From Asticcacaulis aquaticus (GTDB taxonomy: Bacteria > Pseudomonadota > Alphaproteobacteria > Caulobacterales > Caulobacteraceae), in assembly GCF_028550415.1 (NCBI RefSeq), contig NZ_JAQQKX010000003.1:186001-250000 (forward strand): a stretch of 64,000 nucleotides of DNA, in the 5' to 3' direction. Made by a program: the position numbers and the translations under genes. The notes beneath the pieces are model-generated. The model was not told where the DNA came from. It did not search any database and worked only from the letters and a program-made list of their open reading frames with translations. This document shows positions 1 to 64,000 of this stretch, piece after piece. Each line of letters opens with the position of its first letter. Within the stretch, counting starts at the first letter, position 1.

Positions 1-234
1 ACTCTGGGTCATAAGATCAAGGCGCGCGACGATCAGATGGTCTATGCCGTGCGCGACTACGGCAATACGTCCTCGGCCTCGATCCCGCTGGCCCTGTGCG
101 ACTATCTGCCGAAGCAACCACCCAGGGATCGCCTTGAATTGCTGCTGTGCGGGTTCGGGGTAGGCTGGTCGTGGTCGACCGCTGTGTGGTCGACGCCCGC
201 GCCCGCCATCGCTGCCATCGTACAGGTGCCCTGA
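1..234 (+). CDS. Beta-ketoacyl-ACP synthase III-like protein, C-terminal fragment
   Basis: The reading frame is open from the first base, so the start lies outside the window. The visible 77 residues contain YGNTSSASIPLAL, the conserved Asn active-site context of FabH-type thiolase-fold enzymes, followed by the glycine-rich strand LLCGFGVGWSW typical of the C-terminal end of the family. KAS III paralogs are common in surface-sugar and flagellin-glycosylation clusters, where they may make an acyl group, and the next two genes fit that setting. The stop overlaps the next start by one base (TGATG), suggesting translational coupling. The substrate cannot be read from the fragment. Confidence 0.75.
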   Translation, partial: TLGHKIKARDDQMVYAVRDYGNTSSASIPLALCDYLPKQPPRDRLELLLCGFGVGWSWSTAVWSTPAPAIAAIVQVP

Positions 235-1223
235 TGCGGATGTGGGTGCGCACCGAAGCCTCGACGCGGATCGGCCTGGGGCACTTCATGCGCTGTTTCG
301 CTATCGCCGAAGAGGCTCGCCACCACGAAATCGAGGTCGTGTTTCTGCTCAACGAAGCGCCGGACGCCGCCATCGCGCGCCTGCAATCCATCGGTGCGAA
401 ATGGCGCTGGATGGAGACGCGGATCGGCTCACCCGAAAACGCTGCGGCCATCAAAACCGTGGTCCCGAAAGGCGATGTCCTGCTGCTCGATTCCTATGCG
501 TTCGACGCCGATAGCTATGATCGTCTGTCGGCGGACTATTATCTGGCCGTGATGGATGATCTGGCCGAAGTTTGCCCCCTTAAAGCACACCTGATCGTCA
601 ATGCCGCCGGATCGGCGGTCGATCTGCCCTATGCCGAGATCGCGCCCGACGCCACCCTGTGCCTCGGCCCTGACTACGCGCAAATCCGCCGCGAGTTCCG
701 TCGTCATTACCCAGCTCCGCGCCGCCCGCACATCTGCATCATGTTCGGCGGGTCCGATCCCAAAGGTCTGACCGCCATCTGTGCCGAAGCCTTGCTGGAG
801 TCCGCCCCGGCGATGGATATTCGCCTGATCGTCGGTCCTGCCAATGCCAATGTCGATGCCTTGCGCCAGCTCTGTGCGAAGCGAGCGGGGCTAAAGCTCT
901 ACCTGTCGCCCGACAATGTCGCTGAAGTCCTGACCGGTGCCGAACTGGTCGTCACCGCGGCGGGGGGCAGCGTCGGCGAAATCGCCGCCATGAACCTGGC
1001 GGCTCTGGTCATGGTCGTGGTCGATAATCAGGTGGCCGCGCTCAAATCGTCGCCCTTTCCGGTCCTCGACGCCCGCAAGGGCTGGCCCACCGACTTCGCC
1101 CTGACCATCGAGGCCCTGATGGGCGATGCCGACATGCGGCGTGAGATCGCCGCCCGCGCGCACGGGCTGATCGACGGCAAAGGCTGCGAACGCATCATAA
1201 AGGCGATCCGATCCCATGGCTGA
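234..1223 (+). CDS. pseG: PseG-like UDP-sugar hydrolase (pseudaminic acid pathway)
   Basis: Likely UDP-2,4-diacetamido-2,4,6-trideoxy-beta-L-altropyranose hydrolase, which removes UDP to release the sugar that PseI turns into pseudaminic acid. The 329-residue protein begins with a family hallmark, RTEASTRIGLGHFMRC, whose H17 matches the position of the proposed catalytic His, and it has a nucleotide-binding FGGSDPKG stretch in the C-terminal half, as in GT28-like folds. The frame stays open further upstream, but the ATG at 234 is chosen because it overlaps the preceding stop and places the conserved N-terminus correctly. It overlaps the following acetyltransferase gene by 8 bases. In Caulobacter the corresponding flm genes supply flagellin glycosylation; the rest of the pathway is not in the window. 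Confidence 0.88.
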   Translation: MRMWVRTEASTRIGLGHFMRCFAIAEEARHHEIEVVFLLNEAPDAAIARLQSIGAKWRWMETRIGSPENAAAIKTVVPKGDVLLLDSYAFDADSYDRLSADYYLAVMDDLAEVCPLKAHLIVNAAGSAVDLPYAEIAPDATLCLGPDYAQIRREFRRHYPAPRRPHICIMFGGSDPKGLTAICAEALLESAPAMDIRLIVGPANANVDALRQLCAKRAGLKLYLSPDNVAEVLTGAELVVTAAGGSVGEIAAMNLAALVMVVVDNQVAALKSSPFPVLDARKGWPTDFALTIEALMGDADMRREIAARAHGLIDGKGCERIIKAIRSHG

Positions 1224-1776
1224 GTTCCTCTCCTACCGCCCGATCACGCCCGACGATGCGATGCTCCTGCTCGATTGGCGAACAGCCCCGCATATCACGC
1301 GCTATATGCTGACCGACGTGCCCTACGATATCGAGCGCCAGAAGGCCTGGATCGAGCGATCCAATGCCCGCGACGACTACCATCACCGCATCATCCAGAT
1401 TCACGGCAAGGATGTCGGCTTCTGTTCTCTGACCGTCACCGATAAGGCCAACCAGATCGGCGAGGTCGGGGTCTATATCGGCGACCCGGAGGTGCCCGTT
1501 GCCCTATCGATGTACAATTTCCTCGGCACGCTGAACCATGCCTTTTTTACGCTGGGTCTGCATAAGCTGGTCAATCACGTCGTCGACTGGAACGATCGGG
1601 TGATCCGTACCCAGGCCTTTATCGGTTATCGTCACGTCGGTGTTCTGAAGAACCATGCTTTGAAAGACGGTGTGCGGCATGATTTGCATATCTTCGAGCA
1701 GGAAGCGTCTGAATGGGCCGCCTTCCGTAAAAAGTTTCGCGACACCCGTGATTGGGATGGGAACGAGACTATATAA
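1216..1776 (+). CDS. pseH: PseH-like GNAT N-acetyltransferase
   Basis: A 186-residue GNAT-family protein. It probably acetylates the 4-amino group of UDP-4-amino-4,6-dideoxy-AltNAc, the step just before PseG. The N-terminal LSYRPITPDDAMLLLDWR and the later GEVGVYIGDP strand are typical of RimJ/RimL-like GNATs, and the length suits PseH. The start lies 8 bases inside pseG, so the two are translationally coupled. The assignment to pseudaminic acid rests on family resemblance together with the overlap with pseG; on sequence alone it could only be called a GNAT acetyltransferase. Confidence 0.82.
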   Translation: MAEFLSYRPITPDDAMLLLDWRTAPHITRYMLTDVPYDIERQKAWIERSNARDDYHHRIIQIHGKDVGFCSLTVTDKANQIGEVGVYIGDPEVPVALSMYNFLGTLNHAFFTLGLHKLVNHVVDWNDRVIRTQAFIGYRHVGVLKNHALKDGVRHDLHIFEQEASEWAAFRKKFRDTRDWDGNETI

Positions 1777-1826
1777 GACGAAGAATTGGGGCCGCAGGCC
1801 CCAAACCCCGGAACTGGAAGTTTAAA

Positions 1827-2303
1827 ATGGCGAAATCGAAACTCGGCTTTGACCTGACGCCACCCTCAAAAGAACAAATCGATCAACTGGCCGCGCGGCT
1901 TGATCCCGAAGCGCGGCGCATCCTGCTCAATCATGGCACCGAACCGCCCTTCTGTGGCAAGTTCGACGAGTACGAGGACGAGGGCATCTATACCTGCGCC
2001 CTGTGCGCCTTGCCTTTGTTCAACTCTCGCGCCAAGTTCCATTCCGGTTCCGGCTGGCCCAGCTTCTATGAAAGCATCGGCGAAGGCCATATTCATTATC
2101 TGCGCGACGTATCGCACGGCATGGTGCGGACTGAAATCCGCTGCGGGCGTTGCGACGCCCATCTGGGTCACGTCTTCGATGACGGCCCGCGTCCGACCGG
2201 TCAGCGCTACTGCATGAATTCGGTGGCCATGGACTTCGTACCAGAAGGGCAGGCACTGCCGGATTTGTTACAACGCGACGATCCGGTGCAGGTAAAAATT
2301 TAG
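1827..2303 (+). CDS. msrB: Peptide-methionine (R)-S-oxide reductase MsrB
   Basis: Reduces the R epimer of methionine sulfoxide in proteins using thioredoxin. All family landmarks are visible in this 158-residue protein: the two zinc-binding CxxC pairs (CALC and CGRC), the FHSGSGWPSFY substrate loop, GHVFDDGP, and the catalytic Cys in RYCMNS near the C-terminus. The frame is open for a further 25 codons upstream (to 1752), but those overlap pseH and do not resemble MsrB; the ATG at 1827 begins the normal MAKSKLGFDL N-terminus. No signal peptide, so it is cytoplasmic. It follows pseH by about 50 bases and may have its own promoter. Confidence 0.95.
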   Translation: MAKSKLGFDLTPPSKEQIDQLAARLDPEARRILLNHGTEPPFCGKFDEYEDEGIYTCALCALPLFNSRAKFHSGSGWPSFYESIGEGHIHYLRDVSHGMVRTEIRCGRCDAHLGHVFDDGPRPTGQRYCMNSVAMDFVPEGQALPDLLQRDDPVQVKI

Positions 2304-2385
2304 CGTTGTGCGGCGCATTATGATTTTGGCTTTCTGATTATCGTTTGCAAATCGGCAGGTTATTTTCATATATACTCCGTTAACT

Positions 2386-2423
2386 GACTAAAAAATAATG
2401 CCGAAAAATCGCATTTTTTAGTC
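2386..2423. repeat. AT-rich inverted repeat between msrB and the next gene
   Basis: GACTAAAAAATAATGC (2386-2401) faces GCATTTTTTAGTC (2411-2423) across a nine-base loop, giving a long, mostly A-T stem with a G-C clamp at each end. It lies about 80 bases after msrB and 135 before the next gene in an unusually AT-rich stretch. It could act as a weak transcription terminator for msrB or as an operator; the sequence does not decide between them. Confidence 0.5.
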
Positions 2424-2556
2424 CGAACCCTGATTATTTCACTTGAAAATTCCAAATAGCGGCGCATCCTCAGGGGTGCAGCCTTGGGTATGGTTGTGCC
2501 TCAGAGACAGGCTTCACCCAATGCAACGGAAAACAAGAGTAACAGGAGTGAATATC

Positions 2557-2919
2557 ATGAAGACATTGGTTCTGGGGGCGCTGGCCGTCTGCGGCGTCAT
2601 GGCGGCGGGTTCGGCGTTTGCGGAATGCGACGCGACGCAGGAAAAGATGGTGGGCAAGGCGATTGCCGACGTCGTGGCGTCCGAGACAGGGAAGGTCGCT
2701 CCGGCGCAAAAGGAAGTCGTCGATCTGGATCGTTGCGAAGGCGGCAGCTCGCATTTCGATACGCGCTTCAAGTACAAGGCCGTGATGGCCGATGGTAAGG
2801 TCGCATGGATCGAAGGTCGCGCCCGCGGCACCGACGACCGCATCGAAGATATCCGTTATACGCGCGCCAGCACCGAACTGGCGGCCTTTGCGCAGGGCGC
2901 GATGGTGGCGGCTCGATAA
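2557..2919 (+). CDS. Small secreted protein of unknown function
   Basis: I do not recognise a family. The 120-residue product starts with a clear Sec signal peptide (MKTLVLGALAVCGVMAAGSA, cleavage probably after AFA), leaving a mature periplasmic domain of about 100 residues with two Cys that could form a disulfide. The open frame extends upstream to 2443, but the ATG at 2557 is preceded by AGGAG at 2544-2548 with an eight-base spacer and begins the signal peptide, so it is preferred. A strong intrinsic terminator follows directly, suggesting a single-gene transcript. Confidence 0.7.
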   Translation: MKTLVLGALAVCGVMAAGSAFAECDATQEKMVGKAIADVVASETGKVAPAQKEVVDLDRCEGGSSHFDTRFKYKAVMADGKVAWIEGRARGTDDRIEDIRYTRASTELAAFAQGAMVAAR

Positions 2920-2925
2920 CAAAAA

Positions 2926-2955
2926 AAGCGACCCCGTTTCCGAGGTCGCTTTTCT
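2926..2955 (+). terminator. Intrinsic terminator after the small secreted protein
   Basis: AAGCGACC (2926-2933) pairs with GGTCGCTT (2944-2951), followed by T-rich sequence on the plus strand and preceded by an A-run, so it may work in both directions between convergent genes. Confidence 0.85.
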
Positions 2956-2996
2956 TATATCATGGGGTTTGGGGGCTGTGCCCCCAAGCCTTTTCT

Positions 2997-4430
2997 TTAA
3001 CCCGCGAAGGTATAGGCCGTCTTGACGATGGTGTAGAATTCCTTCGCGTAGGCGCCTTGTTCGCGCGGACCGTAGGACGAGCCCTTACGGCCGCCAAACG
3101 GAACGTGGTAGTCGACACCGGCGGTCGGCAGGTTGACCATGACCATGCCCGCTTCGGCGCGGCGCTTGAAGGTCTCGGCCGACTTCAGCGAGGTCGTGCA
3201 GATACCTGCCGACAGACCGAATTCGGTGTCGTTGGCGACCTTGATGGCTTCTTCCAGATCCTTGACGCGGATGACCGAGGCGACCGGGCCGAAGACTTCT
3301 TCCTTGTTGATCGCCATGTCGACGGTCGTCTTGTCGATCAGGGTCGGGGCGTAATAGTAGCCCGGCGTACCGAAAGTCAGGTCTTCACCACCGGCCAGAA
3401 TCACGCCGCCTTCGGCCTTGGCCTTGGCAACCGCCTCCTGAGCGATCTTGAGTTGCTCTTGGCTGGCGATCGGGCCCATCTGGACGCCGTCGGCGCGCGA
3501 GTCGCCGACCTTGATGGCCTTGGCGGCGTCGGCGAGGGCGGCGACGAATTTGTCGGCGATGCCTTCGGTGACGATGATGCGCGACGACGCCGTGCAGCGG
3601 TGACCCGACGAGAAGAAGGACGAGTTCAGCACGGAATTGACCGCGACATTGAGGTCGGCGTCATCAAGGACGACGACGGGGTTCTTACCGCCCATTTCGC
3701 ACTGGATGCGCTTGCCCTTGGCGACGGCGGCGTCACGGACGCGCGTGCCGGTGGGGACGGAACCGGTGAAAGAGATGGCGTCGCAGCCGTCGATCATCAG
3801 CGGACCGGCGACCGAACCGCGGGCGAAGACGACGTTCAGCACGCCCTTGGGCAGACCGGCGCGGGTCAGGATGTCGGCCAGAGCCCAGGCACAGGCCGGG
3901 GTCAGCTCGGCGGGCTTACAAACGACGGTGTTGCCGAAGGCGATGGCCGGAGCCATTTTCCACGCCGGGATGGCGATGGGGAAGTTCCACGGACAGATCA
4001 GACCGATCACGCCGACGGCTTCGCGGGTGATCTCGACCTTGACGCCCGGGCGGACCGAGTCGAGGACTTCGCCGTGGGCGCGCAGGGCTTCACCGGCAAA
4101 ATACTTGAAGATGTGACCGGCGCGAGTGACTTCGCCGATGCCTTCCGGCAGGGTCTTGCCTTCTTCGCGCGACAGAAGCGCGCCCAGCTCGGCCTTGCGC
4201 GCCAGAATCTCGGTCCCGGCATTGTCGAGGACGTCGAAGCGCTGTTGCGGCGTCGAATATTGCCAGGTCTTGAAGGCTTCCTTCGCGGCGGCGATGGCGG
4301 CGGTGACTTCGGCTTCACCGGCGGTCGAATAGGTGCCGATGATGTCGTTGGTGTCCGACGGGTTGATGTCGTTAAAGGTGCTGCCCGTCACGACCCATTC
4401 GCCGTTGATCAGATTGCCGTATGTGGTCAC
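2997..4430 (-). CDS. NAD(P)-dependent aldehyde dehydrogenase (semialdehyde type)
   Basis: A 477-residue member of the aldehyde dehydrogenase superfamily. The catalytic Cys is C279 in SSGHRCTASSR, the general-base Glu is E245 in CEMGGKNP, and the cofactor-pocket PWNF motif is at 147-150. The C-terminal GSSYGPREQGAYAKEFYT stretch resembles alpha-ketoglutarate semialdehyde (2,5-dioxovalerate) dehydrogenases of sugar-acid catabolism, but succinate semialdehyde is an equally possible substrate. No sugar-acid genes are adjacent. It is transcribed alone, convergent with the preceding gene and divergent from the aminotransferase. Confidence 0.85.
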   Translation of the reverse strand: MTTYGNLINGEWVVTGSTFNDINPSDTNDIIGTYSTAGEAEVTAAIAAAKEAFKTWQYSTPQQRFDVLDNAGTEILARKAELGALLSREEGKTLPEGIGEVTRAGHIFKYFAGEALRAHGEVLDSVRPGVKVEITREAVGVIGLICPWNFPIAIPAWKMAPAIAFGNTVVCKPAELTPACAWALADILTRAGLPKGVLNVVFARGSVAGPLMIDGCDAISFTGSVPTGTRVRDAAVAKGKRIQCEMGGKNPVVVLDDADLNVAVNSVLNSSFFSSGHRCTASSRIIVTEGIADKFVAALADAAKAIKVGDSRADGVQMGPIASQEQLKIAQEAVAKAKAEGGVILAGGEDLTFGTPGYYYAPTLIDKTTVDMAINKEEVFGPVASVIRVKDLEEAIKVANDTEFGLSAGICTTSLKSAETFKRRAEAGMVMVNLPTAGVDYHVPFGGRKGSSYGPREQGAYAKEFYTIVKTAYTFAG

Positions 4431-4749
4431 TGTCCGCTCTCCCGGAAGATATGAAAGAATGCTGCGCGATTATGGTAGCGCTAACTTTGGCCGCCTGTGG
4501 TCGCGCAAATGCCGCCCTGCGTCAACCATGTCCGGCTAAAAAAGTAAAATGCCGGAACGGTATGGATCGCTGCGCAGATCGGCAGGTTCGAATACGCGGC
4601 CCTTATATAGACAAAAGTCTGACAAATTAAAGAGCGAAAGCCTCATGCGATCTTGTAATTTTGGGTAATGCCTTTTGAGATGCGCCGGACTCAGAACCTG
4701 TTACACCGTCAACGACTGTATTTTCAGGCTTTTTAAAGTGAGGCACAGC
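4431..4749. other. Divergent intergenic region
   Basis: About 320 bases between the aldehyde dehydrogenase and the aminotransferase starts. It must hold both promoters. I see no convincing -35/-10 pair, terminator, RNA gene or repeat. One GACTC (a CcrM-type GANTC site) lies near 4687. Confidence 0.4.
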
Positions 4750-5907
4750 ATGGCTATTCCGTTTATCGATCTCGGCGTTCAGCGCGAACGCATCGGCTCG
4801 TCCATCGAATCCGCCGTGCTCAAGGTCATCGGTCACGGTGCCTATATCATGGGGCCGGAAGTCAAAACCTTCGAAGCCAATCTGGCCAAATTCGCCGGAT
4901 CGAAACACGCCCTGTCCTGCGCCAACGGCACGGACGCTATCGAACTGGTCCTGCTGGGACTGGGCGTCGGTGAGGGCGATGCCGTTTTTGTGCCCGCCTT
5001 TACCTTTGTGGCCACGGCCGAAGTCGTACCGATGACGCGCGCCGAACCGGTCTTCGTCGATATCGACCCGAAGACCTACAATATGGACCCGGCCAAGCTT
5101 GAAGCCGCCATCGCCGCCGTCAAGGCCGAAGGACGCCTGAAGCCCGCGGCTGTCATCGCGGTCGATCTGTTCGGTCAGGCCGCCGACTATCCGGCCATCT
5201 CAAAAATCGCCAAGGCACATGGCCTGCCGCTGATCGCGGATTCGGCGCAGGGCTTCGGCTGCACCATCGACGGCAAGCAGCCGCTGGAATGGGCGGACGC
5301 GACCTCGACCAGCTTCTATCCGGCCAAGCCGCTAGGTTGTTACGGTGACGGCGGTGCGGTGGTGCTGAATGACGATGCCCTGCTGGAAAAGCTGATCTCG
5401 TACCGTGTTCACGGCGGCGCGACGCCGACTGACGCGGCGACCATGAACTATACGCACGAAGCCAAGTACCTGAACGTCCGTATAGGGATGAATTCGCGCC
5501 TCGATACCATTCAGGCGGCGGTCCTGATCGAAAAGCTAGCTATCTTCGCTGAGGAGATCGATCTGCGTCAGGCCGTTGCCAAGCGTTATAACGACGCGCT
5601 CGACGGCTATGTGACCAGCGTCCCCTATGTGAAGGACGGCTACGTCTCGACCTGGGCGCAATATACGATCGAGCACGAAAACCGCGATGCCCTGCAACTT
5701 GCCTTACGCGAAAAGGGCATTCCAACGGCGGTCTATTACCCGATCCCGCTGCATCAGCAGCCGGGCTATGCGAAGTTCACATCCGGCACGGGTGACCTGA
5801 GCGTGTCAGAAGCCAAGTCAAAGACGGTGATCAGCCTGCCGTTCAGCCCGTACCTGACGGCGGAGACGCAGGCCGAGATCGTCGCCGCGGTGAAGGCGTT
5901 TAAGTAA
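4750..5907 (+). CDS. DegT/DnrJ/EryC1/StrS aminotransferase (WbpE-like)
   Basis: A PLP-dependent aminotransferase of 385 residues that probably aminates a nucleotide 3- or 4-keto sugar for a surface polysaccharide. K193 in SFYPAKPLGCYGDGG is the expected Schiff-base lysine and D164 in IADSAQGFG contacts the PLP nitrogen. Other family signatures are SCANGTDAIELVL near residue 56 and NSRLDTIQAAVL. The pattern as a whole is closest to WbpE, which makes UDP-GlcNAc(3NH2)A. The ATG at 4750 (MAIPFIDLG) is the standard family start; the open frame upstream has no similarity. It stands alone, so the sugar it modifies is uncertain. Confidence 0.85.
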   Translation: MAIPFIDLGVQRERIGSSIESAVLKVIGHGAYIMGPEVKTFEANLAKFAGSKHALSCANGTDAIELVLLGLGVGEGDAVFVPAFTFVATAEVVPMTRAEPVFVDIDPKTYNMDPAKLEAAIAAVKAEGRLKPAAVIAVDLFGQAADYPAISKIAKAHGLPLIADSAQGFGCTIDGKQPLEWADATSTSFYPAKPLGCYGDGGAVVLNDDALLEKLISYRVHGGATPTDAATMNYTHEAKYLNVRIGMNSRLDTIQAAVLIEKLAIFAEEIDLRQAVAKRYNDALDGYVTSVPYVKDGYVSTWAQYTIEHENRDALQLALREKGIPTAVYYPIPLHQQPGYAKFTSGTGDLSVSEAKSKTVISLPFSPYLTAETQAEIVAAVKAFK

Positions 5908-5934
5908 GCTCTCGCGGTTTGGTTCGCATTAATT

Positions 5935-6176
5935 GAATGGCCCCCACCACCGCATCTAGCGCTTCGCGCGTCGTGCGGTCCCCGGCACCGGCCGCCCGGC
6001 TCCCCGCCATTATTCCTTATGTGGTTTCGTCTGAGGTAATGGCAGGGAGGTACAAGGAACTGTGTTTTTTCATCTCTCCCTGACCGTATCGCGGTTTATC
6101 CGCACAATGAAAACGGTCGGGGAGGGGGACCGCGCGAGCGAACGTAGTGAGTGAGATGTGGTGGTGGGGGCCATTC
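5935..6176. repeat. Palindromic repeat element with 17-bp terminal inverted repeats
   Basis: GAATGGCCCCCACCACC at 5935-5951 is exactly repeated in inverted orientation at 6160-6176. The 242-bp interior contains further GC-rich hairpins and codes for nothing obvious. A 20-base core, GTGAGATGTGGTGGTGGGGG (6151-6170), recurs exactly at 58173-58192, so this is a dispersed family. It looks like a REP/MITE-type non-coding element sitting upstream of amtB. Confidence 0.8.
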
Positions 6177-6253
6177 GATGACTCAGTATGAGCAAAGGAC
6201 TTCCCCCCGCGTTGCAACACGCTGAAATCCCATTTGTGAAGTTTTTTGCCGGA

Positions 6254-6269
6254 TGGCGCAAAATTTGCT
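6254..6269 (+). promoter_or_regulatory. Sigma-54 (RpoN) promoter of amtB
   Basis: TGGCGCAAAATTTGCT fits the -24/-12 consensus: GG at 6255-6256 and GC at 6267-6268 with exactly ten bases between. Transcription would start near 6280, leaving a leader of about 128 bases. Ammonium transporter genes are classic NtrC/RpoN targets, which supports the call. I did not find a clean NtrC palindrome upstream. Confidence 0.8.
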
Positions 6270-6407
6270 CGCTTTTCGGTAAATTTTCGCGCAAAGAGCA
6301 AAAATGCAGGAAAACATTTGACGAAAGCCGCCCGGCCCGCTGGACCGCGACGCTTTTGCGGATGCGAGTTTCCTGAAAAATAAAACGACCAATCGACCGA
6401 GACATCT

Positions 6408-7691
6408 ATGACAGCGACGACAACGAATGTGGTTGAAACGGCAGCGCCGGTGCTTCTCAAGCATCAGGCGGCGCTGGCGCTCGACACCGGCCATACGTCG
6501 TGGATCATCGTCTCCACCGCGCTGGTATTGCTGATGACCCTGCCGGGTCTGGCCCTGTTCTACGGCGGCATGGTGCGCAAAAAGAACGTTCTGTCGGTGC
6601 TGGCGCAATCGGTGGCCGCCGCCGTCATCGTTTCGGTGCTGTGGATCGTCATCGGCTATTCGCTGTCCTTCGGGATCAACGGCAATGAGGGCGTCAACCG
6701 CTTCCTCGGTTCGTTCGACGCCTTCCTGCTCAATGGTGTGACCATGAACACGGCGTTCGGCCTCGCGCCGCAATTGCCGGAGTTCCTGTGGGTCGCCTAT
6801 CAGATGACCTTCGCTATCATCACCCCCGCCCTGATCGCCGGCGCGTTCGCCGAGCGCATGAAGTTTTCGGCCTTCGTCCTGTTCACCGCCCTGTGGACCC
6901 TGTTCGTCTATGCGCCGATCTGCCACTGGGTGTGGGGTGGCGGTTTCCTCGGCAGCGAAGGTGTTCTGGACTTTGCCGGGGGTGCCGTAGTTCACGTCAA
7001 TTCGGGCGTCGCGGGCCTGGTCTGCGCCATCGTGCTGGGCAAGCGTCGCGGCTTCCCGCGCGAATATATGGCCCCGCATAATCTCGCCTTCACCATGATT
7101 GGCGCGTCGCTGCTGCTGGTCGGCTGGCTTGGGTTCAACGGCGGTTCGGCCTGGACGGCGGATGCGCTGGCCAGCGTGGCCGTGCTCAACACCATCGTCG
7201 CCGCCATGACCGGCGCGATCGGCTGGACCATCCCGGAGTGGATCGAGCGCAAGCAACCGACGGTTCTGGGCATGATTTCGGGTCTGGTCGCCGGTCTGGT
7301 CGCCATTACCCCGGCGGCGGGTTTCGTCGATCCGAAGGCCTCGCTGCTGATCGGTCTGCTCGGGGGCGTGGCCTGTTTCTTCGGCGCGACCGCGCTCAAG
7401 AAAGCCTTCAAATACGACGACAGCCTCGATGCGTTCGGCGTCCACGGCGTGGGCGGCATCGTGGGTGCCATCCTGACCGGCGTCTTTGCCAATGCGACGA
7501 TCAACGCGGCGGGCGAAAACGCCAGCGTGATAAAACAGGCGCTGGGCCTTGTAGCCGTCATCGGCTGGAGCGCGCTCATTACATTCATTATTCTGATGAT
7601 CTGCAAATACACCACCGGCCTGCGTGTGGACGAAGAGCAGGAAATCGAGGGTCTCGACGCGACACAGCACGGAGAGGCCCAGCACGGATAG
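6408..7691 (+). CDS. amtB: Ammonium transporter AmtB
   Basis: Inner-membrane trimeric channel for ammonium uptake, 427 residues with about eleven hydrophobic helices. Family signatures include LALFYGGMVRKKNVLSVL in helix 1, the FAERMKFSAF turn, GGAVVHVNSGVAGL, and DAFGVHGVGGIVGA with one of the twin pore histidines. The N-terminal stretch before the first helix is short and has no clear signal peptide. The usual partner glnK is not adjacent, so it must lie elsewhere if present. A sigma-54 promoter lies about 140 bases upstream, so expression should rise under nitrogen limitation, matching the glutamate synthase and nitrate genes in the same window. Confidence 0.96.
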   Translation: MTATTTNVVETAAPVLLKHQAALALDTGHTSWIIVSTALVLLMTLPGLALFYGGMVRKKNVLSVLAQSVAAAVIVSVLWIVIGYSLSFGINGNEGVNRFLGSFDAFLLNGVTMNTAFGLAPQLPEFLWVAYQMTFAIITPALIAGAFAERMKFSAFVLFTALWTLFVYAPICHWVWGGGFLGSEGVLDFAGGAVVHVNSGVAGLVCAIVLGKRRGFPREYMAPHNLAFTMIGASLLLVGWLGFNGGSAWTADALASVAVLNTIVAAMTGAIGWTIPEWIERKQPTVLGMISGLVAGLVAITPAAGFVDPKASLLIGLLGGVACFFGATALKKAFKYDDSLDAFGVHGVGGIVGAILTGVFANATINAAGENASVIKQALGLVAVIGWSALITFIILMICKYTTGLRVDEEQEIEGLDATQHGEAQHG

Positions 7692-8121
7692 GACCCGGAA
7701 CCCACAACAGGGCAAAGGGGCTAACCGGAACCGGTCAAGGCAAGCCCCGCTCAAGATCAAAGTGGAACGACCCAAAACCGGATACGGAAACGCCCCTCAG
7801 GATTTGACAGACTTCGTAATCGAAGTTTGGCAGACACTGGGGGGTTTGCATGTCTATTACGCATATGCACAGATTTACGCAGGTCTTCGGAAATGCTAGG
7901 TCTGTAAGGGGTAGGCAGCATAAAAAGTATAAATTGAAACGACTTCGATAAATTTCTCACGCTGTGGGGTTTTTAATCGGGAATCGACGGGAATCTGCAT
8001 TTTCCGCTTTGCATAACCGGACTTTTGCGCTTTACGAGCGTTTTAGTGCGCTAAAACAAAACGGACACCGAAAACCTTCCTTAAACGGAAGAGTCCGCAC
8101 CGAGTTATAAGGGTTAAGCCT
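7692..8121. other. Intergenic region between amtB and gltD
   Basis: A 430-base gap with no convincing gene. It should hold the gltDB promoter. The second half is AT-richer than its surroundings. A palindrome lies 65 bases before gltD (separate entry), and ACTTCGTAATCGAAGT near 7813 is another inverted repeat. No good sigma-54 match with correct spacing was found. Confidence 0.4.
8040..8057. promoter_or_regulatory. Palindromic operator-like site upstream of gltD
   Basis: GTTTTAG (8040-8046) and CTAAAAC (8051-8057) form a perfect inverted repeat around TGCG, 64 bases before the gltD start. Its symmetry and position fit a binding site for a dimeric regulator. No regulator can be named from sequence. 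Confidence 0.45.
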
Positions 8122-9567
8122 ATGAGCTATGAGACGAACCGCTTCGTCGTTGAACATAAGAAAACGCCAAGCAAGGCTGAGGCGAAGACCCGAATTAACA
8201 ACTTCGGTGAGATTTATGCCGACTTCAAACCGGGGCAGGCCGACAAGCAGGCCTCGCGCTGCGCCCAGTGCGGCATCCCGTTCTGTCAGTCGGGCTGCCC
8301 GCTGCAAAACAACATCCCCGACTGGCTGCGCATGACCGCCGAAGGGCGTTATGAGGAGGCTTATCGCCTGTCGTCGGCGACCTCGGCCCTGCCGGAAATC
8401 TGTGGCCGCATCTGTCCGCAGGACCGCCTGTGCGAAGGCTCGTGCGTGCTGGAACAATCCGGCTGGGAAAACGTCACCATCGGCGCGGTCGAGCGTCACC
8501 TCGGCGACCTGGCGTTTGAGAACGGCTGGATCGAGCCCATCGTCCCGGTGCAGGAGCGTGACCAAAGCGTCGGTATCATCGGCGCGGGTCCGGCGGGCAT
8601 CGCGGCCGCCGACCGACTGCGCACGCTGGGCTATAAGGTCACCATCTATGATCGCTACGACCGTGCGGGCGGCCTGCTGACCTATGGCATTCCGTCGTTC
8701 AAGCTGGAAAAGGATGTCGTGGCGCGCCGCACCGACCGTCTGGCCGCGTCGGGCGTCGAGTTCGTGCTCAACTGCGACATCGGTGAAGACGTCACCTTCG
8801 AGGAACTGCGCGAAAAGCACGACGCGATCCTCGTGGCAACCGGTGTCTATAAGACGCGCCGCCTGACCGTGCCGGGCTGCGGCTCGACGGGTGTCGTCGT
8901 GGCGCTGGACTACCTGACCATGGCGAACAAGGAAGGCTTCGGCTACAATGTCGAAGAAGCCGCCGAAGCGCATCTGAACGCCAAGGGCAAGCACGTCGTC
9001 GTCATCGGCGGCGGCGACACGGCCATGGACTGCGTGCGCACCGCCACCCGTCAGGGCGCGAAGTCGGTCACCTGCGTCTATCGCCGTGACCGCGCCAACA
9101 TGCCGGGTTCCGACCGCGAAGTGACCAATGCTGAAGAAGAAGGCGTGTCGTTCGAATGGCTGTCGGCCCCCAAGGCCGTACTGGGCGACGCCGACCACGC
9201 CACGGGCCTGCGCATCCAGCGCATGCGCCTGACCACGCCGGACGCGCAGGGCCGTCAGGGCATCGAGGATATCCCCGGTGCCGAATCCGACCTCCCCGCC
9301 GATCTGGTCATCGAGGCGCTCGGTTTCGAGCCGGAAAACATCCCGGTCATGTTCAATCAGCCGGGTCTCGAAGTCACCAAGTGGGGCACCATCAAGGTGC
9401 AGGCCGGTGAGTTCCAGACCTTCGTGCCGGGCGTTTTCGCGGCGGGCGACATCGTCCGTGGCGCGTCGCTGGTCGTGTGGGCCGTCCGCGAAGGTCAGGA
9501 CGCCGCCGCCGACATCCACCACTATATTCAGTCCAATGTTTCCGTGTCTCTGGAGGCCGCGCAATGA
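8122..9567 (+). CDS. gltD: Glutamate synthase small (beta) subunit GltD
   Basis: NADPH-oxidising FAD subunit of glutamate synthase, 481 residues. It passes electrons through N-terminal Fe-S clusters to GltB. The first 110 residues hold the Cys-rich ferredoxin-like region (RCAQCGIPFCQSGCP and CGRICPQDRLCEGSC). A FAD-binding GAGPAGIAAADRLR and an NADPH-binding VIGGGDTAMDCVR follow. Length is normal. The stop overlaps the start of gltB (ATGA), so the subunits are translationally coupled. Confidence 0.96.
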   Translation: MSYETNRFVVEHKKTPSKAEAKTRINNFGEIYADFKPGQADKQASRCAQCGIPFCQSGCPLQNNIPDWLRMTAEGRYEEAYRLSSATSALPEICGRICPQDRLCEGSCVLEQSGWENVTIGAVERHLGDLAFENGWIEPIVPVQERDQSVGIIGAGPAGIAAADRLRTLGYKVTIYDRYDRAGGLLTYGIPSFKLEKDVVARRTDRLAASGVEFVLNCDIGEDVTFEELREKHDAILVATGVYKTRRLTVPGCGSTGVVVALDYLTMANKEGFGYNVEEAAEAHLNAKGKHVVVIGGGDTAMDCVRTATRQGAKSVTCVYRRDRANMPGSDREVTNAEEEGVSFEWLSAPKAVLGDADHATGLRIQRMRLTTPDAQGRQGIEDIPGAESDLPADLVIEALGFEPENIPVMFNQPGLEVTKWGTIKVQAGEFQTFVPGVFAAGDIVRGASLVVWAVREGQDAAADIHHYIQSNVSVSLEAAQ

Positions 9568-12500
9568 CGACCACGTCCGGTTCCTCGTTCGCTTACGAAC
9601 TCTATCATCGTAACCGCAAAAACCTGATCGACGCGCATGCCTACGACCCGGCTTCGGAAATCGATGCCTGCGGCGTCGGCGTGGTCTGCTCCATCGACGG
9701 CTCTGCCCGTCGCGACGTCGTCGAGCTGGCCGTCAAGGCGTTGAAAGCCCTGTTCCACCGCGGTGCGGTCGATGCCGACGGCAAGTCGGGCGACGGTGCG
9801 GGCATCATGCTGTCGGTGCCGCAGGACTTCTTCCGCGAGCAGGTGCGCAATATCGGCCACGAGCCGCGTCCGGGTCCCGTCCTCGTCGGTCAGGTCTTCC
9901 TGCCGCGCGCCGATCTCGGCGCTCAGGAAGCCGCACGGACCATCGTCGAGTCGGAAATCCTCCGCTCGGGCTTCTATCTCTATGGCTGGCGTCAGGCTCC
10001 GGTCGACGTGTCGCAACTGGGCACGCGCGCCAATTCCACGCGCCCGGAAATCGAACAGATCATGATGGCCGCGCCGGAAGGCCTGACGGATGAGGCGCTG
10101 GAACGCGCCATGTTCCTCTGCCGCCGCCGCATCGAAAAGCGCGTCGATGAAGCCAATCTCGACTGCTATCTGTGCTCCTTCTCGTCGAAGACGCTCATCT
10201 ATAAGGGCATGTTCCGCGCCGAGCTGGTCGACGACTTCTATCTCGACCTGAAAGACCCGCGCTTCGCCTCCAGCGTCGCGATCTTCCACCAGCGCTTCTC
10301 GACCAACACCTTCCCCGAATGGCGTCTGGCCCAGCCCTTCCGCATGCTGGCGCACAACGGTGAAATCAACACCCTGCGCGGCAACGTCAACTGGATGAAG
10401 TCGCACGAAATCCGCATGGCGGCGGCGACCTTCGGTGAAAACGACAAGGACGTGAAGCCGGTCATCCAGCCGCGCGGTTCGGACTCCGCCGCGCTCGACA
10501 ACGTGTTCGAACTGCTGGTCCGCGCCGGTCGCTCGGCGCCGATGGCCAAGGCCTTGCTGCTGCCGGAAGCCTGGTCGAAGCAGGCCGTGACCATGCCGGA
10601 ATCGCACCGCGCGCTCTATGCCTACTGCAACGCCGTGATGGAGCCGTGGGACGGCCCCGCCGCCGTCTGCGCCACCGATGGCCGCTGGGTCATCGCCGGT
10701 AAGGACCGCAACGGCCTGCGTCCGCTGCGCGTCACGCAAACCCACGACGGCCTGCTGATCGTCGGCTCCGAAGCGGGCATGACCGGCGTATCGGAAGACC
10801 GCGTCTCTAAGCGCGCCACCATCGCGCCGGGCCGCATGATCGCGGTCGACCTTGAGGCCGGTCAGTATTTCGGCGAGGACGAGATCCTCGACGCGCTGGC
10901 GGGCAAGCACGACTACACGCAGTGGCTGGACAACATGGTCGATGTCGATTCGATCATCGAGCCGGGGCCGGAGCCGCGCTCCTTCCACGGTGAGGAACTG
11001 GACCGCCGTCAGATCGCGGCGGGCTTCACCCTCGAAGACCTCGACACCGTGCTCGATGCCATGGTCAAGGACGGCAAGGAAGCCATCGGTTCGATGGGCG
11101 ACGACACGCCGCTGGCGGTTCTGTCGAACGAGTGGCGCCCCCTGTCGCACTATTTCCGTCAGAACTTCGCGCAGGTGACCAACCCGCCGATCGACCCGCT
11201 GCGCGAAGAAGCCGGCATGTCGCTCAAGACGCGTTTCAAGAACCTCGGCAACATCCTCGCCGAAGACGAAGCCCAGACCAATGTGCTGGTCATGGACTCG
11301 CCGTTCATGACGACCGGCATGTACGACCGTCTGCTGGAAACCAGCAATGTCGGTCAGGTCGCCGAACTGGACTGCTCGTTCCCGCTGCCGGAAGAGGGTG
11401 CGAAACCCGGTGCCGCCCTGCGCGCCGTGCTTGACTCGATCCGGGACGAGGCCGTGGCCGCCGTTAAAAACGGTGCGGGCATGATTGTCCTCACCGATCA
11501 GAACGCCGGTCCCGACCGCATGGGCGTGCCGATGATTCTGGCGGCGGCGGGCGTTCACGCGCGCCTCGTGCAGGAGGGCCTGCGCTCGTTCGTTTCGATC
11601 ATCGTTCGCTCGGCCGAAGCCATGGACAGCCACGCCTTCGCGGTGCTGGTCGGCGTCGGCGCGACGGCGGTCAACCCGTATCTGGCGCTGGAGCTGATGC
11701 AGGAGCGTCTGGACAAGGGCCGCTACGGCAGCCAGACCTCGTACAAGTGCTTCATGAACTACAAGAAGTCCATCGAGGCCGGTCTGATGAAGATTCTGGC
11801 CAAGAAGGGCATCTCGATCATCTCGTCCTATCGCGGCGGCTACGAATTCGAAGCGCTGGGCCTGTCGCGGGCGCTGGTGGCGGAGTTCTTCCCCGGCGTG
11901 ACCTCGCGTATTTCGGGTATCGGCCTCGCCGGTATCGAAACCAAGCTGAAGGCCCTGCACGACACGGCGTGGGCGTCGAAGCGCGCCCTCATCCCGATCG
12001 GTGGCTTCTACAAGATGCGCGCCGCCGGTGAGACCCACTACTATCAGCCGAAGCTGATCCATCTGCTTCAGGACGCGACGACGCGCGGCGATTACAAGAC
12101 CTTCAAGACCTATTCCAACATGGTCGCGAAGATGTCGAAGGACACGCCGACCGCGCCGCGCGACCTGCTCGACTGGGCGCCCAAATCCGCGCCCATCGCG
12201 CTGGAAGAGGTCGAATCGGTCAACGAAATCCGCAAGCGGTTCGTCACGCCGGGCATGTCGCTGGGCGCACTCAGCCCCGAAGCGCACGAGACCCTGAACA
12301 TCGCCATGAACCGCATCGGCGCGCGCTCGGTGTCGGGTGAGGGCGGCGAGGACCCGGAACGTTACGTTCGTCGTCCGAACGGTGACAACCCGAACTCGGC
12401 CATCAAGCAGATCGCCTCGGGCCGTTTCGGCGTCACGGCGGAATATCTGAACCAGTGCCGCGAAGTCGAAATCAAGGTCGCGCAGGGTGCCAAGCCCGGC

Positions 12501-14090
12501 GAGGGTGGCCAGCTTCCGGGCTTCAAGGTCACGGAATTCATTGCCCGTATGCGTCACTCGACGCCGGGCGTGGGCCTGATCTCGCCGCCGCCGCACCATG
12601 ACATCTATTCGATCGAAGACCTGGCGCAGCTCATCTACGACATCAAGCAGATCAACCCGAACTGCCGCGTCACGGTGAAGCTGGTCTCGCAGTCGGGCAT
12701 CGGTGCGGTCGCCGCGGGCGTCGCCAAGGCCAAGGCCGATGCGATCCTCGTCTCCGGTCAGGTCGGCGGCACGGGCGCGTCGCCGCTCACCTCGATCAAG
12801 TTCGCCGGCCTGCCGTTCGAACTGGGCCTGTCGGAAGCGCATCAGGTGCTGACGCTGAACAACCTGCGCGGCCAGATCCGTCTGCGTTCGGATGGCGGCA
12901 TGCGCACGGGTCGCGACATCGTCACCGCCGCCATGCTGGGGGCCGAAGAGTTCGGCATCGGCACGGCGTCTCTGGTGGCCATGGGCTGCCTCATCGTGCG
13001 TCAGTGTCAATCGAACACCTGCCCGGTCGGTATCTGCGTGCAGGACGAACGTCTGCGCGCCAAGTTCACCGGCACGCCGGAAAAGGTCATCAATCTGTTC
13101 AGCTTCATCGCCGAGGAAGTGCGCGAAATCCTGGCCTCTCTGGGCCTGCGTTCGCTCGACGAAGCCGTCGGCCGCACCGATCTGCTGCGTCAGATCTCGC
13201 GCGGCGGGGCGCACCTCGACGACCTCGACCTCAACCCGCTGCTGGTCAAGGTCGAGCGCGATCCGTCGGCCCCGGTCACCTTGCCGCATGAGATCAATGA
13301 GGTCGCCGATACGCTGGACGCTCAGATCGTCCGTGACGCCGTGCCGCTGATCCAGCGCGGTGAGAAGATGTCCCTGACCTACGACGTGCGCAACACCATG
13401 CGCGCGGTCGGCACGCGCACCTCGCACATGCTGGTCAAGAACTTCGGCGACAAGCTGGCCGATGCCCATCTGACCCTGCAACTGCGCGGTTCGGCAGGTC
13501 AGTCGCTGGGGGCCTTCGCGGTCAAGGGCCTGTTCATCGACCTCAACGGCGAGTCGAACGATTACGTGGGTAAGGGCCTGTCGGGCGCGACCATCGTCAT
13601 CCGTCCGAAGGTCTGGCAGAACGGTCAGATGCTGGCCGGGAACACCAACCTCTACGGCGCGACCTCGGGCAAGCTGTTCGTGGCGGGCCGCGTCGGTGAA
13701 CGCTTCGCCGTCCGTAACTCTGGGGCCACGACCGTGGTCGAAGGCGTCGGCGCGCACGGCTGCGAATATATGACCGGCGGTAAGGTCGTCATCCTCGGCA
13801 AGACCGGCGCCAATTTCGGCGCGGGTATGACCGGCGGTGTGGCCTATGTCTGGGACCCGGAAGCGACCTTCCCGAACTTCATCAACCCGGAAGGTATCAC
13901 GCTGCGTCCGGTGCCGGAGAAGGACGAGGCCGAGTTGAAGGCGCTGATCGCGGAGCACTTCGCGCTGACGCAATCGCCGCGCGCCGAGGCCATTCTTGAT
14001 GACTGGGCCAATGCTCTGAAAACCTTCGTTCAGGTCATGCCGAACGAGATTTTGGCGATACAGGCGAAACAAACCGCCGCAGTAGCCTAA
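9564..14090 (+). CDS. gltB: Glutamate synthase large (alpha) subunit GltB
   Basis: Catalyses glutamine plus 2-oxoglutarate to two glutamates. The protein has 1508 residues. C36 in EIDACGVGVV is the amidotransferase nucleophile, exposed after removal of a 35-residue propeptide. The central part and the TIM-barrel synthase domain follow (GEGGEDPERY, KPGEGGQLPG, QVGGTGASPLTS), and a 3Fe-4S Cys cluster is visible in CQSNTCPVGIC. The C-terminal beta-helix (GGKVVILGKTGANFGAGMTGG) is intact. The open frame extends upstream inside gltD, but the ATG at 9564 is the start that overlaps the gltD stop. A terminator follows. Confidence 0.97.
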   Translation: MTTTSGSSFAYELYHRNRKNLIDAHAYDPASEIDACGVGVVCSIDGSARRDVVELAVKALKALFHRGAVDADGKSGDGAGIMLSVPQDFFREQVRNIGHEPRPGPVLVGQVFLPRADLGAQEAARTIVESEILRSGFYLYGWRQAPVDVSQLGTRANSTRPEIEQIMMAAPEGLTDEALERAMFLCRRRIEKRVDEANLDCYLCSFSSKTLIYKGMFRAELVDDFYLDLKDPRFASSVAIFHQRFSTNTFPEWRLAQPFRMLAHNGEINTLRGNVNWMKSHEIRMAAATFGENDKDVKPVIQPRGSDSAALDNVFELLVRAGRSAPMAKALLLPEAWSKQAVTMPESHRALYAYCNAVMEPWDGPAAVCATDGRWVIAGKDRNGLRPLRVTQTHDGLLIVGSEAGMTGVSEDRVSKRATIAPGRMIAVDLEAGQYFGEDEILDALAGKHDYTQWLDNMVDVDSIIEPGPEPRSFHGEELDRRQIAAGFTLEDLDTVLDAMVKDGKEAIGSMGDDTPLAVLSNEWRPLSHYFRQNFAQVTNPPIDPLREEAGMSLKTRFKNLGNILAEDEAQTNVLVMDSPFMTTGMYDRLLETSNVGQVAELDCSFPLPEEGAKPGAALRAVLDSIRDEAVAAVKNGAGMIVLTDQNAGPDRMGVPMILAAAGVHARLVQEGLRSFVSIIVRSAEAMDSHAFAVLVGVGATAVNPYLALELMQERLDKGRYGSQTSYKCFMNYKKSIEAGLMKILAKKGISIISSYRGGYEFEALGLSRALVAEFFPGVTSRISGIGLAGIETKLKALHDTAWASKRALIPIGGFYKMRAAGETHYYQPKLIHLLQDATTRGDYKTFKTYSNMVAKMSKDTPTAPRDLLDWAPKSAPIALEEVESVNEIRKRFVTPGMSLGALSPEAHETLNIAMNRIGARSVSGEGGEDPERYVRRPNGDNPNSAIKQIASGRFGVTAEYLNQCREVEIKVAQGAKPGEGGQLPGFKVTEFIARMRHSTPGVGLISPPPHHDIYSIEDLAQLIYDIKQINPNCRVTVKLVSQSGIGAVAAGVAKAKADAILVSGQVGGTGASPLTSIKFAGLPFELGLSEAHQVLTLNNLRGQIRLRSDGGMRTGRDIVTAAMLGAEEFGIGTASLVAMGCLIVRQCQSNTCPVGICVQDERLRAKFTGTPEKVINLFSFIAEEVREILASLGLRSLDEAVGRTDLLRQISRGGAHLDDLDLNPLLVKVERDPSAPVTLPHEINEVADTLDAQIVRDAVPLIQRGEKMSLTYDVRNTMRAVGTRTSHMLVKNFGDKLADAHLTLQLRGSAGQSLGAFAVKGLFIDLNGESNDYVGKGLSGATIVIRPKVWQNGQMLAGNTNLYGATSGKLFVAGRVGERFAVRNSGATTVVEGVGAHGCEYMTGGKVVILGKTGANFGAGMTGGVAYVWDPEATFPNFINPEGITLRPVPEKDEAELKALIAEHFALTQSPRAEAILDDWANALKTFVQVMPNEILAIQAKQTAAVA

Positions 14091-14100
14091 GGGAAAAGAC

Positions 14101-14172
14101 GCAGGGGCGCAGCCCCTGCACCCCTAACCGGAAGTACCAAAAAAGCCGCCTCTGCAAAGGGGCGGCTTTTTA
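14101..14172 (+). terminator. Terminator of gltDB
   Basis: Two hairpins in a row: GCAGGGGC/GCCCCTGC at 14101-14119, then AAAAGCCGCC (14141-14150) pairing with GGCGGCTTTT (14161-14170) and a T-run. The second is a standard bidirectional intrinsic terminator between convergent genes. Confidence 0.85.
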
Positions 14173-14209
14173 TGCTCCAACGAACGGGTGCAGGGTCCGC
14201 GACCCTGCC

Positions 14210-15679
14210 TTACGATTTCGGGGCCAGAACCGCGGCGGCCTCGGCTTTTTCGGCAGCCGTCATCTGCGGCTCCAGTTGCTTCAGCGCCGCTTCGGCATTC
14301 GGATGCCCGGCCTTTTGCGCCACCGTGAACCACAGCCAGGCGCTCTTGCGGTCGACCGGGCCGCCCTGCCCTTTCATCAGCAGGACCGCCAGATTGTACA
14401 TGGCCTCCGGCTCGCCGTTCTTGGCTGAGACCTCGAACCATTTGCGGGCAATGGCTTCGTCCTTGGGGAGGATCGTGTCGCCCTTGGCAAAATAGGTGCC
14501 GATGTCGTTCTGCGCCGCCGGATTGCCGCGCACGGCGGCTTCCTTGTAATAGTACAGCGCCTGTTTCGGATCGGCCTTGACGCCCTGTCCCTTGTCGTAG
14601 GCAACGGCCAGAGCATAGAGGCCGTCGGGATGGTTGGCCTTGGCGGCGTGATAGTACCAGCCGAGCGACGTTTTCGGATTGGCGGGGACGCCATCGTCAC
14701 CGGACGCGAGAATCTGCGCCATGGCGATCTGAGCCGGGGCAAAGCCGTTTTCAGCAGCCGTTTTATAATTACGACTGGCGCGGACCACGTCCTTTTTTAC
14801 ACCGAAACCGTAGTAATAGAAATCGCCGACGGTTTTGTAAGCCGGGACGTAGGCACGCGACGCGGCCTTCTGGTACCATTTCAGCGCCGTGGCCGGATTC
14901 TTGTCGACGCCGTGCCCGATCAGGTAGATCTTGGCCAGAACGATGCTGGCCTCGGTGGCGGCATCCATGCGCTCGGGGGCCTTGGCGTCGAAGCGCAGGG
15001 TCCGGGGCGGGTTGGGCTGTTCGGCGGCCTTGTGCAGCCATTCCAGCGCCTTCGGCGTATCGGCCTTGGTGCCAAGGCCCAGCAGGTACATGCGGCCGGT
15101 CATCAGAGCCGCTTCGGCGTAACCGATCTTCTTGTACGACTTCTGGAACATGTCGAGCGCTTCGGGATACTTCTTCTGATCGAAGAGCGCGAAGGCATCG
15201 GTCAGGGTGCGGTCGCGGGCGCGGATATAGGCGCGCCCGGCGGCAAAATTGTAATCCGACTGCGAACAGCGGCTGCCGTCATTATAATCGTATATGCCAC
15301 GCGAGCCATAGGTGTTGGGGTTACCATAGGGCGAGGACATGCCATACGGATCGCGTGACGCGTCGCCATAGGGCGAATAGGCGCTGAAATAGCCCGATCC
15401 GGCATAGCCGCGCGACGGGTCGCCGCCAAAGCGCGCCATGTAGTCGCGGGCATAGTCGCTGTCCATCGCCGAGGTGCCGAAGAAGTTGCAGCTTGAGGCC
15501 GAGCCAGGATTGATGCGGATATTGTCCAGCGGCACATTGGCATCGCGGCGCAGGAAGACCGTGACGTCCGTCACATCCCGGGCATTGGCATCCGGTCGTT
15601 GCGGCTGCGCCAGAGCCGGAGATGAGGCTGTCGCGAGGCACAGGGCCAGGGCCGCGCAAAATTTCAGGGATTTGAGCAT
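14210..15679 (-). CDS. Secreted Sel1-repeat (SLR) protein
   Basis: A 489-residue protein with a Sec signal peptide ending near ALA (about residue 24). Residues 60-150 form a low-complexity Tyr/Gly/Ser/Asp-rich stretch (YSPYGDAS, GMSSPYGNPNTYG). From about residue 165 to 470 there are roughly eight Sel1-like repeats with the pattern A...G..Y..G.GV..D...A..WY.KAA, for example YGFGVKKD and YDKGQGVKAD. Sel1 repeats fold as TPR-like solenoids and bind partner proteins, often in cell-envelope assembly. The partner is unknown and no neighbour suggests one. Confidence 0.8.
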   Translation of the reverse strand: MLKSLKFCAALALCLATASSPALAQPQRPDANARDVTDVTVFLRRDANVPLDNIRINPGSASSCNFFGTSAMDSDYARDYMARFGGDPSRGYAGSGYFSAYSPYGDASRDPYGMSSPYGNPNTYGSRGIYDYNDGSRCSQSDYNFAAGRAYIRARDRTLTDAFALFDQKKYPEALDMFQKSYKKIGYAEAALMTGRMYLLGLGTKADTPKALEWLHKAAEQPNPPRTLRFDAKAPERMDAATEASIVLAKIYLIGHGVDKNPATALKWYQKAASRAYVPAYKTVGDFYYYGFGVKKDVVRASRNYKTAAENGFAPAQIAMAQILASGDDGVPANPKTSLGWYYHAAKANHPDGLYALAVAYDKGQGVKADPKQALYYYKEAAVRGNPAAQNDIGTYFAKGDTILPKDEAIARKWFEVSAKNGEPEAMYNLAVLLMKGQGGPVDRKSAWLWFTVAQKAGHPNAEAALKQLEPQMTAAEKAEAAAVLAPKS

Positions 15680-15839
15680 GGTCTCACCTGCAGGATATAT
15701 TTTGATTGTAGGGATATCTGAAATCTACTTATGCGGTATAATGCGCCTTATATTTTTATCGTCAAGTTTATTTTTTGTACGATTTTGTCAAATTCGTACA
15801 TTAAATTTTTCACCAGTTATGTCGATACGGCGGCGGGCT

Positions 15840-15875
15840 GAAACAACAAACCCCTTTCCTGAGGCAGGAAAGGGG
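15840..15875 (-). terminator. Terminator of the pgi operon
   Basis: CCCCTTTCCTG (15851-15861) and CAGGAAAGGGG (15865-15875) form an 11-bp perfect stem with a three-base loop. On the minus strand the stem is followed by TTTGTTGTTT, placing it just after the pgi stop. Confidence 0.88.
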
Positions 15876-15903
15876 CGGGGCGTTTTACGAAGGCCGGGAC
15901 CAC

Positions 15904-17517
15904 CTACTTCACTATTTCGATAGCGGCGGTGGTTGAGGGGTCGTGGGGAGCGATGTCCGGGCCGGTGATGTCTTTCAGCACGCTGGTGGCCAGCGTCTTG
16001 CCCAGTTCCACGCCCCACTGATCGAAGCTGTTCAGCCCCATGACGATGCCCTCGGCGAAGGTCTTGTGCTCATAAAGCGCCAGCAGCGCGCCCAGCGTTT
16101 CCGGCGTTAGTGCGTCGAGCAGGACCAGCGTCGACGGCTTGTTGCCGGGACAGACCTTCTGCGGCGCGATGATCGCGGTTTTGGCGTCATCGAACCCAAG
16201 CGCGCGGCATTCGACCTCGGACGTCTCTAGCGACTTGCCGACCATGAAGGCCTCGCCCTGCGCGATGACGTTCGACAGCAGCTTCTGCTGCATGTCGAGC
16301 GGCGCTTCGGGGTTCGATGTCACCGCAATCAGTTCCAGCGGCACGATGTCTGCCGACTGGTGCAGCATCTGGAAGAAGGCGTGCTGGGCATTGGTGCCTT
16401 CGTCGCCGAAGACGATGGGGCAGGTCTTGGTCGGCAACAGGTTGCCATAGCCGTCGGTGCGCTTGCCGTTCGATTCCATCTCCAGCTGCTGCAGGAAGGC
16501 GGCGAGGCGACGCAGGCGGTGCGCATAGGGGATGACCGCGCGGGCCGGACGATCCAGCGCGATACGGTTGAAGATTTGGGCTGCGGCCAGAAGCAGCGGG
16601 GCGTTCTGAACAGCGGGCGCGGTCAGGAAGTGCTGATCCATTTCATGCGCGCCGGATAGGAGGCGTTCATAGACGTCGTAACCGCCGGCGATGATGACGC
16701 TGAGCGACACCGCCGACCACAGCGAATAGCGGCCGCCGACCCAGTCCCTGAAGCCGAAGACGCGGTCTTCGGGGATGCCGTAGGCGGAGGTTTTGGCGGG
16801 CGCGGCGGAGACGGCAGCGAGGTGTTTCGCGGCAGCGTCTTCGCCCAGAGCGCCGATGATCCAGTCGCGCGCCACAAGGAAGTTGGTCAGGGTTTCCTGC
16901 GTGGTGAAGGTCTTCGACACGGCAATGACCAGGGTCTCCGCCGGATCGAGGTCGGCGGTGGCGAGGGCCAGTTCCGAGCCGTCGACATTGGCAACGAAAC
17001 GGATGTCGATTTGCGGCTTGAGCGGGGCCAGCGCCTGCCACAACAGGCGCGGGCCGAGGTCGGACCCGCCGATACCGATGTGGATAATGGTCCTGAACGG
17101 TTTGCCCGTGGCGCCCACGATCTCGCCCGCGCGGATACCGTCGGCATAGGCTTTCATGGCGTCGCGGGCGCCCTTGACGTCGGCGGCGATCTCTGCGCCG
17201 CGCAGGCGCTGGTTCTCGCTGTCGGAATCGCGCAGGGCCACGTGTAGGACCGCGCGGTCCTCAGACACGTTGATCGCCTGACCGGTCCACATCTTTTCGC
17301 GCGCGGCGTTCAGGCCGGCGATGTCGAACAGGCCCAGTGCGGCGTCGAACCCGGCCTGCGACCACGACTGCTTCGACACATCGACATAGAGCCCGGCGAT
17401 GGACAGCGACTGCTGCCCCAGACGGTCGGCCTCATACTCGAACTTGGCCACGATGGGCGTCTTGGCGTCGATATGCGCCTGGGTGGTCAGAGCAGCGAGG
17501 GCAGCAGAAAGGGTCAT
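15904..17517 (-). CDS. pgi: Glucose-6-phosphate isomerase
   Basis: Interconverts glucose-6-phosphate and fructose-6-phosphate; 537 residues, within the normal range. Signatures are HIGIGGSDLGPRLL, VSKTFTTQETLTN, GGRYSLWSAVSLS, and FGDEGTNAQHAFFQMLHQ with the active-site His, plus the C-terminal NSFDQWGVELGK carrying the catalytic Lys. The start overlaps the upstream glycosyltransferase stop by four bases (ATGA), and the gene is the last in a coupled operon ending at an intrinsic terminator. Confidence 0.96.
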   Translation of the reverse strand: MTLSAALAALTTQAHIDAKTPIVAKFEYEADRLGQQSLSIAGLYVDVSKQSWSQAGFDAALGLFDIAGLNAAREKMWTGQAINVSEDRAVLHVALRDSDSENQRLRGAEIAADVKGARDAMKAYADGIRAGEIVGATGKPFRTIIHIGIGGSDLGPRLLWQALAPLKPQIDIRFVANVDGSELALATADLDPAETLVIAVSKTFTTQETLTNFLVARDWIIGALGEDAAAKHLAAVSAAPAKTSAYGIPEDRVFGFRDWVGGRYSLWSAVSLSVIIAGGYDVYERLLSGAHEMDQHFLTAPAVQNAPLLLAAAQIFNRIALDRPARAVIPYAHRLRRLAAFLQQLEMESNGKRTDGYGNLLPTKTCPIVFGDEGTNAQHAFFQMLHQSADIVPLELIAVTSNPEAPLDMQQKLLSNVIAQGEAFMVGKSLETSEVECRALGFDDAKTAIIAPQKVCPGNKPSTLVLLDALTPETLGALLALYEHKTFAEGIVMGLNSFDQWGVELGKTLATSVLKDITGPDIAPHDPSTTAAIEIVK

Positions 17518-18548
17518 TTTGGGCTCCGTAAATCCAGCCCGCGGCGCAGGATCAGGCGCGGGCTAAAGGTCAATAGACGTAAGAAATCGAATGAAGTTAA
17601 AAGGCGTTTTTTATGTATGGCGCGGCGATCGTCCCATACCGCGCCCAAGCCGAAAATGGCTTCCCTCAGGGCGCGACCGACGATGGTGCCGCGTCCCTTC
17701 AATACATCCTTCAGCGCGATAGACAAGCTAAACCCGATATGCGGCAGGAGCGTTAAGGCCATCACCGGTCCGGGCGTGTTTTTCAGATACATCCATAACC
17801 GGTTGCGGTAACCGTGATAGAGTGCGAAATCCGACCGTGCCCCCAAGGTCGCCGAGCCGATATGATCGACCTTCGCCTCAGGGATCAGCAGGACTCGCTC
17901 ACCCTGCAAGCGCGCCCGCATCCCCAGATCGGCGTCCTCACAATAGATAAAAAAGCGCTCGTAAAAGCCGTTCAGGCGCTCAAACAGGCCGCGTTCGATG
18001 ACGAAGGCCGCACCGCACGGGGAAAAGACCTCGCTGACCGGAATATGCGGTGGTTTAGATGCGCGATACCCCATGCGAAAGGGGAAGCCGAAAAACGTCA
18101 TCCCGTCGCCGGCGCCGTCGAGGATCGTCTGGTCCTGCGGGTCCAGTTGCAGCGAGGTGAAGATGCGGGTGTCGGGGTATTGTTCGATCGCGGCGTCCAT
18201 CTGCGCCAGCCACGTGGCGTGAACGAAGACGTCGGGGTTGATGAAGGCCAGCCACTGGCCTTTCGCGTGACCGGCGGCTTGGTTCATGCCTTTGGCGAAG
18301 CCCATATTGCCGCCGTTATCGACAAACCGCACATCAGGGTGTTTGGCGATGACCTGTTGCGGGGCACCGTCGGTCGAGCCGTTGTCGGCAAGGATGATCT
18401 CGAAATCGATCGTTTGTCGTGCACCCGATTCCGAAAACCGGCTTCCACTTTGCGGGGCGCACTCAAGCGCCTTCAGCGCCTCGATGCAGCGTTCGAGATA
18501 ACCGCCGCTCTGATAGGCCAGCACGATAAGCGAGAATCTAGGCGGCAT
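17514..18548 (-). CDS. Family 2 glycosyltransferase
   Basis: A GT-A fold glycosyltransferase of 344 residues. It has the N-terminal FSLIVLAYQSGGYLERCI nucleotide-sugar strand, ILADNGSTDGAP, the metal-binding INPDVFV, and YCEDADLGMRARLQG in the acceptor half, resembling rhamnosyltransferases that act on cell-surface glycans. The frame is open 39 codons further upstream, but the ATG at 18548 gives the proper family N-terminus and overlaps the queG end by 11 bases. No long hydrophobic helix is evident, so it probably works at the inner face of the membrane. Acceptor unknown. Confidence 0.85.
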   Translation of the reverse strand: MPPRFSLIVLAYQSGGYLERCIEALKALECAPQSGSRFSESGARQTIDFEIILADNGSTDGAPQQVIAKHPDVRFVDNGGNMGFAKGMNQAAGHAKGQWLAFINPDVFVHATWLAQMDAAIEQYPDTRIFTSLQLDPQDQTILDGAGDGMTFFGFPFRMGYRASKPPHIPVSEVFSPCGAAFVIERGLFERLNGFYERFFIYCEDADLGMRARLQGERVLLIPEAKVDHIGSATLGARSDFALYHGYRNRLWMYLKNTPGPVMALTLLPHIGFSLSIALKDVLKGRGTIVGRALREAIFGLGAVWDDRRAIHKKRLLTSFDFLRLLTFSPRLILRRGLDLRSPK

Positions 18549-19833
18549 CCTGTCTCCATTCAGCCAGAACCTCCGGATCGGTCTCCTCCGGCAAACACAT
18601 GTCGCGCAAGGCGGCGAAATCCTGAGGCGGGAGGCCGCGCGACAAGGCCCACACCGCCGAACCACGCACGACGGGGCTGTCGTGGCGCAGATTGCGCACC
18701 AGCGGGTCTATTTTTTCGAAGTCCACCAGATCGCCGAAGCTGTTGCCGATCGCATAGTGGATGTTACGCAGAAAGGTCACAAGACCTATGCGTTTGATGG
18801 GCGACTTGGAAAACAAAGCGCGGAACGCCGGGTCGTCGAGCTGCGCCAGCTCGAACAGCGGCATGGTGGTCGCGCCGTCGCGCGCCATCAGTTTCGCCTC
18901 GGTTGCCGATTGCGCGAACTTGTTCCACGGACAGACCGCCAGACAGTCGTCGCAACCATAGATGCGATTGCCCATCTGCTCGCGAAACCGCTTCGGCCAG
19001 TGACCGTGATATTCGATGGTCAGGTACGACAGACACGACCGCGCATCGAGCTTATAGGGTGCAACGAAGGCGTTGGTCGGGCAGATATCGAGGCACGACC
19101 GGCACGATCCGCAATGATCCTTTTCCGCCCGATCCTCCGGCAGTTCCATATCGGTCAGGATGACGCCCAGAAACATCCACGAGCCGAATTCCCGCGACAC
19201 CACATTGGTATGCTTGCCCTGCCAGCCGAGCCCCGCCAGTTGCGCCAGCGGTTTTTCCATCAGGGGCGCGGTATCGACGAAGACCTTGACCTCGCATCCG
19301 GCCATTTTGACGATGTCCGTGGCCAGAAGTTTGAGCTTTTTCTTGATCAGGTCGTGGTAATCGTCACCGCGGGCATAGACGCTGATATTGGCGATATCGG
19401 GTTCGTTGAGCCCCACAAGCGGATCGCTGTCGGGGCCGTAGTTGAAGCCCAGTACAATCGCGCTTTTCGCGCCGCTCCACATGTTCTGCGGGTGCTGGCG
19501 GCGTTCGAGCGTCTCTTCCATCCAAGTCATGGCACCGTGATAGCCCTCGGCCACGAAGGCTTTCAGGCGCTCAGCCGCCTCCCAGGTTTGCGGCAGATTG
19601 ACGAAGCCGACGGTGGCAAAGCCGAGGTCGAGGGCTTTTTGCTCGATCAATCCCCTCGCCCCTTCGGGGAGAGGGCTAGGCGCGGCCCGGCTAGGGTGAG
19701 GGGGCTGCATAGGTGTTGTCGGTGAAGGCGGTGCAGGTTGGGCCTGCGCTGCCCCCTCACCCGGCCAAAGGCTAGCGCCTTCGTCCACCCTCTCCCCGCA
19801 GGGGCGAGGGGAAGAAGGGGAAGGGGAGCTCAT
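18538..19833 (-). CDS. queG: Epoxyqueuosine reductase QueG with an in-frame repeat-derived extension
   Basis: Cobalamin-dependent enzyme that reduces epoxyqueuosine to queuosine in tRNA. The two 4Fe-4S motifs are clear (CGSCRSCLDICPTNAF and CDDCLAVCPWNKFA), as is a C-terminal HEAT-like part (VVRGSAVWALSRGL). From the ATG at 19833, whose first base is shared with the fzlA stop, the protein is 431 residues, about 55 longer than usual. Residues 8-61 are encoded by a 162-bp palindromic repeat, giving a Pro/Ala-rich segment. Normal QueG sequence begins right after it (LIEQKALDLGF). That Leu codon is TTG at 19650 and could itself serve as a start, with AAGGGG upstream inside the repeat. Confidence 0.9.
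   Translation of the reverse strand: MSSPSPSSPRPCGERVDEGASLWPGEGAAQAQPAPPSPTTPMQPPHPSRAAPSPLPEGARGLIEQKALDLGFATVGFVNLPQTWEAAERLKAFVAEGYHGAMTWMEETLERRQHPQNMWSGAKSAIVLGFNYGPDSDPLVGLNEPDIANISVYARGDDYHDLIKKKLKLLATDIVKMAGCEVKVFVDTAPLMEKPLAQLAGLGWQGKHTNVVSREFGSWMFLGVILTDMELPEDRAEKDHCGSCRSCLDICPTNAFVAPYKLDARSCLSYLTIEYHGHWPKRFREQMGNRIYGCDDCLAVCPWNKFAQSATEAKLMARDGATTMPLFELAQLDDPAFRALFSKSPIKRIGLVTFLRNIHYAIGNSFGDLVDFEKIDPLVRNLRHDSPVVRGSAVWALSRGLPPQDFAALRDMCLPEETDPEVLAEWRQDAA
19651..19812. repeat. Palindromic repeat element inserted in frame within queG
   Basis: TCCCCTCGCCCC (19651-19662) is exactly inverted at 19801-19812. The element also contains inner arms of the dispersed CCCTCTCCCC...GTGAGGGGG type seen at 43005, 46978 and 47985. 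It is 162 bp long, exactly 54 codons, and has no stop codon in the queG frame. Confidence 0.82.
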
Positions 19834-20525
19834 CAAAAATCCAGCTCTTTGTACTGCGCCGACGGCGCCACCCCCGGCAGCACGTCCGACAGCAGCGGTC
19901 GGAACGCCGGACGCGACTTGATGACCATGTACCACGTCTTCAGGTGCTTGAACCTGTCCCAACTCACCTCGTCGAAATAGTCGATGACGCTGAGGTGCGA
20001 GGCCAATGCGAAATCGGCGAACGACAGGTTGCGCCCGGCCAGCCAGTTGCGCGCCTCAAGCAGGCTCTCGAAATAGCTGAGATGGTCGCGCAAGGCCTCG
20101 CGACCGGCGCGCAGATTTTGCAGGTTGGGCGCCCCCAGCCCCATCAGGCGCTTTTCCATCTTTTCATGCAGCAGCAGCGAGTTGACGTCCCAATCGAACT
20201 TACGCTCGAACCAGCCGACAAGACGCCGCGCCTCGCCACGCTCCTGCGGGTCGGTGGGCCATAGGCGAATCTCCGGTGCGGCTTCGTCCAGATGTTCAAG
20301 GATGGCGCGGTTCTCGCACAGGGTGACCGTGCGTCCGTGATCGAAGAGCTCTACCAGCACGGGCAGCAAACCCGACGGGTTCATGCGGATAAGGTCGTCG
20401 GTCGGCTCCCAGTATTTGATAGGCACCTCGTCGAAGGGCAGTTTCTTTTCGCCCAAAGCCAACCGCACAAGGCGGGAATGCGGATCGAAGGCGAAATGAT
20501 GGAGCGTGCGCTGCGGGAATGTCAT
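19833..20525 (-). CDS. fzlA: GST-fold protein, probable cell-division factor FzlA
   Basis: A 230-residue glutathione S-transferase-like protein with an N-terminal thioredoxin-type half (RTLHHFAFDPHSRLVRLALG, NPSGLLPVL, ENRAILEHLDE) and an all-helical C-terminal half (NLSFADFALASHLSVIDY), ending in QYKELDF. In Caulobacter the GST homologue FzlA binds FtsZ and is needed for constriction. Its size, an acidic C-terminal tail and a neighbourhood with queG, uppP and a CDF transporter fit, but I recall the synteny rather than having checked it. It starts 14 bases after the CDF gene and couples to queG. A plain detoxifying GST is the alternative. Confidence 0.7.
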   Translation of the reverse strand: MTFPQRTLHHFAFDPHSRLVRLALGEKKLPFDEVPIKYWEPTDDLIRMNPSGLLPVLVELFDHGRTVTLCENRAILEHLDEAAPEIRLWPTDPQERGEARRLVGWFERKFDWDVNSLLLHEKMEKRLMGLGAPNLQNLRAGREALRDHLSYFESLLEARNWLAGRNLSFADFALASHLSVIDYFDEVSWDRFKHLKTWYMVIKSRPAFRPLLSDVLPGVAPSAQYKELDF

Positions 20526-20539
20526 CGGCTCGTTATACT

Positions 20540-21499
20540 CTACTCGGCGCGGGAAGAAACGCCTGAAAATACGCCGCCATGCGGTTCGGAAGCCCCCTCC
20601 GGATCGGGGTGAATCAGGATATCGGCGTTCGGGAAGACGCTCAAGATGCGTTGCTCCGCGCTTAGGATTATTTCATGCGCCCTGACAAGGCTCAGATCGG
20701 CGGGTAGCGCCATATGCATCTGGATAAGCCGGTGCGGCCCGGAAATACGTGTGCGCAACCGGTGGACGTTCAGCACGTCCGGCGCGGCGCAGGCGGCTTC
20801 GATGATACGTGCGATATCGTCGTCGTCCATGGCACGGTCCATCAGGTGATCGGCGGCGGAACGCAAAACCTGCACCGCGCCCCACAGGAGCCACAGCGCG
20901 ATTAGTCCCCCGGCGATGGCGTCGATATGGACGATGCCCAGAGACGCCGCGCCGACCCCGATCAGGGCGATACCATTGCCGGCCAGATCGGCGGCGTAGT
21001 GGGCGCGGTCGGCGGCGACGGCAACCGAGCCCGACGCCCTGACCGCGAGAGCCTGTGCCCAGATCAACAGGCTGGTCAGTAGCAGAGACACGATCATCAC
21101 CGCGACCGAAAGGACGCCGCCGCTGACCGGCTGCGGATCGCGCAGATGGGCCCAGCTATCGCTGAGGATCAGGGCCGCCGAGAAAAAGACCAGTCCAGCC
21201 TGTATCAAGGCGCTGAACGCCTCGGCCTTGCCATGGCCGAAAGGGTGTTCCTTGTCCGGTGGGGTCCGGGCGAAGCGCACGGCGAAGAAGGTGATGAGAG
21301 ATGCAATCAGATCGAGCGCGGAATCGGTCAGCGACGCCAGGACGGCCACCGAGCCCGATGCCGAAAGCGCAAGGGTTTTCAAAGCGATCAGGATCACGGC
21401 CACGACCACCGACAGGGCCGATACGCGCAGTACCGCCTGTTCCGGCGTCAGGTTACGGAAGCTGAACGGATTAGCGTTTTTACGCGGTAAAGTCGTCAT
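20540..21499 (-). CDS. Cation diffusion facilitator (FieF/YiiP-like) metal exporter
   Basis: A 319-residue inner-membrane proton-coupled divalent metal exporter. About six membrane helices span residues 25-210. The metal site is visible as DSALDLIAS in helix 2 and DRAHYAADLAGN in helix 5, with the FGHGKAEAFSAL loop between helices 2 and 3. The cytoplasmic C-terminal domain keeps the usual VHRLRTRISGPHRLIQMHM pattern. Substrate (Fe, Zn or Mn) cannot be decided. It is the first gene of the operon CDF - fzlA - queG - glycosyltransferase - pgi. Confidence 0.9.
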   Translation of the reverse strand: MTTLPRKNANPFSFRNLTPEQAVLRVSALSVVVAVILIALKTLALSASGSVAVLASLTDSALDLIASLITFFAVRFARTPPDKEHPFGHGKAEAFSALIQAGLVFFSAALILSDSWAHLRDPQPVSGGVLSVAVMIVSLLLTSLLIWAQALAVRASGSVAVAADRAHYAADLAGNGIALIGVGAASLGIVHIDAIAGGLIALWLLWGAVQVLRSAADHLMDRAMDDDDIARIIEAACAAPDVLNVHRLRTRISGPHRLIQMHMALPADLSLVRAHEIILSAEQRILSVFPNADILIHPDPEGASEPHGGVFSGVSSRAE

Positions 21500-21645
21500 G
21501 CCAAGGGGATCACACGGTTGCGCGGGCGCGTCAACACACCACGCCCGCAGGGCGCGCTAAAATAACGAGGATGATTTTAATCGGCCATGGATTTTTAACA
21601 TCGGCTATGGTTTATTTTGCGCAATAATCAATCTTGATTGCTCAA

Positions 21646-21657
21646 GGTGTTGACACC
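21646..21657. promoter_or_regulatory. Palindrome upstream of the citrate-synthase-like gene
   Basis: GGTGTTGACACC is a perfect 12-base palindrome 20 bases before the ATG at 21677, and AATCA/TGATT (21626-21639) forms a second short inverted repeat just upstream. Because the encoded protein has its own helix-turn-helix, these are candidate autoregulatory operators. Confidence 0.4.
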
Positions 21658-21676
21658 CCTCGCTCAGGATATCGTC

Positions 21677-22861
21677 ATGTCACGTCAATGGATCAGCCGC
21701 GCCGAAGCGCTGGAACGCCTCGATGTCAAGCCGCAGACTCTCTATGCCTATGTGAGCCGCCAACGGATCGCCGCGCGTGCCGACCCGACGCATCCGCGCA
21801 AGAGCCTCTATGCGCTGGACGATATCGAACGCCTCTCGACCCGCGCGCCGGGACGTCAGACGGGTGTGCCGGCACCGAAGCCCGTCCTGACCGGCGGGCC
21901 GTCGGTACGCGGCGAGGCGGCCATCGATTCCGAAATCTTCGTCGCCATCGACGACCGGCCCTATTACCGCACGCACGACTCTCTGGCTTTGAGCGAGACC
22001 GAGAATTTCGAGGCGGTGGCGGCGCTCCTGTGGGCGGATGAGCCTAACCCTTTCGGCGCGCTCAAGCCGCGCCCCGATGTCAATTTCCCCGGTAGCCCGC
22101 GTGCCCGTGTACTCGGCATGTTGTCGCGTCGCCTCGAAGAAGAGGCGATGGCGGAACCGATTCCCGACCGCAACCTCAAGGGGGAGGCGGCGGGCGTGCT
22201 CAACGAGCTGATCGACGCCGTGACCAATGGCGGTCCGCGCCTGTTTTTCCATCAGCGGCTGGCCCGCGCGTGGAAGGTCAACGACCCCAAGGACGTCGAT
22301 CTGATCCGCCGCGCGCTGGTCCTGTCGGCCGATAACGGCCTTGATCAGGCGACCCTGGCGGCGCGCGCGGCGGCGGCGGGGCAGGGACCTCTGGCCGCGC
22401 CGGTCATGGCCGGGTTCGCGACCCTGTCGGGTCCGGCGCTGGGGGGGCGCGTGTCGCGCGCCGAGAGCTTCGTCACGCAGGTCCGGCGTCAGGGCAATCC
22501 GCGCCTTGTTGCCGAAACCTTCCTGCGTCAGGGCATCGAGTTGCCGGGCTTCGAGACAGGCCAGTCGGCCTGCGACGCCCTGCGCGCCGAAAGCCTGATG
22601 AAGGCGGCCCCCCATATCGGCGAGGACCTGAAAACGATCCGTGCGGTGGGTGAAGACCTGACCGGCAAGCCGCTGGGCTTTACGCTGGCTCTGGCCCTGA
22701 TCGGGCGGCATCTGGACTTGCCGAAGGAAGCGCCGTTCACCCTGTTCGGTGTCGGGCGCTCGGCCGGCTGGCTGGCCCATGCGATCGAGCAGACGGAGTC
22801 GAAGTCGCGCCCTAATATTCGCTTGCGTTATATTGGTGAAAATCCTGTCGTTAACGCCTGA
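21677..22861 (+). CDS. Citrate-synthase-like protein with N-terminal DNA-binding domain, catalytic histidines missing
   Basis: The 394-residue product joins an N-terminal MerR/excisionase-type helix-turn-helix (ALERLDVKPQTLYAYVSR, residues 11-28) to a citrate synthase fold (residues 80-385). The fold is recognisable from NELIDAVTNGGPRL, RRALVLSADNGLDQAT, LSGPALGG and LFGVGRSAGWLAHAIEQ. All three usual histidines are gone: ADHELN reads ADNGLD, GPLHGG reads GPALGG (L255), and GFGHxxY reads GFETGQ (291-296). It is therefore unlikely to make citrate and more likely senses a metabolite or regulates DNA. The ATG at 21677 begins the helix-turn-helix. Related HTH citrate synthases are known in alphaproteobacteria. 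Confidence 0.8.
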   Translation: MSRQWISRAEALERLDVKPQTLYAYVSRQRIAARADPTHPRKSLYALDDIERLSTRAPGRQTGVPAPKPVLTGGPSVRGEAAIDSEIFVAIDDRPYYRTHDSLALSETENFEAVAALLWADEPNPFGALKPRPDVNFPGSPRARVLGMLSRRLEEEAMAEPIPDRNLKGEAAGVLNELIDAVTNGGPRLFFHQRLARAWKVNDPKDVDLIRRALVLSADNGLDQATLAARAAAAGQGPLAAPVMAGFATLSGPALGGRVSRAESFVTQVRRQGNPRLVAETFLRQGIELPGFETGQSACDALRAESLMKAAPHIGEDLKTIRAVGEDLTGKPLGFTLALALIGRHLDLPKEAPFTLFGVGRSAGWLAHAIEQTESKSRPNIRLRYIGENPVVNA

Positions 22862-22909
22862 TAAAGCATAGGCTCGTAAGGCTGCGTGGAGGCAGCTTTA
22901 GGAGCGGGC

Positions 22910-23707
22910 ATGGACTATCTGATTGCGGTATTTCTGGGCTTTGTCGAAGGCCTGACCGAATATATCCCCGTTTCGTCGACCGGCCATTTGCTGCTGCTGT
23001 CACATTTCCTGGGCTTCGACTCACAGGGCAAGGCGTTCGAAGTCCTTATCCAGCTGGGCGCGGTTCTGGCCCTGCTGAGCCTCTATTTCAACCGCCTGTG
23101 GAACGTGCTGATCACGCTGCCGTCGTCGCCGGAGTCGCGCGGTTTCGTCGTCTCGATCCTCATCGCGTTTTTCCCGGCGCTGGTGCTGGGCGTCGTCCTG
23201 CACGACTTCATCAAGACCGTGCTATTTGAGAGTCCGCAACTGATCTGCATCAGCCTGATCGTCGGCGGGATCATCCTGTGGGCCGTTGATAAATACGCGC
23301 CGACGCCGACGCACGGCGACGCCATGCGCCTGAGCTGGAAAACCTCGCTGGTCATCGGCCTGTTTCAATGTCTGGCCATGGTGCCGGGCATGTCCCGGTC
23401 GGGCTCGACCCTGATCGGAGCCATGCTGTGCAAGGTCGAAAAGAAGGCGGCGGCGGAGTTTTCGTTCTTTCTCGCCATGCCGACCATGGCGGGAGCCTTT
23501 GCCTATGATGTCTATAAGACGCACGACCAGATGAGCTTTAACGACGCGGGTCTGGTCGCTGTGGGCTTTATTACGGCCTTCGTGACGGCGCTGTTCGTCG
23601 TGCGGGGGGTACTGAACTTCGTGGCCAAGAACGGCTATGGCATCTTCGCCCTGTGGCGCATCGCGGTGGGCGGGATCGGCCTGATCCTGCTGTCGCTGGG
23701 GCACTAA
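22910..23707 (+). CDS. uppP: Undecaprenyl-diphosphatase UppP (BacA)
   Basis: Integral membrane phosphatase that recycles undecaprenyl pyrophosphate for peptidoglycan and polysaccharide synthesis. The 265-residue protein has the two catalytic signatures, GFVEGLTEYIPVSSTGH near the N-terminus and VPGMSRSGSTLIGAM in the second half, and about eight membrane helices. The ATG at 22910 is preceded by AGGAG (22900-22904) and begins the canonical MDYLIAVFLGFVEG; the longer open frame is not used. It follows the citrate-synthase-like gene by 48 bases. Confidence 0.96.
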   Translation: MDYLIAVFLGFVEGLTEYIPVSSTGHLLLLSHFLGFDSQGKAFEVLIQLGAVLALLSLYFNRLWNVLITLPSSPESRGFVVSILIAFFPALVLGVVLHDFIKTVLFESPQLICISLIVGGIILWAVDKYAPTPTHGDAMRLSWKTSLVIGLFQCLAMVPGMSRSGSTLIGAMLCKVEKKAAAEFSFFLAMPTMAGAFAYDVYKTHDQMSFNDAGLVAVGFITAFVTALFVVRGVLNFVAKNGYGIFALWRIAVGGIGLILLSLGH

Positions 23708-23714
23708 ACACGCA

Positions 23715-23752
23715 AAATCAAAAGGCCTCCGTTTCCGGAGGCCTTTTGATTT
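23715..23752. terminator. Bidirectional terminator between uppP and the NDUFA9-like gene
   Basis: AAATCAAAAGGCCTCC (23715-23730) and GGAGGCCTTTTGATTT (23737-23752) are a 16-bp perfect inverted repeat with A- and T-runs on either side. It serves both convergent genes and overlaps the stop codon of the minus-strand gene. Confidence 0.92.
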
Positions 23753-24722
23753 ACCCGTTGACCACTTCGGCGAACTGACCGTTCTTGCGGAAGCGCCAGA
23801 GGTAGGACGGGACCACCGACTCGACCGCCGTCGGCGCGATAGCCAGATCCTTGAAACCGAGCGTCTTGCCCGTCACGATATTATCGCTTTGCAGCAGGGT
23901 GACCTGATCGTTGGTCAGCAGCGGCTTGATCAGGAACGACGAGACATCGCCGACCAATGCGATCAGACGCGCGGCGAAGACCGGCATCCATACCAGCGGG
24001 CGCGGCGACTGCACTTCCTGACCGACATAGGTCACCAGCTCGTTATAGGTGAACACTTCGGGGCCGCCCAGCTCGAAGGTCTGGCCGGCATAGGCGGCAT
24101 TACCCAGCACTTCACCGACGGCGCGGGCGACGTCGCCCACATAGACCGGCTGGAACTTCGTCTTGCCGCCGCCGATCGACGGCATGAGCGGGAACAGCTT
24201 GACCTGCTGGGCCAGGCTGGTGAAGAAACCGTCCTGCGGGCCGAAAACGACCGACGGACGCACGATGATGGCCGACGCGATCGCCTTGTGTACCGCGGCC
24301 TCGGCCTGCCCCTTGGACGCGGCGTATTTCGAGCCGGATTTGGCGTCGGCACCGAGGGCCGAAATCTGCACGAAGTCACTGATGCCCCGTGCGGCGGCGG
24401 CCTCGGCAATGGCCTTGGACGCACTGCGGTGCAGTTCGTCGAAGCTTTGCGACGGCGTTTCATAAAGAATGCCGACCAGATTGACGACCGCCGAGGCGCC
24501 GTTGAGCGCGGCGGCGATATCGGCCTCCTTGCGCACATCGCAGCGGGTGACCTGAATTTGCCCGACGCCGCCCAGCGGTTTCAGATCATAGGCGTAGGTC
24601 GCCTTGCGCACGGCGACGCGGACGCGCCAGCCGCGCTGAGCGAGGGCGCGCACGACCTGCTTGCCGACGAAGCCGGAGCCGCCGAACACCGTAACCAGTT
24701 TCGTGTCGAACGGAGTAGCCAT
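23751..24722 (-). CDS. NDUFA9-like NAD(P)-binding protein (atypical SDR)
   Basis: A 323-residue extended/atypical short-chain dehydrogenase fold. The Rossmann motif VTVFGGSGFVGKQVVRAL lies near residue 10, with KYAASKGQAEAAV around 130 and FELGGPEVFTYNELV near 235. The family is annotated as complex I NDUFA9-subunit-like; in alphaproteobacteria the protein is thought to bind NADPH and associate with complex I, but that role is inferred. The start at 24722 (MATPFDTKLVTVFGG) is preferred over one 15 codons earlier, which would add an unrelated leader. Confidence 0.82.
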   Translation of the reverse strand: MATPFDTKLVTVFGGSGFVGKQVVRALAQRGWRVRVAVRKATYAYDLKPLGGVGQIQVTRCDVRKEADIAAALNGASAVVNLVGILYETPSQSFDELHRSASKAIAEAAAARGISDFVQISALGADAKSGSKYAASKGQAEAAVHKAIASAIIVRPSVVFGPQDGFFTSLAQQVKLFPLMPSIGGGKTKFQPVYVGDVARAVGEVLGNAAYAGQTFELGGPEVFTYNELVTYVGQEVQSPRPLVWMPVFAARLIALVGDVSSFLIKPLLTNDQVTLLQSDNIVTGKTLGFKDLAIAPTAVESVVPSYLWRFRKNGQFAEVVNG

Positions 24723-24942
24723 GGGAGAGGTCCTGAAAGCGCTGTGGGTAATAAGTAATGTCCTCAATTAGCGCATGGCCATAGGCGCCGCAATCCCCAA
24801 GCGGAGTACGGAACAGGTTTTTGGCCGCACGCATCTGTGGAAATGTCATAAAGCGCAAAAAATGTCATTGACCTGCCCGGTCATTATCGGTATCAGGCCC
24901 TCCTCCGGTCGCGAGATCGGGGAACTACCACCTAAGACGAGT

Positions 24943-25029
<87 letters not shown>

Positions 25030-25033
25030 TCTT

Positions 25034-25061
25034 AAAAAACCCGCCGTTCGGCGGGTTTTTT
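25034..25061 (+). terminator. Terminator of tRNA-Leu
   Basis: AAAAAACCCGCC (25034-25045) and GGCGGGTTTTTT (25050-25061) form a 12-bp stem with a GTTC loop and a T-run. Confidence 0.93.
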
Positions 25062-25133
25062 AATGCCTTGAAATGCGTCTCAGGCCGTGGCCTAAAGCTA
25101 TGCATACTTGCAGTTGCTGTGTGGACCGACCGG

Positions 25134-26066
25134 ATGCCTATCCCCGATTATCAAGCTCTGATGTTGCCCGTGCTGCGTATGGCGGCAGTGAGAGAGACTC
25201 GTGTACCTGACGTAGCTGATCGTATCTCCGAACTGTTGGGACTCACTGAGATCGAAAGAGAGGCGTTGTTGCCTAGCGGTCGGCAAAGATTACTTCACAA
25301 TCGCATCCATTGGGCCAAATTTTACATGTCCAAGGCCGGATTGATTGACAGCCCTTCGCGGGGACGTTTTGTCGCAAGTGAAGAAGGTCGTAATCTGCTT
25401 GCCAAGAATCCCAGTTTTATCGATGTGCAGACGCTTAAAAACTACCCGGCCTTTTTGGAGTTCTACTTCACTAACAATACCACTTCTGACAATTCGGAAA
25501 TTCCGCTGGCTCCATCTTCCGTAGTTGAAGTCTCAAATGTAGCTACGCCGGAAGAACAAATCGACTCCGCTCAAACCGTATTGCATCAGGCTTTAAAAAC
25601 AGACCTGCTTCAACGTATTTTGGCACAAAGTCCGGCTTTTTTCGAGCGCGCCATTGTCGATCTACTCGTGAGCATGGGTTACGGGGGCAGTCATGAAGAC
25701 GCTGCGAGACGGCTTGGTAAAACAGGGGATGGTGGTGTTGACGGTGTGATCGATGAGGATCGCCTCGGCCTTGATCGTATTTATGTACAAGCCAAGCGTT
25801 ATGCGCCGCATATCGGTGTTGGGCGCCCCGAGGTTCAGGCATTTGTTGGTAGCCTAGTTGGCTTTGGGGCGGCTAAAGGTGTTTTCGTCACAACATCCAG
25901 CTTCAGCATGCCAGCCACAGATTTCGTACGTCACTTGCCTCAACGCATTGTATTAATTGACGGAGATCGTCTCGCGGATTTGATGATTGAACACGGTGTT
26001 GGTGTACGTGTCGCGCGCACCATTGAGGTGAAGCGGTTGGATGAAGATTTTTTTATTGAAGATTAG
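25134..26066 (+). CDS. mrr: Mrr-type restriction endonuclease (modified-DNA dependent)
   Basis: A 310-residue type IV restriction enzyme, expected to cut DNA carrying foreign methylation. The N-terminal 95 residues resemble the Mrr winged-helix domain (LLGLTEIEREALLPSGRQ, LHNRIHWAKFYMSKAGLI). The C-terminal endonuclease has the PD-(D/E)xK-like core KTGDGGVDGVI followed by YVQAKRY, with D and QxK in place, and GVFVTTSSFS beyond. The ATG at 25134 (MPIPDYQ) is the normal Mrr start. The gene is distinctly lower in GC and codon bias than its neighbours and stands alone directly after tRNA-Leu, both signs of horizontal acquisition. Confidence 0.92.
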   Translation: MPIPDYQALMLPVLRMAAVRETRVPDVADRISELLGLTEIEREALLPSGRQRLLHNRIHWAKFYMSKAGLIDSPSRGRFVASEEGRNLLAKNPSFIDVQTLKNYPAFLEFYFTNNTTSDNSEIPLAPSSVVEVSNVATPEEQIDSAQTVLHQALKTDLLQRILAQSPAFFERAIVDLLVSMGYGGSHEDAARRLGKTGDGGVDGVIDEDRLGLDRIYVQAKRYAPHIGVGRPEVQAFVGSLVGFGAAKGVFVTTSSFSMPATDFVRHLPQRIVLIDGDRLADLMIEHGVGVRVARTIEVKRLDEDFFIED

Positions 26067-26140
26067 TATCCAGTTGTACTCAAACGATCCGGGTTTGTAA
26101 TTGGCCTAGATAGGCTTCGCTTAGACTAATAAAATCAAAT

Positions 26141-27568
26141 TCACGCAATGCGTTGCAGGGGCCGGTCCTCGGCATCCATATGTACTGTGCCGGTCGTAGA
26201 GTTCGTCTCGATGCGGTCGATAGCGGTTTTCAGGGCCTCGAAACACACGGGGTCGATAGCGTTGCCGACGCTCTCGCCGATGATTTCCAAAGCCTTCCAC
26301 ACCGGCATGGCGGCGCGGTAGGGCCGGTCGGCCGTCAGGGCGTCGAAAAAGTCCGCCACAGAGATGATCCGCGTTTCGAAACTGATTTCGTCGGCCCCCA
26401 GACCGTGCGGATAGCCCTTGCCGTCCAGCCGTTCGTGGTGCGCGCCGGCGATTTTGGCCAGTTCCGAAAACGCCCCGATGCGCGACAATATGGTCTCGGT
26501 GTGCAGGGCATGGGCCTGCATCTGCGTCCACTCGTCGCCCTCCAGTTTGCCCGGCTTGTCGAGGATGGTATTCGAGACGCCCAGCTTGCCGACATCGTGC
26601 AGCAGGGCAGCGCGTTTCAACCAGCGCCTTTGATGCGCTTCAAGGCCCAGCACCTCGGCGATCATATCGGTATAGAGCGCGACGCGCGACGAATGGCCTG
26701 CCGTGTAGGGGCTCTTGGAATCGACCACCTGCCCGAAGGCGATGGCGATATCGTCGAGATAGTCCTCGTCCAGTTCGACCTCGGCGTGGGGTGGCTCCAG
26801 CGCCTGCACCCGCGCGGCGATGTCGGGCGAGCCGAGGCCGTCCCAGAAGCCGTCGCGGTCGCAGATTTCCAGAAACGCATCGACGGCCTCGGGCTCGAAC
26901 CACGTCCCGGCCCGTTTCAGCACCTCGTCCTTGGCAGCGTCGCGGCCCCGGCTCATGAAAAAGACATCGACGCACTGACTGAGCAGCGCGATGCGGGCAT
27001 AGGGCGAAATGGCATTGCGCGACAGCTTCATCGGCTGGCCGCGACCGTCCCAATGCTCGTCCAGATCGCGGATGCCGACGGCGATATGTTCGGAGAAACG
27101 CAATTGACGCGCGATATCGGCCCCGCGCTGGCAACGGGTTTCGATCAGTTCGCGGGCGATTTCGCCACCGTTCTTGAAGATATTGACCACGGCGCGGAAG
27201 CGTTCGGCCAGATCGGCCTTTAGTCCCGTGTGTGAAATGACGAAGCGCATCACATCCGACAGGCCGGTGTCGATCTCTTTGAAATCGCGTTTGAAATCGA
27301 GATCGTTGGTCAGATAGAGTTGGCAGATGCGCGCGGCGTTCGACGAACAGCCCAAATCCTTGAGCAGCAGGACATAGTACAGTTCCCACAGTTCCTGCGG
27401 CGACATGCCCAGTTCCTCGCCGACGTGCATCCCGATCCAGCAGCAGCGGACGCAGTGCCCTTCGGGCTGGCCTTCGGTGATATCGAGCGCATAGGAAAAG
27501 GCGCTCAGAAGCTCCGAGAGTCTGAGGTTTTTCGCCGTCACCAGCGGGAGTTTGGGGGCCTTTGTCAT
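26141..27568 (-). CDS. Tandem HD-GYP protein, C-terminal c-di-GMP phosphodiesterase domain
   Basis: A 475-residue cytoplasmic protein. The C-terminal half (about 270-460) is a full HD-GYP domain: H291 in TAGHSSR, H324-D325 in ALLHDVGKLG, H377-H378, and GYP at 385-387 in DGKGYPHG, so c-di-GMP hydrolysis is expected. The N-terminal half (about 15-205) appears to be a decayed copy of the same domain: GHCVRCCWIGMHVGEELG, LLLKDLG (HD to KD at 70-71) and DGRGQPMKL (GYP to GQP at 177-179). The dead copy may serve regulation or dimerisation. It is transcribed alone. Confidence 0.88.
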   Translation of the reverse strand: MTKAPKLPLVTAKNLRLSELLSAFSYALDITEGQPEGHCVRCCWIGMHVGEELGMSPQELWELYYVLLLKDLGCSSNAARICQLYLTNDLDFKRDFKEIDTGLSDVMRFVISHTGLKADLAERFRAVVNIFKNGGEIARELIETRCQRGADIARQLRFSEHIAVGIRDLDEHWDGRGQPMKLSRNAISPYARIALLSQCVDVFFMSRGRDAAKDEVLKRAGTWFEPEAVDAFLEICDRDGFWDGLGSPDIAARVQALEPPHAEVELDEDYLDDIAIAFGQVVDSKSPYTAGHSSRVALYTDMIAEVLGLEAHQRRWLKRAALLHDVGKLGVSNTILDKPGKLEGDEWTQMQAHALHTETILSRIGAFSELAKIAGAHHERLDGKGYPHGLGADEISFETRIISVADFFDALTADRPYRAAMPVWKALEIIGESVGNAIDPVCFEALKTAIDRIETNSTTGTVHMDAEDRPLQRIA

Positions 27569-27657
27569 GTCCGCTCCGGAGGTCAGGCCGTGACCATAGA
27601 CCGGACACGCTTAAGAAGCCGTTGCGTCGGTTCCGCGCCCGCTGATATAGGCCGCTT

Positions 27658-28095
27658 ATGGACCGTCTGCACTTGATCAATCTCATCTGGTCGAAGACCA
27701 GCCTCGTTCTGGCGATCGTCTTCGGCATCTGGGCGCTATGGCGCGGCACCCGGACCGAGCGGATCGGCACGGGGCTGATCTGGTTCGGCTGGGTCGCCTC
27801 GCCGCTGGTTCAGACCCCGCGTCCGGGCATGGATGTGGGCATCGCCATCGTCGATACGATGGTGCTGATCGGCTTCGTCTGGCTGTCGTTCACTACGCGC
27901 AAGCTATGGACCGCCTGTGCGGCAGCGTTCATGCTGGTGGCGGTCGCCTGTCATTTCGCGCCGCTTCTGACGCCGCAGGTCAGCCTGTACGTCTATATCA
28001 CGGCCAACAGTTTCTGGGGCGGTTATGCCTTGCTTGGGGCGCTCTTGGCGGGGATGCTTCGGGTCGAAAAGGATCGGCGTATCGCTCTGGCGTAA
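27658..28095 (+). CDS. Small integral membrane protein, unknown function
   Basis: The 145-residue product has about four hydrophobic helices (around 10-28, 40-50, 62-80 and 88-130) and no recognisable motif. It ends with a short charged tail (RVEKDRRIALA). It is divergent from the HD-GYP gene and convergent with the DUF11 cluster, 23 bases from its end. Nothing in the context suggests a function. Confidence 0.65.
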   Translation: MDRLHLINLIWSKTSLVLAIVFGIWALWRGTRTERIGTGLIWFGWVASPLVQTPRPGMDVGIAIVDTMVLIGFVWLSFTTRKLWTACAAAFMLVAVACHFAPLLTPQVSLYVYITANSFWGGYALLGALLAGMLRVEKDRRIALA

Positions 28096-28118
28096 GCGCT
28101 GGCCGCTCGTCTACGACC

Positions 28119-28673
28119 CTATTTGATCATGATGCGATACCTCAGACTGAAGTTGGACCCGGCGCGGAAGGTGCCGCTGAGCGTGACGCGGATATTGGTT
28201 ATGTTGGCGTCATAACCGTCTGCGTCGGCCGTCGGCGTATAGCCCCAGGTCGCGCCGTTATCGTTGGAAAAGGCTATCGAATCCGTCCCACTGCTCAGGC
28301 CGCCGTAGGTGTAGCTCAGATCGCTGCCCAGAAGGCCGAGGCCGAGGAGATTGTCGTCGTAGAAGGCGACCGGTCCTGTGGTGACCAGATTGACACTATT
28401 CAAGCTGAGCGAGCCCAGTGCACCGACATAGAATTTCGTGCGCGGCGGCAGGGCGTCGGTGATCGCCACCGGCGTCACCGTGGTGAAGATGCCGTTGGGA
28501 TTGGTGATCTTCACCGTATAGTCGACGACGGCGCCGGGGATAGCCTTTGGGCTGGTGATGCCGTTGAGCGGGTCCGACATCAGCAGCGACGATTTGGCGA
28601 TCGTCAAAGCTGCGGCGTTAGCGTTCAGGGGTAAGCACAGCAGGCCGAAAAGAAGCAGAAACAGGCGTTTCAT
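28119..28673 (-). CDS. Secreted DUF11-domain protein, last gene of the surface cluster
   Basis: A 184-residue protein with a Sec signal peptide (MKRLFLLLFGLLCLPLNANA) and one DUF11-type immunoglobulin-like domain. Its segment SDPLNGITSPKAIPGAVVDY matches the C-terminal half of the 367-residue protein encoded at 33729-34832 almost motif for motif, so the two are paralogs. The chosen ATG lies one base after the stop of the giant barrel gene, pointing to coupled expression. The C-terminus (GSNFSLRYRIMIK) ends in a beta strand like the other cluster members. The function is unknown; a secreted or surface subunit is inferred. Confidence 0.72.
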   Translation of the reverse strand: MKRLFLLLFGLLCLPLNANAAALTIAKSSLLMSDPLNGITSPKAIPGAVVDYTVKITNPNGIFTTVTPVAITDALPPRTKFYVGALGSLSLNSVNLVTTGPVAFYDDNLLGLGLLGSDLSYTYGGLSSGTDSIAFSNDNGATWGYTPTADADGYDANITNIRVTLSGTFRAGSNFSLRYRIMIK

Positions 28674-28674
28674 C

Positions 28675-31600
28675 TTAGTGTTTCCCCAATCGTTGGGCGG
28701 CGTTGGCGAACGTCGTCTGGTCGAACTTGAAGCGGGCCGTGACATAGGCCCCCTGACGCGTATAGCGCGAGTCGTCGAAGTCACGGTCGTGGAAGCCCGC
28801 AATATTATAGCCTGCGGTCAGCCACACATTCTTGGCCGGCGAGAAGCCGAGCGACGGGCCGTAGGTGTAGTTCACGGCACCGGTGGTCCAGGCGTGCTGG
28901 ACGGCGAGGTTGAACCCGACGTCGAAGCGTTGGCCCAGGTCGTGGCGGAATTCGACGCCGAGAAGGTCGACGAACCCGTCGTAGCTGTCGTCGGCGAAGC
29001 GGCCTTCGACATATTTCGCGCCGTAATAGGCGGACACTTCGTAACCGTTGGCGCGGTCGTCATTGTCGTCCATGCGGGCGAATTGGGTGAAGTTGATCGC
29101 CAGATTGTTGACGATGCGGGTGGTCTGCTGCGCGAAGCTGCCCGAATTCACAGCCAGCACGTTGTTACGGCTCACCCCGGCATCGGCATTTTCATGGCGC
29201 AGTTCCAGACGCTCCAGCACCGACCAGCGGCTGTCGAGCGGGCGGTAGGCGATGGCGACGTCGGCGGCGGCAAAGCGCGTCGTCTGGCCGTCATGGCGAA
29301 CCACTTCGTAGGCGCGCAGGCCGGAGGCGACGGTCTTGCCTTCGCCGAGGCTGCGCAGGACGTTGGAGGTTACCCCCCAGCGATCGGAGGTATCCGAGGT
29401 ACGGCGCTCCAGGCGGCCGGTCCACGACCAGTCGCTGGCGCGGTAGGTGGCGCCGACCGTGGCGGCCACGTAGTCGCCATTGCCGCTGTCGCCGTCGGTA
29501 TTCGTCGTCACCGGACGGAAGGGATTGACGCCCGTCGGCGTCTGACCGGACATGGTTTGGCTGGCGTCGAAGGTCGCGTCGACGGTCCAGTTCTTGCTCA
29601 GCGGTACCGACTGGTTCAGGCCGAGGCTGGCGAAGGTGCGCGCGCCGTTTTCACCGATGGCCTGCTGGTTGACGGTGGTCGAGACCTTGGCCCCGGCCCA
29701 CGGCGCGACCTCGAAGCCGAGCTGCGTATTGTGGGCCTTGAAGGCGTCGCCCTCGGCGATTTCGTGGCTGGCCAGCAGGCGGATACCGTCGCGGATCTTG
29801 TAGGCGGCGGAGATCTGATGGCGCATCGGGAAGTCGGACGAAGCCTTGTCTCCACCGAGCGCGAACTGAACCTGAGCCGACAGTTGCAGCGTATCCTTGA
29901 GGAAGGACTGGCTGCCGCCCAGGGTCAGCAGACGGCTGCGGTTGGTGGAGTCCGGCTGCGTCTCATCGAAACCGCGATCCGAGGTGGCTTCCAGCCCGGC
30001 GAATACGGTGCCGTTGGCGCGGCGGTATTCGAGGCGGGCATTGCCCGAGGTACGCGTTTGCGGGCTATCGATCTGGGTTTGCTGCCACAGGCCGCCGGTC
30101 AGGCGCCATGTGTCGTTCAGGCGGACTTGCCCATCGATGCCGTGCTTGAAGGTGCCGCTTTCGCCGAGGTTCTGCTGCCCCAGACCGAAGCCGTGGTCCT
30201 GACGGCGGGCATAGGCCAGAACGTCGGCGCGGGCGGAATGATGTTCGACCTCGACCAGATAGGCCCCGGCATCGCGGTTGGCGGCATCGCCACCCTTGGC
30301 GGCTTCGACGCGCAGTTCGGTGTTCTCGAAGATCTGCGCCTTCAGGTCGAGCCCGGCGACGCTGGCGTCATTGTCGGATTCGTCCTTCAGCAGGCTGGCC
30401 CCGACGACGACCTTATCGGTCAGTTGCGCGGTGGCGCGGGCCCCGGCGACGAGGCGCTGATCGCCATTGCCGTCGATTTCGTAGTCGGCGACGATGAAGA
30501 TCGGGTTGCGGTCGGCGTCCCAGGCCATGACCGGCTCACGGAAAGTCAGGGTGCCCGACAGCGGGTCGATGTCGTAGTCGATGTGACGCGTCAGCAGGCG
30601 GCTGTCGATGATCTTTTCCGAGCGGTAGCGGTCGCGGGTTTCCAGCGTGATCTTGTCGGAATTGGCGATAATGTCCGAGGCGCTCAGGCGGTAGGGACCG
30701 CTCAGGCCGTTGCCGCGGATTTCGTCGCGGGCATAGCGCTGATCCGAGCGGGCAGCGAAGGCCTTCACGCTGATTTTTTCGCCGTGGTACTCGGTCTTGA
30801 CGCCGTTCAGGGTGCGCGAGAAGCGGGCCAGTTGCGTGTCGATCATACCCGTCTCGAAATCGCCGAACAGGGCATAGTATTCGCGGCGCTCCAGACGCAG
30901 ATACAGCTTGCGTTGGGTGGCGGCATCGTAGGCTTGCTGGGTGCCATCGCCATAGACGGTGTAGTACTTGTTCGGGTCGATGACCGACAGCAGGCCGGTG
31001 CGGGCGTCGAACTTGCGGTCGGAGTCATAGGCCATGGTCATCAGCCACTCACCCTTGACGCGGCCCTTGGCGTAGAAGGCCAGTTGCCCGTCGGTGATGG
31101 TGTCTTCTTCACCGGCCTTGAAGGCCTCAGCCTTGTCGGACAGGGTGTCGAAGCCGAGGGTGCCCGCGCCGAAGCCGACGACGACCCACTTCTGCTGACC
31201 GGCCTTCAGCCACGGGCGCAGTTCGGACTTTTGTTCGATGCCGTCCTGCGTGAAGCGGAAGACGAGGTGGACGGTTCCGGCCTGCATGGTGGGTTGCAGG
31301 GCGACGAAGGCGATACCGTCGTCACCGACGACACGGGCGGTCGGCAGGTTGCCGTCGAGGCCCGACAATTGACGGTTTTGTTCGGCGGCGGCGGTCTGCG
31401 CGGCGACATAGGGCTGATCGACCATGAAGGTGGCCATGGTTCCGGCGCGAACGGGCTTGCCGTCGCGGTCGGTCAGGCGCACCGCGATCATCGGCTTTTG
31501 CACACCGTCGGCGATCAGGCGGGAATGTTCCGGGGCCAGAGCGGCCTTCACCGGGGTGTTGGAATAATGGACCGTGCGGGTCAGGACCTTGGCCACCGAG

Positions 31601-33657
31601 GCGTCGGCATTCAGGACACGGGCTTCGAGGGCGTTGTCGCCTTCTTTCAGCGGCAGGCCGGTCCACACGCTGACGGCGATGTCACCGTCGCGGTCAGCGC
31701 CGTCGAAAGCGAGCGCGTCGGGGGTGACGCCATTGACGGTCAGGGCAACGCGTTGGGTGGGGGCGTGCTTGATGGCGACGCGCAGAGCCGGGGCACGGGG
31801 GTTGTGATCGATTTCCGGGAACAGCCAGTCGATGCCGGGGGCCTGACCGATGAACCAATTGGTGCGGCCACCCGAAGCAACGGCATCATCGGCGATTTTC
31901 AGCGAAACAGACGGGTCTGTCTCTACCGGATCGGCTCCATTTCGGCGAACCCGGAAGTCAACGCGGATAAGGGAGCCGCCTTGTCCTTCGATAAATCTGG
32001 AAATGTCAGACCCCGCCCAGCGCGTATCGTTAGCGCAGGCGCTGGGGATCAGGTTTTTGGCCAGGGCATTGGTGTCGATCTGCACGACGTGGCGACCTTT
32101 GCGGGCACCTTCGATGTGATACAGGCCGTCGCGATCGGTCACGACCGAGGTGCCGTCTTCGAGCAAAATGCGGACATTGGCCACGCCCTTGCGCTTTTCG
32201 GGTGGCAGGACGCAATCGCCTTCGGTGACGCGGCCGACAATGGTCAGGGCGTCGCTGTTGAGGAAGGGGCGGATGCGGACTGAGGCGCTGGCCTCAAGGC
32301 TTTTCACTGAATTGCCGTCCACCCAGGCCGTGGCACGGTTGACGGCTTCGCCGGTACGCGCATTGGGCAGGACATCGGTGACGTAGCGAATAGCGGTGGC
32401 GCTACCGGGGGCGATATCGCCGATATCAAAGATCAGGGTGCGTCCGTCGCCGGATACGGCGGGTTCCGCCGCGCCGCGCGTCGAACCCTTGCGATAGCGC
32501 TGGCCGGACGGCAGGCTGTCGGTGATCATCACCTTGCGCATGGTCCAGGTGTCGGGATTGCTGACGCTCAGTTGATAGGGGATGATGTCGCCCGCCGAGG
32601 CTTCGCGGACGGAGGTCGTCTTCTGCATTTGCAGGCTGCCGTGCGGCAGAGGATCGATCGGGATATCGACTTCGAGGGGCTCAGGCGCGCTGAGGACGAA
32701 GGATTTCCCATAAGATGCGTCAATAATGGTGTAGATATCGTGCTCGGTTGTCGGAATATCGGCGGGTGCGACCAGCGAGGGCGCCACATAGCCTTCCGGC
32801 GGCGTGACTTTCAGGCGATAGGTCCCGGCATGGGTCATCGGGAAGCGGTATTCGCCGTCACCGAAGGTGTATGTCAGGCCCCCGGAATCGGTCACCGGGC
32901 GGCCGCTGACGACGGTGGAGGGATAGGCGGTCACGCCGTCGTCGGCAAACACCTTCGCCGGTTGGCCGGTCGCCTCGTCGATCAGGGTGACCGTCGCGCC
33001 ATTGATCAGGGCGCCGGTTTTGGAATCGAAGACCTGACCGAACGGATCGATCAGGATGGTGTCTGAGGTTGGCGTGGCTAAACCTTCGGCGTTAAAACGG
33101 ATGGTGACGGTCAGGTTTTTCGGGAATGGCGGGATGCACACCTTGGCATTCGAGGTCGAAGCGGTTGTTGAGACGCCGCCAGCGAAAACGCCCGTATTGA
33201 CATCGGTTTCAGTCAGGATGAATTTCGCGGTGCGCCCGTCCGACAGCGCGCTGTCGATGATCTGGGTTTCGCGGACATTGGGGTCTTTGTTGCCGTTCGG
33301 ATAGTCCAGCACCATACCGGTGGTCTGGTCCGTATGGCTGTCGTCCTCCGGCATGGTCGCCAAAACGTCCGGAGAGATAGGCGCGGCGTGCACCAGACGG
33401 GACGCCATATCCACGCAGGTCAGTTCGCTGTAGTTGAAATTGCGCGGCATGCGATGGAAGCGCAGCCGGGCGTAATGCAGTTCGTCCTTGGTCGTCAGAA
33501 CCGTGCTGTTGGACGAAACGGCGCGGGGACCGCCGCCTCTGGTGAAGGTCAGTTGAGCCGTATTTTCGATAGAATTCGCCTGCACAACCGCCGGGGCCGT
33601 TGTGGTTATGCTCGCCAAAGCAATGATCAGGGACGCAATTTTACGCGATAAGGCCAT
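28675..33657 (-). CDS. Giant DUF11 protein with predicted C-terminal outer-membrane barrel
   Basis: A 1660-residue protein, the core of a five-gene cluster. A signal peptide ends near residue 27 (VVQA). The mature N-terminus has the cluster motif SIENTAQLTF...SSNSTVL. Beta-sandwich domains follow: an SdrD/CarboxypepD-like region (about 220-330), a DUF11 domain near 345-460 (ASAGDIIPYQLSVSNP, MITDSLPSGQRYRKGS), a second regulatory-like domain (TIVGRVTEG) and Ig-like segments to about 830. The last 800 residues alternate polar and hydrophobic residues in long Tyr/Arg/Asp-rich strands (LRLERREYYALFGDF, ISAAYKIRDGIRLLASHE), ending GAYVTARFKF, as in outer-membrane barrels. The family is uncharacterised as far as I know. 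Confidence 0.75.
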   Translation of the reverse strand: MALSRKIASLIIALASITTTAPAVVQANSIENTAQLTFTRGGGPRAVSSNSTVLTTKDELHYARLRFHRMPRNFNYSELTCVDMASRLVHAAPISPDVLATMPEDDSHTDQTTGMVLDYPNGNKDPNVRETQIIDSALSDGRTAKFILTETDVNTGVFAGGVSTTASTSNAKVCIPPFPKNLTVTIRFNAEGLATPTSDTILIDPFGQVFDSKTGALINGATVTLIDEATGQPAKVFADDGVTAYPSTVVSGRPVTDSGGLTYTFGDGEYRFPMTHAGTYRLKVTPPEGYVAPSLVAPADIPTTEHDIYTIIDASYGKSFVLSAPEPLEVDIPIDPLPHGSLQMQKTTSVREASAGDIIPYQLSVSNPDTWTMRKVMITDSLPSGQRYRKGSTRGAAEPAVSGDGRTLIFDIGDIAPGSATAIRYVTDVLPNARTGEAVNRATAWVDGNSVKSLEASASVRIRPFLNSDALTIVGRVTEGDCVLPPEKRKGVANVRILLEDGTSVVTDRDGLYHIEGARKGRHVVQIDTNALAKNLIPSACANDTRWAGSDISRFIEGQGGSLIRVDFRVRRNGADPVETDPSVSLKIADDAVASGGRTNWFIGQAPGIDWLFPEIDHNPRAPALRVAIKHAPTQRVALTVNGVTPDALAFDGADRDGDIAVSVWTGLPLKEGDNALEARVLNADASVAKVLTRTVHYSNTPVKAALAPEHSRLIADGVQKPMIAVRLTDRDGKPVRAGTMATFMVDQPYVAAQTAAAEQNRQLSGLDGNLPTARVVGDDGIAFVALQPTMQAGTVHLVFRFTQDGIEQKSELRPWLKAGQQKWVVVGFGAGTLGFDTLSDKAEAFKAGEEDTITDGQLAFYAKGRVKGEWLMTMAYDSDRKFDARTGLLSVIDPNKYYTVYGDGTQQAYDAATQRKLYLRLERREYYALFGDFETGMIDTQLARFSRTLNGVKTEYHGEKISVKAFAARSDQRYARDEIRGNGLSGPYRLSASDIIANSDKITLETRDRYRSEKIIDSRLLTRHIDYDIDPLSGTLTFREPVMAWDADRNPIFIVADYEIDGNGDQRLVAGARATAQLTDKVVVGASLLKDESDNDASVAGLDLKAQIFENTELRVEAAKGGDAANRDAGAYLVEVEHHSARADVLAYARRQDHGFGLGQQNLGESGTFKHGIDGQVRLNDTWRLTGGLWQQTQIDSPQTRTSGNARLEYRRANGTVFAGLEATSDRGFDETQPDSTNRSRLLTLGGSQSFLKDTLQLSAQVQFALGGDKASSDFPMRHQISAAYKIRDGIRLLASHEIAEGDAFKAHNTQLGFEVAPWAGAKVSTTVNQQAIGENGARTFASLGLNQSVPLSKNWTVDATFDASQTMSGQTPTGVNPFRPVTTNTDGDSGNGDYVAATVGATYRASDWSWTGRLERRTSDTSDRWGVTSNVLRSLGEGKTVASGLRAYEVVRHDGQTTRFAAADVAIAYRPLDSRWSVLERLELRHENADAGVSRNNVLAVNSGSFAQQTTRIVNNLAINFTQFARMDDNDDRANGYEVSAYYGAKYVEGRFADDSYDGFVDLLGVEFRHDLGQRFDVGFNLAVQHAWTTGAVNYTYGPSLGFSPAKNVWLTAGYNIAGFHDRDFDDSRYTRQGAYVTARFKFDQTTFANAAQRLGKH

Positions 33658-33728
33658 GACTGTCCGGCCCGCACGGAAAGAACCCGTGCGATGGCCGCCT
33701 TCACCAGAGAAAAGCGGGGGTAGTTTTT

Positions 33729-34832
33729 TTAGTTGATGACGACGCGGAAGCGCGCCGAAACCGTCGTCAGCGGCAGGATGACCGGCATGGTCGCCGTCAC
33801 CTTGGTGCCATCGAAGTTACCGCCGTTGATGTCGGTTTCGTCGAGGCCCGTGGCATCGTCGTCTTCCGGCGTGCCGTCGATGACGCAGGTGCCCAGAAGC
33901 GTCGTGCCGCCGGACCAGATCGAGCCCGGCACATAGGTCGTGCCCGCGGGGATATTGTCGGTGATCGAGATGTCGGTCACCGAGCCCGGGCCGCCATTGG
34001 TGACCATAAGGCAGTATTCGACGACGGCGCCCGGTACGGCCTTGGGAGACAGAATGCCGTTGACCGGATCGGAGATGATGGTGGCCTTCTTGACGAAGTT
34101 GATGGCCGCCGTACCGACCGTATATTGGTCGTAGGCCGAGGACTTGCCGTCGCGCAGACCGTCGAGGATACCGGCGTCGTCGGCAAAGACGATGTCGACG
34201 CCCGCGTCGGTGCCCGCACCGCTGGTGCCGACCACGTCGATGCCCAGAGCGCCTGCACCGCCGCCATTGGCAGTGACGGCGGTCAGGCTGACACCGGCGA
34301 TGGCACCGATAGGACCGGTGGCCGGGACGTCGGCGACGATGAAGACCGTCTTGGAGCCGTCGGCGGCCAGTTCGTCGATGAAGGTCGCCGTATCGGTACC
34401 GGCCTGATAGATGCCGTCGTCATTGGCATCGACATAGACATGCACATTGGTCATGTCCATGTTGTCGACACCGCCGAAGGCCGTCAGGGACAGGGTGCCC
34501 TGCTGACCGGCGACCAGACGGAAGTCCTGCGTCGCATTGGTCAGGTTGGTGACCTTGAAGGTCGTGACCTGAGCCGTGGCGCCGAAGAAGACGTTGGTGG
34601 CCGAGTTGCCGACTTCGGTAACGGTCAGATTGACCTTCTTGTCGACGACGAAGCTGGCGGTGTTGGAGGTCACTTCGGGCTGCGGCGTGCCGCCGACCGA
34701 ATATTTCACCTTGGCGACGTTGGTGATCTCAGTACCGGCGACCGTGGCGGTCGCGGCCTGAGCGCCCCCGGCCACAATGGCCAGGCTGGCGGTGGTTCCC
34801 AGCAGGATTGCGGGGAGGGTACGCTTGATCAT
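33729..34832 (-). CDS. Secreted DUF11-domain protein with EF-hand-like loop
   Basis: A 367-residue secreted protein: the signal peptide ends at AQA (about residue 26), then EITNVAKVKYSVGG, the N-terminal motif shared by the cluster. VYVDANDDGIYQAGTD near residue 130 looks like a calcium-binding DxNxDG loop. A DUF11 domain at 250-310 contains SDPVNGILSPKAVPGAVVEY and ITDNIPAGTTYVPGS. The C-terminus is a beta strand (SARFRVVIN). It lies between the giant barrel gene and a small DUF11 gene, with 71-base gaps on both sides. It is rich in Thr, Gly and Asp, typical of secreted structural proteins. Confidence 0.75.
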   Translation of the reverse strand: MIKRTLPAILLGTTASLAIVAGGAQAATATVAGTEITNVAKVKYSVGGTPQPEVTSNTASFVVDKKVNLTVTEVGNSATNVFFGATAQVTTFKVTNLTNATQDFRLVAGQQGTLSLTAFGGVDNMDMTNVHVYVDANDDGIYQAGTDTATFIDELAADGSKTVFIVADVPATGPIGAIAGVSLTAVTANGGGAGALGIDVVGTSGAGTDAGVDIVFADDAGILDGLRDGKSSAYDQYTVGTAAINFVKKATIISDPVNGILSPKAVPGAVVEYCLMVTNGGPGSVTDISITDNIPAGTTYVPGSIWSGGTTLLGTCVIDGTPEDDDATGLDETDINGGNFDGTKVTATMPVILPLTTVSARFRVVIN

Positions 34833-34903
34833 GTCTTGCCCTTTCTGTGCTGACGAGATCGGTTACAAATTCACCTGCTGGTGAATGGGGGTCATGACGG
34901 CGC

Positions 34904-35362
34904 TTAGTTAAGCACCGCCTTGAAGGAGACCTGGCCGGACGCGCCCGGGGCTACCGGGGTTTTGAGCGTCCAGCGCAGGTGTGTGACGTCGGCAGCCGTC
35001 GCCAAACGGCCGCCGATGTGCAGGGTTTCGAGACGTGCGAAGGTCTTGCCATCGACCGAGACGTCCGGAACGGAGGAACCGCCGACAGCCGCGCGATAGG
35101 CGACACCCTTCGGCAGGGGATAATCGAGCACCACATCGGCCACCGGCGTCTTGCCGGTGTTGCGGTAGCTGAGGGTATAGACCAGCGTATCGCCGGGAAC
35201 GGCGGATTTGAGCGGCACGGTTTTGATCGTCGTCGTGCCATCCTTGGCAGCAATACGCTGTTCCTTGACCACGTTGAGGTTCAGCGTGACCGGATCGGCG
35301 GCAAAGGCCGGGAGTGCCGCGGCGATAAGGCCGAAAGTGCAGAGAAGACGGGGCAGTTTCAT
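34904..35362 (-). CDS. Small secreted DUF11-domain protein
   Basis: A 152-residue protein with signal peptide MKLPRLLCTFGLIAAALPAF and a single DUF11-like beta-sandwich domain (KSAVPGDTLVYTLSYRNTG, VLDYPLPKGVAYRAAVGGSS). Its layout matches one repeat of the larger neighbours. It follows the 340-residue gene by 26 bases and precedes the 367-residue gene, so all are probably one transcript. No catalytic residues are visible; a structural or chaperone-like role is only a guess. Confidence 0.72.
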   Translation of the reverse strand: MKLPRLLCTFGLIAAALPAFAADPVTLNLNVVKEQRIAAKDGTTTIKTVPLKSAVPGDTLVYTLSYRNTGKTPVADVVLDYPLPKGVAYRAAVGGSSVPDVSVDGKTFARLETLHIGGRLATAADVTHLRWTLKTPVAPGASGQVSFKAVLN

Positions 35363-35388
35363 TCTGAGGCTCCTTTGGCTTTTGCCGT

Positions 35389-36411
35389 TTATTGAATGGT
35401 GACTTTGAAGGTGACCGTGCGGGTCGTCTCGCCGACAGGATCGCCGAGATTTATTTCCAGCGATTGACGGGTCGTATCGAACTGGCCGGCGTCGCTGTCG
35501 GCGGCATCGGTCAGGACCGTGCCGTCGAGCGTCAGGCTGGCGGGGACATAGGTCGTCCCGGCGGGAATGGCGTCGATGATCCGTGCACCACCGGCGCGGG
35601 CGCCCACGGGGAAACGAGCGATCAGGGTGTAGGTGATGACGTCGCCGCGTGTCGGCTGAGGGCCGGACTGGGTCGTGGTGGTCAGGGACTTGGTCAGGGT
35701 GACGCCGCCCGTGCCGCTGTCGTCATTGTCGGCCAGCAGTTGCACCGTCGCGGTGGCGGTACCGGTCGTTCGCCCGGTCATGGCGTCCATGCCGTCCGCG
35801 CCGGCACCGGGGAAAAGGGTGCCTGCCGGGCCGCTGCCCGTGCGCGAGGTTGCGGTGACGCTCAGGGTGGTGCGTTCGTCATCGGCCACATCGCCGATAC
35901 GGCTGACGACCAGTACGGTGACCGTTTCCCCTGCACGCAGGGCAATCCCGGTCCCGGTGACGGGCGTATCGACGGCGGCATCGAAGACACCGTCGCCATT
36001 ACGATCGATCCACAGGCCGCGTACGGTCGTCCTGGGGTTGTTCAACTCGGCCGTGAGCACGAACGTGTCGCCATGGGTGCCGCTGTTGGTCAGGAGGAAG
36101 GTCGCGCTAAAGTCGTCCTGCAAGGCCTGCACCGTCAGCGGGTCGGAAGCCGGGCCTTGCAACCGAACGTCAAGCAACTGGGTTAACGGCAGGGTCTGGG
36201 TGTTGGAGGCCAGACGTACCGGTGCGCCGCCGAGCGTGGTCTGAAGATAGGCGGTGTTGGTAATGGCATCGGCGGCCACGACATCGCCGGCCTGCAGGCC
36301 TGAAAGGCCTGTTGCACAAGCGAAAAAAACGCCGCGGCAACCCACCGTCAGGGGGCGTCCGGAGGAAGCGTTTCTACGCCTCATATGGATGTGGGAACAG
36401 GAAAAACGCAC
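35389..36411 (-). CDS. Secreted DUF11-domain protein, first gene of the surface cluster
   Basis: A 340-residue secreted protein. The GTG start at 36411 is favoured by AGAGG (36419-36423) seven bases upstream; the ATG at 36384 is the alternative and would shorten the n-region by nine residues. After the signal peptide comes AITNTAYLQTTLGG...LASNTQT, the cluster motif, then DRNGDGVFDAAVDTP, an EF-hand-like DxNxDG loop, and a C-terminal DUF11 domain (TRGDVITYTLIARFPVG, IIDAIPAGTTYVPASL). It has the same architecture as the 367-residue protein two genes on. The gene probably carries the promoter of the five-gene cluster. Confidence 0.72.
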   Translation of the reverse strand: MRFSCSHIHMRRRNASSGRPLTVGCRGVFFACATGLSGLQAGDVVAADAITNTAYLQTTLGGAPVRLASNTQTLPLTQLLDVRLQGPASDPLTVQALQDDFSATFLLTNSGTHGDTFVLTAELNNPRTTVRGLWIDRNGDGVFDAAVDTPVTGTGIALRAGETVTVLVVSRIGDVADDERTTLSVTATSRTGSGPAGTLFPGAGADGMDAMTGRTTGTATATVQLLADNDDSGTGGVTLTKSLTTTTQSGPQPTRGDVITYTLIARFPVGARAGGARIIDAIPAGTTYVPASLTLDGTVLTDAADSDAGQFDTTRQSLEINLGDPVGETTRTVTFKVTIQ

Positions 36412-36694
36412 CTGCCGACCTCTTACGCAACATTACTATACCGCGTCAGGGTAGAGTCCAATGGTTAAAAGAGTCCCCTACAGGTTGCGATAATGGCGGC
36501 TTCGAGTCAGGGTTTTGGTGCGCAATGGTTGTGCCGTTACAAATATGCTCTATTTTAACGGTATGAACTTTAACGGGAAACGCGCCTGTTTCTTCCCCTA
36601 ACGTCAGGTTGAAAAAAGAACGTAAAAAAGTCTTATTTCACGTGAAAGTGTCACCGTTTGATAGGTGCGGCGCGCCCGGCAATGTCGTTCCGGT
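36412..36694. other. Intergenic region upstream of the DUF11 cluster
   Basis: No gene is supported in this stretch. It should hold the cluster promoter on the minus strand. Two copies of TTTAACGG lie within 25 bases near 36555-36581, and the palindrome TTTCACGTGAAA lies near 36637. I could not fix a -35/-10 pair. Confidence 0.4.
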
Positions 36695-36718
36695 GAAAAG
36701 CCCTGATCGTTTCAGGGT
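36695..36718 (-). terminator. Probable terminator of the PhoD-like gene
   Basis: On the minus strand CCCTGA and TCAGGG (36712-36717 and 36701-36706) form a short stem followed by CTTTTC. It sits just after the stop codon at 36735. The stem is only six pairs, so it is of moderate strength. Confidence 0.6.
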
Positions 36719-36734
36719 GCTTTCAGAGTGTTTT

Positions 36735-38117
36735 TCACGCCGGGGCCTTGCTCTTTTCGGCCCAGGTACTGACGCCGTTGCGCAGATCCGACGCCCTGAG
36801 GATGAACGGTGCCCAGGCCGCCTGTCCGCGGCTGTTGCGCAGCACAAAAGTCAGGCGTGGCTCCGGATCGAAATCGAAGCGAAGGCTGCCGAAATTGACG
36901 TCGGACACATAGGCCGGCCGGATGCGCTTCTCCGGTTTGCGCGACGCGTTGGCCAGTTCTGGGTCCTGCGCCAGCGGCGAGGAGACGAGGTCGTACAGGT
37001 CGTAGCCGCCCTTTTCCGACGCCGGGATGGCATTCAGTTCCCCGACATGGGTATCGCCGGACAACAGGACCACGCCTTCGATCTTTGCGTCTCGGATGAA
37101 ATCGAACAGGGCGTCGCGCTCGTTGAGGAAAGCGGCCCAGGAATCGCCGCCGGGTCCCTTGGCGTTCGACCAGCCCGATCCGCAGGCGATGATCTTGAAG
37201 CTGGCGCGGCTTTTTTTCAGCCCGTCCTTCAGCCATTGCAACTGACGCGCCCCGAGAAGCGTTTTTTGCGGCGTATCGGGCGCCTCGTTCGGGTCGCGAT
37301 GATAACGGCTGTCGAGCATGAAGAAATCGACATCGCCATAGCTGAAGGCGAAGAAGACCCCCGGGGCGTCGGGCAGGCCGTAGCTCGGATTGGCCCAGTA
37401 TTTTTTGAAACTGGCCAGCGCGATATCCTTGACCGGATTGGTGCGGTCGTGGTCGTTCAGGCCGTAATCGTGATCGTCCCAGATGGCCAGTTGTGGCACG
37501 GTGCGCAGGATCGGTTCAAGATTGGGGACCGAACGCTGCCAGCGCCACATCTCGTCCATGATCTGCGGCTCCAGCGTGTCGTGATAGACGTTGTCGCCCA
37601 GCCACAGGAAGAGGTCCGGGTCCTGTGCGGCGATGGCGTCCCAGATCGGCTGGACCTCGGCGGCCTGAATACGGGCGCACGACCCGAAGGCGACGGTGAA
37701 GGGCTGACGCTGGCCGACGACAGGGGCCGTCGTGAAATGAAAGGGAGCGAGGCGTTTCTGATAACCGTCCGGCTGCCCGTCGATCAGTATGCGATAGGCA
37801 TAACGTGTGGCGGGCGTCAGGCCGGTGAGCTCGATCAGGGCGATATAATCGGTGTCGGGGCCGGTCGCGACACCGGCGCTGACCTTCGATCCGCTGAAAT
37901 CGGGATTGGTCGCATATTCCACGGTAAGCGTCGCGCACGCCGAACAGCGCATGTGGAGGCGCACACGGTCTGGCCCGACCGCCCCCAGCATCGGCCCCTG
38001 CATCAAACGGTAGATCCCCTTCTGGCTGACCGCCCCCAGGACCTTGCGCGGCAGGGCCGTGACGCCCGCCAGAACGGCGAGGGCGGAGGTCAGCAACTGA
38101 CGGCGGAACAGGGTCAT
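36735..38117 (-). CDS. PhoD-like alkaline phosphatase/phosphodiesterase, Tat-exported
   Basis: A 460-residue metallophosphoesterase of the PhoD family. The Tat signal RRQLLTSALAVLAG begins the protein from the ATG at 38117. An N-terminal fibronectin-like domain follows (VRLHMRCSACATLTVEY, LTPATRYAYRI). The metal centre is visible in FGSCAR, LWLGDNVYHD, WDDHDYGLNDHD, and LLSGDTHVGE near residue 360. PhoD enzymes hydrolyse phosphodiesters or monoesters in the periplasm using iron and calcium. It stands alone, divergent from the GH130-like gene. Phosphate regulation is plausible but no Pho box was identified. Confidence 0.9.
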   Translation of the reverse strand: MTLFRRQLLTSALAVLAGVTALPRKVLGAVSQKGIYRLMQGPMLGAVGPDRVRLHMRCSACATLTVEYATNPDFSGSKVSAGVATGPDTDYIALIELTGLTPATRYAYRILIDGQPDGYQKRLAPFHFTTAPVVGQRQPFTVAFGSCARIQAAEVQPIWDAIAAQDPDLFLWLGDNVYHDTLEPQIMDEMWRWQRSVPNLEPILRTVPQLAIWDDHDYGLNDHDRTNPVKDIALASFKKYWANPSYGLPDAPGVFFAFSYGDVDFFMLDSRYHRDPNEAPDTPQKTLLGARQLQWLKDGLKKSRASFKIIACGSGWSNAKGPGGDSWAAFLNERDALFDFIRDAKIEGVVLLSGDTHVGELNAIPASEKGGYDLYDLVSSPLAQDPELANASRKPEKRIRPAYVSDVNFGSLRFDFDPEPRLTFVLRNSRGQAAWAPFILRASDLRNGVSTWAEKSKAPA

Positions 38118-38451
38118 GCGTGTCTTCCCGGATAAAAATCGGCGGTCCGGAGACGGGCGGACCGCACATTCAGGGCTGGCTATAGGTAGCATAGACGTCA
38201 CTTTTGTGAACCCTGAGCGGTTTGTGAGCCTGTTCCCGCAAACGGTTGCGCCCGGACGGTTGCGAACAGGCGCCGGTACGGTTAGGCTCCGGTCTGTCGA
38301 AGCAACCGGTAACGGGTGAGGCCATGACGGATACCGTGGAGGTCGCGATTATTTCGCCTTTGCCGTTTGCTTATGGGGACAGCGCCGCCCGGCATATACC
38401 GCTTATCCGGCGGGCGGCATGGTCGTCACACACCGTTTGCAGGGCCGTCCC
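38118..38451. other. Divergent region between the PhoD-like and GH130-like genes
   Basis: This 334-base stretch contains only short open frames that look like chance. It presumably holds two divergent promoters. I see no RNA gene, repeat or strong hairpin; GCGCCCGGACGGTTGCG-like GC-rich sequence near 38246 is unremarkable. Confidence 0.35.
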
Positions 38452-39576
38452 ATGACCTATGCCGTCGATCAGCTTGTGCTCGTGCCCGACGATATCGACC
38501 TGTCGCGTTCGCCGCTGGCCGGGCATCTGGGGGTCGAAACCTATTGTCTGGGCGCGTTCAACCCCGGTCTGCTGCGGCTGGACAACGGCAATCTGCTAAT
38601 GATCGTCCGCGTTGCCGAGGCCCTGCGGACGCCGATATTCGACGGCGCCATCCACGCTATTCGCTGGGAGGCGGAAGCCGGTGGCCGTTACGTCCTCGAC
38701 GGCTGGCCGGTAGAGCTGGCCGATATCGCCGACCCGCGCAAATTCACCCTCTATGGCGGGCCGTGGAAGATCATGGCCCTGACCTCGCTGTCGTGGCTGC
38801 TGCCGGTGGAACTGACCCCCGACGGGCGCAAGGTGGTGGCGCATCATTACGACAAGGCGATCGCGCCCCACGCCAGCTTTCAGTGCTACGGCGTCGAGGA
38901 CGCCCGCGTCAGCCGCGTCGGTGGCCGCTGGCTGATGACGGTGTGCGCCGTCAGCCCCGAACGTCATTCCACGTGCCTGTACAGCTCCGTCAACGGCCTC
39001 GACTGGGTGTGCGAGGGGATCGTCCTCGATCACCAGAACAAGGACATGGTCATTTTCGAGGGACTGATCGACGGACACTACTGGGCGCAAACCCGGCCTC
39101 TGGGGTCGCTCTACTTCGCCTATCCGCCGGGCAGCCGCTGGCGCTCGGGGCCTTCGATCAATCTGGCGCATTCCAGGGATGCCCTGTTCTGGCGGCCTTA
39201 TGAAAAGCCCGGCATCCGGCCGACACTCGATGGCGTCATCATGGAGCGGCTGGGCGGAGGGACGCCCCCGGTCCTGACCGAAGACGGATGGCTGACCCTG
39301 TGGCACGGCGTCGAACCGCACGAAATCGTCGGCATCTACCGCACCTACTGGTCATTGCTCGACAGGGACGATCCGGGCATCGTCCTGAAGACGGGGGCGA
39401 CGGCGCTGCTCGCCGCCCGTCCGGACCTGACGCGTCCGATCGAGCATCAGATGTATCTGCGCGACGTGGTGTTTTCCACCGGGATCGCCGATGCGGGTGA
39501 CCACTATATCGTCGCGTCCGGCGAGGCCGATCTGGCCTGCCGGATCACCCACGTGCCGAAATCGGCGTTTCGCTGA
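38452..39576 (+). CDS. GH130-like beta-propeller glycoside phosphorylase/hydrolase
   Basis: A 374-residue protein resembling the five-bladed propellers of the GH130/GH43-like superfamily. Useful signatures are ETYCLGAFNPGLLRLD, CYGVEDARVSRVGGRWLMT (the VEDPR-type strand seen in mannoside phosphorylases) and GGGTPPVLTEDGWLTLWHGV. The catalytic Asp expected in GH130 is plausibly in VEDAR, but I cannot align it securely. No signal peptide, so it would act in the cytoplasm on beta-mannosides. A start 11 codons earlier (38419) is possible. Its 3' end overlaps the convergent cobA gene by 32 bases. Confidence 0.72.
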   Translation: MTYAVDQLVLVPDDIDLSRSPLAGHLGVETYCLGAFNPGLLRLDNGNLLMIVRVAEALRTPIFDGAIHAIRWEAEAGGRYVLDGWPVELADIADPRKFTLYGGPWKIMALTSLSWLLPVELTPDGRKVVAHHYDKAIAPHASFQCYGVEDARVSRVGGRWLMTVCAVSPERHSTCLYSSVNGLDWVCEGIVLDHQNKDMVIFEGLIDGHYWAQTRPLGSLYFAYPPGSRWRSGPSINLAHSRDALFWRPYEKPGIRPTLDGVIMERLGGGTPPVLTEDGWLTLWHGVEPHEIVGIYRTYWSLLDRDDPGIVLKTGATALLAARPDLTRPIEHQMYLRDVVFSTGIADAGDHYIVASGEADLACRITHVPKSAFR

Positions 39577-40327
39577 TCAGGGGGCTCTGGCCCATGGACA
39601 GATCGAGGCGCGCATAGGCGAAGGCGTCGCCGACGCCGATCAGCACGGGGCCTTCCCAGCCATTGTCGCCGACCATGGCCGCCAGATGCTGAAGGCTGGC
39701 GCTTTGGGCGCGGGCCTGGGCGCGTCCGGCGTTTTCGACCACGATCACCGGCGTCGAAGGCTGGCGGCCGGCGGCCAGAAGCTGGGCCTGAATATCGGCG
39801 GCATTGTGCGACGCCATGTAGAAGACCAGCGAAGCGCCGGGATCGGCCACGGTGGCGGCCTTGAGGTCGATGCTGCCGCTCAGGGTCCGGCCGGTCAGGA
39901 AGGTCACGGTGCGGGCTTCGCCGCGATGGGTGAGCGGGAAGGCGAACTGTGCCGCCGCCGCCGAGGCCGCCGTGACGCCGGGCAAGGTCTTGTGCGCGAT
40001 ACCGTGCTGATCGAGATAAAGCCGCTCTTCCTCGACGCGCCCGAATACCGACGGATCGCCGCCCTTGAGCCGCACCACGTGCAGCTCCTTATTCGCCAGT
40101 CGCACCATCAAGGCGTTGGTCTTGTCCTGCGGCACCGATAACCGGTCACCGCGTTTGCCGACACAGATTTTTACACAGCGATCCGGCGCGAGGGCCAGTA
40201 TATCCTCGCTGACCAGGGCGTCGTAAAGCAGGGCCTGCGCCGATTGCAGCGCCTTGAGCGCGCCCAGGGTCAGGTGATCGGCATCGCCCGGACCCGCACC
40301 GACAAGAGAGACAAAACCGTTAGGCAT
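39545..40327 (-). CDS. cobA: Uroporphyrinogen-III C-methyltransferase CobA (SUMT)
   Basis: SAM-dependent enzyme that methylates uroporphyrinogen III at C2 and C7 to give precorrin-2, the first step to siroheme. The 260-residue product has VSLVGAGPGDADHLT at the N-terminus, the SAM-binding VVRLKGGDPSVFGR, and the GVTAASAAAA loop. It lacks the CysG dehydrogenase/ferrochelatase domain, so those activities must come from elsewhere. It overlaps the nasA end by eight bases and is last in the nitrate operon, where siroheme is needed by NirB. Confidence 0.94.
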   Translation of the reverse strand: MPNGFVSLVGAGPGDADHLTLGALKALQSAQALLYDALVSEDILALAPDRCVKICVGKRGDRLSVPQDKTNALMVRLANKELHVVRLKGGDPSVFGRVEEERLYLDQHGIAHKTLPGVTAASAAAAQFAFPLTHRGEARTVTFLTGRTLSGSIDLKAATVADPGASLVFYMASHNAADIQAQLLAAGRQPSTPVIVVENAGRAQARAQSASLQHLAAMVGDNGWEGPVLIGVGDAFAYARLDLSMGQSPLISETPISARG

Positions 40328-42980
40328 TGACGGTCTCCTTTTTCATGGCCTGTTTCAGCAGGCATTGCTTCAGTTCGCCCTTGCACGAGCCGCACGAGGT
40401 CCCGGCAGTGGTGATCTCGCCGATGTCTTCGACCGTTTTGGCCCCGTCGGCGATGGCGGCGTTGATGGCGATTTCCCCAACCGAGCGGCAGGCGCAGATA
40501 ATCCGGCCCTTGTCCTGCATCCCGGGCAGACGCCCGATGATCAGGGCGGCGCGGTGGGCGTCGGTCAGTTCGGCGTCGCCGAAGCGCTCCAGCAGCCAGT
40601 CGCGCGGCGGCAGCTTCTTGTGGATCGGGGTGACGAAGATCGCCCGCGTCAGGCGCTCGTTTTCCACCCGTACCCGGCGGGTGATGCCGGTCGTGGCGTC
40701 GTCCAGAGTCAGGCTGGCTTCTATGGCAGATACATCCAGTGGCGCGATCCCGGCGATCTCGAAACAGTCGGCATGGGCGTGCGTCGTCCGCCGCCAGATC
40801 GTATCTTCGCCCCACTGCGGCAACTCGCCGTCGAAATCGCGCGGCGTCATGACGAAGCCGTGCCACGCCTCATTATAGGCCTTTACAGTGGCCGGGGTGT
40901 GCTTGAATTCCGGCTGCCCCGACATCGGATCGACCGCGGGATTGATCAGCTGGTTCGACCGCCCGAACGGCGCGAACTGCCTCGTCCAGTGCATCGGTAC
41001 GCTGAGATTGCCTTCGCGCACGTCGTCGGTGACGCGGGCCTTGAGGATCGCCTCGCCATAGGCGGTGGTCACGACCGCCAGCCGCCCGTCCTTGATATGC
41101 AGGCGGCGCGCATCCCTGGGATGGATATCGAGCAGCGGTTCGGTCAGGTGGCGGTTCAGCTCCGGCGCCAGCGCCGTGCGTGTCATGGTGTGCCAGTGAT
41201 CGCGTACGCGGGCCGAGTTGAGATGGAACGGGAACTCCGGCGAGGTCTGGTTGGCTGGGCCGCGCACGATCGGCGGCACCAGCCGCGCCCGCCCGTTCGG
41301 GGTATTGAACTTGCCGTCGGAGAACAGCCGCGTCGACGGCAAACCGTCGGCCTTGAACGGCCAGCGCACGGGTTGAAGCGCGTCGTATTCGGCCTTCGTC
41401 ATGCCGCTCAGACCACCAAGGTCGAGGAAGCGCCTGCCATTGTTCTCGAACGCCGTCAGGCCTGCGTGTTCGGCAAAGACTTCGTCAGGACCGGCCCAGT
41501 TGAAGGCCGTTTCCCACGCGGTGTTCATCCGCCGTCCGACCTCGGCGATGATCGCCCAGTCGGGGCGGACCTGACCGGGCAGATCGGTCAGGTTGCGCTG
41601 ACGCGAAATGACGCGCTCGCTATTGGTGACCGTGCCGTCCTTTTCGCCCCAGGCGGCAGCGGGGAGCTGGATATGGGCCATGTTCATCGTGTCGGTGCGC
41701 GCGATGACGTCCGACACCACGACCATTTCGCAGTTGGACAGGGCCTCGTGGATCTTGTTGGTGTCGGGCATGGAGACCATCGGATTGGTCGCCATGATCC
41801 AGATGGCCTTGATCTTGCCGCTGCGCACGGCCTCGAACATGTCGACGGCCTTCAGGCCCGCTTTCGGCGCGATGGTCGGCGAATCCCAGAAGCGCTGAAC
41901 TAGCGATTTGGAGACCTCGTCGAAATCCATATGCGCCGCCAGCATGTTGGCCAGACCGCCGACCTCGCGCCCGCCCATGGCGTTGGGCTGACCGGTGATC
42001 GAGAACGGTGCCGCGCCCGGCTTGCCGATCTTGCCCGACAGCAGGTGGGCGTTGATCAGGGCCAGCCCCTTGTGGACGCCTTGGCTCGACTGGTTCGAGC
42101 CCATGGAGAACAGGCTGACGACCTTGGGCGTATGCAGGAAGGCGTCGTAGAATTTTTTCAGATCGACCGGCGAGATGCCGCAGTCCTCGGCGACGGCCTC
42201 GATGCTCTGATCGTCGGCGCTTAAGCTTGCCATCAGACGCGAAAAGCCCTGCGTATGAGCATCGATGAAGTCGTGATCGATGGCGTCGCGGGCGATCAAA
42301 TGCGCGCACAGGCCGTTCCACAGGCGGATATCGGTCTGAGGTCGGATCATCAGGTGCAGGTCGGCGGCCTTGGCGGTGTCGGTGCGCTTGGGGTCGATGC
42401 AGACGCGGAACTGGTTCTGACGGGTTTCGATGCGGCGATAAAGGACCGGGTGCGTCCAGGCGGCGTTGTGACCGCTGAAGACCAGCATGTCGGCCTCGGT
42501 CAGGTCGTCATAGGTGCCGGGGACGAGGTCGGCCCCGAAGGCCTGCTTGTGCGCGGCGACAGCGGACGACATGCACAGGCGCGAATTGGTATCGACATTG
42601 GCCGTGCCGATATAGCCCTTGGCCAGCTTGTTGACGGCGTAATAGTCTTCGGTCAGCAACTGACCCGACACGTAAAAGGCCACGGCATCCGGGCCGTGCT
42701 CGGCGACGACCTGCGCGAACTTGGCGGCGACCTGCGACAGGGCTTCGTCCCACGTGGCGTGTTCAAGCTGACCGTTGCGGCGGATGCGCGGTTCCAGCAA
42801 ACGCCCTTCGAGGCCAAACGTATTGCCCAACGCCGTGCCTTTCGAACACAGCCGGCCCTGATTGGCCGGGTGCGTGTCGTCGCCCTTGACGGTCATGGTG
42901 CGGCCGTCGAGCGATGCCTTGACCCCGCAGCCGACGCCGCAATAGGGGCAGGTGGTTTGGTGAGGGGTAGGAGCAGTCAT
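40320..42980 (-). CDS. nasA: Assimilatory nitrate reductase catalytic subunit NasA
   Basis: Cytoplasmic molybdopterin (bis-MGD) enzyme reducing nitrate to nitrite; 886 residues. The N-terminal 4Fe-4S site is TTCPYCGVGCGVKAS with the later LCSKG. The molybdopterin domains follow (NTNSRLCMSSAVA, FSMGSNQSSQGVHKG, GEKDGTVTNSERVISRQR). The last 60 residues form a BFD-like 2Fe-2S domain (CACRSVGEI and TSCGSCKGEL), as in Klebsiella NasA. No NasC-type flavoprotein partner is encoded nearby, so the electron donor is unknown. A palindromic repeat lies between it and nirD. Confidence 0.95.
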   Translation of the reverse strand: MTAPTPHQTTCPYCGVGCGVKASLDGRTMTVKGDDTHPANQGRLCSKGTALGNTFGLEGRLLEPRIRRNGQLEHATWDEALSQVAAKFAQVVAEHGPDAVAFYVSGQLLTEDYYAVNKLAKGYIGTANVDTNSRLCMSSAVAAHKQAFGADLVPGTYDDLTEADMLVFSGHNAAWTHPVLYRRIETRQNQFRVCIDPKRTDTAKAADLHLMIRPQTDIRLWNGLCAHLIARDAIDHDFIDAHTQGFSRLMASLSADDQSIEAVAEDCGISPVDLKKFYDAFLHTPKVVSLFSMGSNQSSQGVHKGLALINAHLLSGKIGKPGAAPFSITGQPNAMGGREVGGLANMLAAHMDFDEVSKSLVQRFWDSPTIAPKAGLKAVDMFEAVRSGKIKAIWIMATNPMVSMPDTNKIHEALSNCEMVVVSDVIARTDTMNMAHIQLPAAAWGEKDGTVTNSERVISRQRNLTDLPGQVRPDWAIIAEVGRRMNTAWETAFNWAGPDEVFAEHAGLTAFENNGRRFLDLGGLSGMTKAEYDALQPVRWPFKADGLPSTRLFSDGKFNTPNGRARLVPPIVRGPANQTSPEFPFHLNSARVRDHWHTMTRTALAPELNRHLTEPLLDIHPRDARRLHIKDGRLAVVTTAYGEAILKARVTDDVREGNLSVPMHWTRQFAPFGRSNQLINPAVDPMSGQPEFKHTPATVKAYNEAWHGFVMTPRDFDGELPQWGEDTIWRRTTHAHADCFEIAGIAPLDVSAIEASLTLDDATTGITRRVRVENERLTRAIFVTPIHKKLPPRDWLLERFGDAELTDAHRAALIIGRLPGMQDKGRIICACRSVGEIAINAAIADGAKTVEDIGEITTAGTSCGSCKGELKQCLLKQAMKKETVNA

Positions 42981-43004
42981 CCGTGTTTCCGAAGCGTCCG
43001 GTGA

Positions 43005-43120
43005 TTCCCTTCTCCCCGCAGGCGGGGAGAAGGTGGCCCAAAGGGCCGGATGAGGGGCAAATCGCGCAAAGAAAGTAGCCCCTCGCCCTAACCCTCTCCC
43101 CGTAATCGAGGAGAGGGGAC
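43005..43120. repeat. REP-like palindromic element between nirD and nasA
   Basis: Two hairpin arms, CTCCCCGCAGGCGGGGAG and CCCTCTCCCC...GGAGAGGGG, flank a TGAGGGGCAAAT...GCCCCTCGCCCTAAC middle. The same arrangement occurs at 47985-48107. It fills the spacer between two co-transcribed genes. Confidence 0.8.
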
Positions 43121-43122
43121 TC

Positions 43123-43458
43123 TTAGCGAAGGCCTAAAAGAATCCGCTCGTCTTCGATGCGCAACGGCACGGTCGGCGTGCAGCCCTTGCCCGCGTCGGC
43201 CCCGACGGCTTCACCGGACTCCAGCGAAAACGACCAGTTATGCAGCGGACAGGCGATGTGGCGACCGTGGACGATGCCTTCGGACAGAGGGCCGCCCTTG
43301 TGCGGGCACTTGTCCATAACGGCGTAGTATTCGTTGTCCACGGTGCGAAAGACCGCGATGGCCCCCAGATCGGTTTCGACGCGACGCGCGCCCTGATGCG
43401 GCACGTCGATCGCCGCCCCGACATCGACCCACTTTAGTGCGACAGTGGCGTTCATCAT
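43123..43458 (-). CDS. nirD: Nitrite reductase small subunit NirD (Rieske type)
   Basis: A 111-residue Rieske-fold subunit of assimilatory NADH-nitrite reductase. The C-P-H and C-P-L-H motifs of a 2Fe-2S Rieske site are present (DKCPHKGGPL and HIACPLHNWSF), so this NirD keeps the cluster that many small subunits lack. Its ATG overlaps the nirB stop by four bases (ATGA), as expected for paired subunits. Confidence 0.93.
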   Translation of the reverse strand: MMNATVALKWVDVGAAIDVPHQGARRVETDLGAIAVFRTVDNEYYAVMDKCPHKGGPLSEGIVHGRHIACPLHNWSFSLESGEAVGADAGKGCTPTVPLRIEDERILLGLR

Positions 43459-45953
43459 GCCTTTTCCTTCAAACTATCCTGAGAGATGCCCGTGCGCAGG
43501 TCCGCCAGCGGCGAAAAGACCTTGGCCGGTTCGGACTTCGGCGCGTGCTCGGCCCACGGATCGACCTGGAAGACGGCCTGAGACTCGAGGAACCGTGTCA
43601 TCAGGGCCTTGCGTTGGTCGGCGTCGAGGATCGTCGTCTTGATCGCCTCAAGGCCGACACGCTCGATCCACGGCGCGGTGCGCTCAAGATACCAGGCGTC
43701 TTCGCGGTAGAACTGGACGAAGGCCATCGAATATTCACGGGCTTCCTCTTCGGTCGCCACCTTGCACAGCAGGTCCGTGCCGCGCAGATGGATGCCGCCA
43801 TTGCCGCCGACGTGCAGTTCGTAGCCGGAGTCCACGCAGATGACGCCGAAGTCCTTGATGGTGGCTTCCGCACAGTTGCGCGGGCAGCCCGACACGGCCA
43901 TCTTGAACTTGTGCGGCATCCACGAGCCCCAGGTGTCCTGCTCCAGCTTGATGCCCAGCCCGGTCGAATCCTGCGTGCCGAAGCGGCACCATTCCGAACC
44001 GACGCAGGTCTTCACCGTGCGCAGGGCCTTGGCATAGGCGTGGCCCGATACCATGCCGGCGGCGTTGAGATCGGCCCAGACGGCGGGCAGGTCTTCTTTC
44101 TTGACGCCGAAGATGTCGAGGCGCTGACCGCCGGTGACCTTGACCATGGGCAGGTCGAACTTGTCCACCACATCGGCGATGGCGCGCAGTTCCTTGGCGG
44201 TAGTCACCCCGCCCCACATGCGCGGCACGACGGAGTAGGTGCCGTCCTTCTGGATATTGGCGTGGTTGCGCTCATTGACGAAGCGCGAGCGCGGATCGTC
44301 CTGATATTCGCGCGGCCAGGCGCACAGCAGGTAGTAGTTCAGCGCCGGACGACACGACGAGCACCCGTCCGGCGTCGTCCATTTCATGGCCTGCATGACG
44401 TCGGGGATGGTTTTCAGGCCATCTTCGACAATGGCCTTGCGGACGTGCTGGTGGCCGTGCTCGGTGCACTTGCACATCGGCTTCGGACCGGTTTGTGCCT
44501 TGAAGGCGTCGCCCAGCGTCACCTTCAGCAGTTGTTCGACAATGCCGGTGCACGAACCGCATGACGCGGACGCCTTGGTGCAGCCGCGCACCTTGTCGAG
44601 ATTGTCTGCGCCACCGCAGATCGCCTCAACCACCGTACCCTTGGTAACGCCGTTGCAGCCGCACACTTCCGTGTCGTCGGGCCATGCCGCAACGGCGGCA
44701 TTAGGGTCCACGCCGGCGAGCGCCTCCGTCACCGACTGACCGAAGATCAGGGTGTCGCGGATATCGGCGATCGACTCGCCCTTCTTGATCAGGTCGAAAT
44801 ACCAGGCGCCGTCGGCGGCTTCGCCGAACAGGACCGCGCCGACCAGCTGGTTTTCCTTGATGACGATGCGCTTATAGACGCCGCGCGCCGGGTCGCGGAA
44901 CACAATGTCCTCGCAGCCTTCGCCGCCGTTAAATTGCCCGGCGGAGTAGAGATCGACGCCGGACACCTTGAGGCGCGTGGCCAGTTCAGAGCCGTAATAG
45001 GCGGCGTCGGGGTTCTTGCCGGTCAGCACGTCGGCCAGAGTTCGGCACATGTCCCAGATCGGGGCGACCAGACCGTAGCAGGCGCCGCGGTGCTGAACGC
45101 ATTCGCCGACGGCGAAGATCGACGGGTCCGAGGTGCGCATCTGGTCGTCGACGACGATACCGCGCTCGACGGTCAGGCCAGCGGATTTGGCAGGCTCGAC
45201 GTGCGGGCGGATGCCGACGGCCATGACCAGCAGCGAGGCGGGGATGACGCGCCCGTCTTTCAGCTTGAGGCCCTCGACGTGAGTCTCGCCGAGGATGGCT
45301 TCGGACTGAGCATTGAGCACGGAATGAACGCCGCGCTCCAGCAGGGCCCTTTCCAGCAGACGCCCGGCGGCCTCGTCGAGCTGACGCTCCATTAGGACGT
45401 CGACGAGGTGGATGACGGTGGCCTTCATGCCGCGTTTGGCGAGGCCGTAGGCGGCTTCGAGGCCGAGCAGGCCGCCGCCGATAACCACGGCCTCGCCGCC
45501 TTTTTCGGCGGCCTGTTGCATCAGGTCGACATCGTGCAGGTCGCGGAAGGCGACGACGCCCGGCAGGTCCGCGCCCGGCAGGGGCAGGCGGATCGGGTCG
45601 GAACCGGTCGTCAGGATCAGGTGATCGTAGGCGATGGCCTGACCGTCATGCAGGATGACTTCTTTCGCGTCGCGGTCGATCGACTGCACCCAGTAACCGA
45701 AGTGCGTCTTGACGCCGTTGATGTCGTACCATTCCTGCGAATGGGTGACGATCTGCTCGAAGGTCTTTTCACCGGCCAGTACCGGCGACAGCTGGATGCG
45801 GTCGTAGGTGGCGCAGGCCTCGGCACCGATGATCGATATGTCGAACATGCGGTCATCGCGCTTGAGGATTTCTTCGACGATGCGGCCGCCGGCCATGCCC
45901 GCGCCGATGACGACGATCCGGGGGCGGGGAGGGGTATCGAGATTAAAGGCCAT
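43455..45953 (-). CDS. nirB: Nitrite reductase (NADH) large subunit NirB
   Basis: Reduces nitrite to ammonium using NADH, FAD, Fe-S clusters and siroheme; 832 residues. In order: FAD/NADH domains (RIVVIGAGMAGGRIVEEIL, VVIGGGLLGLEAAYGLAKRG), a BFD-like 2Fe-2S region (CGCNGVTKG, SCGSCTGIVEQLL), then the sulfite/nitrite reductase half-domains with the siroheme/4Fe-4S ligands in SGCPRNCAEATIKDFG. The ATG at 45953 (MAFNLDTPPRP) is chosen because the longer open frame would run back through the leader terminator. It has its own promoter and an ANTAR-type leader. Confidence 0.96.
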   Translation of the reverse strand: MAFNLDTPPRPRIVVIGAGMAGGRIVEEILKRDDRMFDISIIGAEACATYDRIQLSPVLAGEKTFEQIVTHSQEWYDINGVKTHFGYWVQSIDRDAKEVILHDGQAIAYDHLILTTGSDPIRLPLPGADLPGVVAFRDLHDVDLMQQAAEKGGEAVVIGGGLLGLEAAYGLAKRGMKATVIHLVDVLMERQLDEAAGRLLERALLERGVHSVLNAQSEAILGETHVEGLKLKDGRVIPASLLVMAVGIRPHVEPAKSAGLTVERGIVVDDQMRTSDPSIFAVGECVQHRGACYGLVAPIWDMCRTLADVLTGKNPDAAYYGSELATRLKVSGVDLYSAGQFNGGEGCEDIVFRDPARGVYKRIVIKENQLVGAVLFGEAADGAWYFDLIKKGESIADIRDTLIFGQSVTEALAGVDPNAAVAAWPDDTEVCGCNGVTKGTVVEAICGGADNLDKVRGCTKASASCGSCTGIVEQLLKVTLGDAFKAQTGPKPMCKCTEHGHQHVRKAIVEDGLKTIPDVMQAMKWTTPDGCSSCRPALNYYLLCAWPREYQDDPRSRFVNERNHANIQKDGTYSVVPRMWGGVTTAKELRAIADVVDKFDLPMVKVTGGQRLDIFGVKKEDLPAVWADLNAAGMVSGHAYAKALRTVKTCVGSEWCRFGTQDSTGLGIKLEQDTWGSWMPHKFKMAVSGCPRNCAEATIKDFGVICVDSGYELHVGGNGGIHLRGTDLLCKVATEEEAREYSMAFVQFYREDAWYLERTAPWIERVGLEAIKTTILDADQRKALMTRFLESQAVFQVDPWAEHAPKSEPAKVFSPLADLRTGISQDSLKEKA

Positions 45954-45993
45954 GTGGGAAGCCCTTTTCGGGGAGGAAGCTGGGATTTTGGCC

Positions 45994-46116
45994 AAAAAAA
46001 ATCCCGCAACCCCTTGGCTCACGCGGAGCGTCGGGATTGCGGGACATCTTTGTCCGGTTAAGCTGCCTGTGCCATCGTTGGCCAAAGGCGGCGAATATCT
46101 GTGGCCATCGTTGGCC
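45994..46116 (-). promoter_or_regulatory. NasT-type antitermination leader of nirB
   Basis: Read on the minus strand, the leader has GGCC-AACGAT-GGCC (46116-46103), a second AACGAT hairpin within GCCT...AGGC (46089-46065), and GGAC-AAAGAT-GTCC (46055-46042). All three loops are six bases with A first and G fourth, the ANTAR-binding rule. The 3' arm of the last hairpin overlaps the 5' arm of an intrinsic terminator: TCCCGCAATCCC (46044-46033) pairs with GGGGTTGCGGGA (46013-46002), followed by eight Ts (46001-45994). Binding of NasT should stabilise the hairpin and prevent termination. Confidence 0.85.
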
Positions 46117-46124
46117 GAAGTTTC

Positions 46125-46153
46125 ATTACACGGGCAAATGCCATGAATGTCAA
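46125..46153 (-). promoter_or_regulatory. Sigma-70 type promoter of nirB
   Basis: On the minus strand TTGACA (46153-46148), 17 bases, then TGTAAT (46130-46125). It begins just after the nrtC stop codon and would start transcription near 46118, immediately before the first ANTAR hairpin. Confidence 0.72.
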
Positions 46154-46158
46154 GTCCC

Positions 46159-46965
46159 TTATGCGGGTTCGGCCACTGAAACCGCGTGGTCGTGCTGTTC
46201 CAGGAACTGCACGATACGGCGACGGCAGTCCTGGAAATGCGCGTCTTTCAGCAGTTCCCTGCGGTCGCGCGGGCGCGGGGATTTAACCTCGACGATATCG
46301 CCGATGCGCGCCTTGGGGCCGTTGGTCATCATAACGACGCGGTCGGCCAGCAGGACGGCTTCGTCGACGTCGTGGGTGATCATCAGCACGGTCGCCTTGA
46401 TGCGGTCGTGCAGTTCCATCACCGTATCCTGCAAATGACCGCGCGTCAGGGCGTCGAGCGCGCCGAACGGCTCATCCAGCAGCAGCACCTTGGGCTCCAT
46501 AGAGAGCGCCCGGGCGATGCCGACGCGTTGCTTCATGCCGCCGGAGATTTCGCCGGGACGCTTGTCCTTGGCGTGGGTCATCTTGACCAGCTCCAGATTG
46601 CGCATGGTGCGGTCATGGAGCTGGCTGAGGTTCTCTTTGGCGCCATAGAGTTTGGCCACGGCCAGGCGGACGTTCTCATAGACCGTCATCCACGGCAGCA
46701 GCGAATGGTTCTGGAACACCACGGCGCGTTCCGGACCGGGGCCGGTGATTTCGCGGTTTTCCAGCAGGGCCGCACCCAGCGTGACCGGCACCAGACCGGC
46801 GACGACATTGAGCAGGGTCGATTTCCCGCAGCCGGAATGGCCGATGATCGACAGGAACTCGCCCTTGTTGATGCTCAGGGAGACGTTGTCGAGCACCTGC
46901 GAGATGACGCCGTCGCGTTCGAAATCGACATAGATGTTTTCGAGGGAAAGAATGGGTTTGGACAT
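46159..46965 (-). CDS. nrtC: Nitrate ABC transporter ATP-binding protein NrtC/NasD-like
   Basis: ATPase subunit powering nitrate uptake; 268 residues. Walker [18 protein letters not shown]-loop [12 protein letters not shown], signature [15 protein letters not shown], Walker [13 protein letters not shown], and the H-loop THDVDEAV are intact. It is the short form (about 270 residues) without the NrtA-like regulatory domain of cyanobacterial NrtC. The ATG at 46965 ([10 protein letters not shown]) begins the normal domain; the longer frame upstream runs through a repeat element. Confidence 0.93.
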
Positions 46966-46977
46966 GGGAGTCTCCAA

Positions 46978-47021
46978 GCCCCCTCTCCCTTGAGGGAGAG
47001 GGTTGGGGTGAGGGGGAAATG
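46978..47021. repeat. Half REP-like element between nrtB and nrtC
   Basis: CCCCCTCTCCCTTGAGGGAG continues into GGGTTGGGGTGAGGGGG. This is one arm of the palindrome family found at 43005 and 47985. It occupies the nrtB-nrtC spacer. Confidence 0.7.
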
Positions 47022-47050
47022 CGTCCACGATGAAGGTGATATGATTGGGA

Positions 47051-47962
47051 TTAATCCGCCGCCGTACCGCGCGACACGTACTGACCCAGCAGGGCGACAA
47101 GGCGATCGAGGATGAAGCCGACCAGACCGACCCAGATCAGGGCGACGATGATGTCCGACATGCGCGACGAATTGTACTGATCCCAGATGAAGAAGCCGAT
47201 GCCGACGCCGCCGAGCAGCATTTCCGACGCGACGATGGCCAGCCAGCTCATGCCGACGCCGATGCGCAGGCCGGTGAAGATGTGCGGGGTGGCGGCGGGC
47301 AGCATGATCTTGAAGAAATACTCACCGGGCGTCAGGCGCAGCACCTTGGCGACATTGACGTAATCCTGCGGGATGTTGCGCACACCGACCATGGTGTTAA
47401 TGACGATCGGCCAGATCGAGGTGATGAAGATGACGAACAGGGCCGAGGGTTGCGCTTCGCGCAGGGCCGCCAGCGAGATCGGCAGCCAGGCCAGCGGCGG
47501 CACGGTGCGCAGAACCTGAATGATCGGATCGGTGCCCTTGCGGGCCCATTCGACCGTACCGAGGAACGAGCCCAGCAGCACGCCGCAGACGGCGGCCAGA
47601 CCGAAGCCGATCCCGACGCGCGACAGCGAGGTGAGGACATGCCAGAACAGGCCCTTATCGACCCCGCCACGATCGTAGAACGGATTGAAGATCAGCTCCT
47701 GCGCTTCCATCAGCACCATCGATGGCGAGGGCAGACCGCCGGGAAACGCCTGACCCAGCCCTTCCCATACGGCCAGCAGGAGACCGATGGTCAGCAGCGG
47801 CATCAGCACATTACCCGCCTTGTCGGCGATCTTGCGGCGTTTGGAGGCCGCGATCTGTTTCGCCTGAGCGGCAGCCAGCAGCTTTTCAGCCTGAGCGGCG
47901 ACGGGATCGGGTACGGACTCTGAAACAGGGGAGGTGGTCATTTTTTGAACTTCGAATGGCAT
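47051..47962 (-). CDS. nrtB: Nitrate ABC transporter permease NrtB
   Basis: Inner-membrane permease of the NrtABC nitrate importer; 303 residues with about six helices. The cytoplasmic EAA loop that docks on the ATPase is visible around VLRLTPGEYFFKIMLPAATPH, with GLRIGVGMSWLAIVASEML before the last helices. The start at 47962 (MPFEVQK) is preferred with AAGG nine bases upstream; an ATG at 47941 is a close alternative. It lies between two repeat elements. Confidence 0.92.
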   Translation of the reverse strand: MPFEVQKMTTSPVSESVPDPVAAQAEKLLAAAQAKQIAASKRRKIADKAGNVLMPLLTIGLLLAVWEGLGQAFPGGLPSPSMVLMEAQELIFNPFYDRGGVDKGLFWHVLTSLSRVGIGFGLAAVCGVLLGSFLGTVEWARKGTDPIIQVLRTVPPLAWLPISLAALREAQPSALFVIFITSIWPIVINTMVGVRNIPQDYVNVAKVLRLTPGEYFFKIMLPAATPHIFTGLRIGVGMSWLAIVASEMLLGGVGIGFFIWDQYNSSRMSDIIVALIWVGLVGFILDRLVALLGQYVSRGTAAD

Positions 47963-47984
47963 GGGGAGAAGCCTTGGGTTCTTC

Positions 47985-48107
47985 CGTTCCCCCTGCAAGC
48001 GGGGAGAAGGTGGCCGAATTTACGAGGTCGGGTGAGGGGCAAATTCCGCAAAGAAGTTCGCCCCTCACCCTAACCCTCTCCCCGTAAACGGGGAGAGGGG
48101 ACTAAGG
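47985..48107. repeat. REP-like palindromic element between nrtA and nrtB
   Basis: This has the same plan as the element at 43005: AAGCGGGGAGAAGGTGGCC, then GTGAGGGGCAAATTCCGCAA, then GCCCCTCACCCTAACCC and CTCCCCGTAAACGGGGAG. The closing arm is a perfect 7-bp stem with an AA-rich loop. It fills the spacer right after the nrtA stop. Confidence 0.82.
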
Positions 48108-49358
48108 TTACGCCAGTTTCTTGATCGGCTGGCTGTTGAGATACGCACCGGGATTGGTCCAGTCGAAGGTCTTGCCGTCGAAGAACTTTTCCACGCCGCG
48201 CGAATCGCCGGGCGTCGCGATGCCGTACTGCTTGGCCACTTCGCGCCACAGGTCGGAGCGGTTGACCTTGTTGACCAGCGCCTTAGTGTCGACATCGTTA
48301 TCGATGATGCCCCAGCGCTTGTTCTCGGTGACGAACCAGGTGTCGTGCGACTTGAACGGGAAGTTGGCGTTGTCGGCCCAGAACTTCATCACGTGCGGCG
48401 TCGAGCCAACATTGCGACCGTCGCCGTAATTGATCTTGCCCTGAAGGCGCGGCAGGATGTCGTTGATCGGCACGTTGATGTACTGACGGCCGGCGGTGAT
48501 AGCGCACATGGCGGGGCGGTTCTTGTCGCACCACTGAGCGGCTTCCATGACGGCAGCGATCAGGGCCTTGGCGGCGTTCGGGTACTTGTCGACCCAGTCC
48601 GCGCGCATGCCCAGCGCCTTTTCCGGATGGTTCATCCAGATTTCCGACGTGGTGGTGGCGGTGTAGCCGATCTTCTGGTTGACCAGCTGACCGTTCCACG
48701 GCTCGCCGACGCAGAAGGCGTCCTGCGTGCCGGCCTTCATGTTGGCGACCATCTGCGGCGGCGGGATGACGATGGTCGAGACGTCGGTGTCCGGGTTGAT
48801 CCCGGCGGCGGCCAGCCAGTAACGGACCCACAGGTCGTGCGTGCCACCGCGATAGGTCATGGCGACCTTGGCCATATTGCCCGCGGCCTTGAGCTGGGCG
48901 AACTTGGCCTTGGCCCCGGCGGCATTGAGGCCGACCTGCACGTTTTTCAGGTCGTTGCCGACGCTGATCGCCTGACCGTTGGTGTTGAGACGGGCCAGAA
49001 TGTACATCGGCGTTTTCTTGGCGCCGACGCCGAGGGTGAACTGGTACGGCATGGGGCTGAGGATGTGCGCCCCGTCGATGCCGCCGCCCTGAGAGCCCAG
49101 CACGATATTGTCGCGCGTCGCGCCCCACGAGGCCTGTTTCAGGACCTCGACATTGGGCAGGCCGTACTTGGCGAACAGGCCCTTTTCCTTGGCGATGATC
49201 AGCGGCGAAGAGTCGGTGAGGGCGATGAAGCCCAGCTTGGCACCGGAGACTTCCGGGCCTTTACCGGCGGCATGGGCGCCCGACGGCAGGGCCAGCTTGG
49301 CGGCGGCCAGCGTCGCAGCGGTGGCGGCAATAGCCTGGCGGCGATTGAGATCGGTCAT
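48108..49358 (-). CDS. nrtA: Nitrate ABC transporter substrate-binding protein NrtA
   Basis: A 416-residue periplasmic nitrate-binding protein of the NrtA/CmpA family. A Tat-type signal (NRRQAIAATAATLAAAKLAL) ends near residue 30. Family signatures follow: LGFIALTDSSPLIIAKEKGL, GIDGAHILSPMPYQFTLG, TYRGGTHDLWVRYWLAA, and FCVGEPWNGQL, which shape the nitrate pocket. It is the first transporter gene after the porin (12 bases apart) and is paralogous to NasS, which lacks the signal. Confidence 0.94.
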   Translation of the reverse strand: MTDLNRRQAIAATAATLAAAKLALPSGAHAAGKGPEVSGAKLGFIALTDSSPLIIAKEKGLFAKYGLPNVEVLKQASWGATRDNIVLGSQGGGIDGAHILSPMPYQFTLGVGAKKTPMYILARLNTNGQAISVGNDLKNVQVGLNAAGAKAKFAQLKAAGNMAKVAMTYRGGTHDLWVRYWLAAAGINPDTDVSTIVIPPPQMVANMKAGTQDAFCVGEPWNGQLVNQKIGYTATTTSEIWMNHPEKALGMRADWVDKYPNAAKALIAAVMEAAQWCDKNRPAMCAITAGRQYINVPINDILPRLQGKINYGDGRNVGSTPHVMKFWADNANFPFKSHDTWFVTENKRWGIIDNDVDTKALVNKVNRSDLWREVAKQYGIATPGDSRGVEKFFDGKTFDWTNPGAYLNSQPIKKLA

Positions 49359-49370
49359 GAGGCGTGATCC

Positions 49371-50618
49371 TTACAGCTTATATTCGAAGCCGACCCACAC
49401 CTTGGTGCGGGAGGCGGGCATGGTGGTGTTGGAACGCTCGAAATCGGCATATTTCAGCAGCAGTGAGACGTTCTTGGTCAGGCCAGCGGCGAACTGCGCA
49501 TCGAATTCGGTGCCGATCGACTGGCTGAGGCGTTCGGTCTTCAGATCGTGATAGACGAGCGTCAGGGTCGGGTTCTTGATCAGCGGGAAGGACGGATGGG
49601 TGTAACCCGCCACCGTCAGGCCGTAGCTGAGGTTCTTGAAGCCGTTAGCGGTCGTCTTGTTGCCGGAAAAGGCCATGGCGTCGGACCAGCCGTTGAAGGC
49701 GTGGGTGGTCGCCAGCGGCGTGATGAAGCTGCGCGTGCCATTGCCCTCGAACACTTCGTAGCCGACCTTGACCGTGAACATGTCCCAGGTCAGGGCGGCA
49801 TCGGCATTCCAAGCCGCCAGATCGAAATCGGCGGTGTTGTAACCGTAGTCGGTCTGCTTGGCGTAGTAGCCGGTATAGGCCAGCTTTACCGACGACAGCC
49901 AGGTCTGGCCCGTGGCGCGCAGGCCCAGCGTATTGGTCGAATTGGCCGGGGAATTTTCGAAATCCAGCGCGTAATCGAAGGCCTGAAGCTTCAGGGCCTC
50001 GCTGATCGGCAGGGTCACGTTGAGCAGGTGGCTGTCGGAATCCCAGTCGGCGGTTTCGCCCAGAACGCGGTTGACCTGAAACAGATAGGCGTAGGAGACG
50101 GCGAACTTGCCGACCGTGGTGTCGATCTTCAAAGCGTCGAAGGTCTGCTCGTCCTGACGCCAGCCGACATTGCCGACGAAACGCGCGTCGTCGAGGATGA
50201 TGCGCTGACGGCCCGCCGTGACGGTGGTGAAGCTCGACGGCGTCCACACGACCTGAAGGCGGTTCAGTTCGGTCACGGTCGGGTCGTTGACCGCCGGATA
50301 CTGCGTCTTGCCGTTGGTGGTCGAGTTGTAGTCGTCGTCAAGGGCGCGGGTATCCTCGAATTCGACGAGGAATTTCATATTCTTGAAGTCCGACGACTGG
50401 AAGCCGATGCGGCTGCGCAGCGTCAGGGCGTGACCGTCTTTCAGGCCGGACTGATCGACGCCTTCGTAGCGCAGACGGGATTCCAGAATAGGCTTTCCGG
50501 CGGCGAGCGCTTCAGAAAAAGTGTCCTCGGCATGGGCCTGAGTACTTGAGACGGCAAGTATAGCGCTACCTGCCATGAGTGCGGACGCAGTTATCCGGCG
50601 CAGCGAGAGTGGTGCCAC
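49371..50618 (-). CDS. Outer-membrane porin, alginate-export (AlgE-like) family
   Basis: A 415-residue beta-barrel porin, probably letting nitrate through the outer membrane, inferred from its place at the head of the nrt operon. The signal peptide (SALMAGSAILAVSSTQAHA) precedes ILESRLRYEGVDQSG, RIGFQSSDFKNMKFLVEFED, and TAGRQRIILDDARFVGNVGW, which mark the alginate-export porin family. The C-terminal residues VGFEYKL end on a barrel strand. The GTG at 50618 is chosen over an upstream start because AGGGGA sits six bases before it and the earlier start would lie in front of the leader terminator. Confidence 0.85.
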   Translation of the reverse strand: MAPLSLRRITASALMAGSAILAVSSTQAHAEDTFSEALAAGKPILESRLRYEGVDQSGLKDGHALTLRSRIGFQSSDFKNMKFLVEFEDTRALDDDYNSTTNGKTQYPAVNDPTVTELNRLQVVWTPSSFTTVTAGRQRIILDDARFVGNVGWRQDEQTFDALKIDTTVGKFAVSYAYLFQVNRVLGETADWDSDSHLLNVTLPISEALKLQAFDYALDFENSPANSTNTLGLRATGQTWLSSVKLAYTGYYAKQTDYGYNTADFDLAAWNADAALTWDMFTVKVGYEVFEGNGTRSFITPLATTHAFNGWSDAMAFSGNKTTANGFKNLSYGLTVAGYTHPSFPLIKNPTLTLVYHDLKTERLSQSIGTEFDAQFAAGLTKNVSLLLKYADFERSNTTMPASRTKVWVGFEYKL

Positions 50619-50641
50619 GGTATATCCCCTGAATTTGAAAC

Positions 50642-50767
50642 AAAAAAAACGCCTCAAGTTGCGACGTGGGCGCGTGGCGCACACGATTAACTTGAGACGT
50701 CGTTGTCTGATAAATATTCCCCGTGGCCATCATCGGCGGCGAGGGAATGATTAGTCGCCCTTGACTA
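50642..50767 (-). promoter_or_regulatory. NasT-type antitermination leader of the porin-nrtABC operon
   Basis: On the minus strand: TAGTC-AAGGGC-GACTA (50767-50752), an intervening hairpin closed by ATTCCC/GGGAAT, then AGAC-AACGAC-GTCT (50708-50695). Both named loops are six bases with A first and G fourth. The 3' arm of the second lies inside the 5' arm of a terminator: CGTCTCAAGTT (50699-50689) pairs with AACTTGAGGCG (50660-50650), followed by eight Ts (50649-50642). The two folds exclude each other. A possible -35 (TTGACG, 50803-50798) lies upstream, but the -10 is unclear. Confidence 0.83.
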
Positions 50768-50952
50768 CGATAACAGCGTTTACCCGAACCGCCATTTCGT
50801 CAAGCAGTTTGTGACGGTTTTTATTTTTTATTCCGTCAGCCCTTTGCGTTGCAGCAAAAATGTCACGAAAAAGGGCGCGAACCGTGAAAATCAGCCGATT
50901 TGCGTGGTTTTGCGCGGCGATATCAACCGGTCTCAATTGAAACCAATTGGGT

Positions 50953-52104
50953 TCAATCGTGAGCGACCGGTGCGCAATGGAAGACGCCCCCGTCGAACAG
51001 CGCGTTTGGCGGCATGAGTATATCCGCCGGTTTGGCGCTAAGGGCCCAGACTTCGGCCTGTCCGCCTTCGTCCTTTTCGTCGGACAGGGGTTGATTGAGC
51101 CCCAGCCCGGCGGCGGCTTCGCGCCACAGATCCGGGCGATAGACGCTGCGGGCGATCGCGTCGAAATCGTGATCGGGCGTCGCCAGCCCCCAGCGGACGA
51201 ATTGCCCCATGAACCATTTGGCGTGGCTGACCCAAGGGAAGGTGGCGGTTTGCGGGTCGAGGATCAGCCCGGCGCGATCCAGCGCCAGTTCGATCGCCGC
51301 CTCGGGCGCGCCGACATAGGCGCCCTGCGCCAGAATCCGGGCCAGTTCCGTCCGGTTTGCCGGATCGGACGCCCATCCCGCGGCGCGCAGCAGGGCGCGG
51401 GTCAGGGCGATGACGCCGTCAGGGTTCTCATCGGCCCAGGTGCCGCGCACCGCCAGAAGCTTTTCCGGCTTGAGCGTCCAGAAGTCAGGATCTGAAAACA
51501 GCACGCGACCATCGCCGTTGACCTCGGCCATCTGCGGCCACGGCGAGCCCGAGCAGAAACCGTCGATGACGCCGTCCTTAAGGTGGTCGGCCATGCGCGA
51601 CGGCGGCAGCACCACCCACTGCACCTGACGGTCGGGGTCGATGCCGCCCGCGGCCAGCCAGTGGCGCAGGACGAAATGATGCGGCGAATAGGTAAAGGGG
51701 ATTGCCAGAGTCACCTTGGCAGCCCCGGCCCCGCGTCGCAGCTGGATCACGTCGCGCAGGGCGCGCGCCGAGGCGAGCAGGGTATCGGCACCCTGACCTT
51801 CGAAGACCTCCATCAGGCGCGACGACACCACGACGCTGTTGCCGTTGACCCCCAGCGCCATCGGCGCGACGATCCGCCCCAGCGCCGGGCCCAGCCCCAG
51901 ACCGCGCGCCAGCGGCACCGTCGCCAGAATATGGGCGGCGTCGAGCAGGCCATAGGAGAGCTTGTCGCGGATATTCGACCAGTTGGCCTCGCGGCTCAGG
52001 CTGACGTCGAGGCCTTCGCCTTCGTAATAGCCGAGGCTCTGCGCCACGACGATAAGCGCGGCGTCGTTCAGCGGACTGAATCCGATGCGTAGTGAGAGCA
52101 TCAT
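50953..52104 (-). CDS. nasS: Nitrate/nitrite sensor NasS
   Basis: A 383-residue homologue of periplasmic nitrate-binding proteins, but beginning directly with MMLSLRIGFSPLNDAAL and no signal peptide, as in cytoplasmic NasS. Ligand-fold signatures are DAAHILATVPLARGLGLG, FTYSPHHFVLRHWLAAGG, and FCSGSPWPQMAE. In known systems NasS holds the RNA-binding NasT inactive and releases it when nitrate or nitrite binds. The ATG overlaps the nasT stop (ATGA), as expected for a stoichiometric pair. Confidence 0.92.
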   Translation of the reverse strand: MMLSLRIGFSPLNDAALIVVAQSLGYYEGEGLDVSLSREANWSNIRDKLSYGLLDAAHILATVPLARGLGLGPALGRIVAPMALGVNGNSVVVSSRLMEVFEGQGADTLLASARALRDVIQLRRGAGAAKVTLAIPFTYSPHHFVLRHWLAAGGIDPDRQVQWVVLPPSRMADHLKDGVIDGFCSGSPWPQMAEVNGDGRVLFSDPDFWTLKPEKLLAVRGTWADENPDGVIALTRALLRAAGWASDPANRTELARILAQGAYVGAPEAAIELALDRAGLILDPQTATFPWVSHAKWFMGQFVRWGLATPDHDFDAIARSVYRPDLWREAAAGLGLNQPLSDEKDEGGQAEVWALSAKPADILMPPNALFDGGVFHCAPVAHD

Positions 52105-52688
52105 ACGCCTCCCGTTTTCAATAGGTCGGCGATCGACAATATGTCGGCCGCGACGGCGGCGATGGGCCGGCCAGAGTCCATAGCGTGTTTGCGCATCAGC
52201 TTGTAGGCTTCATCTTCATTGATCCCCCGTGAGGTCATCAATATGCCCTTGGCGCGGTCGATGGTCTTGCGCGCCGCCAGATCGGCCTTGGCCTTGGACA
52301 GGTCGTTGCGCAGGGTCTGCATCAGGTTGAAGCGCTGCGCCGCCACCGTCAGGATCGAGGCGATGCGGTTGGGAGCGTAACCGTCGACGATATAGGCCGC
52401 CACACCGGCCTCCAGCGCCTGAGCGGTGGTGTTAGAATCGGAGCGGTCGACGAACATGGCCACCGGGCGCGGGGCCTGTTCGTTGGCGACCTGTAACGCA
52501 TCGAGCGTATCGCGGTCCGGGCTTTCGCAGGCGATGATCACCATGTCCGGATTGATGTCGAGCCACTGGGCCAGTTCGAAGCGTGGCCAGTGATGGATGC
52601 GCGCCCCCTGCAGGGCTTCGTCCATGCGAATGCCCTCCGCCACGAGGGCGGCGCGGGCATCGTCGGGATCGATGATCAGGACATTCAT
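52101..52688 (-). CDS. nasT: ANTAR-domain RNA-binding antiterminator NasT
   Basis: A 195-residue two-domain regulator: an N-terminal receiver-like domain (VLIIDPDDARAALVAEGI, VAMFVDRSD, AAYIVDGYAPNRI) and a C-terminal ANTAR domain (about 130-190) with KTIDRAKGILMTSRGINEDEAYKLM-type spacing, including the conserved RAKG and EDEAYKLMR. ANTAR proteins bind paired hexaloop hairpins in leader RNAs; three such leaders lie in this window, before narK, the porin and nirB. It is the first gene of the nasTS unit, divergent from narK. Confidence 0.93.
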   Translation of the reverse strand: MNVLIIDPDDARAALVAEGIRMDEALQGARIHHWPRFELAQWLDINPDMVIIACESPDRDTLDALQVANEQAPRPVAMFVDRSDSNTTAQALEAGVAAYIVDGYAPNRIASILTVAAQRFNLMQTLRNDLSKAKADLAARKTIDRAKGILMTSRGINEDEAYKLMRKHAMDSGRPIAAVAADILSIADLLKTGGV

Positions 52689-52804
52689 TTAGGACATCTG
52701 ACGCGCAAAAAAAAACAGTGTGAGCGAATCTCCCGCTACGGCTACTCCTAAATTTGTGCGCCGCGCAAGGGGCAATCTGCGGCAAGCGAAATTGACGGGG
52801 CGGC

Positions 52805-52834
52805 TTGACAAACCCCGGGGGTGCCGCCTTATAT
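52805..52834 (+). promoter_or_regulatory. Candidate promoter of narK
   Basis: TTGACA (52805-52810) and TTATAT (52829-52834) are separated by 18 bases. Transcription would start near 52842, just before the hairpin leader of narK. Confidence 0.6.
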
Positions 52835-52845
52835 GCGGCCCAGCG

Positions 52846-52923
52846 ATTGGGGAACTGACCAACGAAGGTCAGCCTCCGGAACGAACCGGACAGTCGTCTC
52901 TCACCCTAAAACGTCTCCCCAAT
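52846..52923 (+). promoter_or_regulatory. Tandem ANTAR (NasT) hairpins in the narK leader
   Basis: CTGACC-AACGAA-GGTCAG (52855-52872) and TCCGG-AACGAA-CCGGA (52875-52890) are adjacent perfect hairpins, both with the AACGAA loop (A first, G fourth), separated by two bases. This is the cleanest ANTAR site in the window. They are enclosed by ATTGGGGA (52846-52853) and TCCCCAAT (52916-52923), which are exactly complementary. There is no T-run here, so the output may be something other than intrinsic termination. Confidence 0.8.
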
Positions 52924-52978
52924 ATGCCGACGCCCGTTTCCATGCGGATGCGCCTGGCCCAAAATCGCAGGTATTCCT

Positions 52979-54190
52979 ATGATTTCCAAAGACTTCCTCA
53001 AGGCTGGCCATCCGCCGACCCTGCTGTCCGCCTTCCTCTATTTCGACATGAGCTTCATGGTCTGGGTGCTTTTGGGCGCTCTGGGCGTGCAGATTGCCGC
53101 CGATCTCGGCCTGTCGCCCGCGCAAAAAGGCCTTATGGTCGCCGTTCCCATCCTGACCGGCGCGGTGCTGCGTATGGTCGCCGGGGTGCTGGTCGATCGC
53201 ATCGGCCCCAAGACAACCGGCGCCATCGGTCAGGCCATCGTCATTTCAGGCCTGATTCTGGCCTTTCTCGTGAAAATCGACTCTTTCGCCGGTATTCTGG
53301 CGCTGGGCGGAGTTCTCGGGGTTGCCGGGGCCTCGTTCGCGGTCGCCCTGCCGCTGGCCTCGCGCTGGTATCCGCCGCAATATCAGGGCGTGGCACTCGG
53401 CATCGCTGGGGCCGGCAATTCCGGCACGGTGTTTGCGTCGCTGTTCGCGCCCTCGCTCGCCAAGGCGTTCGGCTGGTCCACCGTCTTCGGTATCGCCGCC
53501 GTGCCGCTGATTGCCGCCTTTGCCTTCTATCTGCTGTTTGCCAAGGACGCGCCGAATCCGCCCGCGCCGAAGCGCTTCGACCAGTATCTGGCGATCCTGA
53601 AGCAGAGCGACGCCTGGTGGTTCCTGCTGTTCTACGGCGTATCGTTCGGCGGTTTCGTCGGTTTGTCGTCGTCGCTGAACATCTATTTCAACACCGAATA
53701 CGGCCTTGAGCCGGTAACGGCGGGCTTCTTTACGGCGGCCTGCGTGTTCGCGGGGTCGATGCTGCGTCCGGTCGGCGGCGGCATGGCCGACAAGATCGGC
53801 GGCATACGTACCCTGTCGATCATGTATGTCGTGGCGGCGTTCGCTCTGGTCATCATCAGCTTCAAGCTGCCGACGGCCATTACGTCGCTGCTGTTCTTCA
53901 TCATCGGCATGGGCGCGCTGGGCATGGCCAATGGCGCTGTGTTCCAGCTGGTTCCGCAGCGTTTCCGTAGCGAAATCGGCGTGATGACGGGTCTGGTCGG
54001 CATGTTCGGCGGCATCGGTGGTTTCTATCTGGCCACCAGCCTCGGCCTGTCGAAGCAGGCGCTCGGCACCTATCAGCCCGGTCTGATCGGGTTCGCCTGT
54101 CTGGCGCTGATCGCCTTCGGCGGGCTGACCCTGATCAAGCGGCGCTGGCGCACGACCTGGGGCGGCGCGCTCAAGGACGTTCGTATTTAA
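52979..54190 (+). CDS. narK: NarK-type nitrate/nitrite MFS transporter
   Basis: A 403-residue major facilitator of the NNP family with twelve predicted helices, carrying nitrate in or nitrite out. The family nitrate signature is visible in the fifth helix (ALGIAGAGNSGTVFASL), with a second copy-like segment GLVGMFGGIGGFYLATSLG in the eleventh. The start at 52979 follows an AGG eight bases upstream. It is expressed from its own leader, divergent from nasTS, and likely works alongside the NrtABC importer. Confidence 0.93.
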   Translation: MISKDFLKAGHPPTLLSAFLYFDMSFMVWVLLGALGVQIAADLGLSPAQKGLMVAVPILTGAVLRMVAGVLVDRIGPKTTGAIGQAIVISGLILAFLVKIDSFAGILALGGVLGVAGASFAVALPLASRWYPPQYQGVALGIAGAGNSGTVFASLFAPSLAKAFGWSTVFGIAAVPLIAAFAFYLLFAKDAPNPPAPKRFDQYLAILKQSDAWWFLLFYGVSFGGFVGLSSSLNIYFNTEYGLEPVTAGFFTAACVFAGSMLRPVGGGMADKIGGIRTLSIMYVVAAFALVIISFKLPTAITSLLFFIIGMGALGMANGAVFQLVPQRFRSEIGVMTGLVGMFGGIGGFYLATSLGLSKQALGTYQPGLIGFACLALIAFGGLTLIKRRWRTTWGGALKDVRI

Positions 54191-54216
54191 CCTGACCGAG
54201 ACATCTTCGGCCAGAG

Positions 54217-54247
54217 AAAGCCCTGTCGTTCCGCGGCAGGGCTTTTT
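54217..54247 (+). terminator. Terminator of narK
   Basis: AAAGCCCTG (54217-54225) pairs with CAGGGCTTT (54237-54245), followed by TT, forming a standard intrinsic terminator. Confidence 0.87.
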
Positions 54248-54320
54248 GCCGTCCGCAGCCACGCTCAGGGGGCTGTGAGAAGGCCGTGGGGGAACGATAA
54301 ATTGTCTGGGATTGGTGTGT

Positions 54321-54394
54321 TGGAGCGGGTGAAGGGAATCGAACCCTCGTATTCAGCTTGGGAAGCTGCTGCTCTACCATTGAGCTACACCCGC
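54321..54394 (-). tRNA. tRNA-Gly (anticodon CCC)
   Basis: On the minus strand the acceptor stem GCGGGTG/CACCCGC closes the cloverleaf, the D-arm is GCTCAATGGTAGAGC, and the anticodon loop TTCCCAA gives CCC. The GGGTTCGATTCCC T-arm and an encoded CCA (54323-54321) follow; 74 nt in all. It closely resembles E. coli tRNA-Gly(CCC). Confidence 0.95.
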
Positions 54395-54481
54395 GCGCTT
54401 AACGCACTGGCCGATGTCATTATCGCAACCCGACGCCGTTTCAAGCGAAAAATGTCCCAATTCGCAAACTTGCGCGAAATC

Positions 54482-54641
54482 TGTGGATGGGCGAGTCCGT
54501 TGCACGCCTTATCCACAGAAACTACCAGATATAGTTTGTTGTGGACATATCCTGTCAGGCGAAACACTAGATATTGCGGATTTTAACTTTTTGTTTACGA
54601 TTAGTAGGTGCCGGAACGATTTAAACCGGCCGAGCGAATCA
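54482..54641 (+). promoter_or_regulatory. gcrA regulatory region: DnaA boxes, CtrA-like box, GANTC site
   Basis: A perfect DnaA box TTATCCACA lies at 54509-54517, with 7/9 matches in reverse at 54482-54490 and 54540-54548. TTAA-N7-TTTA at 54583-54597 is one base from the CtrA consensus. A CcrM methylation site GAATC is at 54637-54641. In Caulobacter gcrA is activated by DnaA and repressed by CtrA, so the arrangement fits. The 308-base gap between tRNA-Gly and gcrA holds nothing else I can identify. Confidence 0.75.
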
Positions 54642-54702
54642 ATATCTAGTGGTTATGGTTTGGCGGCCGGCAGGGCGCCTGAGGGGACGGAGGCTTTAAG
54701 TT

Positions 54703-55224
54703 ATGAGCTGGACTGACGAACGCGTTGAAACCCTGAAAAAGCTCTGGCAGGAAGGTCATTCCGCCAGCCAGATCGCCAAGACCCTGGGCGGCGTCACCCG
54801 TAATGCCGTGATCGGCAAGGTGCACCGTCTCGGCCTGTCGGGCCGTGCGGCCCCGTCGCAGCCTGCCCGCCCCCTGTACAAGCCCGCCAAACCGCCGCGT
54901 CCCGCCACGCAAGCGACGCCTGCGCCGCAACCGGTCGCTCGTCGTGTTGCCGTCGAGCCCGTGGTTGCCCGTCCGGTCGCGCAGGTCCCGGCGATTTCCA
55001 GCGTCGAAGGTCCCGGCACGGCGACTGTCCTGACGCTGGGCGCCAAGATGTGCAAGTGGCCGATCGGCGATCCGTCGTCGGACGAATTCACCTTCTGCGG
55101 TCGCCGCGCCTCTGACGGCATTCCCTATTGCGTCGAGCATTCGCGCGTCGCCTATCAGCCGCAGCAGAAGAAGAAAAAAGACACCGGTACGGACCTGTCG
55201 CGTTCGCTGCGCCGCTACCTGTAA
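54703..55224 (+). CDS. gcrA: Cell-cycle regulator GcrA
   Basis: A 173-residue transcription factor that binds sigma-70 RNA polymerase and GANTC-methylated promoters. The N-terminal DNA-binding segment is nearly diagnostic (MSWTDERVETLKKLW, NAVIGKVHRLGLSGR). A Pro/Ala-rich linker spans about 45-105, and the C-terminal sigma-interacting domain (MCKWPIGDPSSDEFTFCG, YCVEHSRVAYQP) carries the conserved Cys and His. GGAGG at 54689-54693 precedes the ATG. Presence of GcrA places the organism in the alphaproteobacteria. Confidence 0.97.
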   Translation: MSWTDERVETLKKLWQEGHSASQIAKTLGGVTRNAVIGKVHRLGLSGRAAPSQPARPLYKPAKPPRPATQATPAPQPVARRVAVEPVVARPVAQVPAISSVEGPGTATVLTLGAKMCKWPIGDPSSDEFTFCGRRASDGIPYCVEHSRVAYQPQQKKKKDTGTDLSRSLRRYL

Positions 55225-55288
55225 TCTGAAACCATTGTGTAAAAGCCCCTTTCTGCCTATGATGTCATAGGTGGGGAGGGGTTTTTCT

Positions 55289-55831
55289 ATGGACGATATG
55301 TTGCTGTGGACCTTGGTGTCGGCGGTCGCGACCGTCATGACCGCCCTGACCGGCGTCATCTTTTGGCTGCTCAGCCAGCACAATCAGGCCAAGACCGAAA
55401 AGGCCGAGTTCTACGTCGAATTCACCCGCCGCTACAACAGCTCCGACATGCACGACGCGCTGTACCGCCTGATGCAGCACTATACGCAAAACCCCGATAA
55501 TTTCGTCGAGCTGTACCTGTCGGAGTTCCTCTCGCACACGCAGAAGGGCTTCGAGATCGAGCGTTCGCGCCGTATCGTCAGCCGCTATTTCAACGATATC
55601 GCCGAGATGCGCCAGAACCGGCTGATCGACCGCAAGCTGGCGCGGATGCTGTGTAATTTTCAGGGTTTGAACATCTATTACAATGTCGTCGTGCCGATGA
55701 GCCGCGCCCGTTATGGCAATTCCAAGACGCGCGAACGCATCTATGCGGCGCTTCGCGCCATTCGTCCGCATTTCGACGACGGTGGCTTCGGACTCAGCAT
55801 CGCGCCGGGGACGACGGAGAAGAGGCTTTGA
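55289..55831 (+). CDS. Membrane-anchored protein of unknown function (DUF4760-like)
   Basis: A 180-residue protein with one N-terminal membrane helix (about 4-26) and a soluble, helical, charged rest (FYVEFTRRYNSSDMHDALYRLMQHY, given here only as its general Arg/Tyr-rich character). The layout resembles the DUF4760 family, which has no known function. The ATG at 55289 has a strong GGGGAGGGG eight bases upstream; an earlier GTG lies inside that site. Its stop overlaps the next small membrane gene. Confidence 0.68.
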   Translation: MDDMLLWTLVSAVATVMTALTGVIFWLLSQHNQAKTEKAEFYVEFTRRYNSSDMHDALYRLMQHYTQNPDNFVELYLSEFLSHTQKGFEIERSRRIVSRYFNDIAEMRQNRLIDRKLARMLCNFQGLNIYYNVVVPMSRARYGNSKTRERIYAALRAIRPHFDDGGFGLSIAPGTTEKRL

Positions 55832-56265
55832 GCCACAAGGATAACCCTAGAAACGTCGGTTCAGGCATTTTGCGGACGGTTCTTGCCGTGATGGTTACAC
55901 CCTTCCTGCCGGGGCTGATACTTGGCGCGTTGCTTCTTAGGACATGGGGCGATTTTAGCTTCGCGCTAATGATAAGTGGAATGATCGGTTATCCCGCTTT
56001 GCTTCTTGTGGGACTGCCGACGCACCTTTTGCTCTTGAAGTTACAGCGACCTCAGATTTGGGGCTATTTGATCGCGGGATTGGTGGCCGGCGTCGCTATA
56101 TGGGGCTGCATAGTCATTTGGCCGCTTCTCGATAATGCGGATTTGTTAGTGCTCAGTTTTAGGGATTCAGCTATCCCCATCTTGCTTGTGTCAGTAGCTT
56201 TTAGTTTGTTATGCGCCGCCGCTTTCTGGCTTATGGCTGTCGCCCGGTTTGCGAAGCGCACTTAA
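55828..56265 (+). CDS. Small membrane protein, unknown function
   Basis: A 145-residue protein with four predicted helices. It appears to start with TTG, overlapping the preceding stop (TTGA), with GGAG/GAGG just upstream. Base composition and codon choice are clearly less GC-rich than the neighbours, hinting at recent gain. It ends four bases inside the convergent apaG. No family recognised. Confidence 0.6.
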   Translation: MSHKDNPRNVGSGILRTVLAVMVTPFLPGLILGALLLRTWGDFSFALMISGMIGYPALLLVGLPTHLLLLKLQRPQIWGYLIAGLVAGVAIWGCIVIWPLLDNADLLVLSFRDSAIPILLVSVAFSLLCAAAFWLMAVARFAKRT

Positions 56266-56663
56266 TTCAACACCCGCCGCGTTTCCGGCATGTCGAGCGA
56301 GAAGTCCGGAACCGCCACCTTGAGCCAGTGGCCGTCTTCGGTGACGCACATATAGTGACCACCCATGGCGCCGGACGACGTGTCGAGCGGGCAGCCCGAC
56401 GAATAGGCATAGCTTTCACCCGGTGTGATGAGCGGCGTTTCACCCACCACGCCGACGCCTTCGACAGTCTGGATGCGGCCCAGCGCATCGGTGATCGTCC
56501 AGTGCCGGGTCTTCAGCCGCACCGCCGTATCGCTCTCGTTTTTGAGGGTGATGTGATAGGTCCACAGCCACTTGTTCTGGGCGATGGCGTCGTCGCTGCG
56601 GGGGACGAACTGGACGCGAACGCTGACCGTGATGTCGTGGGTGGTGGCCGAATAAAGCATCAT
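56262..56663 (-). CDS. apaG: ApaG protein
   Basis: A 133-residue ApaG of the fibronectin-III-like fold. Signatures are NKWLWTYHITLKNES, LKTRHWTITDALGRIQ, VVGETPLITPGESYAYSSG, and GHYMCVTEDG. ApaG is linked to Co/Mg resistance and Ap4A metabolism in enterics, but its biochemical role is still unclear. It is transcribed alone on the minus strand. Confidence 0.93.
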   Translation of the reverse strand: MMLYSATTHDITVSVRVQFVPRSDDAIAQNKWLWTYHITLKNESDTAVRLKTRHWTITDALGRIQTVEGVGVVGETPLITPGESYAYSSGCPLDTSSGAMGGHYMCVTEDGHWLKVAVPDFSLDMPETRRVLN

Positions 56664-56786
56664 CGCACCCTAAACCGCTTCGAAGCATTGATAAAGGCCC
56701 ACAAGCGTTTGACTTTTTCTTTGCCCCGCGAGGAATCGTGTCTTAGATACTCTCCCCAAGAATTGCATAAGGCCTCGTCCGTTCCG

Positions 56787-57791
56787 ATGACGACCCACGG
56801 TATCCTGCCCCTTCAGTCCATCCGCGATCTGGTCGATCAGGGCGCCATCATGAGCGCCTCCAAGCTCGACGACGATCAGATACAGCCCGCGTCGATCGAT
56901 CTGCGTCTGGGGGCGCGGGCCTGGCGGGTACGGGCGTCGTACCTGCCGCGCGGCAAGAAGGTCGTCGATCGCCTGCCCGATGTGGTGATGCACGAGATGG
57001 ACCTGACGCGCGGGGCGGTGTTCGAGTCCGGCTGCGTCTATATCGCGGAGTTGCAGGAGTTCCTCAGCCTGCCCGCAGGGATTTCGGCCCGCGCCAATCC
57101 GAAAAGCTCGACCGGCCGCGTCGATGTCTTCGTGCGTCTGCTGTCGGATCATGGCGACCTGTTCGACGATGTGCGCGAAGGCTACAAGGGGCCGATCTAT
57201 GTCGAGATCGCACCGCAGACCTTTTCGGTGCTGGCGCGGACGGGGACGCGGCTGAACCAGTTGCGCCTGAAAACCGGCGACGTGCCCAAGCTCAATACGG
57301 CGGATTGCGGCGTCGATCTGACCGGCGATCTGGTCGGCTATCGCGCGCGGCGTCATGCGGGGGTGATCGACCTCGACAATGTCGACGGGCACGATCCGCG
57401 CAATTTCTGGGAACCGCTGTACCAGAACAAGGGCCAGCTTCTCCTCGATCCGGGCGAGTTCTATATTCTGGCCTCGAAGACAGATGTGATCATCCCCGTC
57501 GATGAAGCAGCCGAAATGCTGCCGATCGACCCCAGCGTCGGCGAGTTCCGTGTCCACTATGCCGGGTTCTTCGATCCGGGCTTCGGGACGGAAGAGGCGG
57601 GGGGCACTGGCTCGAAAGGCGTGCTGGAGGTGCGCTGCCATGAGACGCCGTTCCTGCTCGAAGACGGACAGATCGTCGCGCGTCTGGTCTATGAGCCGCT
57701 GACGGAAAAACCTGAGCGGTTGTACGGGCAGAGCGGGTCGCACTATCTAAAACAAGGCCTCAAACTGTCGAAGCACTTCCGTCCTTGGTAA
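56787..57791 (+). CDS. dcd: dCTP deaminase-family protein (long alphaproteobacterial form)
   Basis: Probably deaminates dCTP to dUTP. The 334-residue product is longer than the 190-residue enterobacterial Dcd and appears to have two dUTPase-like halves: IQPASIDLRLGARAWR near residue 30 with RANPKSSTGRVDVFVRLL at about 110, and ISVGEFRVHYAGFFDPGFG near 250. NPKSSTGR matches the nucleotide-binding motif of the family. The ATG at 56787 is chosen because sequence upstream in the same frame overlaps apaG and has no similarity. Confidence 0.82.
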   Translation: MTTHGILPLQSIRDLVDQGAIMSASKLDDDQIQPASIDLRLGARAWRVRASYLPRGKKVVDRLPDVVMHEMDLTRGAVFESGCVYIAELQEFLSLPAGISARANPKSSTGRVDVFVRLLSDHGDLFDDVREGYKGPIYVEIAPQTFSVLARTGTRLNQLRLKTGDVPKLNTADCGVDLTGDLVGYRARRHAGVIDLDNVDGHDPRNFWEPLYQNKGQLLLDPGEFYILASKTDVIIPVDEAAEMLPIDPSVGEFRVHYAGFFDPGFGTEEAGGTGSKGVLEVRCHETPFLLEDGQIVARLVYEPLTEKPERLYGQSGSHYLKQGLKLSKHFRPW

Positions 57792-57820
57792 GAGCGCCGT
57801 CTAAAGGCTGTCGCTCTTAC
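57788..57820 (+). terminator. Probable terminator after the dCTP deaminase gene
   Basis: GTAAGAGCG (57788-57796, overlapping the stop codon) pairs with CGCTCTTAC (57812-57820), followed by TTTC. The T-run is short, so strength is uncertain. Confidence 0.6.
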
Positions 57821-57902
57821 TTTCGTGCCCTTTATCCCCATCGCTTTTTTGCGCGGAAATGACGCCTGATGGACTGCCACACGCAGACCAGAGGAGGCGA
57901 CT

Positions 57903-58118
57903 ATGGGCTTTATGATCGGCGATACGGTGCAACTGAAATCCGGCGGCCCGTCGATGACGGTGAACAATGTCGATCTGGACGATTACGTCTATTGCGACTG
58001 GTTCGACGAGCACGGCGACCGCCACTCCGACAAGTTCAAGGGCGACCTGCTGCAAGGTGCGGTCCCTGCGCAGACAGCGGCTGAGGCGCCTGTGCCGGTG
58101 GCGACGCCGTCACTCTAA
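57903..58118 (+). CDS. Small DUF2158 (YodC-like) protein
   Basis: A 71-residue protein matching the DUF2158/YodC pattern: GDTVQLKSGGPSMTVNNV followed by CDWFD and the DKFKGDLL end of the domain. A strong AGAGGAGG Shine-Dalgarno lies 8 bases before the ATG. Function unknown; the small SH3-like fold may bind protein or nucleic acid. A palindromic repeat element follows directly. Confidence 0.82.
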   Translation: MGFMIGDTVQLKSGGPSMTVNNVDLDDYVYCDWFDEHGDRHSDKFKGDLLQGAVPAQTAAEAPVPVATPSL

Positions 58119-58131
58119 ATCATACCTCCCT

Positions 58132-58291
58132 GGCTATGCCGGGGAGGGGGACCACACGAGCCCGCGTAGCGGGTGAGATGTGGTGGTGGGGGTTCTTGCT
58201 TTCTTTAACCGAGCCCGTTGAAACTCAAGCAAGATCCCCCACCACCACGCCTTTCAGGCGCGGTCCCCCTCCCCAACAAGTTGGGGAGGTA
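58132..58291. repeat. Palindromic repeat element downstream of the DUF2158 gene
   Basis: TACCTCCC...GGGGAGGGGGACC at the left is mirrored by GGTCCCCCTCCCC...GGGGAGGTA at the right. The centre carries AGCAAG/CTTGCT arms around a short unpaired stretch. It shares the 20-base core GTGAGATGTGGTGGTGGGGG (58173-58192) with the element at 5935-6176. Confidence 0.82.
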
Positions 58292-58297
58292 TAAGAA

Positions 58298-59248
58298 TTA
58301 GGCCGCTTGCTTCTCAGCCGTCGGGACCTCGACGCCGTCATCGAAGTGAAGCACCTCGGCCTTTGACGCGTCCAGTGTAAAGCGCGGCTTGAGCGGCGAC
58401 TTGTTGCCGTTGAAGCCGCCGCGCATCTTGACGATCCGCGCAAAGATCACCTTGAACGGTTCAAGAAATTTCGGCGATTTCGACATCGACGGGTTCAGGC
58501 CGAACCAGCGGCGCAGACAGCCGTTCGCGTAGATGACATTGGCACGCCAGATGGCCTTCGGCGTCATGAACTCGATCGATAAAGAGACATTGACCGAGTC
58601 CTGATTGACGATGCGGTGCGGGGCGTTCTGGACCCAGGTCAGCATCTGACCGGGATGGAATTCGACCTTCGTCGCCTGCGCGTCCCATTCCGGCGAAAAG
58701 CGCAGTTGCTCGTCCGACTCACGCAAGGCCACACCTTCGAGGTCATGATCCGAAACGAACGGCGCCTCAGGCGGGTAGACATAAACGTGTTTGACGCCGC
58801 GGATTTGCCAAAGCGTCACTAGCGGAATGTCGAGATGATAGAAGACGTGGGCGCGCGGCGATGAGATCAGCAGGCCGAGGTCCTGTTTGAGCGTGGATAC
58901 CCCCGACTTTGCCTTGATTTCCGCGAACATGGCCTCGCACAACGCGCCGATTTCGGCGTCGGAATGGTTGACCTTGCGCAGGTTGAGCCACAAACGACCG
59001 GCGCGGACGCCTTCCATCAGCGCGCGCCCGTCGTGGTTGCCGCGCCGCCCCAGATACCACTGCCCCCAGTTGGTCGGGTCGTAGCCCATGGTGAACACTT
59101 CCAGCTTGTCGCGCGGATAGCGGTCGATCAGGGCGATCAGGGCCTCGTCGGTGAATAGCGGGCTCTTATCCAGATCGTGGGTGAAGTGCAGGTTTTCCTT
59201 GGAAAACGCGGCCTTCTGCGCGTCGGTCCAGTGAAGAATATCGATCAT
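58298..59248 (-). CDS. Cupin/JmjC-like protein of an exopolysaccharide operon
   Basis: A 316-residue protein resembling cupin-like JmjC 2-oxoglutarate dioxygenases. HVFYHLDIPLVTLWQIRGVK (H and D two apart, about residue 138) and PHRIVNQDSVNVSLSIEF (distal His) suggest an iron site. It is often annotated as transcription-factor-like, but no DNA-binding domain is seen. Its ATG overlaps the stop of the upstream glycosyltransferase by one base (TAATG), and with the GNAT gene it forms a three-gene unit. A repeat element lies just past the stop. Confidence 0.65.
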   Translation of the reverse strand: MIDILHWTDAQKAAFSKENLHFTHDLDKSPLFTDEALIALIDRYPRDKLEVFTMGYDPTNWGQWYLGRRGNHDGRALMEGVRAGRLWLNLRKVNHSDAEIGALCEAMFAEIKAKSGVSTLKQDLGLLISSPRAHVFYHLDIPLVTLWQIRGVKHVYVYPPEAPFVSDHDLEGVALRESDEQLRFSPEWDAQATKVEFHPGQMLTWVQNAPHRIVNQDSVNVSLSIEFMTPKAIWRANVIYANGCLRRWFGLNPSMSKSPKFLEPFKVIFARIVKMRGGFNGNKSPLKPRFTLDASKAEVLHFDDGVEVPTAEKQAA

Positions 59249-60177
59249 TATCTACCTGCCGGATTGGGCTTGAGGAGGGCGGTCCCGTAAAAGCCGAGCT
59301 TGTGGAACCAGATGAGTTTGCCCGCGCCGCGGGCGGCCTTGTCGAGGATGCGCGCGGCGGCTTTCGAGCCGGTGGCATAGAGCGCCACGCCGGCGCCACC
59401 GAAGACGGTGGCCTGAACCAGACCGTTGAGCATCCAGTAGGCGCAGGTAAACGGCTTCTTGATCTCGCCCGCCATGGCCGAGGTCGAGGGCCCCTGCCCG
59501 TAGGCGAAGGCGCGCGGCAGGGTGTAGTTCAGCGTCGAACGGCTTTCGGGGACGTCTTCCCAGACAAAAGCGTCGGCGGCCCAGACCATTTTCTTGCCCG
59601 CCGCCCTCATGCCGTAGAACAGCTTGTCGTCCTCCCCGCCGCAATTGTTGCGGTTGGTGTCGAAGACCTCGCCCTCGGGCAGGGCCGCACGGCGCAGCAG
59701 CGAATTGCCACAGCCGTAATAGTCGGGGATCGGGCCGCTTTCGGACGGACCGAAGCGCGAGAAAAAGGCTTCGAAATACGGACGGAACTGTGCCGATGGG
59801 CTGAGCAGCCGCGCGGTAACGGGGCCGAACACCACGTCGGCGTCGTAAGCCTTTTGCGCGGCGATCATCTTAGATGCCCAGTCGGCGGGGGCCTCTTCGT
59901 CGTCGTCGAGGAACAGGATGAACTCACCGGTTGCCGCGTTTAACGCTGTGTTACGAGCATTGGCGACACCGGGGCTGGGTTCGTGCAGATAGACCAGCGT
60001 CTGGCCGTCCGGTGGCGTCAGGGCGGCGACCTGATCGCGCGCCGAGCCTTCGGGGGAATTGTCACAGACGATGACCTGCACCGGTACGGTGACGCCGGTT
60101 TGCGAAAACACAGACGCCAGCGCCGTTTTCAGGCCTTGCGGCCGACGGAAGGTCGGGATGATCAGGCTAATGGTCAT
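59248..60177 (-). CDS. Family 2 glycosyltransferase of an exopolysaccharide operon
   Basis: A 309-residue GT-A glycosyltransferase: SLIIPTFRRPQGLKTALASV, VCDNSPEGS, ARNTALNAATGEFILFLDDD with the metal-binding DDD near residue 95, and an NNCGGEDDKLFYGMRAAG stretch in the acceptor half. A hydrophobic segment near residue 245-265 may contact the membrane. It sits between a GNAT gene (1-base gap) and a cupin-like gene. Confidence 0.85.
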   Translation of the reverse strand: MTISLIIPTFRRPQGLKTALASVFSQTGVTVPVQVIVCDNSPEGSARDQVAALTPPDGQTLVYLHEPSPGVANARNTALNAATGEFILFLDDDEEAPADWASKMIAAQKAYDADVVFGPVTARLLSPSAQFRPYFEAFFSRFGPSESGPIPDYYGCGNSLLRRAALPEGEVFDTNRNNCGGEDDKLFYGMRAAGKKMVWAADAFVWEDVPESRSTLNYTLPRAFAYGQGPSTSAMAGEIKKPFTCAYWMLNGLVQATVFGGAGVALYATGSKAAARILDKAARGAGKLIWFHKLGFYGTALLKPNPAGR

Positions 60178-60178
60178 C

Positions 60179-61312
60179 CTATCCCCGCAGGCGCTTTCCG
60201 GCGCTCTTAAAGGCGTAGAGCGTGCCGTCGAGGCGGCTTTTCAGGTCGAGCTCAAGGCTGGCCATATGGTCGAGGCGGCGGGTCAGGCGGTCGGTCAGCG
60301 AGGCGACGCCCAGCGCTTTGGTGCCCCTGGCGGCGAGGTTCGCCACGGCGGCACTGGCGCGGCCATCGCCGGAATCGGCGTAGAGCCGCCCGTGTTGCAC
60401 GACGGTATGGGTGTTGCAAAAGGCGTTCTTGTAATGCTGCTGACCGGTCGACAGGTCGTAATAACGCACACCCGCTTCTCGCAAGGGTTTATGGCATTCG
60501 TGCAGGAAGATCTGACCCGGCGAATAGGGGCTGTAGGCCGCGTCGAACGCCGAGACCCACGGATGGGCGCGCGCATTCAGGCGCGGGCCGAAGTGCCACA
60601 GGATCGGCGTGTCGCCCGCCATCAGAGTGACCAGCATACCTTCGAGGCCTTGTCCTGTGGGAGCGTCGAACAGGTTGCGCACCAGCGTCTGAACCCAGTC
60701 GGCGGCCAGAAAGTCGTGGATGCCGGTCTGCGCCGTCTGGGCGCGTTTGACGGCTAGCATGGCTTCGAAATTGGCAGAGTCGCGGTCGCCAACGACGAAG
60801 CGCACCGGGCCGTGATCGGCCTCCAGCTTGCGGCGCAGGCGGTTGATATTCTTCAGGTGTTTCTTTTCGACATTGTTGATGATCGAGACTTCGTCCAGCG
60901 TCAGGTCGATGCCGTAGGCGTCTTCGGGTGCGCCGTCGAAGCCGTCGAAGGCCCCGTAAGGGTCGATCAGGCCCGCGACCTGAAAGGCGCGAATGCCCGC
61001 CATAGCCAGCGCTTCTTTCGCCGGAAACGCCGTGTCGGGAAAGCTGATCAGGGTCGTGTAATCCGCGAACGGTGCCCCGACGGGTCGCGCGAAACGGTTC
61101 GGGCGGCGGTGGTGCGGCAGGAAGGCGATGGTCTTGCCGTTGCGGCGATAGACGGCGACCTTCACATCGTCTCGGACCTTGGCTACGGCAAGCGTAAATT
61201 CCGGCGACAGGATCGGTGAGCCGAACGCAAAGGTTTGCGCGGTCATCTCACGCCAGACGCTCAGGTCGGCCGCGGTCAGATCGGCGGGGGCAATCAGGTC
61301 GCAGGTGGTCAT
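60179..61312 (-). CDS. CelD/BcsL-family GNAT acyltransferase, possibly HfsK-like
   Basis: A 377-residue protein with the double-GNAT layout of CelD/BcsL exopolysaccharide acyltransferases: KHLKNINRLRRKLEADHG, HPWVSAFDAAYSPYSPG and LREAGVRYYDLSTGQQHYK are typical. In Caulobacter the related HfsK is a c-di-GMP-binding acyltransferase that tunes holdfast cohesion. The similarity of the family, the glycosyltransferase partner and the likely Caulobacterales host make that a good guess, but I cannot confirm orthology. It is the first gene of the three-gene operon. Confidence 0.75.
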   Translation of the reverse strand: MTTCDLIAPADLTAADLSVWREMTAQTFAFGSPILSPEFTLAVAKVRDDVKVAVYRRNGKTIAFLPHHRRPNRFARPVGAPFADYTTLISFPDTAFPAKEALAMAGIRAFQVAGLIDPYGAFDGFDGAPEDAYGIDLTLDEVSIINNVEKKHLKNINRLRRKLEADHGPVRFVVGDRDSANFEAMLAVKRAQTAQTGIHDFLAADWVQTLVRNLFDAPTGQGLEGMLVTLMAGDTPILWHFGPRLNARAHPWVSAFDAAYSPYSPGQIFLHECHKPLREAGVRYYDLSTGQQHYKNAFCNTHTVVQHGRLYADSGDGRASAAVANLAARGTKALGVASLTDRLTRRLDHMASLELDLKSRLDGTLYAFKSAGKRLRG

Positions 61313-61502
61313 CTTGGTTCCGGAATCGGGAGGCGGAATGGGTGGCAGAATCGGGACCCGCCGTTATTTCGTAAGGGACACATTACGGCGAAAGGGTAAA
61401 TTTTCGGTGGGGCGACAGGGTTAACGAGTCATGTTGCGGTACGCCGTGCCCGCATCCTTTTTAATGATGTGTAAAATTTTCGCGTCTTTTTGACAAGGAT
61501 GC

Positions 61503-61530
61503 TTGACATGGCCATATGTCCGAATGTAAA
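61503..61530 (+). promoter_or_regulatory. Candidate promoter of the small membrane protein - XRE operon
   Basis: TTGACA (61503-61508), 16 bases, then TGTAAA (61525-61530). The spacer includes GACAT-GGCCAT-ATGTC, an imperfect palindrome that could be an operator for the XRE regulator at the end of the operon. Confidence 0.55.
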
Positions 61531-61562
61531 GGTTGCTTGTCTTAATGTTAAGGGAGGTTGAT

Positions 61563-61772
61563 ATGAGGGAAAAGGAGATGCGCCACGAAGTGGTTTTCGT
61601 GCTTTGGCTCTCTTTTGCCAGTCTCAGCACCAGCCTGATGTTTGTTGCGGCACATCCGGCGTTCGCCGGGTTCAGGCCGTGGCTGGCCCTGATCGCCGGG
61701 GGTATCGGCGTCGTTATTCTGGGGACCGCGCGGCGGTTCCTTTATCGTCAGAAGACTTCGGAGGGGAAGTAG
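61563..61772 (+). CDS. Small two-helix membrane protein
   Basis: A 69-residue protein with two predicted helices (about 9-25 and 32-52) and a charged C-terminus. AGGGAGG (61551-61557) precedes the ATG at 61563. It begins a four-gene unit with two paralogous membrane proteins and an XRE regulator, separated by only a few bases. Function unknown. Confidence 0.7.
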   Translation: MREKEMRHEVVFVLWLSFASLSTSLMFVAAHPAFAGFRPWLALIAGGIGVVILGTARRFLYRQKTSEGK

Positions 61773-61775
61773 GAG

Positions 61776-62210
61776 ATGAATCTCAAAAAATATGCAAAGC
61801 CGGGCATGACTTTTTTCTTCAGTGCCGCGCTGATTTTCGGCGGCCTGATCGGCTACAACAAAGCCAGCGGCGGCGACCTGTTCGGTGCGGGGCCGCAGGC
61901 GATCCAGATCATTTCCGCCTTTCTGTTAATTGGCGGGCTTGGGATCAGCATTCTGTGGTGGCACTCGATCGACGAGGCCCAGCGCGAGGCCCATAAATGG
62001 GCGTGGTACTGGGGCGGCTCGACCGGACTTCTGGCCATCATACCGCTGTTTCTTCTGGCCCGGACGGGGGGCGATGCGGTGTTTGCCGGTTATGCCCGCT
62101 TCGTGGATATGGAAGGGCACTATTTCGAACTGGGCATGCTGACTGCATTGTTTGCCTGCATCATCGGTTACAGCGTCGCGTGGGTCATCTGGTGGTGGCG
62201 GCATAGATAG
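61776..62210 (+). CDS. Four-helix membrane protein, paralog 1 (DUF2178-like)
   Basis: A 144-residue protein with about four helices. It contains SIDEAQREAHKWAWYWGGS, and the next gene encodes the same motif with small changes, so the pair arose by duplication. The C-terminus is WWWRHR. It resembles DUF2178-type membrane proteins that travel with small XRE regulators. The start is three bases after the preceding stop, with GGAG upstream. Confidence 0.75.
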   Translation: MNLKKYAKPGMTFFFSAALIFGGLIGYNKASGGDLFGAGPQAIQIISAFLLIGGLGISILWWHSIDEAQREAHKWAWYWGGSTGLLAIIPLFLLARTGGDAVFAGYARFVDMEGHYFELGMLTALFACIIGYSVAWVIWWWRHR

Positions 62211-62221
62211 GAAAAATGGAA

Positions 62222-62656
62222 ATGGCTAAAAATCTGACACGTATGGTGGTTACGGCGCTGGTGACCTTCATCATGGCCGCCTTCTTGCTCGGGGTGTTTG
62301 CCGGTTACAACGGCATCGAAAAGGCGGAAGCTCTGAGCCGCTTCAGTTGGGTGCCGCTGACGGCCTGCATCATCGGCGGGATCATCGGTTTCGCTATTGC
62401 CATCGTCTGGTGGAAGCGTGCCGACGAAGCGGTGCGCGAGGCGCACAAATGGGCCTGGTACTGGGGCGGTTCGGTCGGGCTGATCGTCCCGGCGGTAATC
62501 CTGGGTATGTCGATCCTCGGCATCGAACTCCTGCCGGATGCCTATGTCGCCTCGACGGGCCTGTCGGGTCCGGCCAGCGGCATCCTGATCACGCTGCTGC
62601 CCATGTTTGCGGGTTATCTTGTGGCGTGGGCGGTGTGGTGGCTGAGGCATCGATGA
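62222..62656 (+). CDS. Four-helix membrane protein, paralog 2 (DUF2178-like)
   Basis: A 144-residue protein, same length and helix plan as its neighbour, with RADEAVREAHKWAWYWGGS and C-terminal WWLRHR. ATG at 62222 is preferred over 62216 because AGGA (62209-62212) is then correctly spaced. Its stop is 14 bases from the XRE gene. Function unknown, but the DEAxREAHKWAWYWGGS loop is strikingly conserved between the two copies and probably matters. Confidence 0.75.
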   Translation: MAKNLTRMVVTALVTFIMAAFLLGVFAGYNGIEKAEALSRFSWVPLTACIIGGIIGFAIAIVWWKRADEAVREAHKWAWYWGGSVGLIVPAVILGMSILGIELLPDAYVASTGLSGPASGILITLLPMFAGYLVAWAVWWLRHR

Positions 62657-62670
62657 GGGAGAGCTGGCTC

Positions 62671-62859
62671 ATGAAAAATCGCCTCAAGGTGCTGCGCGCC
62701 GAATACAATCTCTCACAGGCCGATCTGGCCACGCGACTGGAGGTGTCGCGTCAGACGGTCAATGCCATCGAGACGGAGAAATACGATCCCTCCCTGCCGC
62801 TGGCCTTCAAAATCGCCTCGGTCTTCGACCTGAAGATCGAAGAGATATTCACACCTTGA
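62671..62859 (+). CDS. Small XRE-family helix-turn-helix regulator
   Basis: A 62-residue DNA-binding protein consisting of one HTH domain: LKVLRAEYNLSQADLATRLE and SRQTVNAIETEKYDPS are the two key helices. The ATG at 62671 has GAGGGAG upstream; an ATG at 62653 overlapping the previous stop is an alternative. Short regulators of this type typically accompany DUF2178 membrane proteins and probably autoregulate the operon. Confidence 0.9.
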   Translation: MKNRLKVLRAEYNLSQADLATRLEVSRQTVNAIETEKYDPSLPLAFKIASVFDLKIEEIFTP

Positions 62860-62909
62860 CAGGTGTAAAAATACCGTATCAATTTTAGTTCTCAATCGAG
62901 GGGAATACC

Positions 62910-63833
62910 ATGTTCAATCTGAAAAACACGCGCCGGGCCGTCGTCACCGGCGCTCTCGCCGCCGCCGCCCTGCTGCCGATGGGCTTTGCCGCCCAGGCCA
63001 AGGAAGCCCCGAAACCCGCCCCGAAAATGTGGGTCATCAAGGACGCCGACTCGACCATCTATCTGTTCGGCACCTTCCACCTGCTCAAGGCCGACACTCA
63101 ATGGAAACATGCCGGCATCGACAAGGCCTTCAACAGCGCCGACACGCTCTATCTTGAGGTTGCCGACCTCGACGATCAGGCTGCGGCTCAGGGGCTGGTC
63201 ATGAAGTACGGCATCGACCCGACCAAGAGCCTGCTCACGCCCTATACGCCGGAAGAGCTGGAGGTCATCCGTGGCGTCTATAAGAAGTACGGCCTCGACG
63301 TCGATCAGCTGACCATGCTGAAGCCGTGGCTGGCCAGTCTGATGCTGATGATGAAGCAGATGGAAGTCCTCGGTTTCGATCCCAACGCCGGGGTGGACAA
63401 GACGCTTCTGGCTCAGGCGCGGGCGAAGAACCTGCCGGTCAAGGGGCTTGAAACCATGGACGAGCAGATGAAGATCCTCGCCACCAGCCTTGTCGACGAA
63501 CAGGCCAAGAGCCTGCTTGACGCCGCGAAGGAAGACACGAAAACGCGCGCCCTGTTCGACGATATGCTCAAGGCGTGGTCGACCGGCGATCAAAAGGCGC
63601 TCGAAAAGCTGCTGGTCGACGAGATGAAGACCAAGACGCCGAAGATGTACGAGGCGGTTCTGGTCAACCGCAACCGTAACTGGATCGCGCCGATCAAGCA
63701 GATCCTCGCCGGTTCGGGGACGCAGTTCATCGCGGTGGGCGCCGGGCATCTGGCCGGGCCGGACAGCGTTCAGAACATGCTGAAAAAGGAAGGCGTCACG
63801 GTCGAGGCCTACGACTACCAGTCGGCGCAATAG
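62910..63833 (+). CDS. TraB/GumN family protein
   Basis: A 307-residue secreted protein. Signal peptide ends at AQA (about residue 30). The TraB/GumN pattern is clear: DSTIYLFGTFHLLK near the N-terminus, KGLETMDEQMKIL in the middle and FIAVGAGHLAGPDSV near the end, where two His and Glu residues form a putative metal site. Relatives have been described as metalloprotease-like (Tiki fold), but bacterial roles remain uncertain. A GAGGGG site precedes the start. Confidence 0.9.
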   Translation: MFNLKNTRRAVVTGALAAAALLPMGFAAQAKEAPKPAPKMWVIKDADSTIYLFGTFHLLKADTQWKHAGIDKAFNSADTLYLEVADLDDQAAAQGLVMKYGIDPTKSLLTPYTPEELEVIRGVYKKYGLDVDQLTMLKPWLASLMLMMKQMEVLGFDPNAGVDKTLLAQARAKNLPVKGLETMDEQMKILATSLVDEQAKSLLDAAKEDTKTRALFDDMLKAWSTGDQKALEKLLVDEMKTKTPKMYEAVLVNRNRNWIAPIKQILAGSGTQFIAVGAGHLAGPDSVQNMLKKEGVTVEAYDYQSAQ

Positions 63834-63855
63834 GCGGCCCCTTAGGCCACTTCCC

Positions 63856-63889
63856 AGCCCCGTACGCGATATCCGCGTGCGGGGCTTTT
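63856..63889 (+). terminator. Terminator after the TraB/GumN gene
   Basis: AGCCCCGTACGCG (63856-63868) pairs with CGCGTGCGGGGCT (63874-63886) with one G-T wobble, followed by TTT. Confidence 0.88.
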
Positions 63890-63969
63890 GTATGCGCGTT
63901 AACCGCGTCTCTTTAGGGTGCGGCAACCTGAGGGGTGTATTTGTACCGCCGATCAATCGGGGGAATGTC

Positions 63970-64000
63970 ATGCGCGATCAGCTATCTTTTTCTCAGGAAA
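63970..64000 (+). CDS. Start of a gene running off the window
   Basis: An ATG at 63970 follows GGGGGA by five bases and opens MRDQLSFSQE up to the edge. Only ten codons are visible, so the product is unknown and the call rests on the ribosome binding site. Confidence 0.4.
   Translation, partial: MRDQLSFSQE

What the first reader, a model, noticed from the sequence alone, without database searches (positions are those of the whole stretch)
28119..36411. Five-gene cluster of secreted DUF11 proteins with a giant DUF11-barrel outer-membrane protein
All five adjacent products have signal peptides and DUF11-type domains. Three share an N-terminal xITNTA...GG...SNT motif, two have EF-hand-like DxNxDG loops, and one joins DUF11/SdrD-like domains to an 800-residue predicted outer-membrane barrel. 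The combination looks like a surface appendage or matrix with its own outer-membrane anchor or exporter. I know of no characterised counterpart.
Basis: inference. Interest (0 to 1): 0.78.

Follow-up and report, generated by a model that had tools for sequence, protein, structure and literature searches.

The report
Split-DUF11 surface fibre gene cluster
A five-gene cluster in an Asticcacaulis-like bacterium seems to encode a surface fibre whose subunits each lack the last piece of a self-gluing protein domain and would borrow it from the next subunit, chaining themselves together down to a large outer-membrane protein; this is read from sequence and not yet tested at the bench.

Summary
In detail: five adjacent minus-strand genes (A-E) encode secreted proteins with DUF11-type domains; D (1660 aa) has a probable but unproven C-terminal barrel. 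DUF11 (renamed CLIPPER, PDB 9IFR) forms a Lys-Asn isopeptide bond with a catalytic Asp. Here the domain is split. The C-terminal DUF11 domains of A, B, C and E stop about 10 residues before the strand that would carry the Asn; the N-terminal 'xITNTA...GG...SNT' motif of A, C and D looks like that missing strand pair. In 65 A/C-type proteins Lys and Asp are kept in 65/65 and the N-terminal Asn in 63/65. Appending the motif to the C-terminal domain raises the Pfam DUF11 score above two controls in 10/10 cases. D has a complete domain in cis (22/22) plus its own donor. Best reading: a donor-strand polymer, probably locked by intermolecular isopeptide bonds: E (tip) - C/A (shaft) - D (outer-membrane base); B is an acceptor-like domain mostly without the Asp. 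D and A/C-type genes co-occur (40 of 46 Caulobacterales genomes with either); the set recurs across Pseudomonadota. AlphaFold models failed for lack of alignment depth, so polymer, bond and barrel are inferred. The papers searched describe no such system.

The parts
35389..36411 (-). Gene A (340 aa): secreted shaft-type DUF11 protein; N-terminal donor hairpin, D-x-N-x-D-G loop, C-terminal acceptor DUF11 domain
36157..36270 (-). Donor hairpin of A (Asn52 at 36256-36258)
   Evidence: N-terminal alignment; chimera test
35392..35709 (-). Acceptor DUF11 domain of A (Lys241, Asp280; no Asn strand before the stop codon)
34904..35362 (-). Gene B (152 aa): small secreted DUF11 protein, acceptor-like, no donor hairpin, no Asp at the catalytic position; possible chaperone or reversible cap
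33729..34832 (-). Gene C (367 aa): main shaft-type protein; donor hairpin, middle Ig-like domain with D-x-N-x-D-G loop, C-terminal acceptor DUF11 domain
34635..34754 (-). Donor hairpin of C right after the signal peptide (invariant Asn38 at 34719-34721)
   Evidence: 24/24; 39/41 further proteins
33732..34115 (-). Acceptor DUF11 domain of C (invariant Lys248 and Asp292; the protein ends 5 residues after the strand position that corresponds to D Tyr425)
28675..33657 (-). Gene D (1660 aa): outer-membrane base; donor hairpin, CarboxypepD_reg, complete DUF11 domain, Ig-like region, probable barrel
33478..33579 (-). Donor hairpin of D (Asn32 at 33562-33564)
   Evidence: 22/22; chimera test
32248..32640 (-). 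Complete (cis) DUF11 domain of D: Lys346, Asp380, Asn440
   Evidence: same triad as PDB 9IFR in PMC12617251
28678..31200 (-). Probable outer-membrane barrel with its conserved N-terminal core (D 820-1660)
   Evidence: amphipathic alternation; sub-threshold barrel hits in relatives; AlphaFold model failed
28119..28673 (-). Gene E (184 aa): acceptor-only DUF11 protein (Lys27, Asp73); many homologues carry extra N-terminal domains, so a likely tip subunit

Best explanation
The cluster encodes a surface fibre built by donor-strand (hairpin) complementation between split DUF11/CLIPPER domains. A and C each carry a C-terminal DUF11 domain that lacks its last strands, and an N-terminal hairpin that is that missing part; the hairpin of one subunit fills the domain of the next, giving a head-to-tail chain. 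E (acceptor only) starts the chain as tip; D (donor hairpin plus outer-membrane region) ends it and anchors or exports it. Because the acceptor keeps the catalytic Lys and Asp and the donor keeps the Asn, the joints are probably locked by intermolecular Lys-Asn isopeptide bonds, like a natural SpyTag/SpyCatcher (comparison recalled). B, an acceptor-like domain mostly without the catalytic Asp, may hold donor hairpins reversibly as a chaperone. Shown by sequence: the truncated C-terminal domains, the conserved triad residues, the donor/acceptor inventory, the linkage. Inferred: hairpin swapping, polymerisation, the covalent bond, the order, the barrel, B's role.
For: (1) The known triad is Lys-Asp-Asn (9IFR Lys715/Asp748/Asn806, PMC12617251); D's cis domain aligns with 9IFR with the Asn in register and keeps K346/D380/N440 in 22/22. 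(2) In D the Asn follows Tyr425 by 15 residues in 21/22 (16 in one); A/C-type proteins end 5 residues after the equivalent position in 21/24 (6-9 in the rest), aligned B-type in 23/23: the Asn strand is absent. (3) In 24 A/C-type proteins only 7 columns are invariant, and Asn38, Lys248 and Asp292 are three of them, with no invariant Asn in the C-terminal domain; in 41 further proteins Lys 41/41, Asp 41/41, Asn 39/41. (4) With the independent Pfam DUF11 model, acceptor + own hairpin beats acceptor + shuffled hairpin in 10/10 and + mid-protein segment in 10/10; with the hairpin of D, 10/10 against both. (5) A profile of complete D domains matches the Novosphingobium A-type protein as model 17-93 at its C-terminus and, very weakly (2 bits), 94-129 at its N-terminus. 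(6) E-type proteins: Lys 18/21, Asp 19/21, no donor-model hit; several have other N-terminal domains. (7) D in 44 and A/C-type in 42 of 299 Caulobacterales genomes, both in 40.
Against: No structure: AlphaFold2 gave pLDDT 37 for C and 27.5 for D's C-terminal part. A profile of the short hairpin alone does not pick out the N-termini, a first chimera test with home-made models was weak, and hhalign paired the segments with E 0.058 in another register. The donor Asn is Ser or Gly in 2/65 A/C-type proteins and in 6 of the 16 D proteins of L120-L135, four of them from family f177, so the covalent lock cannot be universal. E + hairpin gained in only 3 of 5 cases. B also occurs without D in 13 of 299 genomes, and 4 of 45 B-type proteins do have the Asp. 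No exporter other than D was identified. A/C hairpins could close onto their own C-terminal domain.
Confidence: 0.58

Rival explanations
1. Circularly permuted monomers: the N-terminal hairpin of A and C folds back into the C-terminal DUF11 domain of the same molecule, so A and C are ordinary self-locked secreted proteins and D simply displays or exports them.
For: Donor and acceptor lie in one polypeptide in A and C; auto-complementation is described for TasA and seen in some AlphaFold predictions of the thread pilin (PMC9715654, passages).
Against: E has Lys and Asp but no Asn strand, and D has a donor hairpin while its own DUF11 domain is already complete: these two need partners in trans. 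The hairpin of D fits the acceptors about as well as their own does.
Confidence: 0.2
2. Non-covalent donor-strand fibre: the hairpin swap is real, but the Lys/Asp/Asn are kept for folding and no intermolecular bond forms.
For: Not all DUF11 domains carry the bond (PMC12617251, passage); some D and A/C-type donors have Ser or Gly instead of Asn.
Against: Lys 65/65 and Asp 65/65 with Asn 63/65 in A/C-type proteins is what the bond chemistry needs, while B-type domains keep neither (Asp in 4 of 45, Lys in 22 of 45).
Confidence: 0.25
3. D is a surface adhesin or TonB-type receptor with periplasmic accessory DUF11 proteins; nothing polymerises.
For: Public annotation calls several relatives of the barrel core 'TonB-dependent receptor', with TonB/ExbBD genes beside one of them.
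Against: No TonB plug or receptor Pfam hit at E<=1 in D or in the eight relatives scanned; it does not explain the complementary termini.
Confidence: 0.12
4. The N-terminal hairpin completes the middle Ig-like domain next to it, not a DUF11 domain.
For: It is adjacent in sequence and the middle domain also looks Ig-like; one search gave no support for a DUF11 match of the hairpin alone.
Against: D of the window has the hairpin without that middle domain; Pfam DUF11 scores rise when the hairpin is appended to the C-terminal domain.
Confidence: 0.1

Closest known systems
DUF11/CLIPPER isopeptide domain (PF01345; PDB 9IFR; PMC12617251)
   Same: Same domain family and same Lys-Asp-Asn triad; stalks of cell-surface proteins
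   Different: The reported cases are complete domains with an intramolecular bond; here the Asn strand is on a separate subunit. The passages read mention no split form, and the word 'split' does not occur in its text
Tandem-DUF11 filament protein GhlA of Litorilinea aerophila (PMC13319060, passages)
   Same: DUF11 domains as beads of a surface filament, seen by cryo-EM
   Different: One polypeptide of 49 DUF11 domains, no separate split subunits; no 'isopeptide' or 'donor strand' in the text
Chaperone-usher pili
   Same: Incomplete Ig-like subunits completed by an N-terminal extension of the next subunit; outer-membrane barrel at the base (PMC9715654 passages; tip-adhesin comparison recalled)
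   Different: No usher or chaperone Pfam family detected in the cluster; the donor is a hairpin carrying a triad Asn; the base protein itself carries a donor hairpin. Gram-negative fimbriae are described as non-covalent (PMC7835359, passage)
Archaeal threads (Saci_0406; PMC9715654, PMC11607397)
   Same: Donor-strand complementation plus intermolecular isopeptide bonds in one filament
   Different: There the bond joins the N-terminal amine of Asp24 to Asn57 two subunits away; no outer membrane (passages)
Giant tandem-DUF11 proteins with a separate barrel-core protein (e.g. Phyllobacterium plasmid, L098; L136)
   Same: DUF11 stalk linked to a D-like core
   Different: The stalk is one long polypeptide of many DUF11 domains, not separate split subunits

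Membership tests
DUF11/CLIPPER domain family | Sequence match to PF01345 or TIGR01451 | tested here: met
   A-D by TIGR01451, C and D also by Pfam; E just below the cut-offs
DUF11/CLIPPER domain family | Lys-Asp-Asn triad within one domain | tested here: not met
   Met in D's internal domain (22/22); not met in the C-terminal domains of A, B, C and E, which end before the Asn strand
DUF11/CLIPPER domain family | Isopeptide bond formed | not testable with these tools
   needs mass spectrometry or a structure
Chaperone-usher pilus system | Usher and periplasmic chaperone families | tested here: not met
   no such Pfam hit among A-E at E<=1
Chaperone-usher pilus system | Incomplete Ig-like subunit plus N-terminal donor | tested here: met
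   by sequence only:
TonB-dependent receptor | Plug and barrel domains of the family | tested here: not met
   no such Pfam hits in D or eight relatives
Sortase-assembled pilus | Sortase and sorting signals | tested here: inconclusive
   no sortase family among A-E and the three neighbours scanned; the rest of the genome was not searched
Outer-membrane beta-barrel protein | Closed C-terminal barrel in D | tested here: inconclusive
   amphipathic strands enriched; AlphaFold2 model unusable

The most novel reading that the evidence does not exclude
A separate class of Gram-negative surface fibre: a self-polymerising chain of naturally split CLIPPER domains, joined by autocatalytic intermolecular isopeptide bonds without sortase or classical chaperone-usher, with a tip subunit of exchangeable head and a base protein that both exports the chain and is covalently tied to it.
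Probability: 0.35. Interest if true: 0.88.

Novelty: new variant of a known kind. Interest (0 to 1): 0.75.

Why it matters
If true, Gram-negative bacteria build covalently linked surface fibres from split isopeptide domains, joining two mechanisms (donor-strand exchange and isopeptide locking) that I found combined only in archaeal threads, and there with other chemistry. It would give a function to many 'DUF11 domain-containing' genes of Pseudomonadota, offer natural tag/catcher pairs for protein engineering, and can be tested with three purified proteins and a few point mutants.

Tried and rejected
Structure prediction: C with 4 sequences gave pLDDT 37 and D 807-1660 with 3 sequences 27.5; the tool admits only window sequences and loci from the search for related loci or the DNA search, and the relatives I got that way were L010 and, for D and E, L100 (L101 has only the core), so alignments were shallow. 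No fold search was run on such models. HMM chimera test with home-made models: mean gain for A/C types 1.3 bits against -0.1 for random tails with the D-cis model, and no gain (-1.9 against -0.6) with the tandem-repeat model. Hairpin-only HMM: best hit within the first 95 residues in 8 of 24 A/C-type and 4 of 22 D proteins, with scores in the range of shuffles; no support. hhalign of the N-terminal segment against the cis domain: E 0.058, other register. Asn-centred profile ranking: D Asn32 and A/C Asn38 rank 2 and 3 of 31 Asn-dominated windows but only 377 and 413 of all 2120 windows; one residue off register, ranks 6 and 11. Solved-structure search with D alone gave nothing relevant; with profiles, 9IFR for the D and A/C types, and mainly sialidases for B, with 9IFR at E 0.21. 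Considered and rejected: chaperone-usher membership, TonB receptor; Acinetobacter 'Fil' proteins were only looked up (listing; no sequence link tested). Acceptor domains without any tail were prepared but not scored with Pfam.
Full report
WHAT IS THERE. Five minus-strand genes lie head to tail: A 36411..35389 (340 aa), B 35362..34904 (152 aa), C 34832..33729 (367 aa), D 33657..28675 (1660 aa), E 28673..28119 (184 aa). All begin with signal-peptide-like stretches (judged by eye). DUF11/TIGR01451 domains are found in all five, below the curated cut-offs in E and, for Pfam, also in A and B. The flanks are unrelated: an HD-domain protein and a small protein without family hits on one side, a PhoD-like phosphatase on the other. 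The nearest named relative is Asticcacaulis sp. YBE204 (L010, D 96% identical). The cluster is accessory: D was found in 1 of the 24 other genomes of the same genus.

DISTRIBUTION. D relatives (E<=0.001) occur in 44 of 299 Caulobacterales genomes, 11 of 289 genomes drawn from the class and 57 of 398 drawn from the phylum; these samples overlap and include the window's own genome, and part of the hits cover only the core around D 820-1130. Plasmids of Novosphingobium and Acinetobacter haemolyticus carry relatives covering 89% and 82% of D, the first in pieces. I fetched stretches around chosen hits and, reading, count 48 D-type loci with flanks (window included; L057 appears to be YBE204, and L073 and L074 come from one genome). 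An A/C-type gene lies near D in 48 of 48 (in pieces in L095), B in 46 of 48 (the other two genomes have B on another contig), E in 19 of 48 (L058 has only a degenerate E-like gene), all five in 9. Left out of this count: L100 (contig cut beside D), and L078, L081-L089, L097, L098, L101, L136 and L137 (core-only or giant tandem-DUF11 type). In 299 Caulobacterales genomes (same handles, so apparently the same sample) the A/C profile (E<=1e-8) matches 42 and D 44, both in 40; D alone in G154, G247, G270, G304 (partial hits); A/C alone in G044 and G260 (weak). B (52 of 299) also occurs in 13 genomes without D, 12 of them of one genus; in the four of these 13 that I looked at no D or A/C-type gene lies near it.

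THE SPLIT DOMAIN. In the 2025 survey (PMC12617251: abstract and passages read) DUF11 is shown to form an intramolecular isopeptide bond, with Lys715, Asp748 and Asn806 listed for PDB 9IFR. D's internal domain matches 9IFR (E 1.6e-9 with the profile), and its Lys346, Asp380 and Asn440 are kept in 22 of 22 aligned relatives, the window's D included. The C-terminal domains of A/C-type proteins keep Lys248 and Asp292 in 24 of 24 and 41 of 41 further proteins (these were added to a fixed alignment, which leans towards agreement). Counts are of sequences, some of them close relatives, not of independent events. The proteins end before the Asn strand: in D the Asn stands 15 residues after Tyr425 in 21 of 22; A/C-type proteins end 5 residues after the equivalent position in 21 of 24 and 6-9 in the rest, aligned B-type 5 in 23 of 23; of 22 further B-type proteins a few (such as L080, L132, L133) have longer tails. 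The N-terminal segment of A, C and D carries the xNxA motif of that strand: Asn in 24 of 24 and 39 of 41 A/C-type proteins, in 22 of 22 D proteins of the alignment, and in 10 of the 16 D proteins of L120-L135 (read; the exceptions, Ser or Gly, are L128, L129, L131, L133, L134 and L135, four of them from family f177).

TEST OF COMPLEMENTARITY. I appended 40-residue tails to ten A/C-type C-terminal domains and scored them with Pfam DUF11. Own donor hairpin: 37.4, 31.0, 34.8, 34.9, 31.4, 39.3, 51.2, 41.0, 40.2, 34.7 bits. Same hairpin shuffled: 28.3, 24.6, 27.3, 25.9, 29.0, 31.7, 41.4, 36.0, 26.6, 33.6. Mid-protein segment: 29.7, 24.1, 27.5, 24.6, 30.3, 34.3, 40.5, 35.8, 34.4, 34.2. Hairpin of D from the same locus: 32.5, 29.6, 36.8, 32.7, 32.1, 42.1, 51.4, 42.7, 40.0, 36.5. 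Own hairpin and D hairpin each beat each control in 10 of 10, by as little as 0.5 bits (case 10) and as much as 13.6. The best-scoring stretch reaches into the tail in 9 of 10 with the own hairpin and 9 of 10 with the hairpin of D, but also in 8 of 10 with the shuffled one, so the evidence is the score gain. For B, donor against shuffled: 36.0/24.5, 21.7/14.4, 29.7/20.2, 27.8/20.5, 32.6/20.3 (5 of 5 up); for E: 18.6/13.7, 22.4/23.0, 26.6/18.9, no DUF11 hit in either, 41.2/35.4 (3 of 5 up). One shuffle per case was used, and the domains were picked by hand from the loci at hand. Earlier tests with home-made or hairpin-only models were weak or negative and are told under Tried and rejected.

INVENTORY AND MODEL. 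Donor plus acceptor: A, C. Donor only, with its own complete DUF11 domain: D. Acceptor only: B and E. Donor-model hits fall on A/C-type and D proteins and on no B or E protein (the model was trained on 24 A/C-type and 22 D sequences, so those rows match by construction; one further long protein, L077 1754-4789, has a weak hit; the A/C-type and D proteins of L128, L129, L134 and L135 score below the threshold, and their donors were read by eye). E-type proteins keep Lys in 18 of 21 and Asp in 19 of 21 (exceptions L058, L071, L100), and several carry other N-terminal domains, for example P_proprotein in two of the ten scanned, as a tip adhesin would. At the catalytic Asp position B-type proteins have Asp in 0 of 23 aligned and 4 of 22 further ones (L128, L129, L131, L134), and Lys in 13 of 23 and 9 of 22. 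From this I infer E (tip) - C/A (shaft) - D (base), with B as a reversible holder of donor hairpins. B's occurrence without D in 13 genomes speaks for a wider role.

THE BARREL. D 820-1130 and 1130-1660 have more alternating amphipathic windows than D 60-820 (0.183 and 0.119 against 0.059-0.069; shuffles of the two regions 0.062 and 0.046) and 22 candidate strands at the threshold used. Some barrel-core relatives show sub-threshold hits to Phage_OMP, OMP_b-brl, KdgM, OmpA_membrane and BBP2. D itself has no barrel family hit, and the model failed. I treat the barrel as likely, not shown.

COMPARISON. Archaeal threads join donor-strand complementation with an intermolecular isopeptide bond, but between Asp24's amine and Asn57 (PMC9715654 and PMC11607397, passages). 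A 49-domain DUF11 protein forms filaments in Litorilinea (PMC13319060, passages). Gram-negative fimbriae are described as non-covalently assembled (PMC7835359, passage). Searches for DUF11 with beta-barrel, DUF11 with isopeptide, donor strand with intermolecular isopeptide, and donor-strand with isopeptide and pilus (2, 3, 2 and 5 papers) and wider capped listings (20 of 138; 25 of 62; 15 of 2,741) showed no title describing a split DUF11 system; one search found no paper for DUF11 operons in alphaproteobacteria. Most listed papers were not opened, and the library holds only open-licence papers. SpyTag/SpyCatcher and tip-adhesin comparisons are recalled, not looked up.

VERDICT. The split-domain logic is well supported by sequence, the polymer and the covalent bond are inferred, and the barrel remains probable.

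Noticed in passing
L100 5835-11171: Downstream of a D-E pair on an IMG/VR contig lie ORFs whose sequences look like terminase, portal and prohead protease genes (by eye, no family search), so the pair sits beside a prophage-like segment.
   Followed up: no
L098 1-12853; L136 1-10757; L101 729-7793: Giant tandem-DUF11 proteins (30 model hits in L098, 11 in L101) next to or joined with a D-like core: an apparent one-chain counterpart of the split-subunit system.
   Followed up: partly
L138, L139, L142 (genus g14): B-type genes stand without D or A/C-type genes nearby; their function is unknown.
   Followed up: partly
L095 6301-8504: On the Acinetobacter haemolyticus plasmid the shaft-type gene is in several pieces, and an OmpA-family gene lies between the D and E types.
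   Followed up: no
window 25068-26066: Mrr-type restriction endonuclease gene (PF04471, PF14338) near the cluster.
   Followed up: no
window 9528-14072: A 1514-codon minus-strand ORF, overlapped by a 1537-codon plus-strand ORF, has no Pfam hit at E<=0.001.
   Followed up: no
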